Origin: Aequorivita viscosa | GTDB taxonomy: Bacteria; Bacteroidota; Bacteroidia; Flavobacteriales; Flavobacteriaceae | Direction: 5' to 3' | NCBI RefSeq assembly: GCF_900106795.1 | Contig: NZ_FNNS01000014.1 | Span: 1 to 64,000, forward strand | DNA: 64,000 nucleotides | Shown here: positions 1-64,000 of the stretch, piece by piece | Position numbering within the stretch: the stretch's first letter is position 1 | Layout of the letters: the number at the start of each line of letters is the position of its first letter | Translations under genes and position numbers: made by a program | The notes under the pieces: generated by a model | Seen by the model: the letters and a program-made list of their open reading frames with translations, nothing else | Database searches by the model: none | Told to the model about the DNA's origin: nothing

Positions 1-87
1 AGGGTATTATAAACTTGATAATATCCTTTGATGATTTTTTCGGTTATTTCGGAATGGATCAGCATTTAGGTTTTTAATTTTTATGGA

Positions 88-163
88 ACGCGGATAACAC
101 GGGTTTTGCGGATTTTCACGGATGTTTTCAAGTGATTATCCGTTGCATCAGCGTAATCTGCGG
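88..163. repeat. Dispersed intergenic repeat of the CGCGGAT/ATCTGCG type
   Basis: This stretch is rich in the short words CGCGGAT, TTGCGGAT, CACGGAT and, on the other arm, ATCCGT and AATCTGCGG. The two halves form an imperfect long inverted repeat. A related sequence lies at 38566-38654. Repeats with these words are common between genes in Bacteroidota, which is recalled knowledge and not searched here. The remaining bases of 1-218 hold a small hairpin near 2-29 (GGGTATTAT against ATAATATCC) and no coding region that I can support. Confidence 0.5.
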
Positions 164-218
164 TCTATATGTTGATGAACCCCATAAATTTATGAAATTA
201 TTTCGTGATAACTCTAGT

Positions 219-2369
219 CTACTTTCCTTGAAGTTGGTGCAGTTTTAGCTGAATCCGTTTTCTATCAACATCCACATCTAGCACTTTTACGATAATTTGT
301 TGATGCAGATGCACGTGTTCATTCACATCTTTTACAAAAGAATCGGAAAGGTTTGAAACGTGAATCAAACCGCTTTCCTTAATTCCAATATCCACAAAAC
401 AACCAAAATTAGTGATGTTGTTTACAATTCCAGGCAGCAATTGTCCTTCTTGTAAATCGGTAATGTTTTTTATGTTTTGATTGAAGGTGAAAACTTTGGC
501 TTCTTCACGTATGTCAAGTCCTGGTTTTTTCAGTTCTTTAATAATATCTTTTAAAGTGGGAAGTCCAACTCTTTCAGTAATGTAATTTTCTAGGTTTATT
601 TTCTGAAGCAAGGTTTTGTTTCCTATTAATTCTGAAACGTTCACATTTACATTCTTTGCCATTTTTGAAACTACTGAATAACTTTCTGGGTGCACCGAAG
701 AATCATCTAGTGGATTTTTCCCGTTTTTAATGCGAAGAAATCCCGCTGCTTGTTCATAAGCTTTTCCACCCAATCGCGGAACTTTCATTATTTCCTTACG
801 CGAAGTAAAAGGTCCGTTTTCTTCACGATAATTCACTATGTTTTCAGCTAATTTTGGGCCAATTCCCGAAACATAACTTAATAGCGGGACACTAGCTGTA
901 TTTATATTTACGCCTACCGAATTTACACATAATTCCACAGTAGTATCCAATGAACTTTTTAATTTCGTTTGATCTACATCGTGCTGATACTGGCCTACTC
1001 CGATAGATTTTGCATCAATTTTCACAAGTTCAGCAAGTGGATCCTGCAATCGCCGACCGATGGAAACTGCGCCACGAACCGTGACATCGTAATTAGGAAA
1101 TTCATCACGAGCTATTTTGGAAGCCGAATATATAGACGCGCCAGCCTCACTCACCACAAAAACCTGTATCGGATTTTTAAAATGAATTCGTTTTATAAAT
1201 TGTTCCGTTTCACGTGAAGCAGTTCCGTTTCCTATTGCAATGGCTTCAATTTTATGAGCATCGGCAAGCGAACTTATTTTTTTCATTGCTCCTTTTGTGT
1301 CGTTTTTTGGAGCGTGCGGATAAATGGTTTCATTGTGCTGTAATCCACCTTGTGCGTCTAAACATACAACTTTACAACCCGTTCTAAATCCAGGGTCGAT
1401 TGCCAAAACTCGTTTTTCTCCTAAAGGTGAGCCGAGCAATAATTGCTTTAAATTTTTAGCAAAAACGTTAATCGCGGTTTCGTCTGCTATTTCCTTAACG
1501 GCAGACAATGCTTCATTTGAAAGTGCCGGAAATAATAGTCGTTTGTAACTATCTTCAATGGCTAGTTTTATTTGTTTTGAAGCCGCATCATTCGATTTTA
1601 TAACACGATTTTCAATTTTATAAATTGCCTTTTCATCGTCAATTTCAACTTTTTGGCGAATAAATCCTTCGGAAGTAGCGCGAAGAATTGCGAGCAGCCT
1701 ATGCGACGGAATTCGGTTTAATGGCTCGTTCCATTCAAAGTAATCTCGGAATTTTTGAGCCATTTCATCGTCTTCCATCTTCTTAACGACTTTGGTAGCG
1801 ATAACAGCGGAGCGTTCCAATTCCCGACGCAACGTGTTCCGAATGTCCGTGCGTTCGTTAATCCATTCGGCTATGATGTGGCGAGCACCTTCCAAGGCTT
1901 CTTCTTCCGAATTCACTTCGCCTTTCACATATTTTGAAGCTAGTGACGAAATATCGGAACTCCTAAGATTTCGGGATTGGCTCATTATAATTTTCGCCAA
2001 CGGCTCTAAACCGTTTTCACGCGCGGTATCAGCTTTGGTTTTTCGCTTCTTTTTGTAAGGCAAGTACAAATCTTCCAAAGCGATTAAATCTGTCGTTTCT
2101 TCAATTTTTTTCTGAAGTTCCGCAGATAAAACTTCCTGCTCTTCCAACGATTTTAGAATGGCGATTTTGCGTTTTTCGAGAACTTCAAACTGTTCTTTAA
2201 ACTTTACGATATCGCCAATTTGAACCTCATCGAGATTGCCTGTTAACTCCTTTCGATAACGGGAAATGAAGGGAATGGTGCAATCTTCGTTTAAAAGCTT
2301 GATGGTGTTTTCAACATTTTTTTTAGGAAGTTGTGTTTGGGAAGTGATAAAATTTAAAATCGCTGTCAT
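219..2369 (-). CDS. tex: Tex-family RNA-binding transcriptional accessory protein
   Basis: This is a 716-residue Tex protein, the usual family length. In order it shows an N-terminal helical region, a YqgF/RNase H-like fold near residue 320 (VLAIDPGFRTG), helix-hairpin-helix repeats near 490-540 (LSYVSGIGPKLAENIV) and a C-terminal S1 domain from about 640 (LPGIVNNITNFGCFVDIG). Tex proteins bind nucleic acid and influence transcription and expression in the cytoplasm; the exact role here is inference. I chose the ATG at 2369 (MTAILNF), because the longer frame begins with TTG inside the upstream terminator hairpin. It lies downstream of metG on the same strand, but a hairpin with a T-run separates the two, so independent expression is likely. 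Confidence 0.95.
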   Translation of the reverse strand: MTAILNFITSQTQLPKKNVENTIKLLNEDCTIPFISRYRKELTGNLDEVQIGDIVKFKEQFEVLEKRKIAILKSLEEQEVLSAELQKKIEETTDLIALEDLYLPYKKKRKTKADTARENGLEPLAKIIMSQSRNLRSSDISSLASKYVKGEVNSEEEALEGARHIIAEWINERTDIRNTLRRELERSAVIATKVVKKMEDDEMAQKFRDYFEWNEPLNRIPSHRLLAILRATSEGFIRQKVEIDDEKAIYKIENRVIKSNDAASKQIKLAIEDSYKRLLFPALSNEALSAVKEIADETAINVFAKNLKQLLLGSPLGEKRVLAIDPGFRTGCKVVCLDAQGGLQHNETIYPHAPKNDTKGAMKKISSLADAHKIEAIAIGNGTASRETEQFIKRIHFKNPIQVFVVSEAGASIYSASKIARDEFPNYDVTVRGAVSIGRRLQDPLAELVKIDAKSIGVGQYQHDVDQTKLKSSLDTTVELCVNSVGVNINTASVPLLSYVSGIGPKLAENIVNYREENGPFTSRKEIMKVPRLGGKAYEQAAGFLRIKNGKNPLDDSSVHPESYSVVSKMAKNVNVNVSELIGNKTLLQKINLENYITERVGLPTLKDIIKELKKPGLDIREEAKVFTFNQNIKNITDLQEGQLLPGIVNNITNFGCFVDIGIKESGLIHVSNLSDSFVKDVNEHVHLHQQIIVKVLDVDVDRKRIQLKLHQLQGK

Positions 2370-2374
2370 TTCAG

Positions 2375-2426
2375 AAAAAATCAAATCCTTCGAGAGACCA
2401 GATATTTCGGGTACATCGAAGGATTT
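2375..2426 (-). terminator. Rho-independent terminator after metG
   Basis: On the minus strand an 11-bp perfect inverted repeat (AAATCCTTCGA at 2416-2426 and TCGAAGGATTT at 2383-2393) encloses a 22-nt loop. It is followed two bases later by a run of six T. It sits between the metG stop and the tex start and would end the metG transcript. The long loop lowers certainty. Confidence 0.55.
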
Positions 2427-2445
2427 AGTATAGTTTAAAAGTTAC

Positions 2446-4542
2446 TTAACTAATCGTTGCTCCGTTTAGTACGCCACTTGTATCAGGATTCATAAAAACC
2501 AATTTCCCGTCGGCGTCTTCGGTCATTAAAATCATTCCTTGGCTTTCAACACCGCGAAGGGCACGTGGCGCAAGGTTTACCAAAACAGTCACTTTTTTAC
2601 CAATGATGTCTTCGGCATTAAAACTTTGAGCAATTCCAGAAACAATAGTGCGCACGTCAATTCCTGTATCAACTTTTAGTATCAAAAGTTTATCTGCTTT
2701 TGGCATTTTTTCAGCTTCGATGATTGTTCCCACTCGCATATCGAGTTTCATAAAATCATCAAATTGAATTGTTTCTTTCTGTGGCGTCAATGCTACTGTT
2801 TCAGAAGTATTCTCCTCTTTATCTTTTGTATTATCCATTTTCGTCTGTTTCAATTTATTTAGCTGCGCTTCCACTTGGTCGTCTTCTATTTTGCTGAAAA
2901 GAAGTTCTGCCTTTCCAATTTTGTGACCGGGTTTTATGAGTTCAGATTTTGTAGAAACGTCGTTCCATTTAACGGGTCCTTGGACTGCGCTCAGGGTGAC
3001 ATTGAGCATGTTTTTCAACTTTTCTGAAGTAAACGGTAAAAACGGTTCGCTTAAAACCGCCAATGCAGAAGCAATTTGCAAGGCAACATACATTACTGTT
3101 TTGGTGCGTTCTGCATCTGTTTTAATGGTTTTCCACGGCTCTTCGTCGGCCAAATATTTATTTCCTAATCGAGCTAAATTCATCATTTCCGCTTGTGCTT
3201 CGCGAAAACGGTAACGCTCCAACGAACTTGCAATTACGGCGGGATATGCTTTTAACTCATTTAATGTTTGCTCATCAATTTCAGAAAAAGTTGCTGGTTC
3301 TGGGACCCTTCCTTCGTAATATTTATCGGTTAGAACCATCACTCGGTTAATGAAATTCCCAAAAATTGCAACCAATTCACTATTGTTTCTAGCTTGAAAA
3401 TCTGCCCAAGTAAAATCGTTATCCTTGGTTTCAGGTGCGTTTGCGGTTAAAGTGTATCGCAACACATCTTGCTGGTTCGGGAAATCTTCTAAATATTCGT
3501 GAAGCCATACCGCCCAGTTTTTACTAGTCGATATTTTATTGCCTTCAAGATTTAGAAATTCATTTGCGGGAACGTTTTCCGGTAGAATATAACTGCCTTC
3601 CGCTTTCAGCATTGCAGGAAAAATGATGCAATGAAAAACGATGTTGTCTTTTCCAATAAAGTGAAGCATTTTGGTTTTATCATCTTTCCAATAATCTTCC
3701 CAATTTTTGCCTTCGCGTTCCGCCCATTCCTTTGTTGAAGAAATATAGCCGATTGGCGCATCAAACCAAACATAAAGTACTTTTCCGTCGGCCCCTTCTA
3801 CTGGCACAGGAATTCCCCAATCCAAATCGCGGGTAACGGCACGCGGCCGCAAACCGTCGTCTATCCAACTTTTACACTGCCCGTAAACATTGGTCTTCCA
3901 ATCTTTTTTATGATCTACAAGAATCCACTGTTTTAAAAAATCTTCATATTCATTCAATGGCAAAAACCAGTGTTTTGTTTCTTTTAAAACTGGCACATTC
4001 CCAGAAATAGCACTTTTCGGATTGATTAAATCGGTAGCGTTTAAGCTGGAGCCACATTTTTCGCATTGGTCGCCATAAGCTTCTTCATTGCCGCATTTTG
4101 GGCAAGTTCCTGTAATGTATCTATCGGCAAGAAACTGATTGGCTTCTTCGTCGTATAATTGCTCGGTAACTTCTTCAGTAAATTTGCCTTCGTCGTAGAG
4201 TTTCTTGAAAAATTCGGATGCTGTTTTATGATGAATTTCAGCAGAAGTGCGCGAATAGTTATCAAAGGAAATCCCGAAATCTTCAAAAGATTTTTTGATA
4301 ATTCCGTGGTATTTATCAACTACTTGTTGCGGCGTAATGCCTTCTTTTTTCGCTTTTATGGTAATGGGTACACCGTGTTCGTCACTTCCGCAAATAAAAG
4401 CAACATCTTTATTTTGAAGTCTTTGGAAGCGTGCGTAGATATCGGCTGGCACGTAAACGCCTGCTAAGTGGCCAATATGAACGGGGCCGTTTGTATATGG
4501 TAAGGCTGCGGTAATTGTATACCTATTTGGGTTTTGTTCCAT
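2446..4542 (-). CDS. metG: Methionyl-tRNA synthetase with C-terminal tRNA-binding domain
   Basis: This cytoplasmic class I synthetase charges tRNA-Met with methionine. Visible are the HIGH motif (PVHIGHLAG, about residue 20), a double zinc knuckle at about 147-165 (CPKCG and CEKCG), the KMSKS equivalent KISTS near 337, the anticodon-binding helical domain, and a C-terminal Trbp111/EMAP-type OB fold from about 594 ([20 protein letters not shown]). At 698 residues it matches the long, dimeric form of the enzyme. The start is the only good ATG and is followed by [15 protein letters not shown]. On the minus strand a TACTTTTG box (4567-4560) lies just upstream and fits a Bacteroidota -7 element; a matching -33 box is not obvious. 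Confidence 0.98.
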
Positions 4543-4604
4543 AATTTTTTTTGAAAGTGCAAAAGTACATATAAATGTAGTAATTTGTGGTTTTAATTAG
4601 ATTC

Positions 4605-5531
4605 ATGATAACACCAAATACACTTCAAAAAGGCGATACGGTCGCCATAGTTTCCACTGCAAGAAAAATTACTAAGGAAGAATTGAAACCAGCACTTGAA
4701 TTGCTTAAAAGTTGGGGGTTGAAATCGGTTTTAGGAAAAACAATAGGGGCAGAAGAAAATCAATTTGCTGGCAGTGATGAATTACGCGCAGCGGATTTTC
4801 AGGAAATGATGGACGATCCAAATATAAACGCTATTTGGTGTGCCCGTGGCGGCTATGGAACGGTCAGGATTATTGATAAGTTGGATTTTTCAAGCTTTAC
4901 AAAGAACCCAAAATGGATTATTGGGTATAGCGATGTAACAGTTTTGCATTCTCATATTCACAATCTCGGAGTTGAAACGTTACACGCACAGATGTGTTTG
5001 GAAATTGAGAATAAGACGGAAAAATCGAGGGAATCTATTCGGAAAGTAATATTTGGGGAAGATTATTTAATTTCGTTCTCGGTGGATGCCTACAAGGAGG
5101 CCTGCGGCGACACCTTGCAGGAGAACACTCGGCTAGGTTTTATAAAAGGCGAAATTATTGGTGGAAACTTGTCGGTTCTTTACTCACTTGTGGGAAGTCC
5201 TTCGGAAATGAAAACCGAAGGGAAAATTCTTTTTATCGAAGACTTGGATGAAATGCTTTATCACATTGACAGAATGATGATGAATTTAAAGCGAAGCGGC
5301 TATTTAAAAAACCTGAAGGCCATAATTATTGGCGGAATGACGCAAATGAAAGACAATAAAGTGTACTTCGGAAAAACCGCTGAAGAAACTATTCTGGACT
5401 TAGTGAAAGAATACAATTATCCCGTAATATTGAACTTCCCAGCGGGACATATTCTTGACAATCGAGGGTTGATTTTGGGAAGGGAAGTGAAATTGATCTC
5501 TGAGAATGATAAGGTAATTTTGGAATTTTAG
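4605..5531 (+). CDS. LD-carboxypeptidase (peptidase family S66, LdcA/MccF-like)
   Basis: The 308-residue product fits the S66 family, cytoplasmic serine peptidases that cleave an L,D bond in recycled peptidoglycan tetrapeptides or related amide compounds. Family features seen are the N-terminal GDTVAIVSTAR strand, ARGGYGTVRIID, the IIGYSDVTVLHS block with the nucleophile-elbow region, GEIIGGNLSVLYSLVGS with FIEDLDE after it, and FPAGHILDNRGLILG near the end, which supplies the catalytic His. I start at the ATG at 4605 (MITPNTLQKGD); the frame can be extended to a GTG at 4587 but the added residues do not look like family sequence. It is divergent from metG, and the roughly 60-bp gap must hold both promoters. 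Confidence 0.9.
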   Translation: MITPNTLQKGDTVAIVSTARKITKEELKPALELLKSWGLKSVLGKTIGAEENQFAGSDELRAADFQEMMDDPNINAIWCARGGYGTVRIIDKLDFSSFTKNPKWIIGYSDVTVLHSHIHNLGVETLHAQMCLEIENKTEKSRESIRKVIFGEDYLISFSVDAYKEACGDTLQENTRLGFIKGEIIGGNLSVLYSLVGSPSEMKTEGKILFIEDLDEMLYHIDRMMMNLKRSGYLKNLKAIIIGGMTQMKDNKVYFGKTAEETILDLVKEYNYPVILNFPAGHILDNRGLILGREVKLISENDKVILEF

Positions 5532-5629
5532 AAAGCTCTAAGCTGGATTTCTGAAAATTTGAATGCTTTAATGTTAAAGAAAAATGATATATTTGAGTTT
5601 GTGAATATTAATTTAAAGACACTTAGGCT

Positions 5630-5977
5630 ATGAACACAGACAAAAGAAATTTAATAACCAAAGGACATTATGCTATTAGTATTCCAATCTTAGGGATTTA
5701 TGCCTCGGCGATCTATTTTTTCGAACTAAGCTTTCTCGTTATTTCCATATCAACCATCGTTGCCTGGACATTTTGGTCTTATATGGTTCCGAAATGGAAA
5801 CTAAGTTCAATCAAGCAACTAAGTTCTACTGAAGACTATGTTAATTGGTATTCAAATTCAATTGCAAGCTTTCTTATTTGGCCAGATTCTAACTGGTTTA
5901 CCCAAACAGAATTTTGGACTGAAAAAGATAAAGATGAATATCAAGAACTTAGAAAATCACTTTTAAATATTCAATAA
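5630..5977 (+). CDS. Small two-TM membrane protein of unknown function
   Basis: I do not recognise this 115-residue protein. After a short basic N-terminus come two hydrophobic stretches (about residues 15-33 and 34-52) that look like a transmembrane hairpin. A soluble tail of about 60 residues follows, rich in Trp, Ser and acidic residues (WTEKDKDEYQELRK). A TATATTTG box at 5588-5595 fits a -7 promoter element, and a strong terminator follows at 6007-6044, so it appears to be a single-gene transcript. ATG, promoter box and terminator together support a real gene. The function is unknown. Confidence 0.65.
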   Translation: MNTDKRNLITKGHYAISIPILGIYASAIYFFELSFLVISISTIVAWTFWSYMVPKWKLSSIKQLSSTEDYVNWYSNSIASFLIWPDSNWFTQTEFWTEKDKDEYQELRKSLLNIQ

Positions 5978-6006
5978 TTCAAAACATAATAACTTACTTT
6001 CAGTAT

Positions 6007-6044
6007 AAAATCCAAATTTCAATTTATGAGATTTGGATTTTTTG
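6007..6044 (+). terminator. Rho-independent terminator
   Basis: AAATCCAAATTTC (6008-6020) pairs with GAGATTTGGATTT (6028-6040) with one G-T wobble, a 7-nt loop and a following T-run. It ends the transcript of the small membrane protein. Confidence 0.8.
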
Positions 6045-6072
6045 CTAATCAGTTTTTTGATTTATAAATATT

Positions 6073-6435
6073 ATGGGAAGTCATAATGAATTAGGAAAAA
6101 TAGGAGAAGAAATAGCCGCGCAATACTTATTGAAAAAGGGCTATAAAATTCTGCGTCGTAATTTCTTTTTTGACAAAGCTGAAATTGACATTATCGCCCA
6201 AAAGGAGGAGGACACGGTAGTTATTGTAGAGGTGAAGACTCGTAACAGCGACTTTTTTGGTGATCCGCAGAGTTTTGTTACTCCTGGAAAAATTAAAAAT
6301 TTGGTGAAAGCTGCCAATGAATATATTGTTTCAAACGATCTAGATGTTGAAGTTCGCTTTGATGTTATTGCAATTTTAAAAAACCAAAAGACCGAAAGTT
6401 TGCAGCATTTTGAGAATGCCTTTTATCATTTTTAA
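6073..6435 (+). CDS. YraN family (UPF0102) endonuclease-like protein
   Basis: At 120 residues this is the standard UPF0102 length. The restriction-endonuclease-like core is visible: GEEIAAQYLLKKGYKIL, then AEIDIIAQ (metal-binding Asp), VVIVEVKTR (ExK motif) and the downstream VTPGKIKNLVKAANEYI helix. The family is predicted to act on Holliday junctions or other branched DNA, but this is not firmly established. It begins shortly after a terminator and ends 42 bp before the convergent XRE gene. Confidence 0.92.
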   Translation: MGSHNELGKIGEEIAAQYLLKKGYKILRRNFFFDKAEIDIIAQKEEDTVVIVEVKTRNSDFFGDPQSFVTPGKIKNLVKAANEYIVSNDLDVEVRFDVIAILKNQKTESLQHFENAFYHF

Positions 6436-6477
6436 TTCCCTCGAAGGTGGGAATCTCTACATACTCCTATTTGACCT

Positions 6478-7296
6478 TCAAGCTTTAGAGGTGTCGTTGG
6501 TTTTTTCGCGATTAATTAACTCCCCAATTTTATAGAGTAAGATAATATGCAAAATTACTGTCGGAATTAAAAACATAAGTCCCAGCCAGCCCATAAAAAC
6601 TAATGCAAACAATATTCCACTAACCACTTTAAAACCTCCCGCTATCTCTGGAATTTTCCCAAGAGGATCGTTTAATCGCATCAAGGCTAAACCAAAAATT
6701 ATACTGCCAATTCCGAAGAAAATAGATTGAACCGAAATAACGTAGTCTATATAAAAAGGTTCAAAATATAGCGAAACCATATCGTAGCTATAAAATAAAA
6801 TAGTAGTGCCAATTAGAAAGAAGGACCCAATTTTTAAAAGATAATTATTGAATATTTTACCGCTTAAAACAAACCCCCATAAAAAGTAGATGCAGGAAAT
6901 CATTACAATAAACTTCATGCTGATGTAGGCTGCTTTTGGAATTATTAGTTCGTCATCGTAAAATCGGGCGTAGTCAACGGCATATTCCACAAATCCTGAT
7001 AGAAAATAAATAAGTCCGCATATCCAAGCGACTTTTATATGTAACGCTGAAAACTTAACATTATTTAGATTGAGTTTGTTACCGTTTGAAGTGTTATGAC
7101 TTTTCAGGTTTTCTAAATCTTCACCTAAAACATTTAAAATAGTTTTTAAGGTAAAACTCCGCGGTGTTACTTCGCCGGATTCTATGCGTTGAATAGTGCG
7201 TACGTTAATATTGCATTGCGCTACAAGTTCTTCTTGCGTAAGGCCTTTTTGTTTTCGCAGTTCTAAAATTTTTCGACCGAGTTCTGGTTGTTTCAT
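6478..7296 (-). CDS. XRE-family regulator with C-terminal multi-pass membrane domain
   Basis: Residues of about 7-60 form a Cro/CI-type helix-turn-helix (LELRKQKGLTQEELVAQCNINVRTIQRIESG). A polar linker follows, then five or six hydrophobic segments between about 90 and 260. The protein should therefore be a DNA-binding domain held at the inner membrane. Such HTH-plus-membrane proteins are widespread in Flavobacteriaceae, with no well-defined ligand that I can name. Two ATGTCGGGT repeats exactly 11 bp apart lie 70-90 bp upstream of the start and are candidates for its own operator. It is convergent with the YraN gene. Confidence 0.85.
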   Translation of the reverse strand: MKQPELGRKILELRKQKGLTQEELVAQCNINVRTIQRIESGEVTPRSFTLKTILNVLGEDLENLKSHNTSNGNKLNLNNVKFSALHIKVAWICGLIYFLSGFVEYAVDYARFYDDELIIPKAAYISMKFIVMISCIYFLWGFVLSGKIFNNYLLKIGSFFLIGTTILFYSYDMVSLYFEPFYIDYVISVQSIFFGIGSIIFGLALMRLNDPLGKIPEIAGGFKVVSGILFALVFMGWLGLMFLIPTVILHIILLYKIGELINREKTNDTSKA

Positions 7297-7365
7297 TTAC
7301 ACGATAATTTATGAAGCAATAGTACGATGGTAGTAAATATAAGCCAATATTTTCAAAGGAATTTC

Positions 7366-7386
7366 ACCCGACATTTACCCGACATT
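7366..7386. promoter_or_regulatory. Tandem ACCCGACATT repeats, candidate operator
   Basis: ACCCGACATT occurs at 7366-7375 and 7377-7386, so the copies are 11 bp apart, one helical turn. They lie upstream of the XRE gene start (7296) and downstream of the mfd stop. Equal-phase direct repeats next to an HTH gene suggest a binding site for the product. No footprint evidence exists here. Confidence 0.35.
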
Positions 7387-7436
7387 CTAGTAAACATTGA
7401 GCTTCCCAGGTTTTCCGACCTATTAGGTCTAAAGCT

Positions 7437-10400
7437 TTAGTCAGAAAATGGTTCCAAAGCCCGAAGCGCTTTATTAACCGAAGAAATCCCTTCAAAAGTT
7501 AAAATAAGTCGTAAGCCGTTACGGGTTTGCTTTTCTTTCATTGTTACTTTTTGAGGATGGGTCTGTACATATTGAAGCACGTTCGTAAAAGCGGCGCTTT
7601 GATAAAAAGCACTTTGTTGATCGGCTACAAAATATCCTACCATTTTTTTCTGCTTCATTATTAATCGTTCTAGGCCCATAGAAATAGCTAGCCACTTAAT
7701 TCGTACACTATTCAATAAATCTTCTGCTTGTTTCGGCATTTCTCCGAAACGGTCAAGCATTTCTTTTTCGAATTTTTGAAGTTCGGCTTCGTTTTTTAAT
7801 TCATTAAGCTTTGTGTACAGATTTAGTCTTTCAGTTATGTTATTTACATATTCATCAGGAAATAGCAGTTCAAAATCTGTGTCTATGGTCATTTCTTTCA
7901 CGAAGTCTTTTTTCGGACCTTCAGTTTTTTCGTAAAGATTTTTGAATTCTTTTTCTTTCAGTTCCTCAATGGCTTCGGCAAGAATTTTTTGGTAAGTTTC
8001 AAAACCAATTTCATTTATAAAGCCGCTTTGCTCACCGCCCAATAAATCTCCTGCTCCACGAATTTCAAGATCTTTCATTGCGATATTAATTCCGCTTCCC
8101 AACTCTGAAAATTGCTCTAGGGCAGTAATGCGTTTTCGGGCATCATCGGTCATTGCGGAATATTCGGGGGTGATGAAATAACAAAATGCTTTTTTATTGC
8201 TTCTACCTACACGGCCGCGCATTTGATGAAGGTCTGAAAGTCCGAAATTATTGGCGTTATTAATAAATATTGTATTCGCATTTGGCACATCCAAACCACT
8301 TTCTATGATGGTTGTAGAAACCAAAACGTCGAATTCATTGTTCATAAACCGAAGCATTAAATCCTCTAGTTTCTTACCGTCCATTTGCCCGTGACCAATA
8401 CCAATTTTAGCATCCGGAACCAATCTTTGAATCATTCCGGCAACTTCTTTTATATTTTCAATTCTATTGTGAACAAAGAAAATCTGGCCGCCACGAGAAA
8501 TTTCATATTGCACCGCATCGCGAATACTTTCTTCACTAAAACGAATTACGTGCGTCTCAACAGGATAGCGGTTTGGTGGTGGGGTAGTAATTACCGAAAG
8601 ATCGCGAGCCGCCATTAAGCTAAACTGCAATGTACGTGGAATAGGCGTTGCTGTTAGGGTTAGGGTATCCACGTTTTCTTTGATGGTTTTTAGTTTGTCC
8701 TTAACTGCGACACCAAATTTTTGTTCTTCGTCAATAACCAGTAATCCTAAATCTTTAAACTCAACCGATTTGCTAACCAATTGATGCGTGCCAATAACAA
8801 TGTCCAGCCGCCCATCTTTTAAACCTTCCAAAACTGTTTTTCGCTCTTTTGCTGTACGAAAGCGGTTCAGGTAATCTACTTTTACGGGCATTTCGGACAG
8901 TCGTTCTTTGAACGTTTTAAAATGCTGAAATGCCAAGATTGTGGTTGGCACTAAAACTGCAACTTGCTTTCCGTTGTCTACCGCTTTAAAAGCGGCGCGA
9001 ATGGCAACCTCCGTTTTTCCGAAACCTACGTCGCCACATACCAAGCGGTCCATTGGGCGCTCGTTTTCCATATCTTTTTTTACGTCTTCGGTTGCTGCGC
9101 TTTGGTCTGGCGTGTCTTCGTAAATAAACGACGATTCCAATTCGGCTTGCAAGTAACTATCAGGGTCGAATGCAAAACCTTTTAATGTGCGGCGTTTTGC
9201 GTAAAGTTCTATTAAATTGAAAGCTATTTCCTTTACGCGTGTTTTGGTTTTTTGTTTTAATTTTTTCCAAGCATCGCTACCTAACTTATAAATTTTAGGC
9301 TCTTTGCCGTCTTTCCCGTTGTATTTTGAAATTTTATGCAGCGAGTGAATGCTGAGGTACAAAATATCGCGTTCGCCATAAAAAAGTTTAATGGCTTCCT
9401 GCATTTTTCCTTCCACTTCAATTTTTTGTAAGCCTCCAAATCTTCCAATACCGTGATCTATGTGGGTTACATAATCGCCCACTTCTAGGTTTGTAATTTC
9501 CTTTAAAGTAATGGCCTGCTTTTTAGCGTAACCATTTTTAAGTTGGAATTTATGATATCGCTCAAAAATTTGATGATCGGTATAGCAAGCTAATTTTAAA
9601 TCATCGTCAATAAATCCTTGAAAAAGCGGAAAAACAATTGTTTCAAATTGTGCTACTTGTTGGTCGGCATCTTCAAAAATATCGTGAAAGCGTTTTGCTT
9701 GTTGTTCACTGCTACAAAAAATGTAGTTTTTATATCCTTTTTCGGTGTTGTCATTCAAATTTTCAATCAGTAAATTGAATTGTTTGTTGAATGAAGGCTG
9801 AGGTTTGGTTGCAAACGAAATTGAAACCGAACCTAGATTCGAAATCGAACTGTTTTTTAAATGAACGGTTTTAAAATCTTCGAGTTGCTGTTTCAACAAT
9901 TCTGAAGTAGCAAACAATTCTGAAGGCTTCGCACGCTTTATTTCTGAATCGATTGCATTATAGGCATCAGTAGCTTTTTTGAAAAGATTGTCGATTGCAC
10001 TGCTGAAAAGTTCTTCGTTTTTTAGAAAAACCACAGTTTTTGAAGCAATATATTTTAGAAAGCTCTCGCGATTTTCATCAACCGTTTTATTTTCAACATT
10101 CGGAATTATTGAAACTTTTTTAACCTTTTCCAACGAAAGTTGTGTTTCCACATCGAAGGTTCGAATGCTATCTACATCGTCGCCAAAAAATTCGATTCGG
10201 TACGGTTCGTCATTGCTAAAACTAAAAACATCTAAAATTCCTCCTCGCACAGAAAATTCGCCTGGTTCGGTAACAAAATCGGTCCGTTTAAAGCGGTATT
10301 CAAACAAAATTTCATTTACAAAGTCGATTGAAAGTTTATCGTCTACAGCAATTTTTAAGGTGTTGCGCTCTAGTTCTTTTCGAGTAACTACTTTTTCAAA

Positions 10401-10829
10401 AAGTGCTTCGGGATAGGTAACGATAAAGGCAGGTTTTTTTCGTGAATTTATTCTGTTTAAAACCTCGCTTCGAAGCAAAACGTTGGCGTTATCAGTTTCC
10501 TCAATTTGATACGGTCGTCTGTAGCTTCCAGGATAAAAAAGAACATTTTTATCGCCCAGCAGATTTTCCAAGTCGTTTAAATGGTAGGCTGCTTCTTCTT
10601 TATCATTTAAAATAAGTAAATACGGCAGATCGCCAGTTGTAAACGTTTCGGCCAAAACCATTGAAACTGATGAGCCTACAAGACCTGAAACAGTAATATC
10701 ATGGCTTCGACTTGCTTCGGCCATCGATTTTTTTTGGTCGTTTCGTGGAACCGAAACGGCAATAGATTCGCCTAGTTTTTGCGCTTGCAAAGACTGCGAA
10801 TAGAGTGAAGTAACAATTTTTTTATGCAT
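7437..10829 (-). CDS. mfd: Transcription-repair coupling factor Mfd
   Basis: Mfd releases RNA polymerase stalled at DNA lesions and recruits UvrA for nucleotide excision repair. At 1130 residues it is full length (E. coli 1148). The N-terminal UvrB-like region is followed by the CarD-like RNA polymerase interaction domain near 450-480 (LEVGDYVTHIDHGIGRFGG). The RecG-like translocase then shows Walker A at about 596 (GDVGFGKT), DEEQ near 700, TLTATPIPRTL and the QMRGRVGRS motif, and the C-terminal TRCF domain follows. A clear promoter (10867-10837) places transcription start only a few bases before the ATG, so the mRNA may be nearly leaderless. No partner gene shares its strand closely. Confidence 0.98.
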   Translation of the reverse strand: MHKKIVTSLYSQSLQAQKLGESIAVSVPRNDQKKSMAEASRSHDITVSGLVGSSVSMVLAETFTTGDLPYLLILNDKEEAAYHLNDLENLLGDKNVLFYPGSYRRPYQIEETDNANVLLRSEVLNRINSRKKPAFIVTYPEALFEKVVTRKELERNTLKIAVDDKLSIDFVNEILFEYRFKRTDFVTEPGEFSVRGGILDVFSFSNDEPYRIEFFGDDVDSIRTFDVETQLSLEKVKKVSIIPNVENKTVDENRESFLKYIASKTVVFLKNEELFSSAIDNLFKKATDAYNAIDSEIKRAKPSELFATSELLKQQLEDFKTVHLKNSSISNLGSVSISFATKPQPSFNKQFNLLIENLNDNTEKGYKNYIFCSSEQQAKRFHDIFEDADQQVAQFETIVFPLFQGFIDDDLKLACYTDHQIFERYHKFQLKNGYAKKQAITLKEITNLEVGDYVTHIDHGIGRFGGLQKIEVEGKMQEAIKLFYGERDILYLSIHSLHKISKYNGKDGKEPKIYKLGSDAWKKLKQKTKTRVKEIAFNLIELYAKRRTLKGFAFDPDSYLQAELESSFIYEDTPDQSAATEDVKKDMENERPMDRLVCGDVGFGKTEVAIRAAFKAVDNGKQVAVLVPTTILAFQHFKTFKERLSEMPVKVDYLNRFRTAKERKTVLEGLKDGRLDIVIGTHQLVSKSVEFKDLGLLVIDEEQKFGVAVKDKLKTIKENVDTLTLTATPIPRTLQFSLMAARDLSVITTPPPNRYPVETHVIRFSEESIRDAVQYEISRGGQIFFVHNRIENIKEVAGMIQRLVPDAKIGIGHGQMDGKKLEDLMLRFMNNEFDVLVSTTIIESGLDVPNANTIFINNANNFGLSDLHQMRGRVGRSNKKAFCYFITPEYSAMTDDARKRITALEQFSELGSGINIAMKDLEIRGAGDLLGGEQSGFINEIGFETYQKILAEAIEELKEKEFKNLYEKTEGPKKDFVKEMTIDTDFELLFPDEYVNNITERLNLYTKLNELKNEAELQKFEKEMLDRFGEMPKQAEDLLNSVRIKWLAISMGLERLIMKQKKMVGYFVADQQSAFYQSAAFTNVLQYVQTHPQKVTMKEKQTRNGLRLILTFEGISSVNKALRALEPFSD

Positions 10830-10836
10830 TAGGCTG

Positions 10837-10867
10837 CAAATTTAATCCAAACCTAGAAGGTCTCAAA
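10837..10867 (-). promoter_or_regulatory. Promoter of mfd (TTTG-N19-TAAATTTG)
   Basis: On the minus strand TTTG (10867-10864), a 19-bp spacer and TAAATTTG (10844-10837) match the Bacteroidota housekeeping consensus TTTG/TAnnTTTG. The -7 box ends only 7 bp before the ATG. The -33 box lies at the centre of the palindrome at 10851-10879. Confidence 0.55.
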
Positions 10868-10880
10868 GACCTCGTAGGTT
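10851..10880. repeat. Palindromic ACCTnnAAGGT repeat over the mfd promoter
   Basis: ACCTAGAAGGTCT and AGACCTCGTAGGT flank the trinucleotide CAA and pair at 11 of 13 positions. A T-run follows on the plus strand, but no plus-strand gene ends here, so it is not an obvious terminator. Similar ACCT/AGGT hairpins occur at 7417-7429 and 28585-28616 in this window. Confidence 0.45.
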
Positions 10881-11008
10881 TTTAATAACAACTTTATCAT
10901 TTTGCTAACACACACCTCTTGGTTGAATCTGTAATTTTAGTTGAAATTGAATAAAAACAATAAATCCCAAAGTTTTTAAAATCTCTGGGGTCTAAGAAAA
11001 CTCAAAGA

Positions 11009-12361
11009 ATGGCAATTAAAGAATACGATGTTTTTGTAATAGGAACCGGAACAGCCGGTAAAAGTGTGGCATACGATTGTGCTGCGGAGGGAATGAAAGT
11101 AGCAATTGCCGATAACCGCGAATTTGGCGGGACATGTGCTAATAGAGGTTGCGACCCGAAAAAAGTGTTAGTAGGAGTTACAGAAGCTTTGCATCTTTCT
11201 GAGAACTTAAAGGAAAAAGGAATTGTTTCAGTACCAAAAATAGATTGGGCGGTACTGCAGCAATTTAAATCTACTTTTACCGATGCCGTGCCTGCCGCAA
11301 CTGAGAGAGATTTGAAAGAAGCAGGAATTGAAATGTATCATCAATCGCCAAAGTTCCTTGATGAAAACACGCTTTCGGTAGAAGGAAAAACGGTAAAAGC
11401 GAAAAAAATAGTTATCGCAACGGGCCAAAAACCGATGGAGCTTAAAATTCCTGGCAGAGAACATTTAAGAATTAGTGACGATTTTCTAAATCTAGAAGAA
11501 TTACCCGAGAGCATTGTATTTGTAGGCGCGGGTTATATCGGGATGGAGTTCGCACATATTGCTGCCTGTTGTGGCGCAAAGGTAACCGTTATTGAGTTTG
11601 GTGATAGACCGCTCAGCCCGTTTGAAGCTGATATTGTTTCGCACCTCACAAAAGCTTCGGATGAACTTGGGATAACATTTATCTTTAATGCAAAAGTTTC
11701 TGAAGTTGAAAAACTTCAGAAAAACTATCGGGTTTCTTTTCAAATAAATGGCAAAACAGATTCTGTAGATACGCGAATGGTTTTCAATACTGCAGGTCGC
11801 GTGCCTTCTATCGACGAACTTGATCTTGAAAATGGAAATGTGGCTTTTGAAGATAATGGTATCTCGGTAAATGAGTTTCTTCAAAATACCACAAATAAAA
11901 ACGTTTACGCTTGTGGCGATGTTTCTGCGAGTGGATCACTTCCTTTAACGCCAACATCTTCACAAGAAGCCCGAATTGTTTCGTTAAATATTCGAAAAGG
12001 AAATACTACGAAAATGGATTTTCCGCCTGTGCCTTCAGTGGTTTTCACAATCCCTCAAGTTGCGTCGATTGGATTAACAGAAGACGAAGCAAAAAAAGAA
12101 GGTTATAATATTACAATTGAATATAAAAGTGTTCCTAAATGGTTTAATGCCAAACGTATTAACGAAAATGTGTATGCGTACAAAACCATTGTAGATAAAG
12201 ACCGAAACCTAATTCTTGGGGCGCACATAATTGCTTCGGAAGCCGGAGAAATGATAAATCTATTTGTGTTGGCGATGTGCGGAAAGCTAACCACAGAAAA
12301 TCTAAAAGCCATGATTTTTGCGTACCCAACTTGGGGTAACGATATTAAGGGAATGGTTTAA
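11009..12361 (+). CDS. FAD-dependent pyridine nucleotide-disulfide oxidoreductase
   Basis: This 450-residue flavoprotein has the class I disulfide reductase layout. It shows the FAD-binding VIGTGTAGKSVAYD near residue 10, the redox pair GGTCANRGCDPKK (CxxxxC, near 43-48), the NAD(P)-binding FVGAGYIGMEFA near 170, the second FAD motif YACGDVSASG near 300, and a dimerisation domain. Reductases of this class normally carry HPTxxE at the C-terminus as acid-base catalyst; here the block reads FAYPTWGND, so His is replaced by Tyr and Glu is absent. The substrate is therefore unclear. Glutathione, mercuric and lipoamide reductases are the nearest named relatives. It is transcribed alone, after a palindrome-rich 180-bp spacer. 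Confidence 0.85.
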   Translation: MAIKEYDVFVIGTGTAGKSVAYDCAAEGMKVAIADNREFGGTCANRGCDPKKVLVGVTEALHLSENLKEKGIVSVPKIDWAVLQQFKSTFTDAVPAATERDLKEAGIEMYHQSPKFLDENTLSVEGKTVKAKKIVIATGQKPMELKIPGREHLRISDDFLNLEELPESIVFVGAGYIGMEFAHIAACCGAKVTVIEFGDRPLSPFEADIVSHLTKASDELGITFIFNAKVSEVEKLQKNYRVSFQINGKTDSVDTRMVFNTAGRVPSIDELDLENGNVAFEDNGISVNEFLQNTTNKNVYACGDVSASGSLPLTPTSSQEARIVSLNIRKGNTTKMDFPPVPSVVFTIPQVASIGLTEDEAKKEGYNITIEYKSVPKWFNAKRINENVYAYKTIVDKDRNLILGAHIIASEAGEMINLFVLAMCGKLTTENLKAMIFAYPTWGNDIKGMV

Positions 12362-12400
12362 AAGAGAAATCCCAAAGAATTCAAATCCCAAATTCCAAAA

Positions 12401-13204
12401 TTACTTTTTAGAATTGAGATGTTCCTTTAATTTAATATTGGGACTTGTAGCTCTATTTTTAAACCCGTGGTAACTACTGCTTACAAGCAAAACGGCGGCC
12501 ACCGCAATTGCTGCATAGGCCACGGTTTGGCTCACTTCCGAATTGGCGACTGCAATTGCGCTTAAAGCCCAAACGCCAACCAATGCAAATTCTCGCATAT
12601 TGCGTTTCCAAGTAACGGTTAAATTTATTATTCCAGCTATTACAATCATCGTTATTGTCCAGAAAACTTCGCTATAACCCCAGGCGTTCCACTCAATACT
12701 TGTTAAATATGCAGCCACGTTTGCAATGCTCGCAACTGTAACCCAACCGCTGTAAAATACAAAAGGCCACCAAAGAAAGGCAATTACTGAAATTGGCGCA
12801 TCCCAAAGTTCCATCCGGTTGTTCATTACAATTTTTAAAAGTGAAAATAGCAACACAAAAATTGCGAGAACTGAATATTCCATATAGCCGTAAAGCCAGA
12901 AAGTTAACCACATAATATTTGCAAAGCACGAAAGTGCAAACCACCAACCCGTTTTAAGAATAAAGTCGTCGTCCCGCACTTTTTTAAAAAGACTTCGACT
13001 TTGATAAATTATAAATCCGAATAACAGTAAATAAATAAATCCCCAAATAGAAAAAGCATATCCTGCTGGGGTAAAAAGATTGGTTGATGCCTTGGATATT
13101 TCGCCTACGGTTGTATTGTTCATAGCTCCAGTGTTTGACAAATAGTTGACAAAAACCATAGCAACAAATAAAACAATATTGGAAATTTGGAGTGTTTTTT
13201 TCAT
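12401..13204 (-). CDS. TspO/MBR-like tryptophan-rich membrane protein
   Basis: The product has 267 residues and about six or seven hydrophobic helices, and is very rich in Trp (FSIWGFIYLLLFG, WWFALSCFANIMWL, WPFVFYSGW). This resembles the tryptophan-rich sensory protein group related to TspO, integral membrane proteins that bind tetrapyrroles or sterols in studied members. It is longer than classic TspO (about 160 residues), so direct transfer of function is not safe. The stop of this gene is 40 bp from the convergent oxidoreductase. Its start lies 6 bp from the stop of the upstream pdeM gene on the same strand, so it probably reads through from the repair operon. Confidence 0.75.
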   Translation of the reverse strand: MKKTLQISNIVLFVAMVFVNYLSNTGAMNNTTVGEISKASTNLFTPAGYAFSIWGFIYLLLFGFIIYQSRSLFKKVRDDDFILKTGWWFALSCFANIMWLTFWLYGYMEYSVLAIFVLLFSLLKIVMNNRMELWDAPISVIAFLWWPFVFYSGWVTVASIANVAAYLTSIEWNAWGYSEVFWTITMIVIAGIINLTVTWKRNMREFALVGVWALSAIAVANSEVSQTVAYAAIAVAAVLLVSSSYHGFKNRATSPNIKLKEHLNSKK

Positions 13205-13210
13205 AATAAA

Positions 13211-13852
13211 TTATTTTTGTGAAACGCAGATAACCTCACCTTCAACAATAGCAAAGACTTCATCTTTTTTAGAAGGCGTTAAAATATGTTTCCCCGTAAA
13301 GTTACCAAAAGCAGGGAGAATTAAGCTGTTAAGGGTTTTGTAAAAACAAGGTAATCGCAAAGATTGTCTTCCCAAACCTCGCATTTTTATTCCGGGATGT
13401 ATGTGGCCAGAAAAGTTGAACAATCCTTTAATTTCTGTTGGATGATGGGTTAAGTAAAAGCCTTCGAGTGTTAATTCATCAAAAACCTTTATGTCTAAAT
13501 CTTGGTATAAATACTTCGGAATTATATCGTGATTTCCTGAGATTAAAATTATTTCAGCTTGGATATATTCTACCCACTTTTCAAAATCGTGCCATTCATC
13601 GTTTAATTTGCTATGAAATAAATCGCCCAAAAAACAAATAATTTCAGGTTGAAAATAATTGCTGGTCTCGGTAAGCTTTTCAAGGTTTTTAAAAGCTGCA
13701 TCTACTGGAACTGCCGCGCCGTATTTTCTGAAATGCGCCACTTTTCCCAAATGCACATCTGCTATTAAAAGCATCTTTTTTTCTTCCCAATAAATAGCTC
13801 CGCTAGGGTGAAGCTTGAAGTTATGGTTATTAATATGTAAGTCGTGAATCAT
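13211..13852 (-). CDS. pdeM: Ligase-associated DNA damage response phosphoesterase (PdeM/MPE)
   Basis: This calcineurin-like metallophosphoesterase of 213 residues has all metal-binding blocks: LLIADVHLGK, CFLGDLFHSK, LISGNHD, THHP and FSGHIHPG. In the ligase-associated cluster this family acts as a manganese-dependent single-strand DNA endonuclease (known from the Pseudomonas putida MPE homologue). I start at the ATG at 13852 (MIHDLHINN); a longer frame runs back inside the helicase gene but adds unrelated residues. The ATG overlaps the helicase stop as ATGA, so translation is coupled to the helicase. Confidence 0.92.
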   Translation of the reverse strand: MIHDLHINNHNFKLHPSGAIYWEEKKMLLIADVHLGKVAHFRKYGAAVPVDAAFKNLEKLTETSNYFQPEIICFLGDLFHSKLNDEWHDFEKWVEYIQAEIILISGNHDIIPKYLYQDLDIKVFDELTLEGFYLTHHPTEIKGLFNFSGHIHPGIKMRGLGRQSLRLPCFYKTLNSLILPAFGNFTGKHILTPSKKDEVFAIVEGEVICVSQK

Positions 13853-16371
13853 TTCATTAATTGAAGTGTCATTCGTTTTATTCTGTCTGCTAATTTTTCT
13901 GAAGAAAGCTTTTCGCGTAGTCTGTCGGTAATTATTGGAAAGCTGAAAGGTGTTGCTTTTTCGCACTGTTTCCAAATTGTTTTTTGCGAATTAATCCGCT
14001 CCAAAGCGCGCCGTAATCGTCCTTCTTCCAGCTGGTGCTCAAAGGTTTCACGATAGGCTTGAAGATACAAAAGGTTGTCTGCTTCGTAATCTCGAAACAC
14101 ATCAAACAATAACTGACTGTTGCTTTGCAAATGCTTTGTTTTGATAGCTTTATTGGGATAACCCTGAAAAACCATGCCACTAATCACTGCGATATCGCGA
14201 AATTTTCTACGTGCCAATTCGGTAGAATTTAAGCTCTTTTGCAGATCGTCATACAAATATTCTTCCGAAAAAAGGTTGTTGTCGAGTATGGTTTGAATGT
14301 CTAAAAACTGATCGCTCAACAATTCAAACCCATAGTCGTTATAGGCCAATGAAAAAGTAATTGGCGATAATAAACTGATGCGATACGCCAAAAGGCTGCT
14401 CATTGCTTCGTGAACAAAACGCCCTTCAAACGGATAAAAAAGTGAATGAAACCCTTCGCGGGTTTTAAAGGTTTCAATTAAAAATTCGCTTTCATTTGGC
14501 ACAATACTTTCGCGCTCCTGTCGCTCAAAGATATGGCTCAAGGCCTCTATTTCTGGTGTTTTGCGCTTAGGAGCTACAGTTGCTCCTACCGGAAGCCGTG
14601 CGCTTTGCATTTCTTCGCGTAAAATTTTACTCATTTGTGATGAAAGCGGTAATCTTCCCCCCATAAAACTTACAATATTTGCAGTTCGTTTACTGCTTTT
14701 TCTAACCTGCGCTTGCATTTGCCTAATACGAACCAACTCTAGCGTTCTTCCGGCAAATACGAAAGTATCTCCTGGTTTCATTTTACTGATAAACCATTCT
14801 TCAATAGTGCCAATAAATCCGCCAGAAACATATTTCACGAGCATCATTGAATCACTTACAATTGTGCCGATACTTAACCGATGCATCATTGCAATTTGTC
14901 TGCTTTCAACTTTAAAAAGGCCTTCAGGCGTGACTTTAACTTTTTGGTATTCATCGTAAGCTTGCAGACTTTGACTTCCTATAGTAATGAAGTTTAAACA
15001 CCAATTCCATTGGTCTTCTGTAATTTCTTGGAAGCAGAAAGTACTTTTAATTTCGGGGAAAATTTCCTTCGGGAAAAATCCATTACTCACGGCAAGCGTT
15101 ACTAAATGCTGGATTAACACATCAAAACTGAGCAAATACGGAATTCTGTCTTCAACCACTTCATCTTTTACAGCGCGTTTTAAAGCTGAAGCTTCCAGTA
15201 ATTCTAAAGCGTGGGTAGGTAAAAAATAAATCACCGAGGGCTCGCCCGGACGGTGGTTGCTGCGGCCCGCTCGTTGCAGAAATTTCGCAACGCCCTTAGG
15301 CCCACCAATTTGGATTACCGTTTCCACCGGTGCAAAATCAACGCCCAAATCCAAACTGGAGGTCGCCACAACAGCCGTCAACGATTCGTTGCGGATGGCC
15401 TGTTCCACCCAAAGCCGGGTGTCTTTGCCAATGCTGCCGTGGTGCATCGCGATTTCGCCAGCAAATTCGGGATGTTTTTCCAATATTTTTTGAAACCAGA
15501 TTTCGCATTGTCCACGGGTGTTTGTAAAAATTAAGGTCGTTCTGCTGGCTTTTATGATCGGGATTATTTCCTCTAAAAGATGCAATCCCAAATGCCCACG
15601 CCACGGAAATGTTTCCATTTTTTTTGGAATGATAGAACGGACTTCTATTTTCGACTTTTGATTGGCCTTTACCAAAACTGAATTCTCGCGAAGGCGGGAA
15701 TCTGTTCCCAAAAGTACATCCATTGCTTCCTCCAAATTACCTATGGTTGCTGAGATTCCCCAAATTCTTATTTCTGATGAAACTGTTTTTAAACGTGAAA
15801 GCGCCAATTCCATTTGCACTCCACGTTTGCTACCTAAAAGTTCGTGCCATTCGTCAACCACAATTGCAGTTAATGTTTTGAAGGTTTTTTCATAACCTTT
15901 TGAAGCCAATAGAAGCATCAAGCTTTCTGGCGTTGTGATCAATAAATCGGGCATTTGGCGTTTCTGTTTTGCGCGTTCGCTTTGTGAAGTGTCGCCAGTA
16001 CGAATTCCAACAGTTAAACCTGTTTCCAGATCGTCTGCAAAGTGTTGTGCTGCTTGTTGAATTTCAACAGAAAGTGCACGTAATGGGGTAATCCAAATGG
16101 CTTTAATTCCTTTTGTGTGTTTCGTTTTATACTCAGGATTGTTTTTTAAATACTGAAGAACAATTGGCACCCAGAGAGCGTAGGTTTTCCCACTTCCCGT
16201 TGGAGCATTTAATAAGCCGTGTTTGCCATCGAGGAAGGCTTTCCAGGTTTTTTGTTGGAATGGGAAGGGATTCCAACCTTTGGATTTAAACCATTGCGAG
16301 CAAAGCGAAGCAATCTCTTCGTCGACAAGTCCTTGCCATTGGTTTGAGCCACTATCCTTTGTTTTTTTCAT
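13849..16371 (-). CDS. Ligase-associated DNA damage response DEXH helicase (Lhr-Core type)
   Basis: This 840-residue superfamily 2 helicase belongs to the short Lhr-Core type. It shows Walker A near residue 57 (APTGSGKT), the DEXH box at about 172 (VVDEWHELLGSKRG), SATIGNLEEA, and motif VI near 365 (LQRAGRSNHRPGEPS), followed by a winged-helix and C-terminal region. Lhr-Core proteins are ATP-driven 3'-5' translocases that unwind RNA:DNA or DNA duplexes. It is the middle gene of a minus-strand repair cluster and has 4-bp ATGA overlaps at both ends: with the GIY-YIG gene upstream and pdeM downstream. The three products are probably made in fixed proportion. Confidence 0.95.
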   Translation of the reverse strand: MKKTKDSGSNQWQGLVDEEIASLCSQWFKSKGWNPFPFQQKTWKAFLDGKHGLLNAPTGSGKTYALWVPIVLQYLKNNPEYKTKHTKGIKAIWITPLRALSVEIQQAAQHFADDLETGLTVGIRTGDTSQSERAKQKRQMPDLLITTPESLMLLLASKGYEKTFKTLTAIVVDEWHELLGSKRGVQMELALSRLKTVSSEIRIWGISATIGNLEEAMDVLLGTDSRLRENSVLVKANQKSKIEVRSIIPKKMETFPWRGHLGLHLLEEIIPIIKASRTTLIFTNTRGQCEIWFQKILEKHPEFAGEIAMHHGSIGKDTRLWVEQAIRNESLTAVVATSSLDLGVDFAPVETVIQIGGPKGVAKFLQRAGRSNHRPGEPSVIYFLPTHALELLEASALKRAVKDEVVEDRIPYLLSFDVLIQHLVTLAVSNGFFPKEIFPEIKSTFCFQEITEDQWNWCLNFITIGSQSLQAYDEYQKVKVTPEGLFKVESRQIAMMHRLSIGTIVSDSMMLVKYVSGGFIGTIEEWFISKMKPGDTFVFAGRTLELVRIRQMQAQVRKSSKRTANIVSFMGGRLPLSSQMSKILREEMQSARLPVGATVAPKRKTPEIEALSHIFERQERESIVPNESEFLIETFKTREGFHSLFYPFEGRFVHEAMSSLLAYRISLLSPITFSLAYNDYGFELLSDQFLDIQTILDNNLFSEEYLYDDLQKSLNSTELARRKFRDIAVISGMVFQGYPNKAIKTKHLQSNSQLLFDVFRDYEADNLLYLQAYRETFEHQLEEGRLRRALERINSQKTIWKQCEKATPFSFPIITDRLREKLSSEKLADRIKRMTLQLMK

Positions 16372-16676
16372 CGCAATTCAAAATTTTCGTCCTTCCAATT
16401 AATAGATAAATCATTCCATCCTGGATTCATTTCATTAATCAAAGCTTCCTTTCTTTTTCTGTTACCCGCTTTCAATTGTTTTTCCCTTAAAAAAGCATCG
16501 TTGACATCTTCATATTCCTCAAAATAGACCAATATATTGCAGTTGTATTTTGCCGTGAATGCATTTTTATAAATCTTCGTTTTATTTTCCATCAGGCGCC
16601 TCCTAATATCATCGGTGGCTCCCACATATAGGACGGTCTTATTTTTATTTGTGGTTATGTAAGTATATCCAGGCAT
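16368..16676 (-). CDS. GIY-YIG nuclease family protein
   Basis: The 102-residue product is a single-domain GIY-YIG nuclease of the UPF0213-like group. The two name motifs appear as TYI (residue 5) and YVG (about 17), followed by the catalytic Arg in DDIRRRL and a candidate metal-binding Glu in KEALINEMNPGW. Members cut or are predicted to cut DNA; a specific target cannot be named. Its stop overlaps the start of the ligase-associated helicase by 4 bp, which couples it to the repair cluster, while 114 bp separate it from the ligase gene. Small GIY-YIG genes are frequent and often multicopy in Flavobacteriaceae, so a recent insertion into the operon is also possible. Confidence 0.88.
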   Translation of the reverse strand: MPGYTYITTNKNKTVLYVGATDDIRRRLMENKTKIYKNAFTAKYNCNILVYFEEYEDVNDAFLREKQLKAGNRKRKEALINEMNPGWNDLSINWKDENFELR

Positions 16677-16772
16677 TGCAAGCGTAGCGAAGCAATCTTT
16701 ACTTCTTAAGTTAAAATATTTAATTGAAATAAATTCTATAATCGTGCATTTTATTGGGCAGATTCCTTCAGC

Positions 16773-16792
16773 AATTCTGACAAGTCAGAATT
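16773..16792. repeat. Perfect palindrome at the ligase stop codon
   Basis: AATTCTGACAAGTCAGAATT has two 9-base arms that pair completely around AA. It touches the ligase stop codon (16793-16791), and no T-run follows on the minus strand. It could protect an mRNA 3' end or mark an insertion border; it does not look like a simple terminator. Confidence 0.45.
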
Positions 16793-18383
16793 ACTTCGGA
16801 ATAAGTGCCTTTAAATCCGAAAGTGTATTTGCTTCGGCAATCGGCTTATCTTTTCGCCAACGCAGAATCCGCGGAAAACGGGTTGCGATTCCACTTTTGT
16901 GGCGGCTGCTTTCGGCAATTCCTTCAAAAGCTATTTCAAAAACATGATGCGGAGTTACGCTACGAACGGGGCCAAAACGCTCTAAAGTGTTGCGTTTAAT
17001 CCAATTATCAACCTGTCTAAATTCTGCATCAGTTAAGCCTGAATATGCTTTTGCAAAAGTTACCAATTCACCTTCATCCCAAAGGGCAAAAGTGTAATCT
17101 GTGTAAAGATTGGCGCGTCTTCCGTGACCACGCATAGCATAGGTTAAAACTGCATCGATAGTAAATGGGTCGATTTTCCATTTCCACCAATCTCCTTTCT
17201 TTCTTCCAACTAGATAAGGCGAATCTTTTCGTTTTAGCATTAAGCCTTCACTGCGTTTTTCTCGCGAAAGTTCTCGTTCTGCTGCTGCTGCTTCCCAAGT
17301 TTCAAAATTCATGGTTTCGCTTAAAAACAGGCCTATTTCGGTACAATTACAACTTTGTATTAATTTATCTAAAATCTTTCTTCTTGCTGAAAATGGCATC
17401 TGCCGAATATCCTTGCCCTGCCATTCTAGCAAATCGTACGCATTCAAAATTACAGGCGTTTTTTTTAAAAGTGCTTTTGAAATATTCTTCCTACCTATAC
17501 GAGTTTGCAGCGCGTTGAAATTGCCGATTTGCCCTTCTACAAAAGGTAAAATTTCACCATCGATTACAGTTCCGTTTGGAATTTCGGAAAGAAAACATTG
17601 AAACTCGGGATATTTGTCTGTGACTAATTCTTCACCTCGCGACCACACAAAAACCTCATCATTTCTAATAATTACTTGGCTGCGAATTCCGTCCCATTTA
17701 TGCTCAAAACTCCAATCTAAAATTGATCCTAAATTCTCTTGAAAATTATCTTCCACGGCATAGGCCAAATAAAATGGATAGGGTTTGCTCAGGTAATCTT
17801 CGTCGTTGTGTTCGAGTATTAATTTTTTATAGGTAGTGGTTTCAGGCGTCCAATTGCCCATTAATTTATAGGCTAGAATATCTTCATCAATATCTGTGGC
17901 TTTTGCTAGGGCTCGCGTCATCAGTTTTTGGCTTACACCTATTCTAAAACTACCTGTTAGGATTTTATTAAAGACAAACCTTTCAAAATAGTTTAAAGCC
18001 AACCAATTGTCGTGTAAATATTGTTTCTTTTCTGCTTCAGTAAGGGTTCGTAATTCGATAATTTCTGAAACAAATTGTGAAAGCGATTTCTCTGAATGTG
18101 TTTCGGAAGTTGGCAGAATTAAAGCTATTGTTTCTGCCAGATCGCCAACTATATGATAACTCTCTTCAAAAAGCCAAAGCGGAATACCGCTAATTTCAGT
18201 AGCCCAAAGTCTGAGTAAAGTAGTATTTACAGGGCGTTTTGGGCGTCTATGTGAGAGTATTGCGATGGTCCACAGTTTATCTTTATCATCTGCATTTTGA
18301 AAATAGGCAGTTAGCGCCGAAACCTTTTCATTGGTTTTATTGGTGCTGTCGAGCTTTTTTATGAGTTGGGCGAAATCTTTCAT
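16791..18383 (-). CDS. ATP-dependent DNA ligase of the ligase-associated repair cluster
   Basis: The 530-residue enzyme has an N-terminal DNA-binding domain, the nucleotidyltransferase motif EHKWDGIRSQ with catalytic Lys near residue 229, then VWSRGEELVT, TVIDGEIL, EGLMLKRKDSPYLVGRKKGDWWKWK and a C-terminal OB fold. It seals nicks using ATP, alongside the NAD-dependent LigA expected elsewhere in the chromosome. I chose the ATG at 18383 (MKDFAQLIKKL); a start at 18401 is possible. It lies 45 bp downstream of the exonuclease gene and is cotranscribed with it. Confidence 0.95.
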   Translation of the reverse strand: MKDFAQLIKKLDSTNKTNEKVSALTAYFQNADDKDKLWTIAILSHRRPKRPVNTTLLRLWATEISGIPLWLFEESYHIVGDLAETIALILPTSETHSEKSLSQFVSEIIELRTLTEAEKKQYLHDNWLALNYFERFVFNKILTGSFRIGVSQKLMTRALAKATDIDEDILAYKLMGNWTPETTTYKKLILEHNDEDYLSKPYPFYLAYAVEDNFQENLGSILDWSFEHKWDGIRSQVIIRNDEVFVWSRGEELVTDKYPEFQCFLSEIPNGTVIDGEILPFVEGQIGNFNALQTRIGRKNISKALLKKTPVILNAYDLLEWQGKDIRQMPFSARRKILDKLIQSCNCTEIGLFLSETMNFETWEAAAAERELSREKRSEGLMLKRKDSPYLVGRKKGDWWKWKIDPFTIDAVLTYAMRGHGRRANLYTDYTFALWDEGELVTFAKAYSGLTDAEFRQVDNWIKRNTLERFGPVRSVTPHHVFEIAFEGIAESSRHKSGIATRFPRILRWRKDKPIAEANTLSDLKALIPK

Positions 18384-18428
18384 AGTCCCCAGTGCCCCCA
18401 TAGGGGTAATTTTATATGTATTGAAATA

Positions 18429-19472
18429 TTATTCTTCATTCTCAATTTTTTGGTCGCTGAACGGCGCCGAAGCGACAGTTTCTGAATTTTCTTCTTCGTA
18501 TTGGGTTTTTTCAGTTCGGGCGTCATAGCCCAATTCTTCCCTTAAATAGCGCGCAAAAATATCTGTATATCCGTGCGTTGCGATTATTTTCTCGCAGCCA
18601 GTAGCATCAATTGCAGCAAGCAATCCTTCCCAATCTGCGTGATCGCTTAAAACAAAACCTCTGTCAATCGCTCGTCTTCTCCGTGCTCCACGAAATGTCA
18701 TCCACCCACTGGCAGAAGCGGTTACATAGGGCACCATTTTCCGAATCCAAGTACTGCCGTGGGTGCTCGGCGGGGCCACAACTATATTGCCTTTTATTTC
18801 TTCTTTTGTAGTGTCCCGAGTTATTAATGTAGTTTCTGGAAGATTGTAATTTGAACGCACTACCTCAGTCATATTTTCTACTGCTCCGTGGGTGTATATT
18901 TTGCCAATGGAAGTATCTAAATGTTTCAGTAAACGCTGTGCTTTTCCTAAACTATATCCGAAGAGCACCGAAGTTTTACCTTCTTGTCTATTTGTAGCCC
19001 ACCAATCGTTAATATCTTTAAAAACTTCTGCTTGCGGTGTCCATTTAAATGCTGGTAAGCCAAAGGTGCATTCAGTGATAAATGTATGGCATTTTACAGG
19101 TTCATAAACTTCTGCCAAACCATCGTCTTCCGTTTTAAAATCGCCTGTAAATACCCAAATTTCACCTTTGTATTCAACTCGAACTTGCGATGAAGCAATA
19201 ATATGCCCAGCAGGATGCAGTGAAAATTTAACGCCGTTGATGGTAAAGATTTCATTCCAGGCTTTTCCTGCGACAGAAATTTCACCCAACCGATGTTTAA
19301 TAATCGGAACATTATTAGTGTGAGTAATATATTGTTTGTGCCCCCAACGACTGTGGTCTGCGTGACCGTGTGTTATAATGCACTTATCTACTGGTTTCCA
19401 AGCATCTATATATACATCTGCTTGTTTGCAGTATATTCCTTTTTCGTTAAATACAAGTAGTGGCTGTTTCAT
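18429..19472 (-). CDS. Ligase-associated DNA damage response exonuclease (metallo-beta-lactamase fold)
   Basis: This 347-residue protein is the MBL/beta-CASP-like exonuclease of the cluster. The zinc motif THGHADHS lies near residue 34; VFTGDFK supplies the metal-bridging Asp and FVLSDHADW the last His. Family annotation resembles mRNA 3'-end processing factors, but gene context points to DNA repair. It is the first gene of the minus-strand operon exonuclease-ligase-(GIY-YIG)-helicase-PdeM. About 160 bp separate its start from the divergent TerB gene. Confidence 0.93.
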   Translation of the reverse strand: MKQPLLVFNEKGIYCKQADVYIDAWKPVDKCIITHGHADHSRWGHKQYITHTNNVPIIKHRLGEISVAGKAWNEIFTINGVKFSLHPAGHIIASSQVRVEYKGEIWVFTGDFKTEDDGLAEVYEPVKCHTFITECTFGLPAFKWTPQAEVFKDINDWWATNRQEGKTSVLFGYSLGKAQRLLKHLDTSIGKIYTHGAVENMTEVVRSNYNLPETTLITRDTTKEEIKGNIVVAPPSTHGSTWIRKMVPYVTASASGWMTFRGARRRRAIDRGFVLSDHADWEGLLAAIDATGCEKIIATHGYTDIFARYLREELGYDARTEKTQYEEENSETVASAPFSDQKIENEE

Positions 19473-19634
19473 TTTTATTATTGTATCCCTTTAAAATTAT
19501 AGAAGGCTATATAGTCTACCTTGTAATTAAGAAAAGTTTAGGTGAAATTTTTTAATGAATTTCATAAAAAACTTAAACCGAATTCTGTCCTTTGCTTACA
19601 AATCATTTTATATTTGCAATATAAAATTAAAATT

Positions 19635-20063
19635 ATGTCGTTTACAGATTTATTCGAAAGTGGGGAGCATTCCCGAAATTTAGGTCATTTCGCATCTATA
19701 GCGAATATAGCATCGGTTGATGGTACAATTAATGCAGAAGAAGAAAAATTGTTAAAACGTTTCGCTCGTAAACTTGACATAGAAGAAGATGAGTATGCAG
19801 AGGTTTTAAAAAATCCAGGCAAATACCCTATAAATCCACCTAACGATTCTGAAAGACGTTTGGAAAGGATGCACGATCTTTTTGAAATGATTTTTGCCGA
19901 TCATGAAATAGATGACCACGAACGATTTCTAATTGAAAGATATGCTATTGGTCTTGGTTATAGTGTAGAAACTGCTCAACACCTTATTAAACGCTCCATC
20001 CAAATTTATAGTGGAGGATTGGATTTTGAAGACTATCGCTATTTGCTGAATAAAAAGGACTAA
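19635..20063 (+). CDS. TerB-domain protein
   Basis: The 142-residue product is all-helical with the TerB pattern: FASIANIASVDGTINAEEEKLLKRFARKLDI, then MHDLFEMIFADHEIDDHERFLIERYAIGLG. The acidic DG-I-EE and DHEIDDHE clusters suit metal binding, as in TerB/TerB-like proteins. A role in tellurite resistance should not be assumed. The start is the ATG at 19635, because the longer upstream frame is composed of promoter sequence: a TATATTTG box lies at 19609-19616. A terminator follows at 20096, so it is monocistronic. Confidence 0.85.
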   Translation: MSFTDLFESGEHSRNLGHFASIANIASVDGTINAEEEKLLKRFARKLDIEEDEYAEVLKNPGKYPINPPNDSERRLERMHDLFEMIFADHEIDDHERFLIERYAIGLGYSVETAQHLIKRSIQIYSGGLDFEDYRYLLNKKD

Positions 20064-20095
20064 TTTTTAGAAACCCTATCCTTCATAAGTATTTT

Positions 20096-20121
20096 AAAAA
20101 AGCTCCGTAAGGAGTTTTTTT
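20096..20121 (+). terminator. Rho-independent terminator after the TerB gene
   Basis: AAAAAGCTCC pairs with GGAGTTTTTT around a GTAA loop, with one G-T wobble and a T-run. Confidence 0.8.
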
Positions 20122-20220
20122 GCTTTAAATGGTTTCCAATTTCCTTACATAAAATATAATCGCAACATTAAATTACTTTTATAAAATAGTATCTTGCCTT
20201 CCAAAAATTTTTTGGTTATG

Positions 20221-21552
20221 ATGCAATGGGAACAGCTACTGTCCTTACGAAAACAAGGTGATAGTAAGCAGCGATTACGCGCCGATGAAAACGAAACCCG
20301 CCTAGGGTTTGAAGTAGATTACGATAGAGTGATTTTTTCTTCAGCTTTCAGGAGTCTTCAAGATAAAACACAGGTTATTCCGCTATCAAAAACTTCTTTT
20401 GTGCATACTCGTCTTACGCACAGTTTAGAGGTTTCTGTTGTTGGTCGTTCCTTAGGAAGAGCGGTCGGAAAAGCAATTTTAGAGAAATATCCGAAGTTAG
20501 CAACCGAATGTGGTTACCGTTTTAACGATTTTGGAGGTATTGTTGCAGCAGCTGCTTTGGCGCATGACATTGGTAATCCACCATTTGGACATAGTGGTGA
20601 AAAAGCAATAGGCGATTATTTTTTGAACGGTAGCGGAAAACGTTTCCGCGATTATCTAAGTGAAAAGGAATATCAAGATTTAATCGATTTTGAAGGAAAC
20701 GCCAATGGATTCAAAATTTTAACCGAATCTAAAGATGGTGTGCAAGGCGGACTTAGGCTAACTTACGCCACGCTAGGGGCTTTTATGAAGTATCCTAAAC
20801 AATCGCTTCCTAAAAAGCCAACCGATAATGTATGTGATAAGAAGTTTGGGGTTTTTCAGAGTGAAAGTGCCTTTTTCAATGAAGTGGCCGATGCGTTAGG
20901 ATTAATAAAGAGGCCTGATGCAAATGGCTATGTGCGACATCCACTTGCGTACTTAGTTGAAGCCGCAGATGACATTTGCTACACAATCATCGATTTTGAA
21001 GATGGTATAAACCTTGGATTGATTGAAGAGGAAATGGCACTAGAATATTTGATAAATTTAGTTCGCGGAAATTTAAAAACAGAAGTATATTATAAATTAA
21101 AAACACCACAAAACAGACTTGCTTACCTTCGGGCGTTGGCAATTAATACGTTGGTTACCGAAGCGACTTCAATATTTTTAAAGAATGAAGAAGCAATTTT
21201 AAACGGCACATTTTCCGAAGCACTTTTAGATAGCAGCCAGTATAAAGCTCAGATTTCTGATATTATAAAAATTAGTGTCGAAAAAATTTATCGAAGCGAT
21301 GAGGTTCGAGAGAAGGAAATAGCGGGGTATAATATTTTATACACCTTGCTCGATACATTTACAAGTGCTTTTGAAAACTATCATAATGATGTTGCTCGTC
21401 CCTATGACCTGCTTCTTTTGCGAACGGTCTCGCCAACAATAACTAAGCAAGATTCGGTATATAAATATTTAATGGAAAGTTGTGGGTATATTTCACGACT
21501 AACGGATGGAAGTGCTGTGCAAATATTTCAAAAGGTTAAGGGTAATCTTTAA
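20221..21552 (+). CDS. dgt: Deoxyguanosinetriphosphate triphosphohydrolase (dGTPase)
   Basis: This HD-domain enzyme hydrolyses dGTP to deoxyguanosine and tripolyphosphate and so adjusts the dNTP pool. The metal site is visible as RLTHSLEVS, AHDIGNPPFGHSGE (HD near residue 116) and AADDICYTIIDFEDG. The length of 443 residues is normal for the Bacteroidota form. Two ATG codons stand in tandem at 20218 and 20221; I use the second, giving MQWEQLLSLRKQGD, which fits the family N-terminus. The longer TTG start is unlikely. Confidence 0.93.
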   Translation: MQWEQLLSLRKQGDSKQRLRADENETRLGFEVDYDRVIFSSAFRSLQDKTQVIPLSKTSFVHTRLTHSLEVSVVGRSLGRAVGKAILEKYPKLATECGYRFNDFGGIVAAAALAHDIGNPPFGHSGEKAIGDYFLNGSGKRFRDYLSEKEYQDLIDFEGNANGFKILTESKDGVQGGLRLTYATLGAFMKYPKQSLPKKPTDNVCDKKFGVFQSESAFFNEVADALGLIKRPDANGYVRHPLAYLVEAADDICYTIIDFEDGINLGLIEEEMALEYLINLVRGNLKTEVYYKLKTPQNRLAYLRALAINTLVTEATSIFLKNEEAILNGTFSEALLDSSQYKAQISDIIKISVEKIYRSDEVREKEIAGYNILYTLLDTFTSAFENYHNDVARPYDLLLLRTVSPTITKQDSVYKYLMESCGYISRLTDGSAVQIFQKVKGNL

Positions 21553-21709
21553 CTGTGAGGCTTTTAAATGTTAAAAACACAATTGAAGAGGCAATATCTT
21601 AGGTTTTATGATATTTTTGGGAAATCTTAAATTCTAAAAGGTCAACACTCAATATTTGTGGAGTCTTTCCCTTTTGATTATGAATTCAATAAAAATAAAA
21701 ACAAACTAC

Positions 21710-24319
21710 ATGAAAAAAATTATTTATCTGTTTATTTTCTTTGTTGTAAATCATTCCTTTGGGCAGGATTTTACAGCAACTGTAAATTCGTATTTACAAA
21801 AATATCAAGCCGATTCGTCTCTAAAACAAGGTGATGTAGCTGATGTTTCAATTGCAACTCAAAGTTATTCTAAAAGTTTAGATGCATACAACGTGTATGT
21901 TGAACAAAACTACCAAGGCATTAAGGTTTATAATTCTGTTTCTCCTTTTGTTATTAAAAATGGGGGAGTTGTAAGTGCAAAGGTGTCTTTTATTGAGAAT
22001 ATTTCAGCAAAAGCAAATAGCACTTCGCCTTCTATTTCGGCATTGGCAGCTATTTCAAAAGCCACAAATGCATTAGGGATTGATTCACCAAAAGGCCTGA
22101 GCTTGCTAGAAACCTTAGATGATAATTCGTACGTTTTTTCAAAGGGTGATATTTCTTTAGAAAATATTCCTGTTCAATTGGTTTATCAAAATATTGATGA
22201 AGGCAAAGCCTTGAAACTGGCTTGGGATTTAAACATTTACTTACTAGACGGAAGTCACTATTATAGCGTGAGAGTTGATGCCTTATCAGGAGATATTTTA
22301 GCTACCGATGATTGGGTTGTTAGTTGTGACCTTGGCGACGGAGCTCATTCACACGCTGCAGGAGAAAGTATACTTTTTCCAAGTGTAACCAAGTCTCAAA
22401 GCCAAATGATAAGTACTGCTGTAGCAACGCCAAGCTATAGAGTTTTTCCTATTCCATTAATTGGGCCTAGTGAAGGTAGAGATCAATTAATTTCTGATCC
22501 GTCAGATGCTTTAGCTTCTCCTTATGGATGGCACGATACCAACGGAATTGCAGGTGCAGAATATACCACTACACGTGGAAACAACGTACTAGCAAGAGAA
22601 GATCATAACGGAAACAATAGTGGAGGGCAACAAGCCGAAGGAGGTCCTACAATGCAATTTGATTTCCCATTTGATTTACCTGAAAATCCATTCAATTTTA
22701 CCAACGGAGCAATCACCAATCTTTTCTATATGAATAACATCATGCACGATGTTTTCTATCAGTATGGTTTTGATGAAGCTAGCGGTAATTTTCAAGTAAA
22801 TAACTATGCAAGAGGTGGAAATCAAGGAGATGGTGTATTAGCCGAAGCTCAAGATGGAAGCGGAATAAACAATGCTAATTTTGCCACGGGTACTGATGGT
22901 GTGCCGCCAAGAATGCAAATGTATCTTTGGACTGCGCCAGGAGAAGTTTTAGGATCATATTTTACCATTAATGATGGTCCCTTAGCTGGTTCATACTATT
23001 CTTTAGATTCTCAATTTGCACCACCACTTCCAACTATTCCAATCACTGCCGATTTGGTGTTAGTTGAAGATGATAACGCTGGAGATTCAGAAGATCCTCA
23101 CGATGCTTGTGATGACCTTACAAATGGCGCTAGTATTGCGGGTAAAATTGCTGTAATTAGAAGAGGAAGTTGTGATTTCGTTGTAAAAGCTCAAAGAGCA
23201 CAAGACGCTGGTGCAATTGCTGTAGTTATGGTAAATAATGTTTCGGGAGATCCTATTGTAATGGGTGGGACGGGTACAGATATAACTATTCCTGCTGTAA
23301 TGATTTATAAGTTAGATGGAGAAAATATAATTACTTCACTTCAAAATGGCGACACTATTAACGCTACATTGGTAGATGATGGTTCTGGAATAGACAACAA
23401 CCAAAGAGATGGAGATTTAGATAACGGAATTGTCGCACACGAATATGGGCACGGAATTTCTTCTAGATTGACTGGTGGTCGTTTTGCACCTGGATGTCTT
23501 CAAAATGAAGAACAAATGGGAGAAGGATGGAGTGATTACTTCGGCCTTATGCTTACAATGAAGCCAACCGATGCTGGTGAAGCACCTCGCGGAATTGGTA
23601 CTTATGCAATGGGGCAAGGTATTGGTGGAAATGGTTTAAGAGCAAGGCCATACAGTACAGATTTTGAAAAAAATGAGTTTACATATGACAATATTAAATC
23701 TCAAAGAGCGCCACACGGTGTAGGATCTGTATGGGCAACTATGCTTTGGGATTTAACTTGGGCATTTATAGATGAATACGGTTTCGATCCAGATATTTAC
23801 GAAGGTGAAGGCGGAAACAATATGGCGCTTCAATTAGTTATGGATGGATTAAAACTACAGCGTTGCAGTCCAGGTTTTGTTGATGGTCGTGATGCCATTT
23901 TGGAAGCTGATGAAATAGCAAATGGTGGTGCAAACAAATGTTTAATTTGGAATGCATTTGCCAAAAGAGGACTTGGTCTAAGTGCTAGTCAAGGAAGTGC
24001 TAGTAGCAAGCAAGACGGAACTGAAGCATTTGATGTTCCTGTTGAATGTAGACTTGGAGTTGGAGATCACGGAAGTGTTAAAAACAGCTTTATCATCTAT
24101 CCTAACCCTTCACAAGGAGAACTTAACGTACAGTCAAGATTTGATGTTGGAGAAGCAACTATATCTATTTATGATATGAATGGAAGAGTAGTTTACAACA
24201 CTGAAGTTGAAATGCACCAAGCAAGAAATTTAGATGTTAGTAGTTTAAATACAGGAATCTACCTTATTAAAGTTGAAGGTGGAGGATATTCTCAAACTTC
24301 TAAATTGATTATAAACTAA
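21710..24319 (+). CDS. Secreted M36 (fungalysin-type) metallopeptidase with PA domain and T9SS sorting domain
   Basis: The 869-residue product starts with a signal peptide (MKKIIYLFIFFVVNHSFGQ) and an FTP-type propeptide. The catalytic domain carries zinc motif HEYGHGIS near residue 576 and the third ligand in GEGWSDYFG. A protease-associated domain (about 446-560, ending near the N-side of HEYGH) is inserted ahead of the active site. The last 75 residues form a Por/T9SS sorting domain (SFIIYPNPSQGELNVQ to the KLIIN end). It is exported through Sec, then type IX secretion, and degrades extracellular protein. The start is the ATG at 21710, where the signal peptide begins. Confidence 0.95.
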   Translation: MKKIIYLFIFFVVNHSFGQDFTATVNSYLQKYQADSSLKQGDVADVSIATQSYSKSLDAYNVYVEQNYQGIKVYNSVSPFVIKNGGVVSAKVSFIENISAKANSTSPSISALAAISKATNALGIDSPKGLSLLETLDDNSYVFSKGDISLENIPVQLVYQNIDEGKALKLAWDLNIYLLDGSHYYSVRVDALSGDILATDDWVVSCDLGDGAHSHAAGESILFPSVTKSQSQMISTAVATPSYRVFPIPLIGPSEGRDQLISDPSDALASPYGWHDTNGIAGAEYTTTRGNNVLAREDHNGNNSGGQQAEGGPTMQFDFPFDLPENPFNFTNGAITNLFYMNNIMHDVFYQYGFDEASGNFQVNNYARGGNQGDGVLAEAQDGSGINNANFATGTDGVPPRMQMYLWTAPGEVLGSYFTINDGPLAGSYYSLDSQFAPPLPTIPITADLVLVEDDNAGDSEDPHDACDDLTNGASIAGKIAVIRRGSCDFVVKAQRAQDAGAIAVVMVNNVSGDPIVMGGTGTDITIPAVMIYKLDGENIITSLQNGDTINATLVDDGSGIDNNQRDGDLDNGIVAHEYGHGISSRLTGGRFAPGCLQNEEQMGEGWSDYFGLMLTMKPTDAGEAPRGIGTYAMGQGIGGNGLRARPYSTDFEKNEFTYDNIKSQRAPHGVGSVWATMLWDLTWAFIDEYGFDPDIYEGEGGNNMALQLVMDGLKLQRCSPGFVDGRDAILEADEIANGGANKCLIWNAFAKRGLGLSASQGSASSKQDGTEAFDVPVECRLGVGDHGSVKNSFIIYPNPSQGELNVQSRFDVGEATISIYDMNGRVVYNTEVEMHQARNLDVSSLNTGIYLIKVEGGGYSQTSKLIIN

Positions 24320-24340
24320 ATTCAATTAAAATTGAATTTT

Positions 24341-24373
24341 AAAAAGGAGGTTCGTAATGAGCCTCCTTTTTTT
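24341..24373. terminator. Bidirectional terminator between the M36 protease and dxs
   Basis: AAAAAGGAGG (24341-24350) pairs with CCTCCTTTTT (from 24362) around an 11-nt loop, with A-runs and T-runs on both sides. It serves the convergent M36 gene and dxs; the dxs stop codon lies inside its T-rich arm. Confidence 0.85.
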
Positions 24374-26147
24374 ATGACTTTAATAGTCGTTGCTTTATCT
24401 TTTCAATCGAGATTCCAACCATATCCATAAGTTCGTCTACGGTGCCGTGTTCTGGAAAAACATCTTGAATTCCTAAAGTTTCTATTTTAGCGGTATAATT
24501 ATGTGCTGCTGCAAAAGAAACAACCGAGGTTCCAAGTCCACCTTTTACAGTTCCGTCTTCAAGGGTTATAACGTTGTTATATTTATTGAAAACCTTATGA
24601 AGCATGGTTTCATCTAAAGGCTTTAAAAATCGCATATCAATACAACCTATGGTTTGTTGCTTTTCGGTTGAAAGAAGTGAAATAGCAGCTAAAGCATTTT
24701 TTGATATAGGTCCTAAACATATAATAACTGCTTCGGTTCCTTCTTTTAAAATTTCAGCCTTACCGATTTCAATTTTTTCAAAAGTGCGTTGCCAATCTAA
24801 AATACTGCCCCGTGCTCTTGGATATCGGATGAAAATAGGCAATTCTAACCCTTGTACCGCAGTGTACATAATATTGCGAAGTTCTACAGCATTACGCGGT
24901 GCAAAAATGATAAGATTCGGAATACAATTTAAATATGCCAAATCGAAAATTCCGTGGTGCGTAGCACCATCTTCCCCTACGATTCCCGCACGGTCTAAAC
25001 AAAATATTACAGGTATTTTCTGTAAACAAACATCGTGGATTACTTGATCGTAAGCACGCTGTAAAAAGGTTGAATAAATATTGCAGAAAACAGTAAATCC
25101 CTGCGTCGCCAATCCAGCAGCGAAAGTCACGGCGTGTTGTTCTGCAATGCCAACGTCAAAAGCTCGGTCTGGAAATTCATCCATCATAAACTTTAAGGAA
25201 CTTCCCGTTGGCATTGCTGGAGTTATACCAATTATCTTTTCATTAGTTGTAGCAAGCTCTACAATAGTTTTACCAAAAACATCCTGAAACTTTGGTGGAA
25301 GTGCGTTTTCATTTTTCGGATTAAGATCTCCCGTAAGTGCATTGAATTTCCCTGGCGCATGATAAACCACTTGGTTTTCTTCAGCTTGCCTTAAACCTTT
25401 TCCTTTTTTTGTAATTAGGTGAAGCAGTTTTGGTCCTGATACATTTTTTAAACGTTTTAATTCAGAAATCACCAAATTTAAGTCGTGACCATCGATTGGG
25501 CCTGTGTAATCTAAATTAAGTGCTTCAAAGATATTGTCGGAAGTGGGTTCGCCATTTGTTTTAACTTTGGTGAGGTAGTTTTTCAATGCACCAACACTAG
25601 GGTCGATTCCAATAGCGTTGTCGTTGAGAACAATCAGTAGATTAGTGTCTGTTACTCCAGCGTGATTTAAGGCTTCAAAAGCCATCCCACTCGCAATGGA
25701 GGCGTCTCCCACGATGGCGATGTGTTGTTTTTCGGTTTCGCCTTTTAATTTTGAAGCAATTGCCATTCCCAAAGCTGCGGAAATAGCAGTACTGCTATGA
25801 CCAACCCCAAAAGTATCGAATTCGCTTTCATCGCGCTTTGGAAAGCCGCTAATTCCTCCTAACTGTCTATTAGTGTGAAATATTTCTTGGCGACCGGTTA
25901 GTATTTTATGACCGTAGGCTTGATGCCCTACGTCCCAAACTAGTAAATCTTTGGGCGTATCAAAAACGTAATGAAGGGCGATGGTAAGTTCTACCACGCC
26001 AAGGCTCGCGCCTAAATGACCTTCCTTGGTAGCCACAATGTTTATAATGAATTCACGAAGTTCCTGCGCTAATATAGGCAGTTTGTCTTCAGGAATTTCT
26101 CGAAGATCTTCTGGAGATCGAATCGTATTTAATAAATTTTCTAGCAC
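24372..26147 (-). CDS. dxs: 1-deoxy-D-xylulose-5-phosphate synthase
   Basis: DXS joins pyruvate and glyceraldehyde 3-phosphate in the first step of the MEP isoprenoid pathway, using thiamine diphosphate. Visible are GHLGASLGVVELTIALHY, WDVGHQAYGHKILTGR, the ThDP-binding GDASIASGMAFEALNHAG with LIVLNDN, and the transketolase-like pyrimidine domain (DVGIAEQHAVTFAAGLA). The length of 591 residues is typical for Flavobacteriaceae. The start codon is GTG at 26147, with no better in-frame ATG near it. Confidence 0.97.
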   Translation of the reverse strand: MLENLLNTIRSPEDLREIPEDKLPILAQELREFIINIVATKEGHLGASLGVVELTIALHYVFDTPKDLLVWDVGHQAYGHKILTGRQEIFHTNRQLGGISGFPKRDESEFDTFGVGHSSTAISAALGMAIASKLKGETEKQHIAIVGDASIASGMAFEALNHAGVTDTNLLIVLNDNAIGIDPSVGALKNYLTKVKTNGEPTSDNIFEALNLDYTGPIDGHDLNLVISELKRLKNVSGPKLLHLITKKGKGLRQAEENQVVYHAPGKFNALTGDLNPKNENALPPKFQDVFGKTIVELATTNEKIIGITPAMPTGSSLKFMMDEFPDRAFDVGIAEQHAVTFAAGLATQGFTVFCNIYSTFLQRAYDQVIHDVCLQKIPVIFCLDRAGIVGEDGATHHGIFDLAYLNCIPNLIIFAPRNAVELRNIMYTAVQGLELPIFIRYPRARGSILDWQRTFEKIEIGKAEILKEGTEAVIICLGPISKNALAAISLLSTEKQQTIGCIDMRFLKPLDETMLHKVFNKYNNVITLEDGTVKGGLGTSVVSFAAAHNYTAKIETLGIQDVFPEHGTVDELMDMVGISIEKIKQRLLKS

Positions 26148-26395
26148 GTTGTAAAGATACAGCTATTGGTAATTTGTTAATTGACGGATTCGTTAATTTG
26201 TACTTTGTAATTCCAAGTGAAATATAAAGTGATATGACGGTTGAAGATGCATTCAATTAAATACATCGGACTTTTCAACTTTTATGATTCGCTTAGACGT
26301 AAAAAACACAGAGAGAACGTTGAGAATTATATCTTTGTGTGAAAATGAATTCAGGAACTAAAACCTGATATCTGTAACTTCAAATCCTAAAGATC

Positions 26396-26851
26396 TTGAG
26401 CATCATAACCCCTTTTGACGATACTTATTTTATGAAACGCGCCTTTCAAGAAGCCGAAGTGGCTTATGACAAAGGTGAAGTTCCTATTGGTGCGGTGGTT
26501 GTAGTCAATAATCAAATTATTGCTCGCGCTCATAATCTTACAGAAACATTAAATGATGTGACTGCGCACGCAGAAATGCAGGCTATTACTTCGGCAGCAA
26601 ACTATTTAGGAGGAAAGTATTTAATAGATTGTACGCTTTATGTTACTATTGAACCGTGCCAAATGTGTGCAGGAGCATTGTTTTGGAGCCAAATTTCGAG
26701 AATTGTGTATGGGGCAAGAGACGAACGGCGGGGGTGTATTGCAATGGATACCAAATTACATCCTAAAACGATGATGACAGGAGGCATAATGGCCGAGGAA
26801 GCTTCACAACTACTCAAGCGGTTTTTTATTGAAAAACGAAACTTGAACTAG
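26396..26851 (+). CDS. tadA: TadA-family nucleoside/tRNA adenosine deaminase
   Basis: The zinc-dependent cytidine/adenosine deaminase fold is clear: GEVPIGAVVV, then AHAEMQAI (catalytic His and Glu) and EPCQMCAGALFWSQI (PCxxC). Within the family, this short single-domain form is usually the tRNA-Arg A34 deaminase, although guanine deaminases look alike. It has 151 residues. The start must be a TTG at 26396: the conserved beginning xxPFDDTYFM is encoded without an upstream ATG, and the first internal ATG (26432) would remove the first strand. Confidence 0.85.
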   Translation: MSIITPFDDTYFMKRAFQEAEVAYDKGEVPIGAVVVVNNQIIARAHNLTETLNDVTAHAEMQAITSAANYLGGKYLIDCTLYVTIEPCQMCAGALFWSQISRIVYGARDERRGCIAMDTKLHPKTMMTGGIMAEEASQLLKRFFIEKRNLN

Positions 26852-26856
26852 CAAGT

Positions 26857-27102
26857 CTACAGCTTTTTCTTTTTTTGATACTCGTGCATTTTCATTATGT
26901 TTTCCTTGTTTAGCATATAGTCTTTAACATCTTTGTCTTTCCAGCGGTGGTAGATAAATGAAGGCATCAAAACTAAAAATCCGACCATTAAGGAAAGGCC
27001 GATTATTAATTTTCCCGTGGCTTCGTCATCTACTTTTATATAAAATCCGACTCCCAAGGCTATTGCTACTGCAAAGAAGAGAATTATTAAGAAATATTTC
27101 AT
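26857..27102 (-). CDS. Small two-TM membrane protein of unknown function
   Basis: The 81-residue product has two hydrophobic helices (about residues 3-20 and 32-50), the second ending in PSFIYHRWKDKD. A Lys-rich cytoplasmic tail (MKMHEYQKKKKL) follows. I recognise no named family, though flavobacterial genomes carry similar small proteins. It is convergent with tadA with a 5-bp gap and lies downstream of the TPR lipoprotein gene on the same strand. Confidence 0.65.
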   Translation of the reverse strand: MKYFLIILFFAVAIALGVGFYIKVDDEATGKLIIGLSLMVGFLVLMPSFIYHRWKDKDVKDYMLNKENIMKMHEYQKKKKL

Positions 27103-27171
27103 TTTACTTAAATTATTGACTTGTTATTTCTGGTTATGATGATTTTATAGTTTCACTACCAAAAACAACTA

Positions 27172-28032
27172 TTATAACTTTATGTTTATTTGTGACTGTG
27201 CATTTATAGCCGCTTCTAAATTATTGAGGTCCTGAATGTAAATTTGTTTTAAACTTTCGGTATAGTCGTGCTTGTTAAAATAACCAAGGTTATAGTTTTC
27301 AATTGCTAAATCCAATTCTTTTTTGGCTTCTTCGTATTTATTATCTTCAAACAGGATTAAAGCTTTGTAATAACTCCCGTCCGCTGTTTTATTTTTGTTG
27401 TAAAGAATCATTTTATTAAAGTTCTTTAGCGCGGCTTCTGGGTTTTTGTTTTCGTAATGCGCGATTCCACGGTATAAAAAAGCTGTTGGCTCTGCCCAGT
27501 CTTCGCCATTTTCTTCGGTTATTTCATTTATATAACGATCAAAATATCTAATTGAATTTTCGTAATCTTTCAATCCTAGATAAGCTATTCCGCGCCAATA
27601 ATCTACACTGTGGCCTTGTGGGGCATCTGTAAAGTTTGGCGTTAACGTATCCGAAGCGTCAAAATCTGCGATGGCTTTTTCATAATCCCTATAAAATTGA
27701 AGATAAAGATAACCACGCCAAGGCACCCATTCTTTCGGGTCACATTCCACGGCTTGGTCAAACAAAGGTTTCCATTCTTTCATTAACCCGCGCTTTAGGT
27801 ACGCAATAGTTCTGGCGCGAATCGCTTTACAGTTGGATGGATCAAGGGTTAAAACACTATCCAATATACTCAATTGCTGTGCGGTGCCTTGTCCGAAGCG
27901 ACCCGAAGTTGTATATATTTCTTTTGACAGCGCTATTTTATCTTCTACAGAAAGTGTCTCCGTTTTATTGCCACAACTCAATAGTAAGGCTAAAAAAAAT
28001 GTGCTAAGGCAATATTTCAAGTACTTCACCAT
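27172..28032 (-). CDS. Tetratricopeptide repeat lipoprotein
   Basis: A lipoprotein signal (LKYCLSTFFLALLLSCGNK) is followed by several TPR-like helix pairs: PSNCKAIRARTIAYLKRGLM, YWRGIAYLGLKDYENSIRYFD, FLYRGIAHYENKNPEAALKNFN and YYKALILFEDNKYEEAKKELD. It is predicted to sit in the periplasm or on a membrane face as a protein-interaction scaffold; its partner is unknown. The ATG at 28032 is preferred over the TTG at 28038. The gene overlaps the 3' end of the upstream gene by 29 bp, so the two are likely cotranscribed. Confidence 0.8.
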   Translation of the reverse strand: MVKYLKYCLSTFFLALLLSCGNKTETLSVEDKIALSKEIYTTSGRFGQGTAQQLSILDSVLTLDPSNCKAIRARTIAYLKRGLMKEWKPLFDQAVECDPKEWVPWRGYLYLQFYRDYEKAIADFDASDTLTPNFTDAPQGHSVDYWRGIAYLGLKDYENSIRYFDRYINEITEENGEDWAEPTAFLYRGIAHYENKNPEAALKNFNKMILYNKNKTADGSYYKALILFEDNKYEEAKKELDLAIENYNLGYFNKHDYTESLKQIYIQDLNNLEAAINAQSQINIKL

Positions 28033-28567
28033 TTTCAATTTTAAAGATTAAATACATATAGCTGTCATACGTCTTTCCGCCAATTTCTTTTGGAGTCCAG
28101 TTTTCTTTGGCGATGCTCAAATTAACTAATTGATCTACTAATTCGTTGTTTAAATCGGTCTGTTGATAATCGGAATTCAATTCATTTATTTCAACATTGC
28201 CCACGTCGCCATTACAATTTACGAGAAATCGAAGATTTAAAAACCCTGAATCTGTATACCCGTTGTTCTCATATTTTTTTGAAATAGTTTTTCTAAATTG
28301 ATATTTGCCATCTTTAAAAATATTTCGTTCCGAATGGTAATAGCCTTGTGGCTTCAAAGTAGTGTCGCAACGTGCAAAGCCTTCTGAGAACGCTGCGGTT
28401 TTTGGGTTTATATAACCTACATCATGCGGATACTTTGCTGTGTTAATCGGGTATTTTCCGATGCGCTCATAATGAATATAATTTATATAACCGATAAGTC
28501 CTCCAAGCACCATTAAAAGCACCCAAAATGTGATAATCGTCACTTTTAAGAAATTATTCCAGTTCAT
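28004..28567 (-). CDS. Membrane-anchored protein with TonB-C-like domain
   Basis: The 187-residue product has one N-terminal transmembrane helix (about residues 9-30). The periplasmic part ends in a fold resembling the TonB C-terminal domain: FLNLRFLVNCNGDVGNVEI, a helix (ELVDQLVNLSIAKENW) and a final strand pair (YMYLIFKIENGEVLEIL). It lacks the proline-rich linker of a real TonB, so energy transduction is uncertain. It forms a two-gene unit with the TPR lipoprotein, whose start lies inside its last codons. Confidence 0.65.
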   Translation of the reverse strand: MNWNNFLKVTIITFWVLLMVLGGLIGYINYIHYERIGKYPINTAKYPHDVGYINPKTAAFSEGFARCDTTLKPQGYYHSERNIFKDGKYQFRKTISKKYENNGYTDSGFLNLRFLVNCNGDVGNVEINELNSDYQQTDLNNELVDQLVNLSIAKENWTPKEIGGKTYDSYMYLIFKIENGEVLEILP

Positions 28568-28579
28568 TTTATAGGGTGT

Positions 28580-28617
28580 AAAAAGACCCCCAAAGGTTTT
28601 GAAAACCTTTGGGGTCT
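28580..28617 (-). terminator. Rho-independent terminator after aspS
   Basis: On the minus strand GACCCCAAAGGTTTT pairs with AAAACCTTTGGGGGTC with one bulged base and a 1-nt centre, followed by TTTTT. It lies 10 bp past the aspS stop and just upstream of the next gene's start. Confidence 0.8.
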
Positions 28618-28626
28618 GGGCGTTAA

Positions 28627-30381
28627 TTATGATTTAGTCACAACGTTCAAATGAAGCTCTTCCAATTGTTTTGCATCAATGGGAGCAGGGGCATCGATCA
28701 TTACATCACGACCAGAATTGTTTTTCGGGAAGGCAATGAAATCACGGATGGTTTCTTGTCCGCCCAAAATAGCGACTAATCTGTCTAATCCAAAGGCAAG
28801 CCCGCCGTGCGGAGGTGCGCCGTATTGGAAAGCATCCATCAAAAAGCCGAATTGTTCTTTTGCTTCTTCAGGTGTAAACCCTAAATAATCAAACATTTTA
28901 GCTTGAGTTTCTCTATCGTGAATCCTGATTGAGCCTCCGCCGATTTCGTTTCCGTTTAAAACTAAATCGTAGGCATTGGCTTTTACATCGCCAGGATTTG
29001 TAGCTAAAAGTTCGAGCTGCCCTGGTTTAGGAGCGGTAAAAGGATGGTGCATTGCGTAGTAGCGTTCGGTTTCTTCATCCCATTCTAACAGCGGGAAGTC
29101 TATAACCCACAACGGAGCGAATACTTTTGGGTCTCTTAAATTAAGTTCTTCTGCCAAGTGCATTCTTAATGCACTTAACTGCGTTCTTACTTTGTTTTTA
29201 TCTCCAGATAGTACGCAAACTAAATCACCAGGTTTTGCACCCGTTGCTTCGGCCCATTTTGCCAAATCGTCTTGATCGAAAAACTTATCTACAGAAGATT
29301 TATACGTTCCATCGTCGTTGCAACGTGAGTAAACCATTCCCAAAGCACCAACTTGTGGGCGTTTTACCCAGTCAATTATTTTGTCTATTTCTTTTCTTGT
29401 GAACCCATTTCCGCCAGGAACCGCAATTCCCACAACCAATTCGGCTTGGTTGAAGACACCGAAATCTTTGTGCTGTGCAACTTCGTTCAATTCGCCAAAC
29501 TCCATTCCAAAACGAATGTCTGGTTTGTCGTTTCCGTATTTTGCCATGGCTTCGTCGTAGGTCATTCTTGGGAAATCAGAAACCTCAACACCGTTAATTT
29601 CTTTTAGTAAATGTCTTGTTAGTCCTTCAAACGCATTCAGGATTTCTTCCTGATCTACAAATGCCATTTCACAATCTATTTGCGTGAATTCTGGCTGACG
29701 GTCTGCGCGGAGGTCTTCATCCCTAAAACATTTTACTATTTGGAAGTATTTATCCATTCCGCCCACCATCAATAATTGTTTGAAGGTTTGTGGCGACTGC
29801 GGAAGGGCGTAAAACTGACCTTCGTTCATTCGTGAAGGGACTACGAAATCGCGCGCGCCTTCAGGTGTAGATTTTATTAAATATGGAGTTTCAACTTCAA
29901 CGAATCCTTTTTCCGAAAGATAATTTCGTACAGCAATGGCTACTTTATGACGGAAGATGAGGTTTTCACGAACGGGGTTTCGGCGAATGTCGAGGTAGCG
30001 ATATTTCATTCTAAGGTCTTCGCCGCCGTCGGTTTCGTCTTCAATGGTGAATGGAGGTGTTTTTGATTCATTCAGAATTGTTAGTTCAGAAACCAATATT
30101 TCAACATCGCCAGTTGGCATGTTTGGGTTTTTGGACTGTCGCTCAATAACAGTTCCTTTAACCTTAATGACAAATTCGCGCCCTAATTGTGAAGCTTTCT
30201 CCATCAATTCTTTTGAACTGCGTTCCTCGTCAAAAATAAGTTGGGTAATGCCGTAGCGATCGCGAAGATCGACCCACATCATAAATCCTTTATCGCGTGT
30301 TTTTTGAACCCATCCTGAAAGGGTTACTTCTTTGTTGATATCTGCGGCGCGGAGTTGGCCGTTGTTGTGTGTTCTGTACAT
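28627..30381 (-). CDS. aspS: Aspartyl-tRNA synthetase
   Basis: This 584-residue class II synthetase attaches Asp to tRNA-Asp. It has the N-terminal anticodon-binding OB fold ([23 protein letters not shown]), motif 2 ([20 protein letters not shown]), the bacterial GAD insert domain and motif 3 ([15 protein letters not shown]). It ends in the bacterial-type [16 protein letters not shown] tail. A TAAATTTG box at 30414-30407 suits its promoter. A terminator at 28580-28617 ends the transcript. Confidence 0.98.
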
Positions 30382-30660
30382 TTTGTTCTGAAAAAATTTG
30401 AGAGGGCAAATTTAGTGAGTATTAACGGAATGGGGTAGGTTTTGATGAGATTATTGATACAAGTATCACTTCCAACGTAGATCCGCATCAAATATTGGAA
30501 TTTAGTCGTTTTTAACTCTCTTTTTTTAATTTTCGAATTTTTCGATAGTAAGTTTCCGAAAATAGATTGTTTGCTATTATATGTAGTTAATAACTGGTTT
30601 AACTCCAATCTTTCCTATGTTTTTTTTGTATGTTCGTGCCCTTAACCTAAAAATAATTCT

Positions 30661-32067
30661 ATGTTTAAAAAATTATCCCTTTTAATAATTTTATTTGTGG
30701 CGTTTGCCACAAATGCTCAGGACTTGCCTGTAACGCAATGGACCGATAACGCCGATACTTCTTGGTATGATGATTCTCTAGATACGTTTGACGTATCGGA
30801 TGCAGCAAGCTTTGCCGGAGTGAGTGTTTTGGTAGAAGCCGGTAACAATTTTGAAGGAAAAATAATCAACCTTACTTCAGATATTGATTTAGGAGCGCAC
30901 CTTTGGTTGCCTGTAGGAACTTCAATTGACCTAGCGTTTAAAGGAAGCGTTGAGGGAAATGATTATACAATTTCAAATATATTTGTAAATCGTCCTGATA
31001 ACGATTTTAGTGGTTTGTTTGGAGCCGTAATTTCTTGCGAAGTAAAAAACCTTAAAGTCGATGGAGCTGTGGTATATGGACTAAGCACTGTTGCTGTTTT
31101 AACTGCAAATTTATCTACCAATAGTTTGGTCGAAAACTGTCATGTAACCAATTCAGAAGTGTATTCTGCTGGTGGTTTTGACGGTGCGTCTGTTGGTGGA
31201 ATCGCTGGTGGATTGTTAATAGATTCTCAGATTAAGAAATCTTCTTTTTCAGGTGAAGTTTACGGTGGAAACCAAACAGGTGGTCTCGTTGGAACTGCTT
31301 GGGATACCACATTAATTGAAGAGAGCTTTTCAGAAGGTTTGGTTTCTGGAGATGATGTTGTTGGTGGATTAGTAGGCTTTTGTACTTTTAATTTTCCTCC
31401 AGACCCTAACTCTACAAATGTGGTTAAAAACTCATATTCAAGAGCTAATGTTATTGCAACAGGCACAAGAGTTGGTGGTTTTTACGGTTCGCCAGAAATT
31501 AATGGAGCGATTGAAAATAGCTATTCTACAGGAACGGTTACAGCCCCAAATGCGGGTGGAACTGTAGGTGGTTTTATAGGCGACATTATTCAGGAAACTA
31601 CGGTGGCAAATTCTTATTTTGATACTGAAAGTAGTGGAATGGCAGAAGGTATTGGAGCATTTCCAGCAGATCCAACAATTAGTGTAGTGGGAAGAACTAC
31701 TAACGAAATGAAGTCTCAAGAATTGGTAGACCTTTTAAATGGGGATCAAGGTGATATTTGGAGCATTAATCCAGATGTAAATGATGGATACCCTGTTCTT
31801 ACAAATCTTGTACTATCTACTGAAAGTTTTGTTTCAGTTGAAAATGAAGTAGTTATTTACCCAAGTATTTCTGCAACTTCAATCAATTTAAGAACGAGTG
31901 TACCGTCTAAATTTGTTTTGACAGATATAAACGGTAGAGTTTTAGACAACGGAATGATTCAGGAAACGGAAGTGAATTATACTATTGCGCATTTAAATTC
32001 TGGTGTTTATATTGTGATTTTTGAAAGCAATTCTCAAAGAACAGTAAAGCGCTTTATTAAAAAATAG
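30661..32067 (+). CDS. Secreted GLUG-repeat protein with T9SS sorting domain
   Basis: The 468-residue product has a signal peptide (MFKKLSLLIILFVAFATNAQ) and a repeat region typical of GLUG-motif surface proteins (GGIAGGLLIDSQIKKSSFSG, GGLVGTAWDTTLIEESFSEG, GGLVGF, VGGFIGDI). It ends in a Por-type sorting domain (VVIYPSISATSINLRT to the RFIKK end). The repeats probably build a beta-helix exposed on the cell surface or released by type IX secretion, perhaps for adhesion; that is inference. It is monocistronic with a terminator at 32118-32157. Confidence 0.88.
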   Translation: MFKKLSLLIILFVAFATNAQDLPVTQWTDNADTSWYDDSLDTFDVSDAASFAGVSVLVEAGNNFEGKIINLTSDIDLGAHLWLPVGTSIDLAFKGSVEGNDYTISNIFVNRPDNDFSGLFGAVISCEVKNLKVDGAVVYGLSTVAVLTANLSTNSLVENCHVTNSEVYSAGGFDGASVGGIAGGLLIDSQIKKSSFSGEVYGGNQTGGLVGTAWDTTLIEESFSEGLVSGDDVVGGLVGFCTFNFPPDPNSTNVVKNSYSRANVIATGTRVGGFYGSPEINGAIENSYSTGTVTAPNAGGTVGGFIGDIIQETTVANSYFDTESSGMAEGIGAFPADPTISVVGRTTNEMKSQELVDLLNGDQGDIWSINPDVNDGYPVLTNLVLSTESFVSVENEVVIYPSISATSINLRTSVPSKFVLTDINGRVLDNGMIQETEVNYTIAHLNSGVYIVIFESNSQRTVKRFIKK

Positions 32068-32117
32068 TCTTGCGACGAACCCTTAATTAGCTAACAGAGC
32101 TGAGTAAGGTTTAAATT

Positions 32118-32157
32118 AAAAAAGCTGGGTAATGGTTATCATTATTCGGCTTTTTTT
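32118..32157 (+). terminator. Rho-independent terminator after the GLUG gene
   Basis: AAAAAAGC pairs with GCTTTTTT, and an inner TAATG/CATTA pairing closes part of the loop. The rest of 32158-32387 holds no gene that I can support. Confidence 0.65.
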
Positions 32158-32387
32158 ATTTGTGTTGTTTCCTTATTTATGGGTTAGCTGCAACATATAG
32201 TTAGCACATCAAGTATTCACTATTTGGGATCTTTTGTTTTCTGTTCTGAGTGAAACTAAGCTGTTATCTAAACTTGTTTTGGGTATGTTGTTCTGCCTTC
32301 TCTAAAGCTTTTAAAACGTCCTACGCTTTATAAATTTTCTATGTTTTCGAAGTCCATATATTACAAGAGGCTTCATCATTAATAATC

Positions 32388-32419
32388 AAAAAAAGAGGCT
32401 GCAAAATGCAACCTCTTTA
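32388..32419 (-). terminator. Rho-independent terminator of the M16 peptidase operon
   Basis: On the minus strand AAAGAGGTTGCA pairs with TGCAGCCTCTTT around a short T-rich loop (one mismatch) and is followed by a T-run. Confidence 0.85.
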
Positions 32420-32452
32420 TAAATACAAAGACTTTTAAAGGTCAGTTATAGA

Positions 32453-34519
32453 TTATTCAAAATCTGAATCTGACACTCCTTCATTGATGCTTACTTTGCT
32501 GATCTCAAAAGCGATTTCTTGTGGACCTGCAGTTTGCTTAATCGTAAATGGAAACTTAATTCCGTCTACTTCTGTGTAGTTCTCGTATGAAATAGTAGTA
32601 GAAATAGTCTGTCCCATTGCTTCTTGCGTGGTAACTTCTTTAACTTTCAATCCACTAGCTTTGTCATAATAAGCTTCTTTTCCTCCTTCGAAGGAAACAA
32701 CGTAAGCGTCTTTTCCATCAACAGGTTCTAAACGCTCTAACTTTGCCCCTTTTGCTGAAAGTTCTGGGAAAGGAACTGCTGCGGTTTTTGCGGCAGCGTT
32801 TTGCTCGTCAGTGTTATCAATACGTTGGCCTTGAGCCATCATATATCCTTTTTCGCCATCAAAAATCATTTTTTGCAATGTCATTCCGCCCATAGAAACA
32901 ACCAAAGAAGATTGATTTTTAGTGGTGTTTTTCATTTCAAGACCAAGTTGCATGCCTTGCATTTCAGCTTGTGCAACCCAGCTTACAGAATTAACAGCTT
33001 TTAGAGCTTTTTCGCCTCCAATGGCATTGATGTATTGGTTCAAAACAGTTTCTGCGGTTACACCTGCCTCAATGGCTTTGTTGTAATTTGGTTCAGATAC
33101 GGGATTTGCATATTCATCAAAATAAAATATCGGAATTTGTCTTCCGCTAGGACCTTTAAGGGTTTTAAGACCTTCTAAAACTTCAGATCCTTTTCCAACA
33201 ATTACTATACGAAGATTGTCCGGCTTATAATATTTCTTAGCTACACGTTGTACATCGGCTACGGTTACTGCGTTAATTTTTCTTAGGTAGTTGATGTAAA
33301 AATCATTTCCGAGATTTTGTGTTTTTATTCTTAAAGCAGAATTTGCGATAGTTGCAGGACGTTCTAAAGCTAGGACGAAATCTCCAGTGAATTTAGCTTT
33401 AGCATTAGCTAATTGCTGAGTAGTAACTTGGTTGTCACGAATAAAACGTATCTCTTTCAATATTTCGACAACAGCACTATCAGTTACCGCATTTCTCACG
33501 CTTGTTGAAGCTGTAAAGCGAGTAATGTTTTTATCTGCTCCTGTATTTGAACGCGCACCATAAGTCCAACCGTGTGCTTCACGTAAATTCATGTTTAATA
33601 AACTATTGAAGCCACCACCTAAAATTCTGTTAGCTACTAGTACTGGAAAATAATCAGGATCGCTCATTTTTAGTTTTACTAAGTTCTGAACTGTAATCTC
33701 TGATTGTACAGCGTTTGGCATATCCACAAAATTAACTTGTGTGTACTGAACGTCTTGTGGGTCGGCATAAGTAGCTGATGGTACAGGTGCTGCACTCCAG
33801 TCTTTTAAGTACTTTTTTACTAAGCGCTTAACTTCTTTGCTTGACACGTCACCAACTACTGCTAAATACGCATGGTTTGGTCTAAAAAAGTTGTCGTAAA
33901 AAAACTTTACATCGTTTAAAGTAAGGTTTTTAACTTTTTCTTCGGTTGTAAACTCACCATTTGGGTGTTCTGTACCGTAGATTAATGCAGGGCTTATTCT
34001 GCTGGCAACTTGAGAAACACTCTTTTCTTGACTTTTAATGCCTTCTAGCAACTTATCTTTTTCTTTTTGAAATTCTTCTTCTGTAAATAATGGATTTTTG
34101 ATAGCATCTGCCATTAATTCCATAATTCTTGGGAAGTATTCAGAAAGAGAACTTGCATAGCCGCTTTCAGAGCCAAATGAGATATAAGCGCCTAGGTAAT
34201 CGACTTCTTCATTAAAATCATCTTTTGAAATGCTGGTAGTTCCGTTGCCCATCATTGCAGCAACTAAAGACTCAACACCAGCTTTTTGACGAGATGCGTG
34301 AATTGGATTATCTATAAGAAGCTGTACACGAACGGCAGGTAGCTTATTGTTTTCAACAACTAAAACTGTTAAACCGTTATCTAGCTTAAAAGTTATAGGT
34401 TCAGATAAATTGACTGTAGGAGCAGGACCTGGAATAGGTTGTTTGCTTCGGTCTATTTGCGCTGTTGCAAGACTTGTAGTTAAAAGTCCTACTAGAAATA
34501 GGTAAATATATTTTTTCAT
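32453..34519 (-). CDS. M16-family peptidase, non-catalytic subunit with extra C-terminal domain
   Basis: The 688-residue product has a signal peptide and two M16 domains. The place of the zinc motif HxxEH is degenerate (KAGVESLVAAMMGNGT), so it cannot bind zinc in the usual way. The substrate-binding Arg/Tyr pair is kept (LREAHGWTYGARS). After about residue 460 comes an additional domain with beta-rich sequence (SMGGMTLQKMIFDGEKGYM, YYDKASGLKVKEVTT), similar to outer-membrane lipoprotein-carrier-like folds. It lies 21 bp downstream of the catalytic subunit, and the two should form a periplasmic heterodimer. Confidence 0.9.
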   Translation of the reverse strand: MKKYIYLFLVGLLTTSLATAQIDRSKQPIPGPAPTVNLSEPITFKLDNGLTVLVVENNKLPAVRVQLLIDNPIHASRQKAGVESLVAAMMGNGTTSISKDDFNEEVDYLGAYISFGSESGYASSLSEYFPRIMELMADAIKNPLFTEEEFQKEKDKLLEGIKSQEKSVSQVASRISPALIYGTEHPNGEFTTEEKVKNLTLNDVKFFYDNFFRPNHAYLAVVGDVSSKEVKRLVKKYLKDWSAAPVPSATYADPQDVQYTQVNFVDMPNAVQSEITVQNLVKLKMSDPDYFPVLVANRILGGGFNSLLNMNLREAHGWTYGARSNTGADKNITRFTASTSVRNAVTDSAVVEILKEIRFIRDNQVTTQQLANAKAKFTGDFVLALERPATIANSALRIKTQNLGNDFYINYLRKINAVTVADVQRVAKKYYKPDNLRIVIVGKGSEVLEGLKTLKGPSGRQIPIFYFDEYANPVSEPNYNKAIEAGVTAETVLNQYINAIGGEKALKAVNSVSWVAQAEMQGMQLGLEMKNTTKNQSSLVVSMGGMTLQKMIFDGEKGYMMAQGQRIDNTDEQNAAAKTAAVPFPELSAKGAKLERLEPVDGKDAYVVSFEGGKEAYYDKASGLKVKEVTTQEAMGQTISTTISYENYTEVDGIKFPFTIKQTAGPQEIAFEISKVSINEGVSDSDFE

Positions 34520-34540
34520 TTTGATAAAATTCTTTTATGA

Positions 34541-35857
34541 TTATTGATCGGTTTTTGGCAAATACTCTAAACGAAGGCGTTGGTTCGGGTTTAAGTATTT
34601 TTTGGCAACCTCTCTGATTTCTTCACGGGTAATATTCTTGTAGATTTCCAACTCTTTATTTATAAGACTAGTATCTCCGTAAAAAGTATAATAGTTAGCT
34701 AAGGAATTTGCAATACCTTCAACTGTTGCATTTGATGTTACAAAGTTGTTTTTGTAGATATTCTGTAATTTTTCATACTCGCGTTCAGAAATTAGTTCGG
34801 TTTGTAACTTTACGATTTCTTCATCCATTTCTCTTGTAATTGTTTCTAATGGAGTATTGTTTAGCGGTAATGCTAAGGTTATGTAGCTTCCATAATCTTC
34901 TTGGCTGAAGTTTAGAGCAGCAACTTCCATCGCTATTTTATCTTGGTCTACTAGTTTTTTGTATAAACGTGAACTTTTTCCATCGCTAAGAATGGTTGAA
35001 ATCATGTCTAATACATATGCATCACGCTCTTTCATTGATGGCGTACGATATGCGTGTACAACCATTGGCAGTTGAATATTTGGATCGTAGAACTTAGCAT
35101 TTATTTGTTGTGTAATAGGATCTTCTTTTATGTTAGGCTGAACAACTGCAGGTCCGCTAGGAATAGGTCCGAAGTAATCCTTAATCATCTTTTTCACCTG
35201 TTTTTTGTCTATATCACCGGCAACTACCAAAACCGCATTATTTGGAATATAAAACTTTTTATTAAAGGCTTGGAACTCTTCTAAAGTAGCCGCATCTAGG
35301 TCTTCCATTTCACCGATGGTAGTCCATCTGTAAGGGTGATTTTTGAAAAGATTTTCTTTTACAGCTTTTAGAACATTACCATACGGTTGATTGTCTACGC
35401 GAAGGCGTTTTTCTTCTTTTACAACTTCGTTTTGAGTGTCTACCCCAATTTGGTTAATAACTGGGTGCAACATACGTTCGCTTTCCATCCATAATCCAAC
35501 TTCTACACTATTGGAAGGAAAAATTTCATAATAATAGGTGCGGTCATCGGTAGTGTTTGCGTTATTCGTTCCACCATTTGAGGAAACAATCTCGAACCAC
35601 TTACCACGATCAATATTTTCAGTTCCTTCGAATAAAAGGTGTTCAAAAAAGTGAGCAAATCCTGAACGTCCTGGAGTTTCATTTTTGGCTCCTACGTGAT
35701 ACATTACGGATGTAATTACCACAGGAGATGTTTTGTCTTCATGAAGAATAACGTGTAGACCATTGTCAAGGTCGTACTCTTCAAATTCTACATGCTGTGA
35801 CTGAACGCCTGCCAAAACGGCAAGGGCAAATAGAGCGGTAAGAAATGTTTTTTTCAT
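34541..35857 (-). CDS. M16-family zinc metallopeptidase, catalytic subunit
   Basis: The 438-residue product has a signal peptide (MKKTFLTALFALAVLAGVQSQ) and the inverted zinc motif HFFEHLLFEGTEN (HxxEH, near residue 67), with the distal Glu in the following helix region. It lacks the Arg/Tyr pair, which its partner gene supplies. Paired M16B genes of this sort degrade peptides or unfolded proteins in the periplasm. It is first in a two-gene operon that ends in a clear terminator. Confidence 0.94.
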   Translation of the reverse strand: MKKTFLTALFALAVLAGVQSQHVEFEEYDLDNGLHVILHEDKTSPVVITSVMYHVGAKNETPGRSGFAHFFEHLLFEGTENIDRGKWFEIVSSNGGTNNANTTDDRTYYYEIFPSNSVEVGLWMESERMLHPVINQIGVDTQNEVVKEEKRLRVDNQPYGNVLKAVKENLFKNHPYRWTTIGEMEDLDAATLEEFQAFNKKFYIPNNAVLVVAGDIDKKQVKKMIKDYFGPIPSGPAVVQPNIKEDPITQQINAKFYDPNIQLPMVVHAYRTPSMKERDAYVLDMISTILSDGKSSRLYKKLVDQDKIAMEVAALNFSQEDYGSYITLALPLNNTPLETITREMDEEIVKLQTELISEREYEKLQNIYKNNFVTSNATVEGIANSLANYYTFYGDTSLINKELEIYKNITREEIREVAKKYLNPNQRLRLEYLPKTDQ

Positions 35858-36183
35858 TGTTTAAGTTTACGGGTTATGAACTTCATAAGTTTTAGCGGGT
35901 AAAAATACAAAGAAATATGGGGTTTATAACATAGATATTCAATTTAGGCTGTAAGCTTTAAGATATTTTTGTTCTTTAGAACGTTGAAGTCGTAGAAGAA
36001 TGTAAAACCGTGAAATTTCACTATTTTTTCAAGATTTATCTCCATTAATATTATTTTATTGACATTTGTACTGTATCAGAGTTAATTTCTTATCGAATAA
36101 GTCATAATTTAGTCATAAAATTTACCCTTAATTTGCGTTCTACACTGATATTGTCGTAACTTTTGAAACTAAAACCTCAAACT

Positions 36184-36639
36184 ATGTTGAAAATTTATTC
36201 CACTTATGGTATCGGTATTGCTATTGTGCTTATTGCCTATTTCCTGATTTTAAAATTAATCGGTCTGCATCACTATCCAGTATTAAGTGTTGTTAATGCG
36301 TTATTTTTTGGTGCGGGAATTTATTTCGCGCTAAAAAGCTATCAAAGTAAGGTTTCAGAAGTTAAATATGAAAAAGGTTTCGAGGCTGGACTATTTACTG
36401 GTGGAATTGCGTCGATAATTTTTACCGTTTTTATGGCGCTTTATATGTATCAAATTGACGGTGTATTTGCAACGTCTATTATGGAAAGCTGGAATATGGA
36501 AACCCAAATGGGTACGGCAATGATTGTTGTTTCCGTTTTTATAATGGGCCTTGTTACAACACTCATTTTAACATTTTCGCTAATGCAACTTTTCAAAAAG
36601 TCTTGGAACGCCAAGAATAGAAACAGGAACACTCTGTAA
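36184..36639 (+). CDS. DUF4199-like membrane protein
   Basis: The 151-residue protein has four hydrophobic helices (starting near residues 4, 33, 64 and 108), matching the DUF4199 layout common in Bacteroidota, with EKGFEAGLFTGGIASIIF after the second helix. Function is unknown. I start at ATG 36184 rather than the in-frame TTG at 36163. The 325-bp region before it contains a perfect 12-bp palindrome GTGAAATTTCAC at 36010-36021 and no other gene that I can support. Confidence 0.8.
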   Translation: MLKIYSTYGIGIAIVLIAYFLILKLIGLHHYPVLSVVNALFFGAGIYFALKSYQSKVSEVKYEKGFEAGLFTGGIASIIFTVFMALYMYQIDGVFATSIMESWNMETQMGTAMIVVSVFIMGLVTTLILTFSLMQLFKKSWNAKNRNRNTL

Positions 36640-36653
36640 ATTAAACAAAAACA

Positions 36654-36684
36654 TTTGTTGTTTAGCTTAAAAAAACTATATTTG
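36654..36684 (+). promoter_or_regulatory. Promoter of rplU-rpmA (TTTG-N19-TATATTTG)
   Basis: TTTG (36654-36657) and TATATTTG (36677-36684) are separated by 19 bp, a full match to the Bacteroidota vegetative consensus. About 55 bp of leader precede the rplU ATG. Confidence 0.75.
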
Positions 36685-36743
36685 CACCCGCTTTTACTTG
36701 ACGGTAAGAGTATAATGTTTAACTAATTTATAAACGATTCGCT

Positions 36744-37385
36744 ATGTACGCAATTGTAGAGATAGCAGGGCAGCAAATAAAAGTTGCGAAAGACCAAAAG
36801 GTTTTTGTTAATCGTTTACCAGTAGAAGAGGGTAAATCAGTGTCTTTTGACAATGTACTTCTTATTGGTGACGGAGACAATATTACCATTGGCGCCCCGG
36901 CTATAAACGGCGCTCAAATAGGAGCAAAAGTCGTAAAGCACCTTAAAGGTGACAAAGTTATAGTTTTCAAAAAGAAACGCCGTAAAGGATACCGTGTTAA
37001 AAACGGACACCGTCAGGCCCTTTCTGAAATCGTAATTGAAAGCATTGTAGCCTCTGGTGCTACACCTGCTAAAAAAGAAGAGGCTAAAAAGGCACCTGCA
37101 AAAAAAGCAGCTCCTAAAAAAGCCGCTAAAGCAGACGATCTTAAAAAGATTGAAGGTGTTGGACCAAAAGCTGCTGAAGCTATGGTGGCTGCTGGATTGG
37201 ATACTTTTGCTAAAGTTGCAAAAGCAAAACCAGAAGCTATTTCAACAATTCTTTCTGATGCAAGTTCAAATTTGGCTCATTTGGTTACCGATACTTGGCC
37301 AAAACAAGCACAATTAGCTGCTGATGGTAAGTGGGACGAGCTAAAGGAATTGCAAGACAGATTAGACGGTGGGATTGAAAAATAA
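36744..37385 (+). CDS. rplU: Ribosomal protein L21 with C-terminal helix-hairpin-helix extension
   Basis: Residues 1-103 form a normal L21 of the 50S subunit (MYAIVEIAGQQIKVAKDQKV, then KKKRRKGYRVKNGHRQ). The protein continues for about 110 residues. A Lys/Ala linker (KKAPAKKAAPKKAAK) leads to a helix-hairpin-helix-like domain (DDLKKIEGVGPKAAEAMVAAG) and a helical tail. E. coli L21 stops at 103 residues; extended forms are seen in Flavobacteriaceae. The extension could bind rRNA or DNA, but this is inference. rpmA follows after 35 bp in one operon. Confidence 0.96.
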   Translation: MYAIVEIAGQQIKVAKDQKVFVNRLPVEEGKSVSFDNVLLIGDGDNITIGAPAINGAQIGAKVVKHLKGDKVIVFKKKRRKGYRVKNGHRQALSEIVIESIVASGATPAKKEEAKKAPAKKAAPKKAAKADDLKKIEGVGPKAAEAMVAAGLDTFAKVAKAKPEAISTILSDASSNLAHLVTDTWPKQAQLAADGKWDELKELQDRLDGGIEK

Positions 37386-37420
37386 TCTTACTGAAGTATA
37401 ATATTTAAAACCGAAACAAA

Positions 37421-37684
37421 ATGGCTCACAAAAAAGGAGTTGGTAGTTCTAAGAACGGTAGAGAATCAGAATCGAAACGTCTAGGCGTTAAAATTTTTGG
37501 TGGACAAGCTGCTGTTGCTGGAAATATCATTGTAAGACAAAGAGGAAATACGCATCACCCAGGTGAAAACGTATACGGTGGAAAAGATCACACATTACAC
37601 GCTCAAGTGGACGGTGTAGTGAAATTCACTAAAAAGAGGGATAACAAGAGCTACGTTTCAATCGTTCCAAACGCTAAGGCTTAG
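37421..37684 (+). CDS. rpmA: Ribosomal protein L27
   Basis: This 87-residue L27 begins [22 protein letters not shown], so the N-terminal tail that reaches toward the peptidyl transferase centre is present without the cleaved leader seen in Firmicutes. It is the second gene of the rplU-rpmA operon and ends at a terminator. Confidence 0.98.
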
Positions 37685-37707
37685 TAGTACATCTTGTGTA
37701 AAATTTG

Positions 37708-37738
37708 AAAACCTTCACAGCAATGTGGAGGTTTTTTG
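37708..37738. terminator. Terminator after rpmA (bidirectional)
   Basis: AAAACCTTCACA pairs with TGTGGAGGTTTT around GCAA with one mismatch, followed by six T. It also serves the convergent transglutaminase gene. Confidence 0.85.
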
Positions 37739-37791
37739 TTTTTAGGATTGTTATAGCACCGCAACTAAGTAACCATTAATCCGTTTACAAT

Positions 37792-38460
37792 CTAGCGCTT
37801 CTTAAAGTCTGTGAATGAAATGCGACTATTTAAAAGTGTCCATCGGGGATTTTCGGGATAATGAGAATAAATAAAATTTTCAGGGCGTGTTAGAATCCAA
37901 AAATCGTCTGGAGCTTTACCATTTCCATGACTTATGGCACAAGTTATATCTAGCAATTGCCATTTTCCGTTTAGTTTTACAGCATTCCATGTGTGGTTGG
38001 GTTGTTTGTAATTCTTAGGCTGTCCCTCAATCGCTTTTGTAAATCCGTTAATCACCGCTACTGGAATATTTATGCTCTCACACAAATCCCGAAATAAAAA
38101 AGCATATCCTCCGCACAGTGCCATTCTCCGATCTAAAACATTTTCAACCACGTTTTCTTCAGAAATATAAATTTTTTTCTGAAGTTTCTTGCTAAAGCGC
38201 AATTCCGTGTCGTAACGAATGTTAGCGGCAATCCATCTATAAATGGCATATACCTTTTCAGAGTCTGAATGAGAGTTGACTGTAATTGACTTCGCCAAAT
38301 TCGCAATAGGATTTGCTTTACTCTTTTTCTTTTTTACAGTCTTAGCTTTCGGGGGAGTATATGTTCCGATTATATTACGAGATTGCCCCCTCATTTCAGC
38401 GTAGAAGAATACCGAAATAAGAAGGACAATTAAATATTTTTTTTCTTTGAGAATCACCAT
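37792..38460 (-). CDS. Exported transglutaminase-like protein
   Basis: The 222-residue product has an N-terminal signal or anchor (YLIVLLISVFFYAEMRGQ) and a transglutaminase/protease-like core: KVYAIYRWIAANIRYD, catalytic Cys in RRMALCGGYAFLFRDLCE, His in NHTWNAVKLNGKWQLLDIT, and Asp just after. These proteins act in the envelope, but substrates are mostly unknown. The gene stands alone, convergent with rpmA. Confidence 0.87.
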   Translation of the reverse strand: MVILKEKKYLIVLLISVFFYAEMRGQSRNIIGTYTPPKAKTVKKKKSKANPIANLAKSITVNSHSDSEKVYAIYRWIAANIRYDTELRFSKKLQKKIYISEENVVENVLDRRMALCGGYAFLFRDLCESINIPVAVINGFTKAIEGQPKNYKQPNHTWNAVKLNGKWQLLDITCAISHGNGKAPDDFWILTRPENFIYSHYPENPRWTLLNSRISFTDFKKR

Positions 38461-38565
38461 TGATTATACTATAATTGATTGTCCGCAACACATCATAATG
38501 CTGTGAATTGTGACATTATAACAACTTTTATATGTAGTCTCAAATAGTAAATACTTTTTTTATTC

Positions 38566-38654
38566 GGCGTTAATCACCGTAATCTGTGGGATATCTTTCG
38601 CATTCTCAGATTTTTGGTTCCCGCTGATCTCGCAGATACTCGCAGACTTTTTTA
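38566..38654. repeat. Dispersed intergenic repeat of the CTGCGAGAT/GCGGGAACC type
   Basis: The words TTCCCGCTGATCTCGCAGAT and CTCGCAGAC, with GTAATCTGTGGGAT in the other arm, form an imperfect inverted repeat related in wording to 88-163. The 357-bp gap 38461-38817 contains this repeat and the sdhB terminator, and no gene that I can support. Confidence 0.5.
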
Positions 38655-38756
38655 CTTGTATGGCAAAAAGCGGATATACAATACTATAACGTATTTTTAA
38701 TGAAATCAATTTCATCAATACCTGTTATTTCATATTATAATTGCAATTTTCCTGCC

Positions 38757-38789
38757 AACAAAAAACCCCTGCATCAAATGCAAGGGTTT
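38757..38789 (-). terminator. Rho-independent terminator of the sdhCAB operon
   Basis: On the minus strand AAACCCTTGCAT pairs with ATGCAGGGGTTT around TTG (one mismatch), followed by a T-run. Confidence 0.85.
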
Positions 38790-38817
38790 CAAAATTTTAG
38801 ACTAACAGTCTGAAATA

Positions 38818-39564
38818 TTAACCTTTCAAACTCGCGCTTAAGTATTCGCGGTTCATTCTGGCAATATTCTCTAATGAAATACCTTTTGGACATTCAATTT
38901 CGCAAGCTCCAGTGTTTGTACAGTTTCCAAAACCTTCTTTGTCCATTTGCGCAACCATATTCAAGACACGTTCAGTAGCTTCAACTTTACCTTGTGGTAA
39001 TAAGGCAAACTGACTTACTTTAGCGGCAGTAAATAACATTGCACTGGCGTTTTTACAAGCTGCTACACAAGCACCGCAACCAATACAAGTTGCTGCGTTA
39101 AATGAGTCGTCTGCGTCTTGTTTATTAACTGGAATAGCATTTGCATCAATAGTATTTCCTGAAGTGTTCACAGAAACATAACCGCCTGCCTGCTGAATTC
39201 TTTCAAACGAGGATCTATCTACCATTAAATCCTTAATTACAGGAAATGCATTTGCGCGAAATGGTTCAATTGTAATTGTGTCACCATCTTTGAACATTCG
39301 CATGTGTAGTTGGCAAGTGGTAACCAATCTATCTGGTCCGTGAGGTTCACCGTTGATTTGAAGTGAACAGGAACCACAAATTCCTTCGCGGCAATCGTGA
39401 TCAAAAACGACAGGTTCGTCTCCTTTATTGATTAATTCTTCGTTAAGAACGTCGAGCATCTCCAAGAAAGACATGTCACCTTCTATACCATCAATAGGAT
39501 ATGTTTTTAACTCTCCTTTTGCTTTGTTATTTTTCTGTCTCCAGATTTTGAGTGTAAGTTTCAT
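38818..39564 (-). CDS. sdhB: Succinate dehydrogenase/fumarate reductase iron-sulfur subunit
   Basis: The 248-residue subunit carries electrons from the flavin to the quinone site of complex II. Its three clusters are visible: [2Fe-2S] in [12 protein letters not shown] with the later CQLH, [4Fe-4S] in [11 protein letters not shown] and [3Fe-4S] in [15 protein letters not shown]. The start is ATG 39564 ([12 protein letters not shown]); the upstream extension has no family similarity. It is the last gene of sdhCAB, 89 bp after sdhA, and a terminator follows. Confidence 0.97.
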
Positions 39565-39653
39565 CTTTATAATATATTTGATAAAGCGGAAGATGGAATG
39601 CCCCAAATATTCATCTTCGTTTTATTAGAAAATTGTTGTGGGCATTTCATAGT

Positions 39654-41657
39654 CTATTTATATGATCTCGATTTAACTTCAATATTCTCATACTTCAACT
39701 CTTCTTTGTGAAGTATTTCTGTTGCTGGATCTCCAGTGTATTCCCAAGCGGCGACGTACATAAAGTTTTCGTCGTCGCGTAAGGCTTCACCTTCTTCTGT
39801 TTGATACTCTTCACGGAAGTGGCCGCCACAGCTTTCGTTTCTGTGTAGTGCATCTTTTGCAAACAGTTCGCCCAATTCAAGGAAATCTGCAACACGCATT
39901 GCCTTTTCAAGCTCAGGGTTCATTTCATTCATGTCGCCAGGAACTTTTACGTCTCGCCAAAATTCTTCACGTAAAGCTCTAATTTCTGTCATTGCAGACG
40001 CTAAATCTTTTGCATTACGAGCCATTCCGCATTTGTCCCACATAATATGGCCCAATTTTTTATGGAAATGATCTACAGAATGGGTTCCTTTGTTGTTCAA
40101 TAACTTCTCTAACTGCTCGCGAACCTTGTTTTCGGCTTCTACAAACTCTTTAGAGTCTGTTGGTATTTTTCCAGTCTTAATGTCTTTAGATAAGTAGTCA
40201 CCAATGGTGTATGGTAACACAAAATATCCATCTGCCAATCCTTGCATTAAAGCCGAAGCACCTAGTCGGTTTGCACCGTGATCGCTAAAGTTGGCTTCAC
40301 CTGTAACATAACAACCCGGGATTGTTGACTGTAAGTTGTAATCTACCCAAATACCACCCATTGTATAGTGTACAGCTGGGTAAATCATCATGGGGCTTTC
40401 GTATGGATTTTCATCTACGATTTTCTCGTACATCTGGAAAAGGTTTCCGTATTTGTTCTCGATAACCTCTTTTCCAAGTTTTGTGATTTCTTCTTTAGAT
40501 GGATTGTAATTTCCGTGCATTGCCGCTTGCTCTTTTCCATAACGTTCAATGGCGCTGGCAAAGTCTAGGAATACAGCTTGACCTGTTTTATTTACACCAA
40601 ACCCAGCGTCGCAGCGTTCTTTAGCGGCTCTGGAAGCAACGTCACGAGGTACTAAGTTACCAAATGAAGGGTATCTTCTTTCTAGGTAATAATCGCGTTC
40701 TTCTTCAGAAAGATCTTTTGCTTTTTTCTTTCCTTCACGAATAGCTATTGCGTCTTCTTTTTTCTTCGGAACCCAAATTCTTCCATCATTTCGTAACGAT
40801 TCAGACATTAAAGTTAGCTTACTTTGGTGTTCTCCCGAGACTGGAATACAAGTAGGGTGAATTTGTGTATAACAAGGGTTTGCGAAGTAAGCACCTCTTT
40901 TATGGACTTTCCAGGCAGCAGTTGCGTTGCTTCCCATTGCATTTGTAGAAAGGAAAAACACATTGCCATATCCACCCGATGCAATAACCACAGCGTGTGC
41001 GGAATGCCTTTCAATTTCACCTGAAACTAAATCGCGAGCAATGATACCTCTTGCTTTTCCATCAACGATTACTAAATCTAGCATTTCGTGACGGTTGTAA
41101 GGAATAATTTTTCCTCTATTTATCTGGCGGTTCATTGCTGAATATGCGCCAAGTAATAGTTGTTGTCCTGTTTGGCCTTTCGCATAAAAAGTACGTGAAA
41201 CTAATACACCACCGAAAGAACGGTTGTCTAACATACCTCCGTACTCACGAGCAAAAGGAACACCTTGTGCTACGCATTGGTCTATAATGTTTGCCGATAC
41301 TTCGGCAAGGCGATACACGTTTGCTTCACGAGAGCGATAATCGCCACCTTTTACAGTATCGTAAAATAAACGGTAATTTGAGTCACCATCGCCTTGATAG
41401 TTTTTTGCTGCGTTAATACCTCCTTGCGCTGCGATTGAGTGTGCGCGACGAGGAGAATCTTGGTAGCAAAATGTTTTTACGTTATAGCCTAATTCCGCAA
41501 GAGTTGCCGCGGCACTACCACCTGCAAGACCTGTTCCAACTACAATTACGTCGATGTTACGTTTGTTGGCTGGGTTAACAAGGTTTACATCGTTTTTATG
41601 TTTTGTCCACTTATCTGCTAAGGGTCCTTTTGGGATTTTTGAATCTAATATTGACAT
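39654..41657 (-). CDS. sdhA: Succinate dehydrogenase/fumarate reductase flavoprotein subunit
   Basis: This 667-residue flavoprotein oxidises succinate to fumarate. It shows the FAD-binding [17 protein letters not shown] near residue 40, covalent-FAD His in [15 protein letters not shown], active-site HPTCIPVSG and [16 protein letters not shown]. The added segments and length are typical of the type B enzyme paired with a single di-heme cytochrome b subunit. It is the middle gene of the operon, 20 bp after sdhC. Confidence 0.98.
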
Positions 41658-41677
41658 AGCGTTAAATTTCGTGGTGA

Positions 41678-42334
41678 TTATTGATTAAGGTGTAAATAAA
41701 TCGCAATAAAAACGAATCCTAAAGGAATGAATATTGCGTAAAACTTCGTGAAACCTTGTAATGCTTTAGAATACTTATTGTTCCAACCCATACTTTGGAA
41801 AGACGAAGAAAAGCCGTGCCAAAGGTGAAGCGCTAACAATACAAATGAAAGGCTATACAAAGCTGTTCGTATTGGACTTTCAAATTTTTGAAGCAACTCG
41901 GTGTAATAACGTGTTTCGTCGATTGGATGGCTCTCAATGTATTTGTGTACTATTTCTGGAAACCAAAAGTCATAGAAGTGAAGTCCTAAAAATGCTAAAA
42001 TCACAGCACCACTAATGATCATATTTCGCGAAGCCCAAGTTGAGTTTTCATTGCCTTTAAAAGACTGATATTTTATGCTCCGGGCACCACGGTTTCTTAT
42101 TTCAAGAACAAAGCCCATTATAAAATGGAAAATAACTCCAAAAATTAAAAGCGGTTGAGCAAGAAATTGAACAAAGAAGTTGTGCCCCATAAAATGAGAC
42201 AAGCTATTAAAAGTTTCAGGATCAATAACCGAAGTTAAATTAATGATGAAATGTTGCGCCAAGAAAATGACGAGAAACAAGCCCGAAAGAGCCATCGCTA
42301 CTTTTCGTGCAATTGAAGAGGTTAGTATTGCCAT
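41678..42334 (-). CDS. sdhC: Succinate dehydrogenase cytochrome b558 subunit
   Basis: The 218-residue membrane subunit has five hydrophobic helices with the expected heme His residues ([32 protein letters not shown]), so it is the type B single-anchor form that passes electrons to menaquinone. The start is ATG 42334 ([18 protein letters not shown]); the extra upstream residues derive from the leader. A good promoter lies at 42393-42362. Confidence 0.96.
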
Positions 42335-42361
42335 TATTATTTTATTTCGAGAATAGTTGTA

Positions 42362-42393
42362 CAAAAATACACTTCAAACCGCATGTTGCCAAA
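42362..42393 (-). promoter_or_regulatory. Promoter of sdhCAB (TTTG-N20-TATTTTTG)
   Basis: On the minus strand TTTG (42393-42390) is followed after 20 bp by TATTTTTG (42369-42362), about 27 bp before the sdhC ATG. Confidence 0.65.
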
Positions 42394-42552
42394 CATTCTT
42401 ATCTGTTTGAATCTATTTAGAATTAGTTTAAATACCGTAACCTTAGTAAGCTCCAAAACAACCGCTTTAAGCCCTATAAAGTCATTTGTTTTTTGATTAA
42501 TTTTATCGAATTGATTTTCTTGTCTGATAATTCATTTTAAATTCAACAAAAA

Positions 42553-43164
42553 ATGCTACCAAGCCAAAAGAACCACTGGGAAACTGTTTATGAAACGAAA
42601 GCACCTAGCGAAGTTAGCTGGACACAAAATCTACCAAAAACATCATTGGATTTTATCACTTCCTTCAATTTACCAAATAATGCAAGCATTATTGACGTTG
42701 GTGGTGGCGATAGTAAGTTGGTCGATTTTTTACTTGATGCTGGATTCACAAACATTTCTGTATTGGATATTTCTTCTAAGGCACTCGAGAGAGCCAAATT
42801 GCGTTTAGGAGAAAAGGCCGAATTGGTTGACTGGATAGTTAGCGATATCTCAGATTTTAAACCTCAAAAAAAATTTGATCTCTGGCACGACCGAGCTGCT
42901 TTTCACTTTCTTACTTCACCTAAACAGAAAGAGAAGTATCTAGAAATAATTCGAAACAATGTGAATGGGTATTTGGTTTTGGGAACTTTTTCGGAAAATG
43001 GGCCAAAAAAATGTAGCGGGCTTGATATTCAACAATATTCTGAAGATTCCTTGTCGCAATTTTTAAAAAATGACTTCGAAAAAATAAAATGCTTTACCGA
43101 AGATCATACAACACCCTTTGATACTACACAGAATTTTCTGTTTTGCAGCTTTAAAAGACGATAA
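42553..43164 (+). CDS. Class I SAM-dependent methyltransferase
   Basis: The 203-residue product has a SAM-binding fold: motif I IIDVGGGDSKLVDFLLD, acidic loop ISVLDISSKALERAK, then WIVSDISDFKPQKKFDLWHDRAAFHFL. The N-terminal HWETVYETKAPSEVSWTQ is typical of a bacterial group close to thiopurine or Tehb-like methyltransferases. The substrate is unknown. It is a single gene between divergent sdhC and the convergent outer-membrane protein gene. Confidence 0.85.
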   Translation: MLPSQKNHWETVYETKAPSEVSWTQNLPKTSLDFITSFNLPNNASIIDVGGGDSKLVDFLLDAGFTNISVLDISSKALERAKLRLGEKAELVDWIVSDISDFKPQKKFDLWHDRAAFHFLTSPKQKEKYLEIIRNNVNGYLVLGTFSENGPKKCSGLDIQQYSEDSLSQFLKNDFEKIKCFTEDHTTPFDTTQNFLFCSFKRR

Positions 43165-43189
43165 CAAGAAATTTTACATCTTTAGCAAG

Positions 43190-46100
43190 TTAAAAATATG
43201 CCCGCAACTGTACACTACCTGTGTGTACAGTTTTGGTAGTTTCACTTTTTCTTCCATTATACGATAGATTGGCGTCTAGGTATTTCGTAATTCGTTTTTG
43301 TAAAAGCGCCCGCCACGTAAAGTTAGTGCCTGGCTGCAATCCTTCGAGCATTTGGTAGGCAACGGGAGAATACGCACTACCCGAAAATTTGTTGTTGATA
43401 TAATTAAACTCTCCATTGATTGATACCTTTTCCGCATTGGAATACGCAAATGAAAACCCAAGAGTTTGTTGCTTCAACTTTTCTTGATCTCCAAGTTGAT
43501 TGTCGTTATTCTTAAAATTGAAAAACACATCAAAACGGGTTTGTCGGTTGAGTAAATATGAAATTTTTGGATTTAACTCATACGATTCTAAAAAGTAGTT
43601 CCGGCTCTCAAAGTTTTCAGATAGGCTTTCATTAAATCCTTTAGCTCCTTTGAAGTTGAACAACCATGCTTCCCAGAATTTATGGCTGAAATTTAACTGG
43701 TGGCTCTCCAAATTATTCTTTTGTAGACCAATAGTTAGTAAATTGTCGGCGGAAGTAGCTATATAAGTATAACTGGTTGTAAAGTATTGTTTTCCCCGAT
43801 TAAAGAATAGCGCATTTCTGAAATTCAGCGTCAAGCCAAGTTGATCATCGCCTCCATCCTTAAACGGATTTATATTGAAACCGTCGTTTTTCCGCTTCAC
43901 TTTTCGATCCAAAATGTAGGAAGTCTGATTGTAAAAATGTGAAAGCAGTTTTCGGAACCCTTCCTTATTCGACCACGCTTGCGGATTTAAGGTCAGGATT
44001 TGACTAAACTTATTCTGACGGATTTTCAAAAACACCTGATTTGGTAATAACACGCGAATGTACTCCGCCTGATCTTGAAATTGTGCCACTTCAAACTCTT
44101 CTAGCTCCTGAATTCCGTTGTTATTATAGTCTATCCACATATAAATTCCCTGCCCTGGATCGGTTTTTACATAGGTGTATTCCTGTTGCGCAATTACCCC
44201 GTTGTTTGATTCTAAAGTCGTATTCCAACGGACTCCCCCATCAAAAAACATTTGATTGTATAAAATTCGGGAATTGAGCGATTTTTCAGTTTCTCTAGAC
44301 ACTAACTCATCCTGAATTGTGGAGTCTATACTTATTGTTCTTCTTGAAAACGGTTCGTATTTTACAGTCCGATAGTTGGCAAAAGCCGATAACTGCGTGT
44401 TTTCAGAATTAATTAATCGCGACTTCAAGAAAAAGGTATTGGATGAATTCACCTTTTGTAATTTTTTATTCCGAACACTATCGTTCACCCGAAATTGATA
44501 TCCTAATTCTACAAATACATTCGTACTGTCCCCAATTCCTGAAAACACTTCATACGAACTAAATTTCTGGCTCGCGATGGAAATACTGTCTCGGGCTACA
44601 TCCATAATGCGGTTGTCTTCTAGTGCAATCTTTCCTCCAAGCCAAGATTTTTCGAAGGAATAAGAAGATGTATTGTTAAGACGATAAAATTTTGAAGAAA
44701 TGGAATCTGCTTTACTATTCAGCAAACTTCCATAGGTGATGAATTTGAGTTTTTTAAGTTTTAGTTCTGAAGCTATTAAATGTCGTGAGCCATTAAAGTT
44801 TTCAGAAAAATTTAAATTCTGAAACTCATAGCGTCCGCCACCAATTTTGGGATGCGAAACCTCAACTCCAGAAACTATAAAACTTTGGTTTCCCAATGGA
44901 TTAGTCAAGTTCCAATCTCGGTTGAACTCAACGTTATAGAGCCTTTCAATAGTTCTAAAATCCTTTTGAACATAATCCAAAGCTCCTAATGCTTCTATTT
45001 TTAAGGTGTCGGTGGTTGTTAAAACTCGCTGTTTAATAGCCAATCGGCCAGCAAAGCCATCGTTATCATTATTATCTAAATCGCTAAAAAGATTACGATC
45101 GTTATTACTTCCTGCAATTTCAAAATCTATTTTTGTTTTTTCAGAAGGATGGTAACTTCCATTCAAACCACCAACTTGAATTTTTTCTGGCGCATTCAAC
45201 CTGATAACTGGTTCGTAATTTCCTTGCTTAACTCCATTTATTGGCGGTACGTATTCATAAATTCGGTTAATCGCACTTTGGTTACTGATGACATAATTAC
45301 CGCTATTGTTGCCTAATAAAGTGAAGCGTACGTTAAAAAGTTCATCATCAGGATTGTTTGAATAAGCAAAAACTTCTTGCCCGTTGATAATAATCTTTTT
45401 ATAGAGAATTTTATTTTCAGAATACACATCGGGAACAGCCGAAGGAGCCATCATGGCATCCTTATCGTCTCCTGCTGCTTTTAGAATGGCTACTTGTTCT
45501 TCTGTTAAACTTTGTTGCAAAGGTTGGTTTTTGGCATCACTTTCAGAATATACATAGACGCCCAAATCTAATTTCCCGCTTGAATAATTTCCTCCGCCGT
45601 AACCAATAAAACGTGTGTAACTGCGATCTGTAAATTGGTATTCCACAGAAATACGCATATTGGCTGTTATGGGATATGTTGGGTTGAACCTAATCTCGCC
45701 CGCATTGTAATCAATTTCATAGTCTTCGTTTTCACCACGTTTCAGTAAAAGTCCGTTGACGTAAACCCGCTCACTTCCCGATACAACCAGGATGTAAAGT
45801 TCGCCATTCGGGCCAACGAGTTTGTAAGGGCCTTGGTTTCCTTCTTGCCCCACAAATTCACTCTTTGCAAAAACGCCTTTAACCAAAGCTCCAGAGGCAA
45901 AAGCAGAAATTTTTGAACCATCTGCATTATTAAACGTTCCGCTCAACGAAATACCCTGTACTTTTTTAGTGAACCGTCCAAAATAACTTCCTTTATTTTC
46001 CAGATCGATATCGCCTGCCCGGATATTCCAAGTGTCGCCAAAAAGTTCAATAAAAATCTGATCAAATTCATTTAAACTCTGCGAATATCCACTTTCCTGT

Positions 46101-46654
46101 GCGGGAATGTTCGCGTCTTGAATTGAGGCACGAATAGAAACTTTATCGCTCAATTTTCCAGTAATTTGAAGATCCAGTTCACTGTTGACCACCGCATTTT
46201 GGTTATTCCCAATAGTGATGCCTCGCGAGATGCTTCCAGAAGTGTTTAAGCCGTCAAACGGAGTGAAGGTATTGACGTTTGTAGATTCTTGAAGCGAATA
46301 CAACTTGTCCATTCTCCCGGTGTTTTCAACAATGATTTTTGAATCGAGCGTAAAATAATCGCGGGTTAAAAAAGAAGGGTATTGCAAATATTCAATTGTA
46401 ATTGAGTCCTGTTGTTGCTGTAACTCTTCTGAGAAAATGACAACTCCTTTTTTAAAATCGATACGATAACTAAAAGGGTTGGGGGCGTTTCCATTTTTGT
46501 CGAGTATTATGAACCGTTGTGGGTTAATTCCAGAACTGTCTAACACTACAGTATCGCGTACGGCTACTTTTTTCACTCGATAATTTGAAGTCACATCCTG
46601 CGCAAACCCAATAGCGGTGAAAAAAAAGAAGAAAACAAGCAGTCGGTACTTCAT
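43190..46654 (-). CDS. Very large predicted outer-membrane beta-barrel protein
   Basis: The 1154-residue product starts with a signal peptide (FFFFFTAIGFAQ). The sequence then alternates short strands with Tyr/Asn/Ser-rich turns throughout, as in barrels (YSSGKLDLGVYVYSESD, SYTYIATSADNLLTIGLQ), and ends in KTVHTGSVQLRAYF with a C-terminal Phe. The first 330 residues look like one or two plug or Ig-like domains (ISRGITIGNNQNAVVNSELD). I know no functional name for it. It is not SusC/TonB-receptor-like, as no TonB box or plug motif is visible. It starts 202 bp from the divergent xth gene. The start is ATG 46654; the residue before it is TTG. Confidence 0.75.
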   Translation of the reverse strand: MKYRLLVFFFFFTAIGFAQDVTSNYRVKKVAVRDTVVLDSSGINPQRFIILDKNGNAPNPFSYRIDFKKGVVIFSEELQQQQDSITIEYLQYPSFLTRDYFTLDSKIIVENTGRMDKLYSLQESTNVNTFTPFDGLNTSGSISRGITIGNNQNAVVNSELDLQITGKLSDKVSIRASIQDANIPAQESGYSQSLNEFDQIFIELFGDTWNIRAGDIDLENKGSYFGRFTKKVQGISLSGTFNNADGSKISAFASGALVKGVFAKSEFVGQEGNQGPYKLVGPNGELYILVVSGSERVYVNGLLLKRGENEDYEIDYNAGEIRFNPTYPITANMRISVEYQFTDRSYTRFIGYGGGNYSSGKLDLGVYVYSESDAKNQPLQQSLTEEQVAILKAAGDDKDAMMAPSAVPDVYSENKILYKKIIINGQEVFAYSNNPDDELFNVRFTLLGNNSGNYVISNQSAINRIYEYVPPINGVKQGNYEPVIRLNAPEKIQVGGLNGSYHPSEKTKIDFEIAGSNNDRNLFSDLDNNDNDGFAGRLAIKQRVLTTTDTLKIEALGALDYVQKDFRTIERLYNVEFNRDWNLTNPLGNQSFIVSGVEVSHPKIGGGRYEFQNLNFSENFNGSRHLIASELKLKKLKFITYGSLLNSKADSISSKFYRLNNTSSYSFEKSWLGGKIALEDNRIMDVARDSISIASQKFSSYEVFSGIGDSTNVFVELGYQFRVNDSVRNKKLQKVNSSNTFFLKSRLINSENTQLSAFANYRTVKYEPFSRRTISIDSTIQDELVSRETEKSLNSRILYNQMFFDGGVRWNTTLESNNGVIAQQEYTYVKTDPGQGIYMWIDYNNNGIQELEEFEVAQFQDQAEYIRVLLPNQVFLKIRQNKFSQILTLNPQAWSNKEGFRKLLSHFYNQTSYILDRKVKRKNDGFNINPFKDGGDDQLGLTLNFRNALFFNRGKQYFTTSYTYIATSADNLLTIGLQKNNLESHQLNFSHKFWEAWLFNFKGAKGFNESLSENFESRNYFLESYELNPKISYLLNRQTRFDVFFNFKNNDNQLGDQEKLKQQTLGFSFAYSNAEKVSINGEFNYINNKFSGSAYSPVAYQMLEGLQPGTNFTWRALLQKRITKYLDANLSYNGRKSETTKTVHTGSVQLRAYF

Positions 46655-46856
46655 CAACTATACAACTTAACACTTCCTATTTTATTTTGTGAAAAACTTT
46701 TGTGTATTGATTAGTGTGAATAAACACTCTTTTTCCCACCAAAATAGAATTCTTTCAAATGTAAATAAACCAATAAAGAATTAAGGTACAAGTTGTATAT
46801 AGCGGTTTAGATTTTTAACTTGTCGTCTTTTATTAAATCAATTAAAAAAAGTCGAT

Positions 46857-47636
46857 TTGCAACAGAACGATATAAAAATAATCTCATATAATGTAAATGG
46901 AATTCGAGCAGCAATGCGAAAGGGATTTATAGAATGGCTCAAAGCTGCTAACCCAGATATAATTTGTCTTCAGGAAATAAAAGCCAATTTTGAACAGGTT
47001 GATATTGAGGAAATTGAAAAAGCAGGATATCCATATCATTATTGGTATAGTGCACAGAAAAAAGGCTACAGTGGCGTTGCAATTCTTTCAAAAATTGAAC
47101 CTGATCATGTGGAATACGGTACTGGCATCGATTATATGGATTTTGAAGGAAGAAACATTCGAGCAGATTTCGAAAATTTTTCAGTAATGAGTCTGTATAT
47201 GCCAAGTGGTACGAATATAAATCGGCTTGAGTTCAAGTTTTCCTATATGGACGATTTTCAGGAATATATTGACACGTTGAAAGTAAAAATTCCAAATCTC
47301 GTGATTTGTGGTGATTATAACATTTGTCACCAAGCTATTGACATTCACGACCCTATTAGAAATGCTAATGTTTCAGGATTTTTACCTGTAGAAAGAGAAT
47401 GGTTGGATGGGTTTATGAAAAGCGGCTTTATCGACAGTTTTAGGCATTTCAACAAAGAACCGCATCAATATACGTGGTGGAGCTATCGTGCCAATTCAAG
47501 AAACAACAACAAAGGATGGAGAATAGATTACAATCTGGTTTCGGAACCTTTAAAAGATAATTTAAATCGTGCTGTTATTTTGCCAGAGGCTAAACACAGT
47601 GACCATTGTCCGCTGTTGGTGGAATTAGCATTTTGA
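46857..47636 (+). CDS. xth: Exodeoxyribonuclease III
   Basis: The 259-residue protein is an ExoIII-type AP endonuclease of base excision repair: IISYNVNGIRAA, CLQEIKA (catalytic Glu), YSGVAILSK, CGDYNICH, WWSYRANSRNNNKGWRIDYNLVS and KHSDHCPL (Asp/His) are all present. The only available start is TTG at 46857; the conserved IISYNVNG begins six codons later with no ATG before it. Confidence 0.93.
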   Translation: MQQNDIKIISYNVNGIRAAMRKGFIEWLKAANPDIICLQEIKANFEQVDIEEIEKAGYPYHYWYSAQKKGYSGVAILSKIEPDHVEYGTGIDYMDFEGRNIRADFENFSVMSLYMPSGTNINRLEFKFSYMDDFQEYIDTLKVKIPNLVICGDYNICHQAIDIHDPIRNANVSGFLPVEREWLDGFMKSGFIDSFRHFNKEPHQYTWWSYRANSRNNNKGWRIDYNLVSEPLKDNLNRAVILPEAKHSDHCPLLVELAF

Positions 47637-47935
47637 TTTTAAATGAAAAAACCCCAAGGGTTTTAAAAACCTCTTATGTTTGATTTCTGAATACGTATCC
47701 AAAAATACAATTATTTTAGGCTTTTAAATTTACTGAATAAGAACAGGGAAGGGTTGGCTTTAAAACCTAGACAACATAATCTTGTATGTCCACCCAAAGA
47801 TAACAACCTTTTCCTGTATTTTTCCAAGAGTCACAACAGTATTGAGAAACCACGGCTATATGCTTGGATTTCGTATCAGCTAAGAGGAAAGACGGTGGGA
47901 AAAATCCTTATTCTTTATAACCTAACACAAGAATA

Positions 47936-48964
47936 ATGGTACAACCAAAAGTAGTGAAACAAGTAGTAGGTATTGATATAGGAATGGAAAGTTTCTTTGC
48001 CTGTTATCAAGTGAAGGATCAACATGAGCATATTGCCATCAAAGGGACCAAGTCATTTAAAAACAGCCCCAAGGGCATGGAAGAGTTCCTTTCGTGGTGT
48101 GAAAAACGTGAAAAGGACGTGGCTCCACAGCCTATTTATGTGATGGAGGCCACGGGTGTATATTATGAGAACCTGGCCTACTTTCTCTATGAGAACGACC
48201 AGAAAGTAAGTGTACAGTTGGCGCAAAAGCTAGCTTACTTTGCCAAGAGCAACAATCTGAAAACAAAGACGGACAAGGTCGACTCAAAAATGATTGCTGC
48301 TTTTGGGATGGAAAAGACACTGGGTGCATCAGACTTATGGACGCCTCCAAGCAAGGAGTTCAGGGTCATAAGAGACCTATCAAGAGAGCACACCAGTCTC
48401 AAGAAAGAGATCACGGCCGCCAAGTCCCAGCTTCACGCAATGGATCACGCACATAAGACCTATAAAAAAGTAATAACACTTAAAAAACAGATGATCTCCT
48501 TTTATAAAAAACAGTTGGATATCATCGAGAAAGAACTGAAAAAGCAAATAAAAGCAGATGATCAGCTCTATAAGAAGATCCAAAACATTGAAACGGTAAA
48601 GGGACTGGGGTTCATCACGATAATTAAAGTGATATCCGAGGTAAACGGCTTTTTGCTCTTCACCAATATCCGCCAGTTGGTCAGCTACGCGGGGCTGGAC
48701 GTAGTGGACAAGGAATCCGGGAAGTACAAAGGGAAGGCCAGGATATCAAAAAAAGGTAATGCACGCATCAGATCTGCTCTATATATGCCAGCCGTGGCTG
48801 CCGCCACCCATAACATTAATTTGAGAGATTTCTATGAACGCGTAAATGACAACCGTACGGTAAAAAAACATGGAGTCGTAGCGGTAATGCGCAAATTGTT
48901 GATCTTGATATATACATTGTGGAAAAAAAATGAACCATATATTGTGGATTATCAGTTAAGATAA
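47936..48964 (+). CDS. IS110-family transposase
   Basis: The 342-residue enzyme has the N-terminal RuvC-like DEDD domain (GIDIGMESFFACY, YVMEATGVYYENLAYFL, KTDKVDSKMIAAF) and the C-terminal transposase_20 domain with its helix-hairpin-helix and catalytic Ser region (IETVKGLGFITIIKVISE, LVSYAGLDVVDKESGK). It ends in KKHGVVAVMRKLLILIYTLWK. IS110 recombinases use a structured RNA made from the element's noncoding end to choose donor and target sites. The frame is intact, so the element may be active. Confidence 0.93.
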   Translation: MVQPKVVKQVVGIDIGMESFFACYQVKDQHEHIAIKGTKSFKNSPKGMEEFLSWCEKREKDVAPQPIYVMEATGVYYENLAYFLYENDQKVSVQLAQKLAYFAKSNNLKTKTDKVDSKMIAAFGMEKTLGASDLWTPPSKEFRVIRDLSREHTSLKKEITAAKSQLHAMDHAHKTYKKVITLKKQMISFYKKQLDIIEKELKKQIKADDQLYKKIQNIETVKGLGFITIIKVISEVNGFLLFTNIRQLVSYAGLDVVDKESGKYKGKARISKKGNARIRSALYMPAVAAATHNINLRDFYERVNDNRTVKKHGVVAVMRKLLILIYTLWKKNEPYIVDYQLR

Positions 48965-49080
48965 ACTTCGGGTAACGATGAAGGACGGGCCTTCTTTTTG
49001 CCACAAAAAAGGCGGAGTCAAACTCCGCCCAGTAGATAGACTTCGGTACAACGAATTGGACGAAGCCTTCTTTTTGCAAA
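48965..49080. other. Structured noncoding right flank of the IS110 transposase
   Basis: The 13-base word GCCTTCTTTTTGC occurs at 48989-49001 and 49065-49077. Between the copies lies a perfect 8-bp hairpin GGCGGAGT-CAA-ACTCCGCC (49011-49029), and CTTCG/CGAAG pairs lie nearby at 49041-49065. It could be the element's end, a guide-RNA region or a terminator; the data do not decide. Confidence 0.45.
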
Positions 49081-49163
49081 ACAAAGATATTAATTAAATA
49101 ATTGAAAAATGATTAGGATTTGAACACAGTATCTTTGGGGTTTAGTTTTATATTTAGAGAATA

Positions 49164-50720
49164 TTAATCTAAATCAAACTTGATTCCCTGTGCCAATGGC
49201 AACTCGGTAGTATAGTTGATAGTATTTGTTTGTCTTCTCATATAAACTTTCCAAGCATCACTTCCGCTTTCGCGTCCGCCACCTGTTTCTTTTTCACCTC
49301 CAAAAGCACCTCCAATTTCAGCGCCAGAAGTACCGATGTTTACGTTTGCAATTCCACAATCAGATCCTTGAACCGAAAGGAAACGTTCAGCTTCACGTAA
49401 ATTGTTGGTCATAATTGCGGAAGAAAGTCCTTGTACAACTCCGTTTTGAAGTTCAATAGCGTTTTCAACATCTCCACTATACTTCATCATATATAATACA
49501 GGAGCAAATGTTTCGTGTTGAACAATTTCATAACTGTTTTCGGCTTCAGCGATTGCTGGCTTAACGTAGCATCCGCTTTCATAACCTTCACCTTCAAGAA
49601 CACCGCCTTCAACAATAATTTTTCCACCTTCTTCTACAACTTTTTCAAGTGCATTTTGGTAGTTTTTTACTGCGTCTTTATCGATAAGTGGCCCAACGTG
49701 ATTTTTTTCATCCAACGGGTTTCCAATCTTCAATTGCTTATATGCAACAACAACAGCATCTTTTACTTTGTCGTAAATACTTTCGTGGATTATCAATCTT
49801 CTGGTTGAAGTACAACGCTGACCCGCAGTTCCAACAGCACCAAAAACAGCACCGATTACTGTCATTTTAATATCGGCATCTGGAGTTACGATAATTGCAT
49901 TGTTTCCTCCAAGTTCAAGAAGTGATTTTCCTAATCTTTTTGCAACTGCTTGAGCAACGATTTTCCCCATTCTGATAGATCCTGTAGCAGAAACTAAAGC
50001 GGTTCTACCATCATTGGTCATTAGCTCACCTACTTTGTAGTCCCCATTTATTAAACAAGAAATCCCTTCAGGTAAATCGTTATCAGCAAAAACTTTTGCA
50101 GCAATATTTTGACAAGCAATTCCGGTTAATGGAGTTTTTTCTGAAGGTTTCCAAACACAAACATCTCCACAAACCCAAGCCAATGCTGTGTTCCAAGCCC
50201 AAACAGCCACTGGGAAGTTAAATGCTGAAATAATTCCAACAACTCCAAGTGGGTGATATTGTTCGTACATTCTATGTCCTGGACGCTCACTGTGCATTGT
50301 TAATCCGTGTAGTTGACGTGAAAGACCTACTGCAAAATCGCAGATATCGATCATTTCCTGTACTTCGCCTAAACCTTCTTGGTAACTTTTTCCCATTTCG
50401 TAAGAAACAAGTTTTCCTAATGGTTCTTTAAGTCTTCTTAATTCCTCTCCAAATTGGCGAACTATTTCACCACGTTGCGGTGCGGGCTTTACTCTCCAGG
50501 TTTTAAAAGCTGAAGTAGCCGTTTGCATTACTTTTTCGTAATCTTCTTTTGAAGTAGCAGTTACTTTTCCAATCAATTCGCCATCTACTGGTGAATAGGA
50601 AGAAATTTCTTCTCCATTTGAAAACCATTCGCTTCCAGTGGAAGTTCCTAAGTTTGTTTTTTTAACTCCTAATTGTTCCAATGCTTCTTCTATTCCGAAG
50701 GAAGTCGTAGTTGCTTGCAT
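49164..50720 (-). CDS. Aldehyde dehydrogenase of the ALDH7 (alpha-aminoadipic semialdehyde) type
   Basis: The 518-residue enzyme oxidises an aldehyde with NAD+. Seen are FNFPVAVWAWN, WKPSEKTPLTG, SATGSIRMGK, the general base in LLELGGNNAI and catalytic Cys in GTAGQRCTSTRRL. The N-terminus and the GCYVKPAIAEAENSYEIVQHETFAP block fit ALDH7A1/AmaB enzymes that act on aminoadipate semialdehyde in lysine breakdown. It lies downstream of the 3-hydroxyanthranilate dioxygenase on the same strand, 180 bp away. A TACCTTTG box at 50796-50789 suggests its own promoter. Confidence 0.92.
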   Translation of the reverse strand: MQATTTSFGIEEALEQLGVKKTNLGTSTGSEWFSNGEEISSYSPVDGELIGKVTATSKEDYEKVMQTATSAFKTWRVKPAPQRGEIVRQFGEELRRLKEPLGKLVSYEMGKSYQEGLGEVQEMIDICDFAVGLSRQLHGLTMHSERPGHRMYEQYHPLGVVGIISAFNFPVAVWAWNTALAWVCGDVCVWKPSEKTPLTGIACQNIAAKVFADNDLPEGISCLINGDYKVGELMTNDGRTALVSATGSIRMGKIVAQAVAKRLGKSLLELGGNNAIIVTPDADIKMTVIGAVFGAVGTAGQRCTSTRRLIIHESIYDKVKDAVVVAYKQLKIGNPLDEKNHVGPLIDKDAVKNYQNALEKVVEEGGKIIVEGGVLEGEGYESGCYVKPAIAEAENSYEIVQHETFAPVLYMMKYSGDVENAIELQNGVVQGLSSAIMTNNLREAERFLSVQGSDCGIANVNIGTSGAEIGGAFGGEKETGGGRESGSDAWKVYMRRQTNTINYTTELPLAQGIKFDLD

Positions 50721-50867
50721 AAATATATATTTAAATGAAATTTTTTGTGAATAAAGAAATGGGATATTCCCTCCCTTTAATAATTCTGCAAAGGTACAGA
50801 ATGAAGGTAAGAATGAAAAATGAATAGGCCGTAACCTTCTTTTACTCTAAAATGAGTAAGAAACATA

Positions 50868-50902
50868 GCTTCCTCCCCTTGTCAAGAGGGGTCAGGGAAG
50901 GA
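50868..50902. repeat. CTCCCCTT..AAG-GGG repeat next to the dioxygenase stop
   Basis: The stretch CTTCCTCCCCTTGTCAAGAG plus GGGTCAGGGAAGG is a GC-rich palindrome-like repeat. It resembles the segment found inside the alpha-2-macroglobulin gene at 56148-56190. Repeats with these words are frequent between genes in Flavobacteriaceae (recalled, not searched). Confidence 0.5.
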
Positions 50903-51439
50903 TTAGTCTACTGTAAAACGTGGGTCGGTTTCCATTATTGTTCCACATGTATCGCACGTGCGTAGTTCTTTACTGTTATAGAAATGTTTAAAATGTTTCA
51001 GAAAGTCTTTTTCTATATCACTAAGTGGAAAATAAACTTCATATAGTTTATTGTTGCAATTGTCGCAAAACCATAAAAGGCCGTCCTTTCCGTCAAGGTC
51101 TGTTCGCTTTCTTTCAATAACCAAACCAATTGAGCCTTCACTTCTTCCTGGAGAATGTGGCACTTTTCCAGGATGTAAGTACATATCGCCTGGCCCTAAT
51201 TCCATCACCTTTTTTTCTCCATTTTCTTGAATTGCAACTTGAATATTTCCTTCCAGCTGATAAAAAAGCTCTTCGGTTTCGTTGTAATGGTAATCCTTTC
51301 GAGCATTCGGACCAGCGACAATCATCACGATATAATCGCCAGAATCTACATATAGGTTTTTATTGCCTACGGGTGGCTTTAGTTTATCTCGGTTTTCTTC
51401 GATCCACTTATTTAGGTTGAAAGGTTTTTTGATTGCCAT
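50903..51439 (-). CDS. nbaC: 3-hydroxyanthranilate 3,4-dioxygenase
   Basis: This 178-residue cupin opens the ring of 3-hydroxyanthranilate in the kynurenine pathway of tryptophan degradation or NAD synthesis. Iron ligands are seen in DYHYNETEELFYQLEG (His, Glu) and MYLHPGKVPHSP (His). The bacterial C-terminal rubredoxin-like site is complete with two CxxC pairs (CDNCNNK and CDTCGT). No other kynurenine gene is in the window; the ALDH next to it is a possible but unproven partner. Confidence 0.95.
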   Translation of the reverse strand: MAIKKPFNLNKWIEENRDKLKPPVGNKNLYVDSGDYIVMIVAGPNARKDYHYNETEELFYQLEGNIQVAIQENGEKKVMELGPGDMYLHPGKVPHSPGRSEGSIGLVIERKRTDLDGKDGLLWFCDNCNNKLYEVYFPLSDIEKDFLKHFKHFYNSKELRTCDTCGTIMETDPRFTVD

Positions 51440-51497
51440 TGTTTGTATATTTATCAGATTAGTAAAAATACGGGAAAATGATTAAAATGAAAAACGA

Positions 51498-52571
51498 ATG
51501 GCTATGATAAAAATTGCAACATACATTTTTGCAATCCTTCTGCTCTTTGGATGTAAAAACGACAAAGCCTCTACTTCTGAAATCACTAATACTTCTGAAA
51601 AGTCCCTTAAAAGTGAAGAAAACTTCGGAATTGTAATTCACGGTGGTGCAGGGACTATTCTAAAAGAAAATATGAGTGACTCACTTGAAGCTGCTTATAA
51701 GGCAAAGCTAAAAGAAGCCATTTCCGTCGGTCACGAAATCTTAAAAAATGGTGGAACTTCTTTGGAAGCCGTTACACATACAATTAATGTATTGGAAGAT
51801 TCTCCACTTTTTAACGCAGGAAAAGGAGCTGTTTTTACACACGAAGAAAGAAATGAGCTCGATGCTTCCATTATGGATGGAGCAACGCTGAATGCAGGTG
51901 CAGTTGCAGGTGTTAAGCGCATTAAAAACCCAATAGATTTAGCCAGGGACGTAATGCAAAAAAGTGAACACGTAATGCTTTATGGTGAAGGTGCGGAAGA
52001 ATTTGCAAGAAGACTAGGTTACAAAATGATGGATACTTCGTATTTCTATACTCGTGATAGATATGAGTCATTAAAGAGAGTTCTGAGGAAGGAGCAAAGT
52101 AAAAATGAAAAATCAATCTCTTTTGAAGATTCATTTATAAAAGACTCAAAGTTCGGAACAGTTGGTTGCGCCGCTCTCGATAAACACGGAAATCTCGCCG
52201 CTGGAACCTCAACTGGCGGAATGACAAATAAGCGATGGAATAGAATTGGTGATGCGCCAATTATTGGAGCGGGAACTTATGCAAACAACGCAACTGCCGC
52301 GGTTTCATCAACTGGTTGGGGTGAGTTTTTTATCCGTTCCGTGGTGGCTTATGACATTTCTGCTTTGATGGAATATAAAGGAATGACGCTACAAGATGCT
52401 GCAAGGGAAGTTATTCAGAAAAAAGTTCCAGCACTAGGTGGCGATGGCGGCATTGTGGCTATTGATAAGGACGGAAACGTGGCAATGGAATTTAATACTG
52501 CGGGAATGTATCGAGCTTCAATGAATTCGGAAGGAGAATTAGTGGTTGGGATTTATAAAGAGGATGAGTAG
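51498..52571 (+). CDS. Isoaspartyl peptidase/L-asparaginase (T2) lipoprotein
   Basis: The 357-residue Ntn-hydrolase is exported as a lipoprotein (lipobox LLLFGCKND). It starts with GIVIHGGAGTILKE. The autocleavage site and nucleophile Thr lie in SKFGTVGCAALDKHGN, followed by AAGTSTGGMTNKRWNRIGDAPIIG. The enzyme removes isoaspartyl dipeptides or hydrolyses Asn after splitting into alpha and beta subunits, here probably in the periplasm. It is divergent from the dioxygenase gene. ATG 51504 is a possible alternative start. Five bases beyond the stop the repeat array begins. Confidence 0.93.
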   Translation: MAMIKIATYIFAILLLFGCKNDKASTSEITNTSEKSLKSEENFGIVIHGGAGTILKENMSDSLEAAYKAKLKEAISVGHEILKNGGTSLEAVTHTINVLEDSPLFNAGKGAVFTHEERNELDASIMDGATLNAGAVAGVKRIKNPIDLARDVMQKSEHVMLYGEGAEEFARRLGYKMMDTSYFYTRDRYESLKRVLRKEQSKNEKSISFEDSFIKDSKFGTVGCAALDKHGNLAAGTSTGGMTNKRWNRIGDAPIIGAGTYANNATAAVSSTGWGEFFIRSVVAYDISALMEYKGMTLQDAAREVIQKKVPALGGDGGIVAIDKDGNVAMEFNTAGMYRASMNSEGELVVGIYKEDE

Positions 52572-52573
52572 AG

Positions 52574-53306
52574 TTGGGCTAAAGCCCACTCAGTTTGCAG
52601 GTTTTCTTGGCCCCCAGCTAAAGCAGGGAGTTATTCGATGGCAGACTTAATCAATCGCCGTTAGTTCTACGAATAATCTCGCGGCTTTAGCCCGGGGTCA
52701 CTGAAGCTCAGCCTTTCAATGGGCTTTAGCCTAAATCATTATTTTCTTCTAAATATTTAATTCACAATTTCTTCCAATTCACTTTATTGACTATCTATGT
52801 CCCCAGTTAATGCGGGGGTTATTCGATGACAGACTAAATCAATTGCCGTTAGCTCTACCAATAACCCCGTGGCTTTAGCTCGAGGTGACCAAAGTACAAC
52901 TCTTCAATAGGGCTTTAGCCTAAATCATTATTTTCTTCTAAATATTTAATTCACAGTTGCTTCTAAGTCACTTTATAGGCCTTCTATGTCCCCAGTTAAT
53001 ACGCGGGTTATTCGATGATAGACTTAATCAATCGCCATTAGTTCTACGAATAATCTCGTGGCTTTAGCCCGGGGTCACTAAAGTTCAACCCTTCAATAGG
53101 GCTTTAGCCTAAATCATTAGTTTCTTCTAAATATTTAATTCACGATTGCTTCCAATTCACTTTATTGACTATCTATGTCCCCAGTTAATGCGGGGGTTAT
53201 TCTCTGTTAGAAGTAATCAATCGTCGTAAGTTGTACAAATAACCCCGTGGCTTTAGCCCGGGGTGACTAAAGTCCAACGCTTCAATAGGGCTTTAGCCTA
53301 AATCAC
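52574..53306. repeat. Array of four 189-bp palindromic repeats next to the RAYT gene
   Basis: CCCCAG at 52612, 52801, 52990 and 53179 marks four units with an exact 189-bp period. Each unit contains a long hairpin: arms of the type CCCC, GCTAAAGC, GGTTATTCG pair with CGAATAACC, GCTTTAGC, CGGGG around a loop of about 33 nt. Neighbouring units are joined by GGGCTTTAGCC and an AT-rich spacer. The left border is GGGCTAAAGCCC (52576-52587), 5 bp after the asparaginase stop, and the right border GGGCTTTAGCC (53288-53298). No open frame of note runs through it. Confidence 0.9.
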
Positions 53307-53389
53307 CCATCGCATATAACCTTATAAAGAGAAATTGGTTAAAAGTTGAATTTCACCTATATTTATTGGGAATCTAATCTCATTGTATT

Positions 53390-53836
53390 ATGTCATACGT
53401 CAAAATCTATATCCATCTAGTTTGGAATACAAAAAATCGACATCCATATCTTTCCGCCTTGGAGGTTCGGCAAAAAGTATGGCAACATATCCGTCGGAAT
53501 GCAAAGGAAAAAGAAATCTTCATCGATAGGATAAATGGACATAAAGAACATTGTCATTGCCTTTTCTCCCTTGGAAAAAATCAAACAATCCAACAAATCG
53601 CACAATTGCTCAAAGGCGAATCCTCCCATTGGATTAATAAAGAAAATATTCTGGGTAATGAAAGATTAAAATTCAAATGGCAAGAGGAGTATTTCGCGGT
53701 TTCCGTTTCGGAGTCGGTGGTTGGGAAAGTTCGAAAGTATATTGAAAATCAGGAAACTCATCATCAAAAGAAGACATATCAGCAGGAATATAATGAGTTT
53801 ATTAAAAGGTTTGGGTTTGAAAGATTAGAAGGTTAA
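53390..53836 (+). CDS. REP-associated tyrosine transposase (Y1/HUH, IS200-like TnpA)
   Basis: The 148-residue protein has the Y1 transposase fold: KIYIHLVWNTKNR, the HUH metal motif in HKEHCHCLFSL, KWQEEYFAVSVS, and the nucleophile Tyr in VGKVRKYIENQE. The domain is complete with no accessory TnpB. Such RAYT proteins nick and join single-stranded hairpin DNA and are thought to move REP elements. It lies between four repeats on the left and one on the right whose hairpin arms would suit as substrate. ATTG (53334-53337), N20 and TATATTTA (53358-53365) form a plausible promoter. No terminal IS ends are visible. Confidence 0.92.
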   Translation: MSYVKIYIHLVWNTKNRHPYLSALEVRQKVWQHIRRNAKEKEIFIDRINGHKEHCHCLFSLGKNQTIQQIAQLLKGESSHWINKENILGNERLKFKWQEEYFAVSVSESVVGKVRKYIENQETHHQKKTYQQEYNEFIKRFGFERLEG

Positions 53837-53839
53837 AGG

Positions 53840-53997
53840 TTGGGCTAAAGCCCATTTCATTCTACTGCATTCTAACCCTCAGCTGAAGCTGGGGGTTATT
53901 CGATGACAGAATTGTTAATCATAGGTAATTCTACGAATAACCCCTCGGCTTCAGCCAGGGGTATAAAAGTATACTCAGCCATCTAGGGCTTTAGCTT
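53840..53997. repeat. Fifth palindromic repeat unit, right of the RAYT gene
   Basis: The unit begins with TTGGGCTAAAGCCCA (53840-53854), just past the RAYT stop, as unit one does past the asparaginase stop. Its inner hairpin has GCTGAAGC (53882-53889) paired with GCTTCAGC (53948-53955), where unit one has GCTAAAGC and GCTTTAGC. GGGGTTATTCG/CGAATAACCCC pairs perfectly. It ends with GGGCTTTAGC (53986-53995). The rest of 53998-54086 holds nothing that I can support. Confidence 0.85.
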
Positions 53998-54086
53998 AAC
54001 CTTTATTTTAGTTTGCAATTTTCGGAACACAAATTGCAAGGCATCCATTTTTCCTTTACTTTTAAATCTTCCTAAACTCGCCCGTA

Positions 54087-57000
54087 ATGAAAATTTTTCA
54101 TCGCCTTTTAATTCTCTCTTTGGTTCTTCTGATTTTTTCCTGTAAAGACAAAGACAAACATTCCGAAACCGATAATCTCTTTAAATTCAAAGAGTATATT
54201 TCCTATAATACTTTCGGAAATAAATCTATAACCACAGATATTAAAGTAGGGTTGGCGCGACCGCTAGAGCAGTTTGAAATGTCTCAAGAACTTTCTGTAA
54301 ACGAATATTTACAAATCTCTCCCAAGGTTGACGGTAAACTTGTAATCGAAAACGGCAACACTTTAATTTTTGTGCCATCCAAAAACTTAAAACCCGATAC
54401 TGAATATTCGGTTACGGTAAAACTGAACAAGCTATACGACGACATTTCAAAGGAATACAAAACCTATACTTTCAGTTTTAGAACTATTAAGCCAAATTTT
54501 AAGGTAAACCTGGTTAAGCTTCAATCGTATAGCAAGGAATGGCAGTATTTAGAAGCGTCTGTAGAAGCCTCAGACTTTATTTCCATAGACAAAGCAAAAC
54601 AACTTGTTTCTGCTTCCCAAAACGGACAGAATTTAAAACTGAAATGGCCTGCGGAAATAGCTGATGGTCAATATTTCAGTTTTAAGATTGATAGTATTTC
54701 CCGTAAAATGGAGGATTCTGAGATTCTAATTAAGTGGGACGGCAAAGCAATCGGTGCAGAAAATCGAGGAGAAAACACTTTTAAAATCCCAGGACAGAAT
54801 AATTTCACAATTTTGAATGTCAGTAGTACGTTGGCGCCTCAAGCTTTGCTAAGTATCAATTTTTCTGATCCGTTAATGGTAAATCAGGATTTTTCAGGAT
54901 TGGTCAATATTGAAAACTCACAAAATTTAAGATATGAAGTAGATGGAAATGTTTTAAATGTTTATCCACCAAATCGAGTTATAGGCAATGTAAAAGTTAC
55001 TGTTTTCAATGGAATAAAAAATACCGAAGGATATAAATTGAAAAAGGATTTTTCAGAATTAGTTTCTTTTGAGCAATTAAAACCCGCCATTCGGATGATT
55101 TCAAATGGGGTGATTCTACCAAATTCTTCTGCTACGCCCATTTATTTTGAAGCCGTTAATCTTTCCAAAGTGGATGTTCGTGTTATTAAGATTTATGAGA
55201 ATAACGTACTTCAATTTCTTCAAAGTTACAATCTGAACGACAACGACACTTATGATATCCGTCGTGTGGGTCGAAGGATCGCCAAAAAAACAATTGATTT
55301 AAAATCTGATGGCTTAGGAGATAATGGAAGCTGGAAGGCTTATGCCATTAATCTTTCCGAATATTTTAAATCCGATCCAGGCGCTATTTATCAATTAGAG
55401 CTCAGCTTCAAAAAGGATTATACTACTTATGATTGCGATGAACCTATTTCCGAAGAAAAAAACATTGATGGAAGCGAAGATGAATACTACGATGAAGATC
55501 CTTATTACGCAGTAGATTCTTCCGAAGATGAAGAAATCCGTGAACAACGTTATTGGGACAACGAAATTTATCGCTGGAGAAACTACACTTATAATTGGGA
55601 ACAGCAAGACAATCCCTGTCATCCTGCCTATTATAATGACGAACGAGTTGTAACCGCTAATATTCTAGGTTCAGATTTGGGATTGATCGTTAAGAAAGGA
55701 AACAACCGTGCCTACCAATTTTTTGCTACAAATCTAATCTCCGCAAAACCTGAAAGCGGTGTAAAAATCAAACTTTTCAATTATCAAAAGCAACTTATTG
55801 AAACCGTAACCACAAACAGCGATGGAAGTGTACTTTATGATAGTAGTAAAAACGTCGCCTTCGCCGTAGCCCAAAAAGGAAATAATTTCGCTTATGTGAA
55901 ATTGGAAGACGGCAACGCTTTGTCAATGAGCAATTTTGATGTTTCTGGGAAAGAACTTCAAAGAGGGTTAAAGGGTTTCACTTATACCGAACGTGGAGTT
56001 TATCGTCCTGGCGACAGCATCCACCTTACATTTGTCTTGAACGACAATGCCAATCCACTTCCAAAAAATCATCCCGTAACACTCTCAGTAACGGATGCAC
56101 GAGGAAAACTTGTTCAACGTACGGTTTTAAATAATACAACCAAAAGTTCCTCTCCTTCTTCAAGGGGAGGTGCCGAAGGCGGAGGGGTTTCGGACAACTT
56201 CTACTATTTCCCAATAAAAACCGACGAATCGGCCCCCACGGGAAATTGGAACGCAACCATAACTGTTGGTGGTGCCCAATTTAGCCATACCTTAAAAGTG
56301 GCTACAATAAAACCCAACCGATTAAAAATCAAACTCGATTTTGAGGATGAAATCCTCGATGCTACCAAGCCAGTTAAGGGAACGGCAAGTGCATTGTGGC
56401 TTCACGGTTCGCCAGCGAGAGATCTTAATATTGATATGACTGCTACACTTCGGGCCAGTAATTCTTCATTTCCGAAATATCCTAAATTCAATTTTACAGA
56501 TCCAATAAGAACATTTGATGAAGTGGAAATTCCTGTTTTGGACACCAAACTTTCTTCTGAAGGAAGTGTCGCTTTTAGTAAGAATCTGGAAGTAGGTAAG
56601 AACACACCGGGAATGCTAAAAGCCACTTTCTTGACGAAGGTATATGAGGGCGGCGGCGATTTTTCCATAGACGTTTTCACCAAGGAATTGGCGCCATTTT
56701 CCTATTTCGTAGGATTGAAATCGCCTGAAGCTCGTGAATACGGGTCGTACTATACAGATGAAAACACTTCTTTTGATGTTGTAACCGTTGATGCGCAAGG
56801 AAATCCAGCAGGCAATCGCGAACTGGAAGTAAAGATTTTTCAGATTGAATGGCGCTGGTGGTGGAATCGCGGCGCCGATAATCTATCGAGTTATGAAAAT
56901 TCCACTGTGCACCGTCCCGTTCAAGGTTTTACTGTAAAAACCGATGGCAGCGGAAAAGGAAAGTTCAACGTAAATATTCCCGATGAGGAAGGAGGCAGAT

Positions 57001-59702
57001 ATTTAATAAGGGTAATCGACAAACAATCCGGACACGCCACAGGAAGAGTTGCTTATTTCTATAAAAACTGGTGGCAACGTCCGAGCGATGGCGATGCTGA
57101 AAGTGCTAAAATGCTGGTGTTTTCATCAGATAAGGAAAAATATACAGTAGGCGAAAAAGCTTCCATTACGTTCCCTTCCGGAAGTGAAGGCAGAGCTTTG
57201 GTGAGTGTTGAAAACGGTACCGAAGTTTTGGAAACGCAGTGGATTGAAACCAAAAAAGGTGAAACTCAGGCTACCATTAAAATCAACAAGGAAATGGCAC
57301 CGAATATTTATGTGAACATTTCCTTACTCCAACCCCACAGCCAAACCAAAAATGATTTGCCGATGCGGCTTTACGGGGTGATTCCCCTCTCGGTAGAAGA
57401 TCCTTCCACCATTCTTCATCCAAAGATTACGATGCCTGAAGTATTAAAACCCGAGGAAAATTTCACCGTAAAAGTTTCAGAGGAGAATAAAAAGCCAATG
57501 ACCTACACCATTGCAGTGGTGGATGATGGTTTGTTGGATTTAACCCGCTTTAAAACCCCCGATATTCACGAAGCTTTTTACAGTCGCGAGGCACTCGGGG
57601 TTAAGACCTTTGATATGTTTGATTATGTAATTGGCGCCTATTCCGGCAGTGTGGATAATATTTACGCAATCGGGGGTGGCGATGAAGCTTTGGGGGCTAA
57701 AAACCGAAAGGCTGACCGATTTAAACCTGTGGTGAAATATCTCGGTCCGTTTGAACTCGCGGCTGGGAAAACGACAACCCATCAAATAATGATGCCTAAT
57801 TATGTAGGTTCTGTACGAACAATGGTCATTGCGGGCGATAACTCAAAAGGCGCTTATGGCAATGCAGAAAAAACAACACCCGTTCGCAAACCATTGATGG
57901 TGTTGGCTTCGCTTCCGCGGAAATTATCTCCAGGCGAAACTGTTACCCTTCCTGTCACTGTTTTCGCAATGGAAAATAAAGTGAAAAATGTTTCCATCAC
58001 TGTAAAAACAGGAGATGCCCTAAAACCTATAAATGGAACTTCAAAAACTGTTTCGTTTAGTTCTCCAGGAGAACAGATTGTTAATTTCGAATTCCAAGTT
58101 TTACCAACCCAGGAATTTCAAACAATTGAGGTTTTGGCTTCCGGAAATGGTGAAAGTGCTTCTTATAAAGTTGAAATCGACGTAGAAAACCCCAACCCGA
58201 TTTCGCAGAAATCCACAAATTATACTCTAGAAGCCAACTCTTCCCAAACCATCGATTTTGAAACTTTCGGTGTGCCGGGCAGCAATTCCGCTACATTAGA
58301 GTTTTCCACTTTACCTCCAATGGATTTTAGCAGACGGATGGAATTCTTGATCCATTATCCCTATGGCTGTTTGGAGCAGACCACTTCGGCAGCTTTTCCA
58401 CAGTTGTATTTGGCAGATGTTTTTGATATCACCTTCGACAAAAAGCAGCAAATGGAGAAAAACGTAAAAGCGGCAATCGAAAGAATGGGAAGATTCCAAA
58501 CCACCAATGGCGGACTTGCTTATTGGCCAGGCGAACGAGAAGCGGATGAATGGACGACCAATTACGCGGGTCATTTTATGCTGGAGGCCCAACAAAAAGG
58601 ATATGCTTTGCCAATTAGTTTTATGAGCAATTGGTTGCTTTATCAGCAAAACACGGCGCGACAATGGCGAAATTCTTATGCGGTTTACAATTCTAGTTTG
58701 GTACAGGCTTATAGGCTTTACACTTTAGCCTTGGCCGGAAAACCAGAACTGGCCGCGATGAACCGACTTCGCGAGAGCAAGGAACTCAGCAATGATGCCA
58801 AATGGAGATTGGCAGCGGCTTACGCCTTGGCGGGCAAGAAAAACGTTGCGGAACAGATTGCACAAACGGCAAATATCAATTTCGTTCCACAGAAATATGA
58901 CTATTACACTTACGGCTCCCCTTTTAGAAATAAAGCAATGGCCTTGGAAACTATGGTGCTTTTAGGGGATTCCAAACAGCGAGATTTAGCATTATCACTA
59001 GCCAAGGATTTATCATCAAAACGTTGGTACAGCACCCAAGAAACTGCTTATGCATTGATGTCTCTAGCAAAAATGGTTGAAAAGAGCGGAGGGAAAGAAA
59101 TGGAGCTCACCTTCACCAAAAATGGAAAAACCAAAGAGGTCAAAACCGATCGTGCCATTGCACAACGCGATCTTTCCTTTGTAATGGGCGGAAATTCCGT
59201 TACCGTTACCAATAAAAAAGGGAATTTAGTTTACGTTACGCTTTCACAAAGAGGTAAACTTCCTTTAGGAGATGAACTGGCCGAACAGCGAAACCTTTCT
59301 ATTAAATCGCAGTATTTGGATGGGACTGGAAAAGCTTTGGACGTTTCCAATCTACGTCAGGGAACAGAAATAATTGCAAAAGTCAGCATCACCAATACTT
59401 CCAATAGCAGCATAAATAATGTAGCGTTAGCGAAAATTTTTCCAAGTGGTTGGGAAATTGTAAACACCAGTTTTACGGAATTCGGCGGCGGTGCGACAGG
59501 AAAAGCTAGGTATACCGATATCCGCGATGACAGGGTAAATTTCTTCTTCGATTTGGATATAAATGAAACGCGGACTTTTACGGTTAAATTGAATGCATCT
59601 TATCTAGGTACTTATTATTTGCCGGGAACCCAGGTTGAAGGGATGTATGATAATAATTATTATGCACGGAATAAGGGAATGTGGGTGAAGGTCCAGTTAT
59701 GA
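54087..59702 (+). CDS. Bacterial alpha-2-macroglobulin family lipoprotein
   Basis: This 1871-residue lipoprotein (lipobox LLIFSCKDK) has the bacterial A2M layout: N-terminal Ig-like domain (YSVTVKLNKLYDDISKEYKT), MG domains (FTYTERGVYRPGDSIHLTF), a central bait-like region, and a thioester domain with CLEQ near residue 1427 (HYPYGCLEQTTSAAFPQ). It is expected to trap attacking proteases in the periplasm through the thioester. An acidic Tyr/Asp/Glu-rich insert lies near 455-480. A repeat-like segment is read in frame near residue 690. pbpC follows after 190 bp, the classic pairing of trap with peptidoglycan repair. Confidence 0.95.
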   Translation: MKIFHRLLILSLVLLIFSCKDKDKHSETDNLFKFKEYISYNTFGNKSITTDIKVGLARPLEQFEMSQELSVNEYLQISPKVDGKLVIENGNTLIFVPSKNLKPDTEYSVTVKLNKLYDDISKEYKTYTFSFRTIKPNFKVNLVKLQSYSKEWQYLEASVEASDFISIDKAKQLVSASQNGQNLKLKWPAEIADGQYFSFKIDSISRKMEDSEILIKWDGKAIGAENRGENTFKIPGQNNFTILNVSSTLAPQALLSINFSDPLMVNQDFSGLVNIENSQNLRYEVDGNVLNVYPPNRVIGNVKVTVFNGIKNTEGYKLKKDFSELVSFEQLKPAIRMISNGVILPNSSATPIYFEAVNLSKVDVRVIKIYENNVLQFLQSYNLNDNDTYDIRRVGRRIAKKTIDLKSDGLGDNGSWKAYAINLSEYFKSDPGAIYQLELSFKKDYTTYDCDEPISEEKNIDGSEDEYYDEDPYYAVDSSEDEEIREQRYWDNEIYRWRNYTYNWEQQDNPCHPAYYNDERVVTANILGSDLGLIVKKGNNRAYQFFATNLISAKPESGVKIKLFNYQKQLIETVTTNSDGSVLYDSSKNVAFAVAQKGNNFAYVKLEDGNALSMSNFDVSGKELQRGLKGFTYTERGVYRPGDSIHLTFVLNDNANPLPKNHPVTLSVTDARGKLVQRTVLNNTTKSSSPSSRGGAEGGGVSDNFYYFPIKTDESAPTGNWNATITVGGAQFSHTLKVATIKPNRLKIKLDFEDEILDATKPVKGTASALWLHGSPARDLNIDMTATLRASNSSFPKYPKFNFTDPIRTFDEVEIPVLDTKLSSEGSVAFSKNLEVGKNTPGMLKATFLTKVYEGGGDFSIDVFTKELAPFSYFVGLKSPEAREYGSYYTDENTSFDVVTVDAQGNPAGNRELEVKIFQIEWRWWWNRGADNLSSYENSTVHRPVQGFTVKTDGSGKGKFNVNIPDEEGGRYLIRVIDKQSGHATGRVAYFYKNWWQRPSDGDAESAKMLVFSSDKEKYTVGEKASITFPSGSEGRALVSVENGTEVLETQWIETKKGETQATIKINKEMAPNIYVNISLLQPHSQTKNDLPMRLYGVIPLSVEDPSTILHPKITMPEVLKPEENFTVKVSEENKKPMTYTIAVVDDGLLDLTRFKTPDIHEAFYSREALGVKTFDMFDYVIGAYSGSVDNIYAIGGGDEALGAKNRKADRFKPVVKYLGPFELAAGKTTTHQIMMPNYVGSVRTMVIAGDNSKGAYGNAEKTTPVRKPLMVLASLPRKLSPGETVTLPVTVFAMENKVKNVSITVKTGDALKPINGTSKTVSFSSPGEQIVNFEFQVLPTQEFQTIEVLASGNGESASYKVEIDVENPNPISQKSTNYTLEANSSQTIDFETFGVPGSNSATLEFSTLPPMDFSRRMEFLIHYPYGCLEQTTSAAFPQLYLADVFDITFDKKQQMEKNVKAAIERMGRFQTTNGGLAYWPGEREADEWTTNYAGHFMLEAQQKGYALPISFMSNWLLYQQNTARQWRNSYAVYNSSLVQAYRLYTLALAGKPELAAMNRLRESKELSNDAKWRLAAAYALAGKKNVAEQIAQTANINFVPQKYDYYTYGSPFRNKAMALETMVLLGDSKQRDLALSLAKDLSSKRWYSTQETAYALMSLAKMVEKSGGKEMELTFTKNGKTKEVKTDRAIAQRDLSFVMGGNSVTVTNKKGNLVYVTLSQRGKLPLGDELAEQRNLSIKSQYLDGTGKALDVSNLRQGTEIIAKVSITNTSNSSINNVALAKIFPSGWEIVNTSFTEFGGGATGKARYTDIRDDRVNFFFDLDINETRTFTVKLNASYLGTYYLPGTQVEGMYDNNYYARNKGMWVKVQL
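56148..56190. repeat. Intergenic-type repeat inside the macroglobulin gene
   Basis: The segment contains CCTCTCCTT and AAGGGGAGG (a hairpin with a G-T wobble), then GTGCCGAAGGCGGAGGGG. It is read as SSPSSRGGAEGGGV between a normal MG strand (VLNNTTK) and NFYYFPIKTDESAPTG. Composition and wording differ from the gene and resemble the intergenic repeat at 50868-50902. Confidence 0.6.
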
Positions 59703-59795
59703 GTATTTCAAGTTATGAGTTTGAGCAATTAAGGGCAGAAAAAAGGATTTTAAAATTTGCAAGGTTTTCCAAATGGGAAATCTTTGAACGAAATT

Positions 59796-59838
59796 CCTGC
59801 AAGGTGTTCCCCGCTTTTTCTGCGGGGCTCCTTGTAGG
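59796..59838. repeat. Long hairpin between the macroglobulin gene and pbpC
   Basis: CCTGCAAGG pairs with CCTTGTAGG, and CCCCGC with GCGGGG, around a T-rich loop. It lies in the 190-bp spacer. A 58-codon frame (59699-59872) overlapping the macroglobulin stop as ATGA runs through the hairpin; I do not treat it as a gene. The structure could weaken read-through into pbpC or be a dispersed repeat. Confidence 0.55.
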
Positions 59839-59893
59839 TCTTATTCCAATATTTATTCGTGCAAGTTCGTGACATTAGTGGTTACTCCAGAAA

Positions 59894-62251
59894 ATGAAAA
59901 AGATTATTCCCTTCCTCAAAACCCACAAAATAAAACTCGGCATTGCGTTGATTGTATTTTTATTTTGGCTTTTCTGTCTCCCTTCGCCATTATTCAATGT
60001 TCCCACCGCAACCGTTGCAGAAAGCAGCAACGGACAAATGCTGGGTGCACGGATTGCGGATGATGGGCAATGGCGGTTTCCGCAAATGGATTCGGTGCCC
60101 GAACGCTTTGAAAAATGTGTGCTCTACTTTGAGGACGAGCATTTTTATTGGCATCCTGGGTTTAATCCAGTTTCAATTTCAAAAGCGCTTTGGAATAATC
60201 TCACCACAGATTCCCGCCGTGGAGGAAGTACAATTACCCAACAAGTTATTCGCCTTTCCCGACAAAATAAAGGTCGAACGTATTTTGAAAAACTAATCGA
60301 AATCTTTCAAGCTACCCGTTTGGAGGCGGGCTATAGCAAAAAGTCAATTTTGAATTTATATTCGTCCTACGCACCTTTTGGTGGAAATGTGGTAGGGTTG
60401 GAAACTGCCTCTTGGCGGTATTTTGGAATTCCCACCAGTGAATTGAGCTGGGGGCAATCTGCAGCGCTAGCTGTCCTTCCCAATGCGCCTTCTTTGATAT
60501 TTCCAGGAAAAAACGAAACTATTCTAAAACAAAAAAGAGATGCGCTTTTATTGAAACTTTTTCAGAAGAATGTCATTGATGAAACTACTTTCGAACTCGC
60601 TTTGGAAGAAAATCTACCGGGAAAACCGCATGGGTTACCTGAATTCGCCCCTCATTTAACCGAAAAAATTCGAAAGGAACACCACGGCCAACGGATTAAG
60701 ACAACGATTGATTTTTCACTTCAAAATAAAGTGAATTATATTGTAAAAGAGCATCATTACATATTGGCTCAAAATCAGATACACAATCTCGCAGTTTTGG
60801 TGATGGACGTGAATACACGAGTGATTCTGGCTTATGTAGGCAATTCTCCAACTACCGCCGACCATCATAATTTTGTGGATATCATTGAAAAACCCAGGAA
60901 TACCGGGAGTATTTTAAAACCTTTCCTCTTTGCGTCGATGCTTGATGCGGGAGAAATCCTTCCAAATGTTTTAGTTGTGGATATTCCAACTTCGGTGAAT
61001 GGATATTCCCCAGAAAACTTCGACAAGAAATATAATGGCGCCGTACCCGCAAGTGTGGCATTGTCACGGTCATTAAATATTCCAGCCGTTAGGATGCTTC
61101 GCGAATTTGGATTTCAACGATTTTACAATATTCTGAAAAAGACCAATCAAAAAGCGATTGACAAACCTGCCGATTATTACGGGCTCGCGATGATCCTGGG
61201 TGGCGGAGAAAGCAGTTTGTGGGATATCACCAAAGCGTATGCGGGAATGGCTTCAACCCTTAATTTTTTCAATACTTCTTCAAGTGAATACAGGGAAAAC
61301 GAATTTGTGGAACCTGTTTATGTGAAAAATCACGCTGACATTCCCTTTGGAAAAGTTCAGCAAAAACCTTCGGTTTGGAATGCGGGTGCTATTTATGAAA
61401 CCTTTGATGCAATGCAGAAAGTGAATCGGCCAAATGGAGAAGAAAACTGGGAATTCTTTACCAGTAGCCAACCCATTGCCTGGAAAACAGGAACAAGTCA
61501 CGGATTTAAAGATTCTTGGGCCGTTGGGGTTACTCCAAAATATGCAATTGGCGTATGGGCAGGAAATGCATCAGGGGAAGGGCGACCGGGATTGACAGGG
61601 ATTCAAGCAGCTTCCCCGATATTATTTGATATTTTGAATATTTTACCTAAAAGTGGTTGGTTCGGAATTCCTTATGATGAACTGGCTGAAGTTGAAATCT
61701 GCGCTAAAAGTGGCCATTTGGCTGGATTATTTTGTGAGGAAACAAAAAAAGAATGGATTCCTATAAATGGAACTCGGACAGACGCCTGCCCGTATCATCA
61801 AACGATTTTCTTGAATGCTTCGGAAAATTATCGCGTCAATTCTTCCTGTTATCCGCTTTCAGAAATGGTTCAAAAGAATTGGTTTGTCTTACCTCCTGTC
61901 ATAGAATATTATTACGCCGCGCTTCATCCAGAATATAAATCCCTTCCTTCTTTTGCTCCAGATTGTTTGCGCGAAGGAGAAAACCTGATGGCTTTTATGT
62001 ATCCGAAGCGGAATGAAGCGGTACTTCTTCCGAAGAATTTCGATGAAAATATAAACGATGTCATTTTTAAAATCGCTCATCGTTTTCCAGAAACTACAGT
62101 TTATTGGTATTTGGATTCGCAATATATCGGCAGCACCCAAACCTTTCACGAGTTGGCGGTTTCTCCAAAACCTGGAAGCTATATTTTAACGGTAGTGGAT
62201 AGTGATGGGAATACGTTAAAAGAAAGAATTGAGATTGGACAAATTGAATAA
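59894..62251 (+). CDS. pbpC: Penicillin-binding protein 1C
   Basis: The 785-residue bifunctional enzyme has one N-terminal membrane helix and a GT51 glycosyltransferase (EDEHFYWHPGFN, RRGGSTITQQVIRLS). The transpeptidase has SILK (catalytic Ser, NTGSILKPF), SRSLN and KTGTSHGFKDSW. A C-terminal BiPBP_C beta domain, specific to PBP1C, ends the protein. It builds or repairs peptidoglycan in the periplasm. The gene is paired with the macroglobulin, as in many Gram-negative bacteria. The ATG at 59894 precedes the basic MKKIIPFLKTHKIK and the membrane helix. Confidence 0.96.
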   Translation: MKKIIPFLKTHKIKLGIALIVFLFWLFCLPSPLFNVPTATVAESSNGQMLGARIADDGQWRFPQMDSVPERFEKCVLYFEDEHFYWHPGFNPVSISKALWNNLTTDSRRGGSTITQQVIRLSRQNKGRTYFEKLIEIFQATRLEAGYSKKSILNLYSSYAPFGGNVVGLETASWRYFGIPTSELSWGQSAALAVLPNAPSLIFPGKNETILKQKRDALLLKLFQKNVIDETTFELALEENLPGKPHGLPEFAPHLTEKIRKEHHGQRIKTTIDFSLQNKVNYIVKEHHYILAQNQIHNLAVLVMDVNTRVILAYVGNSPTTADHHNFVDIIEKPRNTGSILKPFLFASMLDAGEILPNVLVVDIPTSVNGYSPENFDKKYNGAVPASVALSRSLNIPAVRMLREFGFQRFYNILKKTNQKAIDKPADYYGLAMILGGGESSLWDITKAYAGMASTLNFFNTSSSEYRENEFVEPVYVKNHADIPFGKVQQKPSVWNAGAIYETFDAMQKVNRPNGEENWEFFTSSQPIAWKTGTSHGFKDSWAVGVTPKYAIGVWAGNASGEGRPGLTGIQAASPILFDILNILPKSGWFGIPYDELAEVEICAKSGHLAGLFCEETKKEWIPINGTRTDACPYHQTIFLNASENYRVNSSCYPLSEMVQKNWFVLPPVIEYYYAALHPEYKSLPSFAPDCLREGENLMAFMYPKRNEAVLLPKNFDENINDVIFKIAHRFPETTVYWYLDSQYIGSTQTFHELAVSPKPGSYILTVVDSDGNTLKERIEIGQIE

Positions 62252-62256
62252 AAAGA

Positions 62257-62743
62257 CAAACGGCAATAGAACATAACTCCTTCACTCGGGTGCGCCCGAA
62301 ATCATGAACTTTATCTAACTTGACTTACGCCTAGTTAATTTGCGCATTAAAAAAAGATAGATTTTTAACAAAGTGTTTATATGGAAGGAATTTGGCTAAA
62401 GCCGGATCTGCATTCAGCATTTTACCCACGGGCTAAAGCACCGTGGTTATTCAAGATTGTATTTAAATAACCCAGTGCTTTAGCTCGGGGAAATTCAATG
62501 AAAATTCAAACGGCAATAGAGCGTAACTCCTTCACTCGGGTGCGCCCGAAATCATGAACTTTATCTAACTTGACTTACGCCTAGTTAATTTGCGCATTTA
62601 AAAAAGATAGATTTTTAACAAAGTGTTTATATGGAAGGAATTTGGCTAAAGCCGGATCTGCATTCAGCATTTTACCCACGGGCTAAAGCACCGTGGTTAT
62701 TCAAGGTTGTTCTTTAAATAACCCAGTGCTTTAGCTCGTGGAA
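62257..62743. repeat. Tandem duplication of about 250 bp after pbpC
   Basis: Copy one (62257-62492) and copy two (62507-62743) are offset by exactly 250 bp at their starts and are nearly identical. Each contains the hairpin TCGGG-TGCG-CCCGA, the arm GGAATTTGGCTAAAGCCG and a palindromic GGGCTAAAGCAC...GTGCTTTAGCTCG unit. Differences are a few substitutions and a 1-base indel, which suggests a recent duplication. Confidence 0.9.
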
Positions 62744-62778
62744 CTAACAAAAATGGACATCGGCTTTAGCCAAATTCC
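62637..62778. repeat. RAYT-type palindromic element with perfect 18-bp outer arms
   Basis: GGAATTTGGCTAAAGCCG (62637-62654) and CGGCTTTAGCCAAATTCC (62761-62778) are perfect inverted repeats. They enclose an inner hairpin with GCTAAAGCAC/GTGCTTTAGC and GGTTATT/AATAACC, the same words as the 189-bp units at 52574-53306. The first copy (arm at 62387-62404) lacks the right outer arm. Confidence 0.85.
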
Positions 62779-62810
62779 CTTCAAACCTTTCCGCAGCAAT
62801 CAGCTTTATT

Positions 62811-62850
62811 AAAAAAGAGGCTATCCCGTAACGGAAAAACCTCTTTTTTA
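62811..62850. terminator. Bidirectional terminator ahead of the delta-60 gene end
   Basis: AAAAAAGAGG pairs perfectly with CCTCTTTTTT over a 19-nt loop. It can serve the minus-strand delta-60 gene and any plus-strand read-through from pbpC. Confidence 0.7.
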
Positions 62851-62947
62851 TAGTTTGTAATCTTGAGGACTCATCAATTTCTTAGGAAAAATCATTCCTA
62901 AAAACTACGCTGTTTTATGTCCTAAGTCCTACCGTCCTAGGTTCTTT

Positions 62948-64000
62948 TTATTGTTTCACAAAACGAACCGTAGTCGATTGTGAATTCGAATTCAACTTCA
63001 CCAAATAAGTGCCTGAAGCTAAATTTGAAACATCAACTTGCCCTACTTTATGAATTTCCGAAGAAATTACTTTCTTGCCCAACATATCATAAATTTCCAA
63101 TTGGTATTTAGATGAAGCATCGTTCATTTCAATTGTCAATTGCTCGCGAACAGGGTTTGGATAAAGACGGAAGTCAGCATTTTTGAAATCATCAGTTCCC
63201 ACCGTATCTTCATTTAGGAAACGCGCAATCTCAAATTCAGAGCCACCGCCACCGTATGAATATCCTGCCAATATAATCTTGTCATCGGCCTGAAGCGCAA
63301 TTGCATACCCGTAATCTTCACGACCCATATTATCAAAACTCACCATGCCGTCGCCATTAAATGTTGAATCTAGGTTTCCATCGGTGTCAAATCTCACCAT
63401 AGCCATATCAATTATGCCGTGAAATATAGTATAACCCATCAAAATAGGCTTGTCGTCTGCCTGCAATACCAAGTCGTTGGCATAGTTTGCACCATCAACC
63501 AATCGAGCTGTAGCGACTCCAGAAGTTCCATAAGAAGCATCAAGGCTTCCATCGGTATTCAGTCTTGCAACAAATAAATCGTGTCTCTGGTCAAGATTGG
63601 CAATCCATTTATGCCCACCGATCAATATTTTTCCATCGCTTTGTATTGCGATACCTTCACCAAAGTCGTTCCAGTCGCCTACATTAAAAATCACTTTGCC
63701 ATCTGTTCCAAACGAATTGTCTGTTGAACCATCTGCATTAAGTCTTGCAGCGGCAACATGAAAGCGATTTTCGCTACCATTCAACGCAAATCCAGAGATT
63801 ACAATCTTTCCATCATCTTGAAGGGCAAGATCGTCTGCGTAACTAGTAGCGCCGTCGTAAGTAAGAACCGCCCAGCCATTCACGCCAAAAGTGGTGTCCA
63901 TACTACCATCAGTAGTGATTTTTGCCACGGCTAAATTATCATCTCTATAACCGACCATTAAAATTTTTCCATCATCCAAAAGAGCCATAGCTTCAGAGGC
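62948..64000 (-). CDS. Delta-60 repeat T9SS surface protein, N-terminus beyond the window
   Basis: The gene is open at the right edge; about 350 C-terminal residues are visible. They contain repeats of the delta-60 kind, each of about 50-60 residues (LQDDGKIVISGFALNGSE, LNADGSTDNSFGTDGKVIF, IQSDGKILIGGH, LNTDGSLDASYGTSGVATA). The end is a Por sorting domain (NADFRLYPNPVREQLTIEMND to the FVKQ end). It should be exported by type IX secretion, its repeats probably forming a beta-propeller. Function unknown; the true start is outside the window. Confidence 0.85.
   Translation of the reverse strand, partial: ASEAMALLDDGKILMVGYRDDNLAVAKITTDGSMDTTFGVNGWAVLTYDGATSYADDLALQDDGKIVISGFALNGSENRFHVAAARLNADGSTDNSFGTDGKVIFNVGDWNDFGEGIAIQSDGKILIGGHKWIANLDQRHDLFVARLNTDGSLDASYGTSGVATARLVDGANYANDLVLQADDKPILMGYTIFHGIIDMAMVRFDTDGNLDSTFNGDGMVSFDNMGREDYGYAIALQADDKIILAGYSYGGGGSEFEIARFLNEDTVGTDDFKNADFRLYPNPVREQLTIEMNDASSKYQLEIYDMLGKKVISSEIHKVGQVDVSNLASGTYLVKLNSNSQSTTVRFVKQ

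Follow-up and report, generated by a model that had tools for sequence, protein, structure and literature searches.

The window, the 64,000-nucleotide stretch of Aequorivita viscosa DNA analysed here, holds a transposase gene embedded among tandem units built of paired hairpins. We read this locus, with a probability of roughly 0.78, as a REPtron- or REPIN-like module run by a Y1/HUH TnpA that is not a RAYT and is instead of the subclass 1.2 type. Comparison with related genes suggests a widespread and overlooked partnership of enzyme and repeat, resembling REP/RAYT and present in Bacteroidota and some other phyla.

Table 1. Features of the transposase locus and of a second repeat locus in the window.
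Feature	Coordinates	Strand	Details
Unit 1, complete	52574..52735	+	Outer hairpin (GGGC-TAAA-GCCC), inner hairpin, loop, inverted inner and outer partners
Unit 2, without left outer hairpin	52801..52923	+	Conserved spacer, 189-bp period
Unit 3, without left outer hairpin	52990..53112	+	
Unit 4, without left outer hairpin	53179..53301	+	91% identity to the unit upstream of the second tnpA on C40
tnpA, Y1/HUH transposase	53390..53836	+	Subclass 1.2 type, 148 aa, Y motif YIENQETHH
Unit 5, complete	53839..53999	+	Starts no more than 3 bp past the tnpA stop codon
250-bp tandem duplication	62241..62743	.	Each copy with a second-family unit; R1 matches at 62377 and 62627

The four units upstream of the gene are anchored by CCCCAG at 52612, 52801, 52990 and 53179, and TRF reports a single array there (52612-53305; period 189, 3.7 copies, 85% matches, score 1022). 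The exact 189-bp period of the original prediction holds at the CCCCAG anchor of the four units and breaks further in, where a 1-nt indel sets units 1 and 2 188 bp apart. Outer and inner arms are both present in units 1 and 5; the left outer arm is missing from units 2-4, where a conserved spacer makes up the 189-bp period. The outer hairpin of unit 1 occupies 52576-52587, and the inner hairpin of unit 5 reads CCCTCAGC-TGAA-GCTGGGGG, followed by GTTATTC. As had been predicted, the four units are followed by an intact Y1/HUH gene (open frame, PF01797 E 7e-27) and then by a fifth unit in the same orientation as units 1-4, which the R1 model, built from the five window units, scores at 155 bits on the + strand vs 57.9 on the - strand. 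Units 1-4 are only 81-91.5% identical to one another in pairwise comparison, so the array is not recent. For a two-unit higher-order duplication within it, there are four informative 2:2 sites only, and these divide 3 vs 1. A search of 52000-54200 at the Rfam gathering threshold returned no match to a known RNA family. At the second repeat locus, the unit is complete in the second copy of the duplication and cut short at its right end in the first. Elsewhere in the window, a 342-aa ORF at 47936-48964 encodes what we take to resemble an IS110-type transposase.

The original prediction called the enzyme a RAYT, a label that its sequence contradicts. In 14 aligned proteins, the window protein included, the HCH and Tyr117 columns are invariant (the middle residue of HCH varies), as are Y117, Q121, H124 and H125 of the Y motif. 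The signature of TnpA_Y1 subclass 1.2 is given as Y---Q--HH, or Y-x-x-N-Q-x-x-H-H (PMC6006769, in excerpt), and by its Y motif the window TnpA is assigned to this type. The same excerpt describes the subclass as having a median length of 148 aa, a low copy number and hosts mainly among Cyanobacteria and Bacteroidetes, with REP entered as 'no' in its table and typical IS200 end structures generally absent. Size and copy number agree here, the protein having 148 aa and the genome two intact copies plus fragments. The NCBIfam IS200/IS605 model NF033573 scores the window protein at 63.9 bits, above its cut-off of 55, while the RAYT model NF047646 reaches 29 bits, below its cut-off of 80; a profile search matched eight PDB sequences, whose titles name ISHp608 or other transposases. 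RAYTs are defined by NP(L/V)(R/K)xG after the catalytic tyrosine and by a GT(A/G)G head (PMC2817692, in excerpt). The former was not found at that position, where the window protein has YIENQETHHQKK, and the latter does not show at the hairpin foot when 137 strong hairpins are tallied column by column. On the motif, the foot and the NCBIfam cut-off together we reject RAYT membership for the protein.

Copies of the units are dispersed through the genome, as the original prediction expected. At E<=0.01 the R1 model finds 17 distinct places on 8 contigs (strands merged, the five source units counted, 150 of 510 candidates scored), and 8 of the 17 lie away from both tnpA loci. By our reading, the units fall into two sequence families with one common architecture. 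Contig C13 bears a second tandem array of four units, with starts 206, 206 and 195 bp apart, and a Y1 search of that contig gave no match. Contig C40 carries a second tnpA, 94% identical to the window gene; it is accompanied by a copy truncated at the 5' end and by a third fragment, next to a run of N, so whole modules are repeated there. On the same contig, tnpA 3' ends are captured between units beside the run of N (L041:1678-1819 and 3458-3514), as rayt 3' ends are in BIMEs (PMC2817692, in excerpt). Tandem tnpA genes also occur in another genome of the genus, G009, assembled as one contig, where L073:2526-4805 holds three copies, identical over 417 nt and 811 and 1007 bp apart; these are of subclass 1.2 and have TAAC-loop hairpins of their own.

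Other Y1 genes of the A. viscosa genome are of different kinds. A Y1 relic near a unit on C56 was rejected as a member of subclass 1.2, its frame reading YIHNNP and subclass 1.2 queries giving no credible match. Two class-2-like genes on C32 (L004 and L006, with YIHTNP and YIDQNP) have repeated hairpins nearby and may constitute a true RAYT system in the same genome. On C53 a minus-strand gene (L042:1200-1620) with a YVKYQ motif is subclass 1.1-like and has no repeated flanking hairpins.

The site of the window array was compared in the 26 of 28 genus genomes that have a close orthologue of the upstream gene. In this genome the two genes that flank the site are 1515 bp apart, with array and tnpA in between; in G025 the interval is 267 bp long and contains one complete unit but no tnpA. 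By eye, the interval is free of units in G004 (58 bp), G003 (63 bp), G021 (79 bp), G005 (145 bp), G023 (190 bp), G008 (195 bp) and G016 (278 bp), and in G026 it measures 94 bp with the remnant TTTGGGCTAAAGC. Twelve genomes have about 500 bp there, starting with another ORF; in G009, G010, G027 and G013 the downstream gene was not found within the locus. An empty site, a lone unit and an array at one orthologous position show the unit to be a discrete entity whose presence varies. The difference between G025 and this genome may reflect an acquisition in the latter or, through recombination of flanking units, a deletion in the former, and no insertion junction or target duplication was resolved in the 26 genomes compared.

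Hairpins of one design recur beside related genes. We located such loci through subclass 1.2 peptide patterns and took the best 80 of at least 577 (34-63% identity), which with the window and L041 from this genome make a set of 82. The 80 relatives come mostly from Bacteroidota, then from Ignavibacteriota, Chlorobiota, Calditrichota, Cloacimonadota, Neomarinimicrobiota and Acidobacteriota, with a few from Planctomycetota, Verrucomicrobiota and other phyla; many are MAGs, and single phylum labels may reflect binning errors. With such hairpins in several phyla, the system is not the specifically flavobacterial one first envisaged. Stems differ from locus to locus and the tetraloop TRAA is nearly constant: within 500 bp of the 82 genes (77.8 kb), TRAA closes 147 of 163 perfect tetraloop hairpins with a stem of at least 7, vs 8 of 54 strong tetraloop hairpins in a 3.4-fold larger distal control (261.9 kb, lying 1.5-3 kb from the genes, plus window positions 1-50000 and 56001-62000). 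A strong TRAA hairpin is present at 61 of the 82 loci; among the 21 that have none within 500 bp are the window and L041, owing to stems that are shorter or contain mismatches. Simple terminators are argued against by the loop bias, by the mirrored hairpins upstream and downstream of the gene and by the ordinary loops of the distal controls.

Counting flanks of 1 kb on either side, some of them short or with short controls, a repeated hairpin occurs at 58 of the 80 loci; distal controls give 5 of 80, and shuffling gives 6 of 800. For the 52 loci with complete flanks and controls the figures are 39 and 4. A family-level set of 60 loci, reduced to 42 by removing 9 without a readable frame and 9 repeats, and with 4 loci reassigned to subclass 1.2 by eye, gave a repeated hairpin at 27 of 28 subclass 1.2 loci, 2 of 2 class-2-like loci and 0 of 12 other Y1 loci (5 with a 1.1-type motif and 7 unclassified by rule). 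The published 'no REP' trait of the subclass thus does not extend to these loci, with repeated hairpins at 58/80 and 27/28. The densest in the family set are L295 (G068) and L206 (G095), subclass 1.2 genes with 16 and 11 nearby short-hairpin copies. Tandem repeats with a period of at least 60 lie within 1.5 kb of 12 of the 82 genes (259.5 kb) and in 4 of 82 distal stretches (208.9 kb); arrays therefore recur, yet as a minority.

The hairpins are organised into half-sites, in each of which two hairpins have loop starts 34-49 nt apart; the outer one is weak (about 5 bp), the inner one strong (about 8 bp), and both are closed by TRAA (TTYA on the opposite strand). Of the 82 loci, 44 supply a total of 75 pairs of same-strand neighbouring TRAA hairpins within the range of 20-70 nt; every pair is spaced by 34-49 nt, with maxima at 36-38 and 43-44 nt. 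A full unit without a gene consists of two inverted half-sites (>> <<), and the gene is placed between half-sites as << tnpA >>: upstream, the nearest hairpin is '<' at 50 of 54 loci, and downstream it is '>' at 55 of 59. A YWAY foot follows 77 of 137 strong hairpins vs 23 of 137 on the other flank; in the column frequencies of these hairpins the 3' foot has a weak, YWATT-like consensus and the 5' flank is merely T/A-rich. Pairing holds for 96.6% of the cells of an alignment of 25 rows, and 11 of its 13 pairs show changes on both sides, a covariation partly built in by the hairpin rule that picked the rows. At about 160 bp per unit, with double-hairpin half-sites, the repeats are bigger than classic REPs and composite, as the original prediction held. 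Inverted pairs of short palindromes that are dispersed and also stand in tandem are traits of REPINs and BIMEs; the high copy number of those systems (>100) is not reached, R1 giving 17 places from the 150 of 510 candidates scored.

Loop type follows the protein tree, and a more distant clade of subclass 1.2 has other loops. We built the tree from 124 proteins (the window, L041, 80 of at least 577 relatives, 17 from the genus and 25 from the family); it includes no other TnpA_Y1 classes and has few columns for its number of rows. Loop labels were set by rule, except that L041 was labelled TRAA by hand. The non-TRAA proteins form one supported clade of 46 rows, comprising 40 with another loop, 3 without a repeated hairpin and 3 labelled TRAA in which the main repeated hairpin is closed by some other loop. 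The other 78 rows comprise 73 TRAA, 4 with none and 1 with another loop. The TRAA label requires 7 changes on this tree, vs a mean of 38.4 after shuffling, and none of 500 shuffles was as low. Within the genus, GCCCTGAAAGGGC occurs in 6 of 28 genomes, namely the six that carry intact genes from a single tnpA lineage, and is absent from the 22 others; G022, whose broken relative L092 resembles that lineage, has no match. TCCCTAACGGGA occurs in 5 of 5 genomes of another tnpA lineage and in 3 of the 23 without it, which tells against strict linkage. Fisher tests give 2.7e-6 for GCCCTGAAAGGGC and 5.7e-4 for TCCCTAACGGGA, both overstated because the patterns were drawn from flanks already seen (those of 5 of 6 and 3 of 5 cognate genomes), so that the informative part is mainly absence elsewhere.

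At the level of whole genomes, repeats and enzyme belong together, in keeping with the original prediction. The pattern TKGGCTAAAGCCMA has 17 matches in this genome and at least one in 71 of 298 other family genomes, none with more than 4; the reversed pattern has 2 at most. The double-hairpin model R2, for which 17 candidates per genome were scored so that 17 matches means at least 17, has matches in 10 of 299 family genomes at E<=0.01. These include 4 of 4 genomes with a tnpA at least 47% identical to that of the window (at least 17, 3, at least 17 and at least 17 matches) vs 6 of 295 others (11, 4, 2, 2, 1 and 1). If G057 is counted, where R2 finds nothing at E<=0.01 although a tnpA of TRAA type (41% identity) is present, the first figure becomes 4 of 5. 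R2 matches are spread over 11 contigs in G240 and lie also far from the tnpA genes in G267 (one contig); in G230 all three adjoin tnpA. Five of the six genomes with R2 matches and no close tnpA have no tnpA match at E<=1e-15, and the sole matches in G034 are of a distant, 31-33% kind. Besides G034, these six are G153, G314, G002 and G298, all five with 1-4 R2 matches, and G251. Repeats as frequent without the enzyme as with it were not found; G251, with 11 matches and no recognised tnpA, is the clearest exception, possibly a relic of a lost enzyme, a gene that was not assembled or a partner acting in trans. R1 matches occur in 4 of 28 genus genomes. Besides the present genome, these are G004, with matches at three places and a TRAA-clade gene that is broken, and G023 and G025, each with a single place and no TRAA-clade gene found.

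Several other explanations could account for parts of this picture. That the locus is an ordinary IS200-type insertion sequence, with the hairpins as its ends and the extra units as decayed copies, strikes us as improbable. The protein is IS200/IS605-like, the gene does lie between mirrored hairpins and a 94% identical second copy exists on C40. Solitary units, however, take the form >> <<, whereas deletion of tnpA would leave << >>; units outnumber genes (17 R1 places vs 2 intact tnpA in the genome), the four-unit array of C13 sits on a contig without a Y1 match, and none of the 5 loci with a 1.1-type motif has repeated flanking hairpins. A REPtron of the genuine RAYT/REP kind (class 2), its tandem array resembling a BIME, has in our view a smaller chance still. 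It would share the logic of inverted short palindromes that flank the gene, disperse and stand in tandem, down to the tnpA 3' ends in arrays at L041. By our reading of sequences in the excerpt of PMC2817692, REPs of Haemophilus and Thioalkalivibrio have TTYA loops, and the RAYT model matches 13 of 14 aligned proteins at E<=0.001. Against it stand the absence of both the NP motif after the tyrosine and the GTAG head, the failure of the NCBIfam RAYT model (29 vs 80) where IS200/IS605 passes, and the ISHp608 and other transposase titles of the eight PDB matches.

Passive tandem repeats, generated by slippage or unequal recombination on hairpin DNA with the transposase a mere resident, we hold to be the least probable account. 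Arrays without tnpA exist on C13 and at 62.2-62.7 kb, direct repeats favour recombination, and a tandem repeat lies near the gene at just 12 of 82 loci. This would explain tandem copies, but not the conservation of TRAA, the mirrored placement or the clade-specific hairpins.

For the preferred reading, a REPtron-like module of a subclass 1.2-type TnpA, we propose as substrate the double-hairpin half-site, with its TRAA loops and the YWATT-like foot that adjoins the inner stem. TnpA, presumably dimeric like that of IS608, would bind the hairpins on single-stranded DNA, cut near the foot and then move or copy units in trans, a scheme drawn by analogy with IS608 and TnpA_REP. Tandem arrays could result from recombination or slippage between direct repeats, or be by-products of TnpA strand transfer. 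More tentatively, and with a little more doubt than belief, we suggest that the REP/RAYT lifestyle arose a second time, on the IS200 side: subclass 1.2 TnpAs in many phyla would mobilise double-hairpin units in trans, reading a fixed TRAA and foot and leaving the stem free, and one loop switch would have founded the second clade. For an orphan transposase subclass, this points to a likely substrate and to a simple rule of recognition that fits most of the sampled loci, with a constant loop, a free stem and two hairpins. If the proposal is true, domestication of IS200-type enzymes as repeat movers may have occurred more than once, and a cause would be at hand for a set of Bacteroidota intergenic palindromes.

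The system is of a known kind, to which BIMEs, REPINs and TIRtrons also belong. RAYT REPtrons (class 2 TnpA_REP) likewise have short palindromes, inverted, on both sides of a Y1/HUH gene, dispersed through the genome and also in tandem; their repeats coevolve with the enzyme and capture the 3' end of the gene, and some of their REPs are TTYA-looped (PMC2817692, PMC8266576, both in excerpt). The original prediction regarded a regular tandem array as foreign to REPs; BIMEs, as the excerpt of PMC8266576 states, are frequently tandem. TTYA loops in REPs of Haemophilus and Thioalkalivibrio (PMC2817692, in excerpt) likewise give the TRAA/TTYA loop itself a precedent. Unlike RAYT REPtrons, the module here has an enzyme without RAYT motifs, no GTAG head was seen, the half-site is a hairpin doublet with a YWATT-like foot in a unit of about 160 bp, and the copy number is low beside classic REPs, at about 17 places, not hundreds. 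IS200/IS605 TnpAs of subclass 1.1 (IS608, ISDra2) share the protein family, the catalytic residues and, presumably, hairpin recognition, but a repeated flanking hairpin was found at 0 of 5 loci with the 1.1-type motif. TIRtrons, or TIRYTs, also join a Y1 gene to longer, sometimes double-palindromic inverted repeats that can form families; unlike the present enzyme, TIRYTs retain RAYT motifs, and GGGGWSAS is common to some TIRs (PMC3733652, in excerpt). The nearest relation is TnpA_Y1 subclass 1.2 itself, with its Y---Q--HH motif, median of 148 aa, low copy number and Bacteroidetes among the main hosts. In contrast to the subclass as characterised in the excerpt of PMC6006769, with no REP and generally no IS200 ends, mirrored hairpins stand at 61 of 82 loci here, and our literature search yielded no report of REPs for subclass 1.2 among the matches listed. 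As far as the literature searched shows, the novelty lies in tying such repeats to subclass 1.2, in a TRAA loop that stays constant and in a half-site made of two hairpins.
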